Shown: positions 1 through 5,742 of the stretch, piece after piece
Numbering within the stretch: the first letter of the stretch is position 1
How the letters are laid out: each line of letters starts with the position of its first letter
Origin: a bacterium
GTDB lineage: Bacteria; SM23-31; JAUVVT01
Direction of reading: 5' to 3'
Assembly: GCA_030616165.1 (NCBI GenBank)
Contig: JAUWXV010000230.1
Coordinates: forward strand, 1 to 5,742
DNA length: 5,742 bases
Notes under the pieces: generated by a model
Database searches by the model: none
The model's input: the letters and a program-made list of their open reading frames with translations, nothing else
Told to the model about the DNA's origin: nothing
Made by a program: the position numbers and the translations under genes

Positions 1-2
1 AT

Positions 3-752
3 GAGTTTAATGAAGCAGAAGATGGTTTAAATATTCTCAGAGAGAAAAACATACCTCTTATTTTGTGTTCAAGTAAAACAAGATTAGAAATAGAGGAACT
101 TAGATTCCGATTAAAGAATAATAATCCTTTTGTTGTAGAAAATGGGGGTGCTATTTTTATTCCGAAGGATTACTTTGAGAAGCCAATTGAAAAGGGTTTT
201 ATGCTTGGGAATTATTGGGTTATTGAAATTGGATTAGATTACTCTACTATCAGGAAAAAATTTCAAGAATTAAAAAAGATTGTTTCTTGTTCTATGCGTG
301 GATTTGGTGATATGACTCTGGAAGAGATTTCAAATATTACAGAACTTTCAATTAAAGACGCAGAGAAGGCGTCAAAACGGGAATATTCCGAACCTTTCAT
401 ATTGGATGAGAAGAGCGAAATAAAAAGAATTGAGCAATCACTGAGGGGAGAGCAATTTTTTTTAACTTGTGGAGCAAGATTTTTTCACCTGACAGGTCCC
501 AACGATAAAGGAATGGCAGTGCGAATTCTCACAGATATATTTCAAAAAAATTATATTGAAAAACCATTGATAACAGTCGGAATAGGAGACAGTAAAAATG
601 ATATTCCAATGCTTAAAAATGTAATGCATCCATTTGTAGTTCAAAAAGCCGATGGAGTATTTGATATTGACATTGCTCTGTCGAATGTTAAATTGGTAGA
701 AGGTATAGGACCAAAAGGGTGGAATAAGGTTATATATTCAATGTTTCAGTAA
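3..752 (+). CDS. mpgP: Mannosyl/glucosyl-3-phosphoglycerate phosphatase, HAD-IIB family (5' end missing)
   Basis: This cytoplasmic phosphatase would remove the phosphate from glucosyl- or mannosyl-3-phosphoglycerate, giving the free solute. The reading frame is open to the left edge, so the gene starts outside the window. The TTG at 63 is an internal leucine (motif LILCSSKTR), not a start. In the 249 visible residues, HAD motif II is CSSKTR (22-27), followed by the family signature ENGGAIF (46-52), REYSEPF (126-132), GARFFHLTG (157-165), the motif III lysine in GPNDKG (about 169) and motif IV GIGDSKNDIPML (193-204). The C-terminal GPKGWNKVI also fits the MPGP subfamily. Only about 20 residues, including the nucleophile motif DxDGT, should be missing. 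The stop lies 41 nt before gpgS, so an operon is likely. Family assignment is firm. Specificity is inferred: next to gpgS, glucosyl-3-phosphoglycerate (a GpgP role) or mannosylglucosyl-3-phosphoglycerate (an MggB-like role) are more likely substrates than the mannosyl compound. Confidence 0.9.
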   Translation, partial: EFNEAEDGLNILREKNIPLILCSSKTRLEIEELRFRLKNNNPFVVENGGAIFIPKDYFEKPIEKGFMLGNYWVIEIGLDYSTIRKKFQELKKIVSCSMRGFGDMTLEEISNITELSIKDAEKASKREYSEPFILDEKSEIKRIEQSLRGEQFFLTCGARFFHLTGPNDKGMAVRILTDIFQKNYIEKPLITVGIGDSKNDIPMLKNVMHPFVVQKADGVFDIDIALSNVKLVEGIGPKGWNKVIYSMFQ

Positions 753-793
753 TTAAGTATTATAAATTGATTTAAATAGGAAGGAAGTAAATT

Positions 794-2008
794 ATGTCAG
801 ATTTTTATCATAATGGAGAAATTGCAACACTCCATTTACTTAAAAAAGATAACCTTGACCAATTGGAAAAAGATTTGCGTATTTTCGTTAAAGATAAACC
901 GATAGCATTGATACTTCCATCCATATATGATGAATTGAGGGGTGAAGCGCTGCCAAGGATAATAGATGTTTTAATCGATGTTGATTACATTGATGAAATT
1001 GTTGTCACAATGGGTCGCACCAACAATGAGGAATTTAAGGAAGCCAAAGAGTTCTTTTCGAAACTTCCTCAGCGTTTAAATATAGTATGGAATACCGGGC
1101 CACATTTGGAGAAATTATATAATTTATTAAAAAAATCAAATATAGAAGTAGGGGAGGATGGAAAAGGAAGGTCGGTGTGGATGGCAATGGGATACATTTT
1201 ATCTTGTGGAAATGCATCTGTTATAGCTCTCCACGATTGTGATATTCTGACTTACGACCGCGGTCTATTAGCCCGATTATGCTATCCGGTTGTAAATCCA
1301 ATTCTTGATTATGAATACTGCAAAGGATTTTACGCTCGATTTAGCGACAAACTGTATGGTCGCGCTGTGCGGCTTTTTGTTGTGCCTCTTGTAAGGTCGC
1401 TGAAGATTCTTTTTAGTAATATTGATTTTCTTGAATTTATTGATAGTTTCAGATATCCTCTTTCAGGTGAATTTTGTTTTAATATAGACCTTGGAAGGAA
1501 TATCCGCATTCCTAGCGATTGGGGATTGGAGGTAGGGCTTCTGGGTGAAATTTATCGCAACTGCGCCAAAAAGAGAATATGTCAGAGCGAACTTACGGAT
1601 AGATACGACCATAAACATCAGCCTCTGATAGAGGGAGATATTACAAAAGGGATAGGTAAAATGAGTATAGATATAACAAAATCTATATTAAGAACATTAA
1701 CCGGTTCTGGAGTTGTAATTCTTCCGGATTTTGACAGAACATTGAAGTCTGCATATTTGCGAACTGCACTTGATTTTGTGGCGAAATATGCTCATGATGC
1801 AGAAATTAATGAACTGGAATATGATAGACATGAAGAAGAGAGTATGGTAGATACGTTTGTAAAATGTATAATTCAAGGTGTTCAGGAGTTTTTCGATTTT
1901 CCTTTAGACTCTCCTTTTATTCCAAATTGGAACCGGGTTTTCACCGCTATACCGGATTTTGGCACACGTTTAATCAAAGCAGTGGATGAAGACGCAAAAA
2001 ATGAATAA
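794..2008 (+). CDS. gpgS: Glucosyl-3-phosphoglycerate synthase (GT81)
   Basis: The enzyme transfers glucose from an NDP-glucose donor to 3-phosphoglycerate, making glucosyl-3-phosphoglycerate, the first step to glucosylglycerate-type compatible solutes. It is cytoplasmic, with no signal peptide or membrane segment. The 404 residues match the bacterial GpgS length and carry its pattern throughout: N-terminal DFYHNGEIATLH, ALILPSIYDEL (38-48), GKGRSVW (123-129), the nucleotide-sugar/metal motif HDCDILTYDR (147-156), the acceptor-side motif DSFRYPLSGEF (217-227), PSDWGLEVGLL (240-250) and RYDHKHQPL (270-278), whose histidines include the expected metal ligand. The ATG at 794 is preceded by AGGAAGGA (778-785) at 8-nt spacing. 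The stop is 25 nt before the next glycosyltransferase. The upstream neighbour is the matching phosphatase, as in known gpgS-gpgP pairs. A mannosyl-3-phosphoglycerate synthase activity is a less likely alternative, because that enzyme usually belongs to GT55 and has different motifs. Confidence 0.9.
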   Translation: MSDFYHNGEIATLHLLKKDNLDQLEKDLRIFVKDKPIALILPSIYDELRGEALPRIIDVLIDVDYIDEIVVTMGRTNNEEFKEAKEFFSKLPQRLNIVWNTGPHLEKLYNLLKKSNIEVGEDGKGRSVWMAMGYILSCGNASVIALHDCDILTYDRGLLARLCYPVVNPILDYEYCKGFYARFSDKLYGRAVRLFVVPLVRSLKILFSNIDFLEFIDSFRYPLSGEFCFNIDLGRNIRIPSDWGLEVGLLGEIYRNCAKKRICQSELTDRYDHKHQPLIEGDITKGIGKMSIDITKSILRTLTGSGVVILPDFDRTLKSAYLRTALDFVAKYAHDAEINELEYDRHEEESMVDTFVKCIIQGVQEFFDFPLDSPFIPNWNRVFTAIPDFGTRLIKAVDEDAKNE

Positions 2009-2033
2009 TTCTTTATTTTAAGGAGATAGTATT

Positions 2034-3269
2034 ATGAAATTTAGTACTGCGCTTCGTTCAGAAGCTCGAAGTAGAATAGAAAGTCTGGAACATGCCGATA
2101 TTATTATTGGAATTCCCTGTTATAATAACAAAGAAACAGTAGGACGTGTTGTCAGAACTGTCCAACAGGGATTAAGTAAATACTATCGTGATTTAAGGTC
2201 TATTGTTATGGTTTCAGATGGTGGGTCTGTGGATGATTCAAGAGAAGAGGTTGAGCAGATAAAACCGAATCCGTGGAGTGAGACTCTTTGTGGGATATAC
2301 CGTGGTATTCCAGGGAAAGGATGTGCTCTGAGGTCAATATTCGAAGCGGCAAAGTTTCTTAAAGTTCGTTCCTGTTTGCTTTTTGATGCAGATCTCCGTT
2401 CTATAACCCCAGAATGGGTTAAGAATATGGCTGAACCTATCCTTTCAGGGAAATATGACTATGTTTCTCCATATTATAGAAGATACAAGTATGATGGAAC
2501 GATAACTAATTTAATTGTTTATCATTTGACGCGCTCACTTTATGGATTGCGAGTGAGACAACCAATAGGGGGGGATTTTGCATTATCCCTTCCTGTGATT
2601 GAAGATTTTTTGGAATATGATGTTTGGGAGACTGATGTAGGAAGATTTGGAATAGATATTTGGATGACTACAAATGTGATTGTCAAAAGATTCAGAATTT
2701 GTGAATCAAGGCTTGGGGTTAAAGTTCACGATGTTAGGGACCCAACCGAATCACTCGGTCCTATGTTCAGACAGGTATTGGATACTCTATTTGAATTGAT
2801 GGAGGATTATGAGCCTGATTGGAGACGCATTAAGGGAAGCGAATCAGTAGATATATTGGGTGAAGTCTCAGATTTAAAACCAAAACCCTTTGAAGTCAAT
2901 CATGCAGCATTAGTTGAAAATTTCAATATAGGGTATGAGCATTTTGGTCCTCTATGGGAATCTGTTTTAGAACCTGAAAATTTCCAAAAACTTCGTGAAC
3001 TTACAAAATTGAAAGCAGATGAGTTCATTATGGATGCAGAATTGTGGGCGAAAATATTATATAATTTTTCTGCAGTATTTCATAAGTGGAGAAAAAATCG
3101 TTTTAAACTTGTTACATCAGTGACTCCGTTGTATAATGGCAGGGTAGCTTCATTTGTGAACACAACAAGAGATATGGATGATTTGGAAACAGAAAAAGTT
3201 ATCCAGAAAGATGCCCAAATATTTGAAGAAATGAAGGACTATTTAATTAAGATTTGGGATTCGATTTAA
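2034..3269 (+). CDS. GT-A glycosyltransferase, glucosylglycerate synthase / MggA-like
   Basis: This is a retaining-type GT-A glycosyltransferase of 411 residues, probably completing a glycosylglycerate solute. Visible motifs are the Rossmann-like start IIGIPCYNN (24-32), SDGGS (61-65), GKG (94-96), the metal-binding DAD in DADLRSITPEW (118-128), YKYDGTITN (151-159), RQPIGGDF (175-182), RFGIDIWMTT (204-213), a likely metal-ligand histidine in GVKVHD (228-233) and GPMFRQ (242-247). The order GKG, DAD, QP-GG-(D/E), (D/F)GID, H parallels the mannosylglycerate synthase of Rhodothermus (GT78), and overall the protein resembles what I recall of glucosylglycerate synthases (Ggs). The ATG follows AAGGAG (2020-2025) at 8 nt and lies 25 nt after gpgS. 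It could be Ggs (NDP-glucose plus glycerate), MggA (GDP-mannose plus glucosyl-3-phosphoglycerate) or MggS (GDP-mannose plus glucosylglycerate). Sequence alone does not decide, so no symbol is given. The region after about residue 265 is a helical-looking C-terminal domain without motifs I recognise. Confidence 0.8.
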   Translation: MKFSTALRSEARSRIESLEHADIIIGIPCYNNKETVGRVVRTVQQGLSKYYRDLRSIVMVSDGGSVDDSREEVEQIKPNPWSETLCGIYRGIPGKGCALRSIFEAAKFLKVRSCLLFDADLRSITPEWVKNMAEPILSGKYDYVSPYYRRYKYDGTITNLIVYHLTRSLYGLRVRQPIGGDFALSLPVIEDFLEYDVWETDVGRFGIDIWMTTNVIVKRFRICESRLGVKVHDVRDPTESLGPMFRQVLDTLFELMEDYEPDWRRIKGSESVDILGEVSDLKPKPFEVNHAALVENFNIGYEHFGPLWESVLEPENFQKLRELTKLKADEFIMDAELWAKILYNFSAVFHKWRKNRFKLVTSVTPLYNGRVASFVNTTRDMDDLETEKVIQKDAQIFEEMKDYLIKIWDSI

Positions 3270-3273
3270 AAGC

Positions 3274-3339
3274 TATATTGGTATTCACAAACAGAATAAT
3301 ATTTTTTGATTTATAATTTAACCAACCAATATATTTTTT
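3274..3339 (+). terminator. Possible weak terminator after the solute cluster
   Basis: A perfect 9-bp inverted repeat, TATATTGGT (3274-3282) and ACCAATATA (3325-3333), is followed directly by six T residues (3334-3339). It begins 4 nt after the stop codon of the second glycosyltransferase gene, where a transcript end is expected. The stem is AT-rich and the 42-nt loop is very long for an intrinsic terminator, so this may be chance in AT-rich DNA. Confidence 0.3.
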
Positions 3340-3346
3340 ACATATA

Positions 3347-3497
3347 GAGACTGCTGAAAAAGTAGATTACCACGTTGTCCCCTTACAGTTGCGGGGGAAC
3401 TTCTCGTAATGACACATTGATTGTTGTCATTACAATTCAAGATTTGATGTGTAGCAATCATAGAGTAAAATTGAACAATTTTTTTTTAAGCAGTCTC
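3347..3497. mobile_element. MITE-like element, 151 bp, with terminal inverted repeats
   Basis: The left end GAGACTGCTGAAAAA (3347-3361) and the right end TTTTTAAGCAGTCTC (3483-3497) are inverted copies with one mismatch in 15. The element is flanked by the direct repeat ATATA (3342-3346 and 3498-3502), consistent with a target-site duplication, although the flanks are AT-rich. It has no coding capacity. Inside are a 9-bp perfect hairpin, GTAATGACA/TGTCATTAC (3406-3414 and 3425-3433), and a weaker GC-rich one between about 3374 and 3400. Ends containing CTTTTTCAGCAGTCTC-like sequence are common on insertion sequences and their non-autonomous derivatives, so this is probably mobilised in trans by an IS elsewhere. 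It separates the solute cluster from the aminotransferase gene and accounts for about half of the 313-nt gap. I see nothing definite in 3503-3582 beyond the aminotransferase ribosome-binding site. Confidence 0.75.
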
Positions 3498-3582
3498 ATA
3501 TATTATATTTTATAGGTTTTAACCAGGGGAAAGTTAAAAAACAATATCTAACTCGAATTAATTAAAAAATGGAGAAAGAGAA

Positions 3583-4965
3583 ATGGGTGGAAAGAGCTTT
3601 AATTTGATTCCGAAGGAGGTTACGCCAGTAAATACAAGGTACCGCCGTATCCATACAAAGATACCAGTTCCGGAATCTATAGAAATACTTAAGAAATTAC
3701 AAAAGTTCGAACCGTACTCAATGAGCGGTCAGCCTCTTGTTATTTGGAATAGGGCATCGGGTGTAAATGTTTATGACAAATGGGGTAATATTTGGCTGGA
3801 TTGGAGTTCGGGAGTATTGGTTACTAATACTGGACATTGCGCACAGGAGATTAAAGAATCTATAATAAAGCAGGCCGAAAAAGGTTTGATTCACAATTAT
3901 TGTTTTCCAAGTGAAATTAGAGCAAATCTTGCAGAAAAATTGATATCTATTACTCCCCCTGAATTGGATAAGATTTTTTTCCTTACCACCGGTTCAGAAG
4001 TGACCGAGAATGCAATAAAGTTGGCAAGAACTTATGGTCAGAAGCGCTTTGGAAAGGAAAAGATATGTATAGTATCATTTGATAAGGCATTTCACGGAAG
4101 AACTCTTGGAGCTCAGATGATAGGAGGGATACCAGCACTTAAAGAATGGATTGTGAATCTTGATAAGGATATGGTTCAGGTTCCTTTCCCTGATGGATTC
4201 AGGACAAAAGATACAGGTTTTGGGCTCTTTTTAAAATCGTTAGAGGAACTCAATATAGAACCTTCAAGGGTTGCCGGGATTATCCTTGAGACCTATCAGG
4301 GAGGAAGCGCAAGTTTTGCCCCAAAAGAGTATATTCAGCAATTATCGAAGTGGTGTAAAGAGAATAATGCACTTTTGATATTTGATGAAATTCAGGCGGC
4401 TTTTGGAAGGACAGGAACTATGTTTGGATTTGAACATTATGATGTTATACCAGATTTAATGTGCTGTGGTAAAGGGATAACCAGTTCCCTTCCACTGTCT
4501 GCTGTTATCGGGAGAGCAGAAATAATGGATATATATGCTCCGGGCGAAATGACAAGTACACACAGCGGAAACCCAATATGCTGTGCAGTTTCTATTGCAA
4601 ATATTGACAAGATTTTAAGGGAAAATTTGGTTGAAAATGCAAAGAATATGGGTGATGTCTTGTTTGAGGGGCTTGATAAATTGAAAAACAAGTATGATTC
4701 TGTGATAGGTGCAGTACATGGGAAAGGATTAGTTGCAGGAGTTCAATTGGTTAAACCTGGTGGAATTGAACCTGATGGAGACCTGGCTTTTGATGTAGTT
4801 TCAAGATGTGTTGAAAAGGGACTGCTGTTTTTTGCGCCGGTTGGATTCGGAGGAGCAACAGTAAAGATATGTCCTCCACTTGTTATTACGGAAGAGGCAA
4901 TTATGGAGGGTCTGCAGGTAATTGATGAGGCTTTCGAGGAGGTTTTATCAGGGGGAAGGGAGTAA
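3583..4965 (+). CDS. Class-III PLP-dependent aminotransferase
   Basis: This fold-type I, class-III (omega/acetylornithine/4-aminobutyrate type) aminotransferase moves an amino group between an amine or amino acid and a 2-oxo acid, using pyridoxal phosphate. The 460 residues are full length for the class, with an N-terminal segment of about 45 residues before the first core strand (VNVYDKWGNIWLDWSSG). Key features are the phosphate-binding TTGSEVTENAIKLAR (135-149), FHGRT (170-174), E236 in ILETYQGG, IFDEIQAAFGRTG (266-278) with the pyridine-nitrogen aspartate D268 and Q271, the Schiff-base lysine K297 in CCGKGITSSLPL, and T326 in STHSGNP. All catalytic residues are present, so it should be active. 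The ATG is preceded by GGAG (3571-3574) at 8 nt. The ATG at 3569 is out of frame. Substrate is unknown; 4-aminobutyrate-like amines or sugar-derived substrates are both possible. It is separated by repeats from both neighbours, so operon membership is uncertain. Confidence 0.9.
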   Translation: MGGKSFNLIPKEVTPVNTRYRRIHTKIPVPESIEILKKLQKFEPYSMSGQPLVIWNRASGVNVYDKWGNIWLDWSSGVLVTNTGHCAQEIKESIIKQAEKGLIHNYCFPSEIRANLAEKLISITPPELDKIFFLTTGSEVTENAIKLARTYGQKRFGKEKICIVSFDKAFHGRTLGAQMIGGIPALKEWIVNLDKDMVQVPFPDGFRTKDTGFGLFLKSLEELNIEPSRVAGIILETYQGGSASFAPKEYIQQLSKWCKENNALLIFDEIQAAFGRTGTMFGFEHYDVIPDLMCCGKGITSSLPLSAVIGRAEIMDIYAPGEMTSTHSGNPICCAVSIANIDKILRENLVENAKNMGDVLFEGLDKLKNKYDSVIGAVHGKGLVAGVQLVKPGGIEPDGDLAFDVVSRCVEKGLLFFAPVGFGGATVKICPPLVITEEAIMEGLQVIDEAFEEVLSGGRE

Positions 4966-4992
4966 TGGAGAATCTTATCTTTTAAAAGATTA

Positions 4993-5188
4993 ACCGCAGG
5001 GACGCATAGAAACAGAGAGAAAATATTTTATCCACAGATTACACAGATTAAGAGAGAGTGGAAATATAAGATAAAAATGGATATTACTATTTTGGATATT
5101 AACAGGTTGATATAAATAGATATAAATTTTTATTTATTCAATCTGTGTAATCCGTGGTTCGTATTATTTTTTTCGCGTCTTCTGCGGT
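4993..5188. repeat. Large interspersed imperfect inverted repeat, about 196 bp
   Basis: There are two nested pairs of inverted arms. The outer pair is ACCGCAGGGACGC (4993-5005) against GCGTCTTCTGCGGT (5175-5188, reverse complement ACCGCAGAAGACGC). The inner pair is CCACAGATTACACAGATT (5032-5049) against AATCTGTGTAATCCGTGG (5140-5157), with one mismatch in 18. The centre (5050-5139) is very AT-rich and has no coding capacity. I recognise the arm sequences as a widespread family of non-coding palindromes found between genes in many bacterial phyla; the family's mechanism of spread is not known to me. No clear target-site duplication is visible. It fills most of the 257-nt gap between the aminotransferase and oxidoreductase genes, starting 27 nt after one and ending 34 nt before the other. 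A separate perfect 14-bp palindrome, ATCTTTTAAAAGAT (4977-4990), abuts its left edge. Confidence 0.8.
5099..5126 (+). promoter_or_regulatory. Possible sigma70-type promoter in the centre of the repeat
   Basis: TTAACA (5099-5104, five of six matches to the -35 consensus) and TATAAA (5121-5126, five of six to the -10 consensus) are 16 nt apart and point toward the oxidoreductase gene. The leader would be about 90 nt and would include the right arms of the repeat. Such matches arise by chance in AT-rich DNA, so this is a suggestion only. Confidence 0.3.
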
Positions 5189-5222
5189 GAAAAATAATTT
5201 AAATAAAAAAAAGAGGCGAAAA

Positions 5223-5742
5223 ATGAGCAGTTGGGATGGAAGATTGGACGTAGTTTTAGTTGGGGGCGGAATGATCAGTATTGAGGTAATTTTACCGACA
5301 TTGTTTCAGGAGAGAAGGGAAGGAAGAATAGGAAAGATTTCGGTCAGCAGTCTTGATGGGAAATCGATAAAGCGTGTTCAGGAGTTTTTTCCTGGCGAAG
5401 AAATTATTTCTTATCCCGATCCCGATAAGGTTGAGGATGAGAATAAGCCATATCCCGATGAATTCAAGAAAGCCATTGATGGACTCGGAAAATATGGATT
5501 TGTTATAGTTGCTACCCCTGACCATTTTCATACTCCCGTGATTCATTATGCCCTTGAAAAGGGGAAGGATGTTGTTTGTGAAAAGCCATTGTGCCTGAAG
5601 GTTAAGGAAGTTTGGGATATATATCAGAAAGCCCAGGAAAAGGGGTTATATGTCTATACAGACTATCATAAAAGACATGACAGGGCAGTAAGAGGGGTAA
5701 AATACAGGATTGGGAAAGGTGATTTAGGAGAGATATTATACG
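5223..5742 (+). CDS. Gfo/Idh/MocA family NAD(P)-dependent oxidoreductase (3' end missing)
   Basis: This is the N-terminal part (173 codons) of a Gfo/Idh/MocA dehydrogenase, a cytoplasmic family that oxidises or reduces hydroxyls of sugars, inositols and sugar derivatives with a tightly bound or exchangeable NAD(P). The Rossmann fold opens with DVVLVGGGMIS (9-19), has the cofactor-side strand GFVIVATPDHFH (92-103) and the family catalytic motif VVCEKPL (117-123, lysine K121), then TDYHKRHD (146-153), where the family often has an N-x-R-(R/K) element. The segment at about 60-85 (ISYPDPDKVEDENKPYPDE) is longer than in minimal family members and resembles a subgroup I recall from Planctomycetes and related bacteria. 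The C-terminal substrate-binding domain lies beyond the window. The ATG has GAGG (5213-5216) at 6-nt spacing. Substrate cannot be assigned from this part. It could act with the upstream aminotransferase, but the repeat-filled gap weakens that link. Confidence 0.88.
   Translation, partial: MSSWDGRLDVVLVGGGMISIEVILPTLFQERREGRIGKISVSSLDGKSIKRVQEFFPGEEIISYPDPDKVEDENKPYPDEFKKAIDGLGKYGFVIVATPDHFHTPVIHYALEKGKDVVCEKPLCLKVKEVWDIYQKAQEKGLYVYTDYHKRHDRAVRGVKYRIGKGDLGEILY

Follow-up and report, generated by a model that had tools for sequence, protein, structure and literature searches.

Glucosylglycerate synthesis provides the closest described counterparts of the locus studied here. Characterized members of the glucosylglycerate synthase (Ggs) family use glucose donors, with ADP-glucose preferred, and the recombinant enzyme turns glycerate into glucosylglycerate. 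In the published description of Persephonella marina, ggs is reported to form an operon-like unit with gpgS and gpgP. This agrees with the gene order in a genome that we take to be that of P. marina EX-H1 (G441, which belongs to the same family as a named Hydrogenothermaceae bin), namely, phosphatase, glycerate 2-kinase, one glycosyltransferase (GT) of the Ggs family, and glucosyl-3-phosphoglycerate synthase (GpgS). P. marina also accumulates a glucosyl-glucosylglycerate. MggA and MggS belong to the same solute pathway, and their genes adjoin gpgS or Ggs homologues in Petrotogaceae. Mannosylglycerate synthase (MgS, GT78) of Rhodothermus marinus uses a mannose donor and accepts free glycerate, and together with GpgS (GT81) it serves as the reference for the acceptor site (PMC2581804).

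The stretch of DNA that we analyzed (the window) is 5,742 bp long and represents an entire contig of a 3.74-Mb genome bin. It carries five genes, all on the plus strand:

3 to 752, plus strand: gpgP-like phosphatase of the MPGP HAD family (MPGP/GPGP), above the cut-off of TIGR01486, with the 5' end cut by the contig end
794 to 2008, plus strand: gpgS, glucosyl-3-phosphoglycerate synthase of the archaeal type, matching NF040724 at an E value of 1e-106, yet below the curated cut-off
2034 to 3269, plus strand: probable ggs, glucosylglycerate synthase, 411 amino acids (aa), named from its identity to the P. marina protein, the tree, and the predicted fold
3583 to 4965, plus strand: class III aminotransferase
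5223 to 5742, plus strand: Gfo/Idh dehydrogenase, cut

The short gaps between the phosphatase gene and gpgS (41 bp) and between gpgS and the GT gene (25 bp), together with purine-rich ribosome-binding sites, make these three genes look like one operon, and judging by this spacing, ggs is probably cotranscribed with gpgP and gpgS. The GT open reading frame (ORF) begins with an ATG 25 bp past the GpgS stop codon and has an AAGGAG-type ribosome-binding site. The gap between the GT and aminotransferase genes is 313 bp and contains an element of 151 bp (positions 3347 to 3497) with 15-nt terminal inverted repeats that are 93% complementary (GAGACTGCTGAAAAA / TTTTTAAGCAGTCTC), which looks like a miniature inverted-repeat element. 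Another inverted pair (CCACAGATTACACAGATT ... AATCTGTGTAATCCGTGG) lies at positions 5015 to 5174, upstream of the Gfo/Idh gene. The aminotransferase and the Gfo/Idh dehydrogenase were dropped as candidate pathway members, because relatives of either were found within 6 kb (E ≤ 1e-15) in 0 of 70 named ggs loci.

Homologues of the Ggs family were present at E ≤ 1e-20 in 39 of the 386 sampled genomes, and the ORF at 2034 to 3269 is therefore not a chance ORF. Its product is 50.5% identical, over 410 of its 411 residues, to the family member encoded in the P. marina gpgP/gpgS operon (L264, positions 7695 to 8948), making the two genes orthologues. The neighboring proteins also have counterparts in that operon, with 44.5% identity for GpgS and 39% for the phosphatase. 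P. marina Ggs does not differ from the window GT in its catalytic and acceptor-loop residues and is likewise encoded in one operon with a phosphatase and GpgS, although the gene order differs, the glycerate 2-kinase of the P. marina operon has no equivalent in the window, and the DxD motif reads DSD instead of DAD. Identity to the sole homologue, a presumed Ggs, in a genome that we take to be that of Petrotoga mobilis SJ95 (G417; L138, positions 7189 to 8370) is 38%. This protein is of the same family and has all of the catalytic residues in common with the window GT, but unlike in the window, its gene is located away from gpgS, next to genes for a sugar ABC transporter and a regulator of the RpiR type.

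In the phylogenetic tree, the Ggs family is monophyletic and separates from bacterial-type GpgS with full support. It divides into two halves, of which one contains the P. marina protein and the window GT, the latter near Planctomycetota proteins and with moderate support for the surrounding branches (92/68 and 97/78), and the other contains the P. mobilis protein. Against the GpgS model NF010496, the window GT scores 54.7 bits, below the cut-off of 262. The identity to P. marina Ggs, the tree placement, and the shared operon partners all favor one of the readings in an earlier note on this sequence, and we consider the ORF very likely to be ggs, encoding glucosylglycerate synthase (probability of about 0.88). 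As that note also held, the direct and phosphorylating routes would then lie side by side in the cluster, which repeats the P. marina arrangement. The note had credited P. marina with both routes at the genome level; both are indeed present there, but within one operon.

A confident AlphaFold model obtained from 46 window and locus sequences (mean pLDDT, 90.6; pTM, 0.89) gave top fold matches that were all Rhodothermus MgS (Z score of 35.5 over 355 residues; rmsd, 3.1), and the match includes the helical C-terminal domain. In comparison, the match to GpgS (Z score of 20.8 over 224 residues) covers mainly the catalytic domain. The fold is thus closer to that of MgS than to that of GpgS, which would fit free D-glycerate as the acceptor. 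The motifs that had been quoted for this ORF are real and characteristic of the family: DADLRSITPEW (containing D118-A119-D120), RQPIGGDF (residues 175 to 182), RFGIDIWMTT (204 to 213), and GVKVHD (228 to 233, containing H232). Ten residues are invariant in 166 of 166 aligned family members (K95, D118, D120, R150, D154, I157, N159, D208, K230, and H232), and the catalytic GT-A residues (the DxD, Lys, Asp, and metal-site His) are intact in the window GT (K95, D118, D120, D208, and H232):

2313 to 2321, plus strand: G94-K95-G96, conserved in 166/166; K95 aligned with K76 of MgS and K114 of GpgS
2385 to 2393, plus strand: D118-A119-D120, the DxD metal and nucleotide motif, both Asp residues conserved in 166/166 and aligned with D100 and D102 of MgS
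2493 to 2507, plus strand: D154-G155-T156-I157-T158, the acceptor loop, with T156 where GpgS has Arg
2655 to 2657, plus strand: D208, putative donor sugar contact, conserved in 166/166; aligned with D192 of MgS and E232 of GpgS
2727 to 2729, plus strand: H232, conserved in 166/166; aligned with the metal ligand H217 of MgS

The comparison with Rhodothermus MgS that had been suggested around the DAD motif and H232 places both at equivalent MgS positions. The reference positions for this comparison are K76, D192, and H217 of MgS and K114 and E232 of GpgS, of which H217 is a metal ligand and D192 and E232 contact the donor sugar (PMC2581804). GpgS of both the mycobacterial and archaeal types has the GT-A catalytic domain, the PGKG motif, the DxD motif, the acceptor V/I-T pair, and the metal-site His in common with the window GT.

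Since MgS is the top full-length fold match and its catalytic and acceptor-binding residues agree with those of the window GT (DxD, K, D, H, and I-T positions), the protein could also be read as a GT78-type mannosylglycerate synthase, transferring mannose from GDP-mannose onto D-glycerate; the adjoining phosphatase family is, moreover, named for mannosyl-3-phosphoglycerate. The GT78 likeness pointed out earlier holds at the level of the fold. In sequence, the window GT is about 16% identical to MgS versus 50.5% identical to P. marina Ggs. Its neighbors, here and in many relatives, belong to the glucosyl route (GpgS), and the glucose donors of the characterized family members also argue against this assignment, which we regard as improbable. 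The preference for glucose over mannose suggested for the window GT derives from its orthology, and our comparisons of this protein found no residue fixing that choice. The PIGGD loop was rejected as a mannose marker, as GpgS of Mycobacterium hassiacum also has a PLGGE loop.

The acceptor carboxylate is held by V186-T187 in GpgS and by I138-T139 in MgS (PMC2581804). The equivalent pair in the window GT is I157-T158, and the residues matching this glycerate-carboxylate site are conserved in nearly the whole family (I157 in 166/166 and T158 in 164/166). The position preceding the pair, beside the acceptor pocket, is Thr (T156 in the window GT) in 165 of 166 Ggs-family members and Met in MgS, whereas in GpgS it is Arg in all 74 sequences compared (59/59 of the archaeal type, including the window GpgS, and 15/15 of the bacterial type). 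We propose that Arg versus Thr in the acceptor loop would mark enzymes for 3-phosphoglycerate versus free glycerate. A literature search found no paper that identifies Arg185 of GpgS as binding phosphate, and this meaning of the Arg/Thr difference is accordingly put forward as a hypothesis.

The arrangement of Ggs beside the two-step route, already known from P. marina, turns out to be common. Among the 36 named loci that extend 4 kb or more to either side of the ggs-family gene, 24 encode GpgS and/or the phosphatase within 6 kb of ggs, indicating that the pairing is ordinary; a glycerate 2-kinase occurred within 6 kb in 13 of the 70 named loci. Pairs of ggs and GpgS genes were observed in Planctomycetota, a Nitrospirae bin, Aminicenantes, Aquificota, Syntrophaceae, a Zixibacteria bin, a Pleurocapsa bin, and a Thermoplasmata bin. 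On the other hand, no GpgS of either type was found in the Kosmotogaceae (Kosmotoga and Mesotoga) that carry a ggs-family gene, suggesting that the enzyme can work without GpgS.

Having two routes to one product within one operon seems redundant, although the pair is found repeatedly in different phyla. The window GT might instead be a second glucosyltransferase in series with GpgS, adding glucose to glucosyl-3-phosphoglycerate (GPG) or glucosylglycerate (GG) to yield diglucosylglycerate, and the glucosyl-glucosylglycerate of P. marina would be in keeping with such a step. The Kosmotoga and Mesotoga genes that occur without GpgS, the (nearly) invariant glycerate-carboxylate site, and the formation of glucosylglycerate from glycerate by recombinant Ggs all speak against it, and we think it very unlikely for the window GT. 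The broader proposition, that Ggs mainly glucosylates GPG or GG to diglucosylglycerate in organisms with ggs and gpgS in one operon, strikes us as improbable too; if true, ggs and gpgS would act in series and not as redundant routes.

Several loci show other forms of the pairing. Fused proteins of 733 to 755 aa, all of one family (f23), combine an N-terminal GpgS-like part with a C-terminal Ggs-family part (L103, positions 6866 to 9133; L104, 6438 to 8642; L105, 6270 to 8471), and a possible channel-type membrane protein adjoins the fused gene in L103 and L104. In L081 (5176 to 8771) and L087 (7209 to 10338), the Ggs-family gene lies beside that of a bacterial-type GpgS, accompanied in L081 by a gene of the histidine phosphatase family, a class other than that of the HAD phosphatase in the window. 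In L086 (4356 to 11381, which also has a glycerate kinase) and L097 (4475 to 10294), a GpgS-Ggs pair lies between large GT4-like proteins with weak likeness to MggS, and the products are possibly larger glucosylglycerate-derived compounds.

The earlier note had also grouped the motifs of this protein with MggA and MggS, which would add mannose to glucosyl-3-phosphoglycerate or glucosylglycerate to give mannosylglucosylglycerate. Two aspects of the locus invite that reading. The window GT is encoded beside gpgS, a position that MggA occupies in P. mobilis, and the Planctomycetota, from which near relatives of the window GT in the tree come, include Rhodopirellula baltica, which accumulates mannosylglucosylglycerate (PMC3694870). 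The grouping was not upheld by direct comparison, since both MggA (identified by position) and the proteins recognized by the MggS model are of a GT4-like type and lack sequence similarity to the window GT. In P. mobilis, the gene directly 3' of gpgS codes for a protein of 505 aa, presumably MggA (Pmob_1143), as its map position fits, and the best BLAST E value between this protein and the window GT was 7.3. MggS has its own curated NCBIfam model (NF041101), which is matched by the MggS protein of L140 (E value of 4e-129) but not by the window GT. The NF041101-matching protein scores as GT4-type Glycos_transf_1, and such genes occur beside Ggs homologues, as separate genes, in L140 and L107 and also elsewhere in the Scalindua genome. 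A profile search of the window's genome (one search of a bin that is 90% complete) gave no match to MggA/MggS-type genes. With the 505-aa protein dissimilar, MggS covered by a separate model, and no match in the genome, the mannosylated-disaccharide reading is without support here and is scarcely credible for the window GT. In L107 (positions 5209 to 11032), the Ggs-family gene has a GH38-type gene similar to mannosylglycerate hydrolase on one side and the MggS-type gene on the other, and a sugar ABC transporter adjoins.

As glucosylglycerate synthase, the window GT would be a retaining GT-A enzyme of MgS-like fold, moving glucose from an NDP-glucose donor onto O2 of free D-glycerate and thereby forming 2-O-alpha-glucosylglycerate, a compatible solute, in a single step. 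GpgS and GpgP would reach this product from 3-phosphoglycerate in two steps, and the solute may play a role in osmotic or heat stress. The cluster thus points to glucosylglycerate and not to a mannosylated solute, and the Arg/Thr difference suggests a simple sequence marker that may separate enzymes for phosphorylated and free glycerate acceptors. The presence of the direct and two-step routes together is not peculiar to P. marina, and because the pairing recurs across phyla, it is fair to ask why these organisms keep both.
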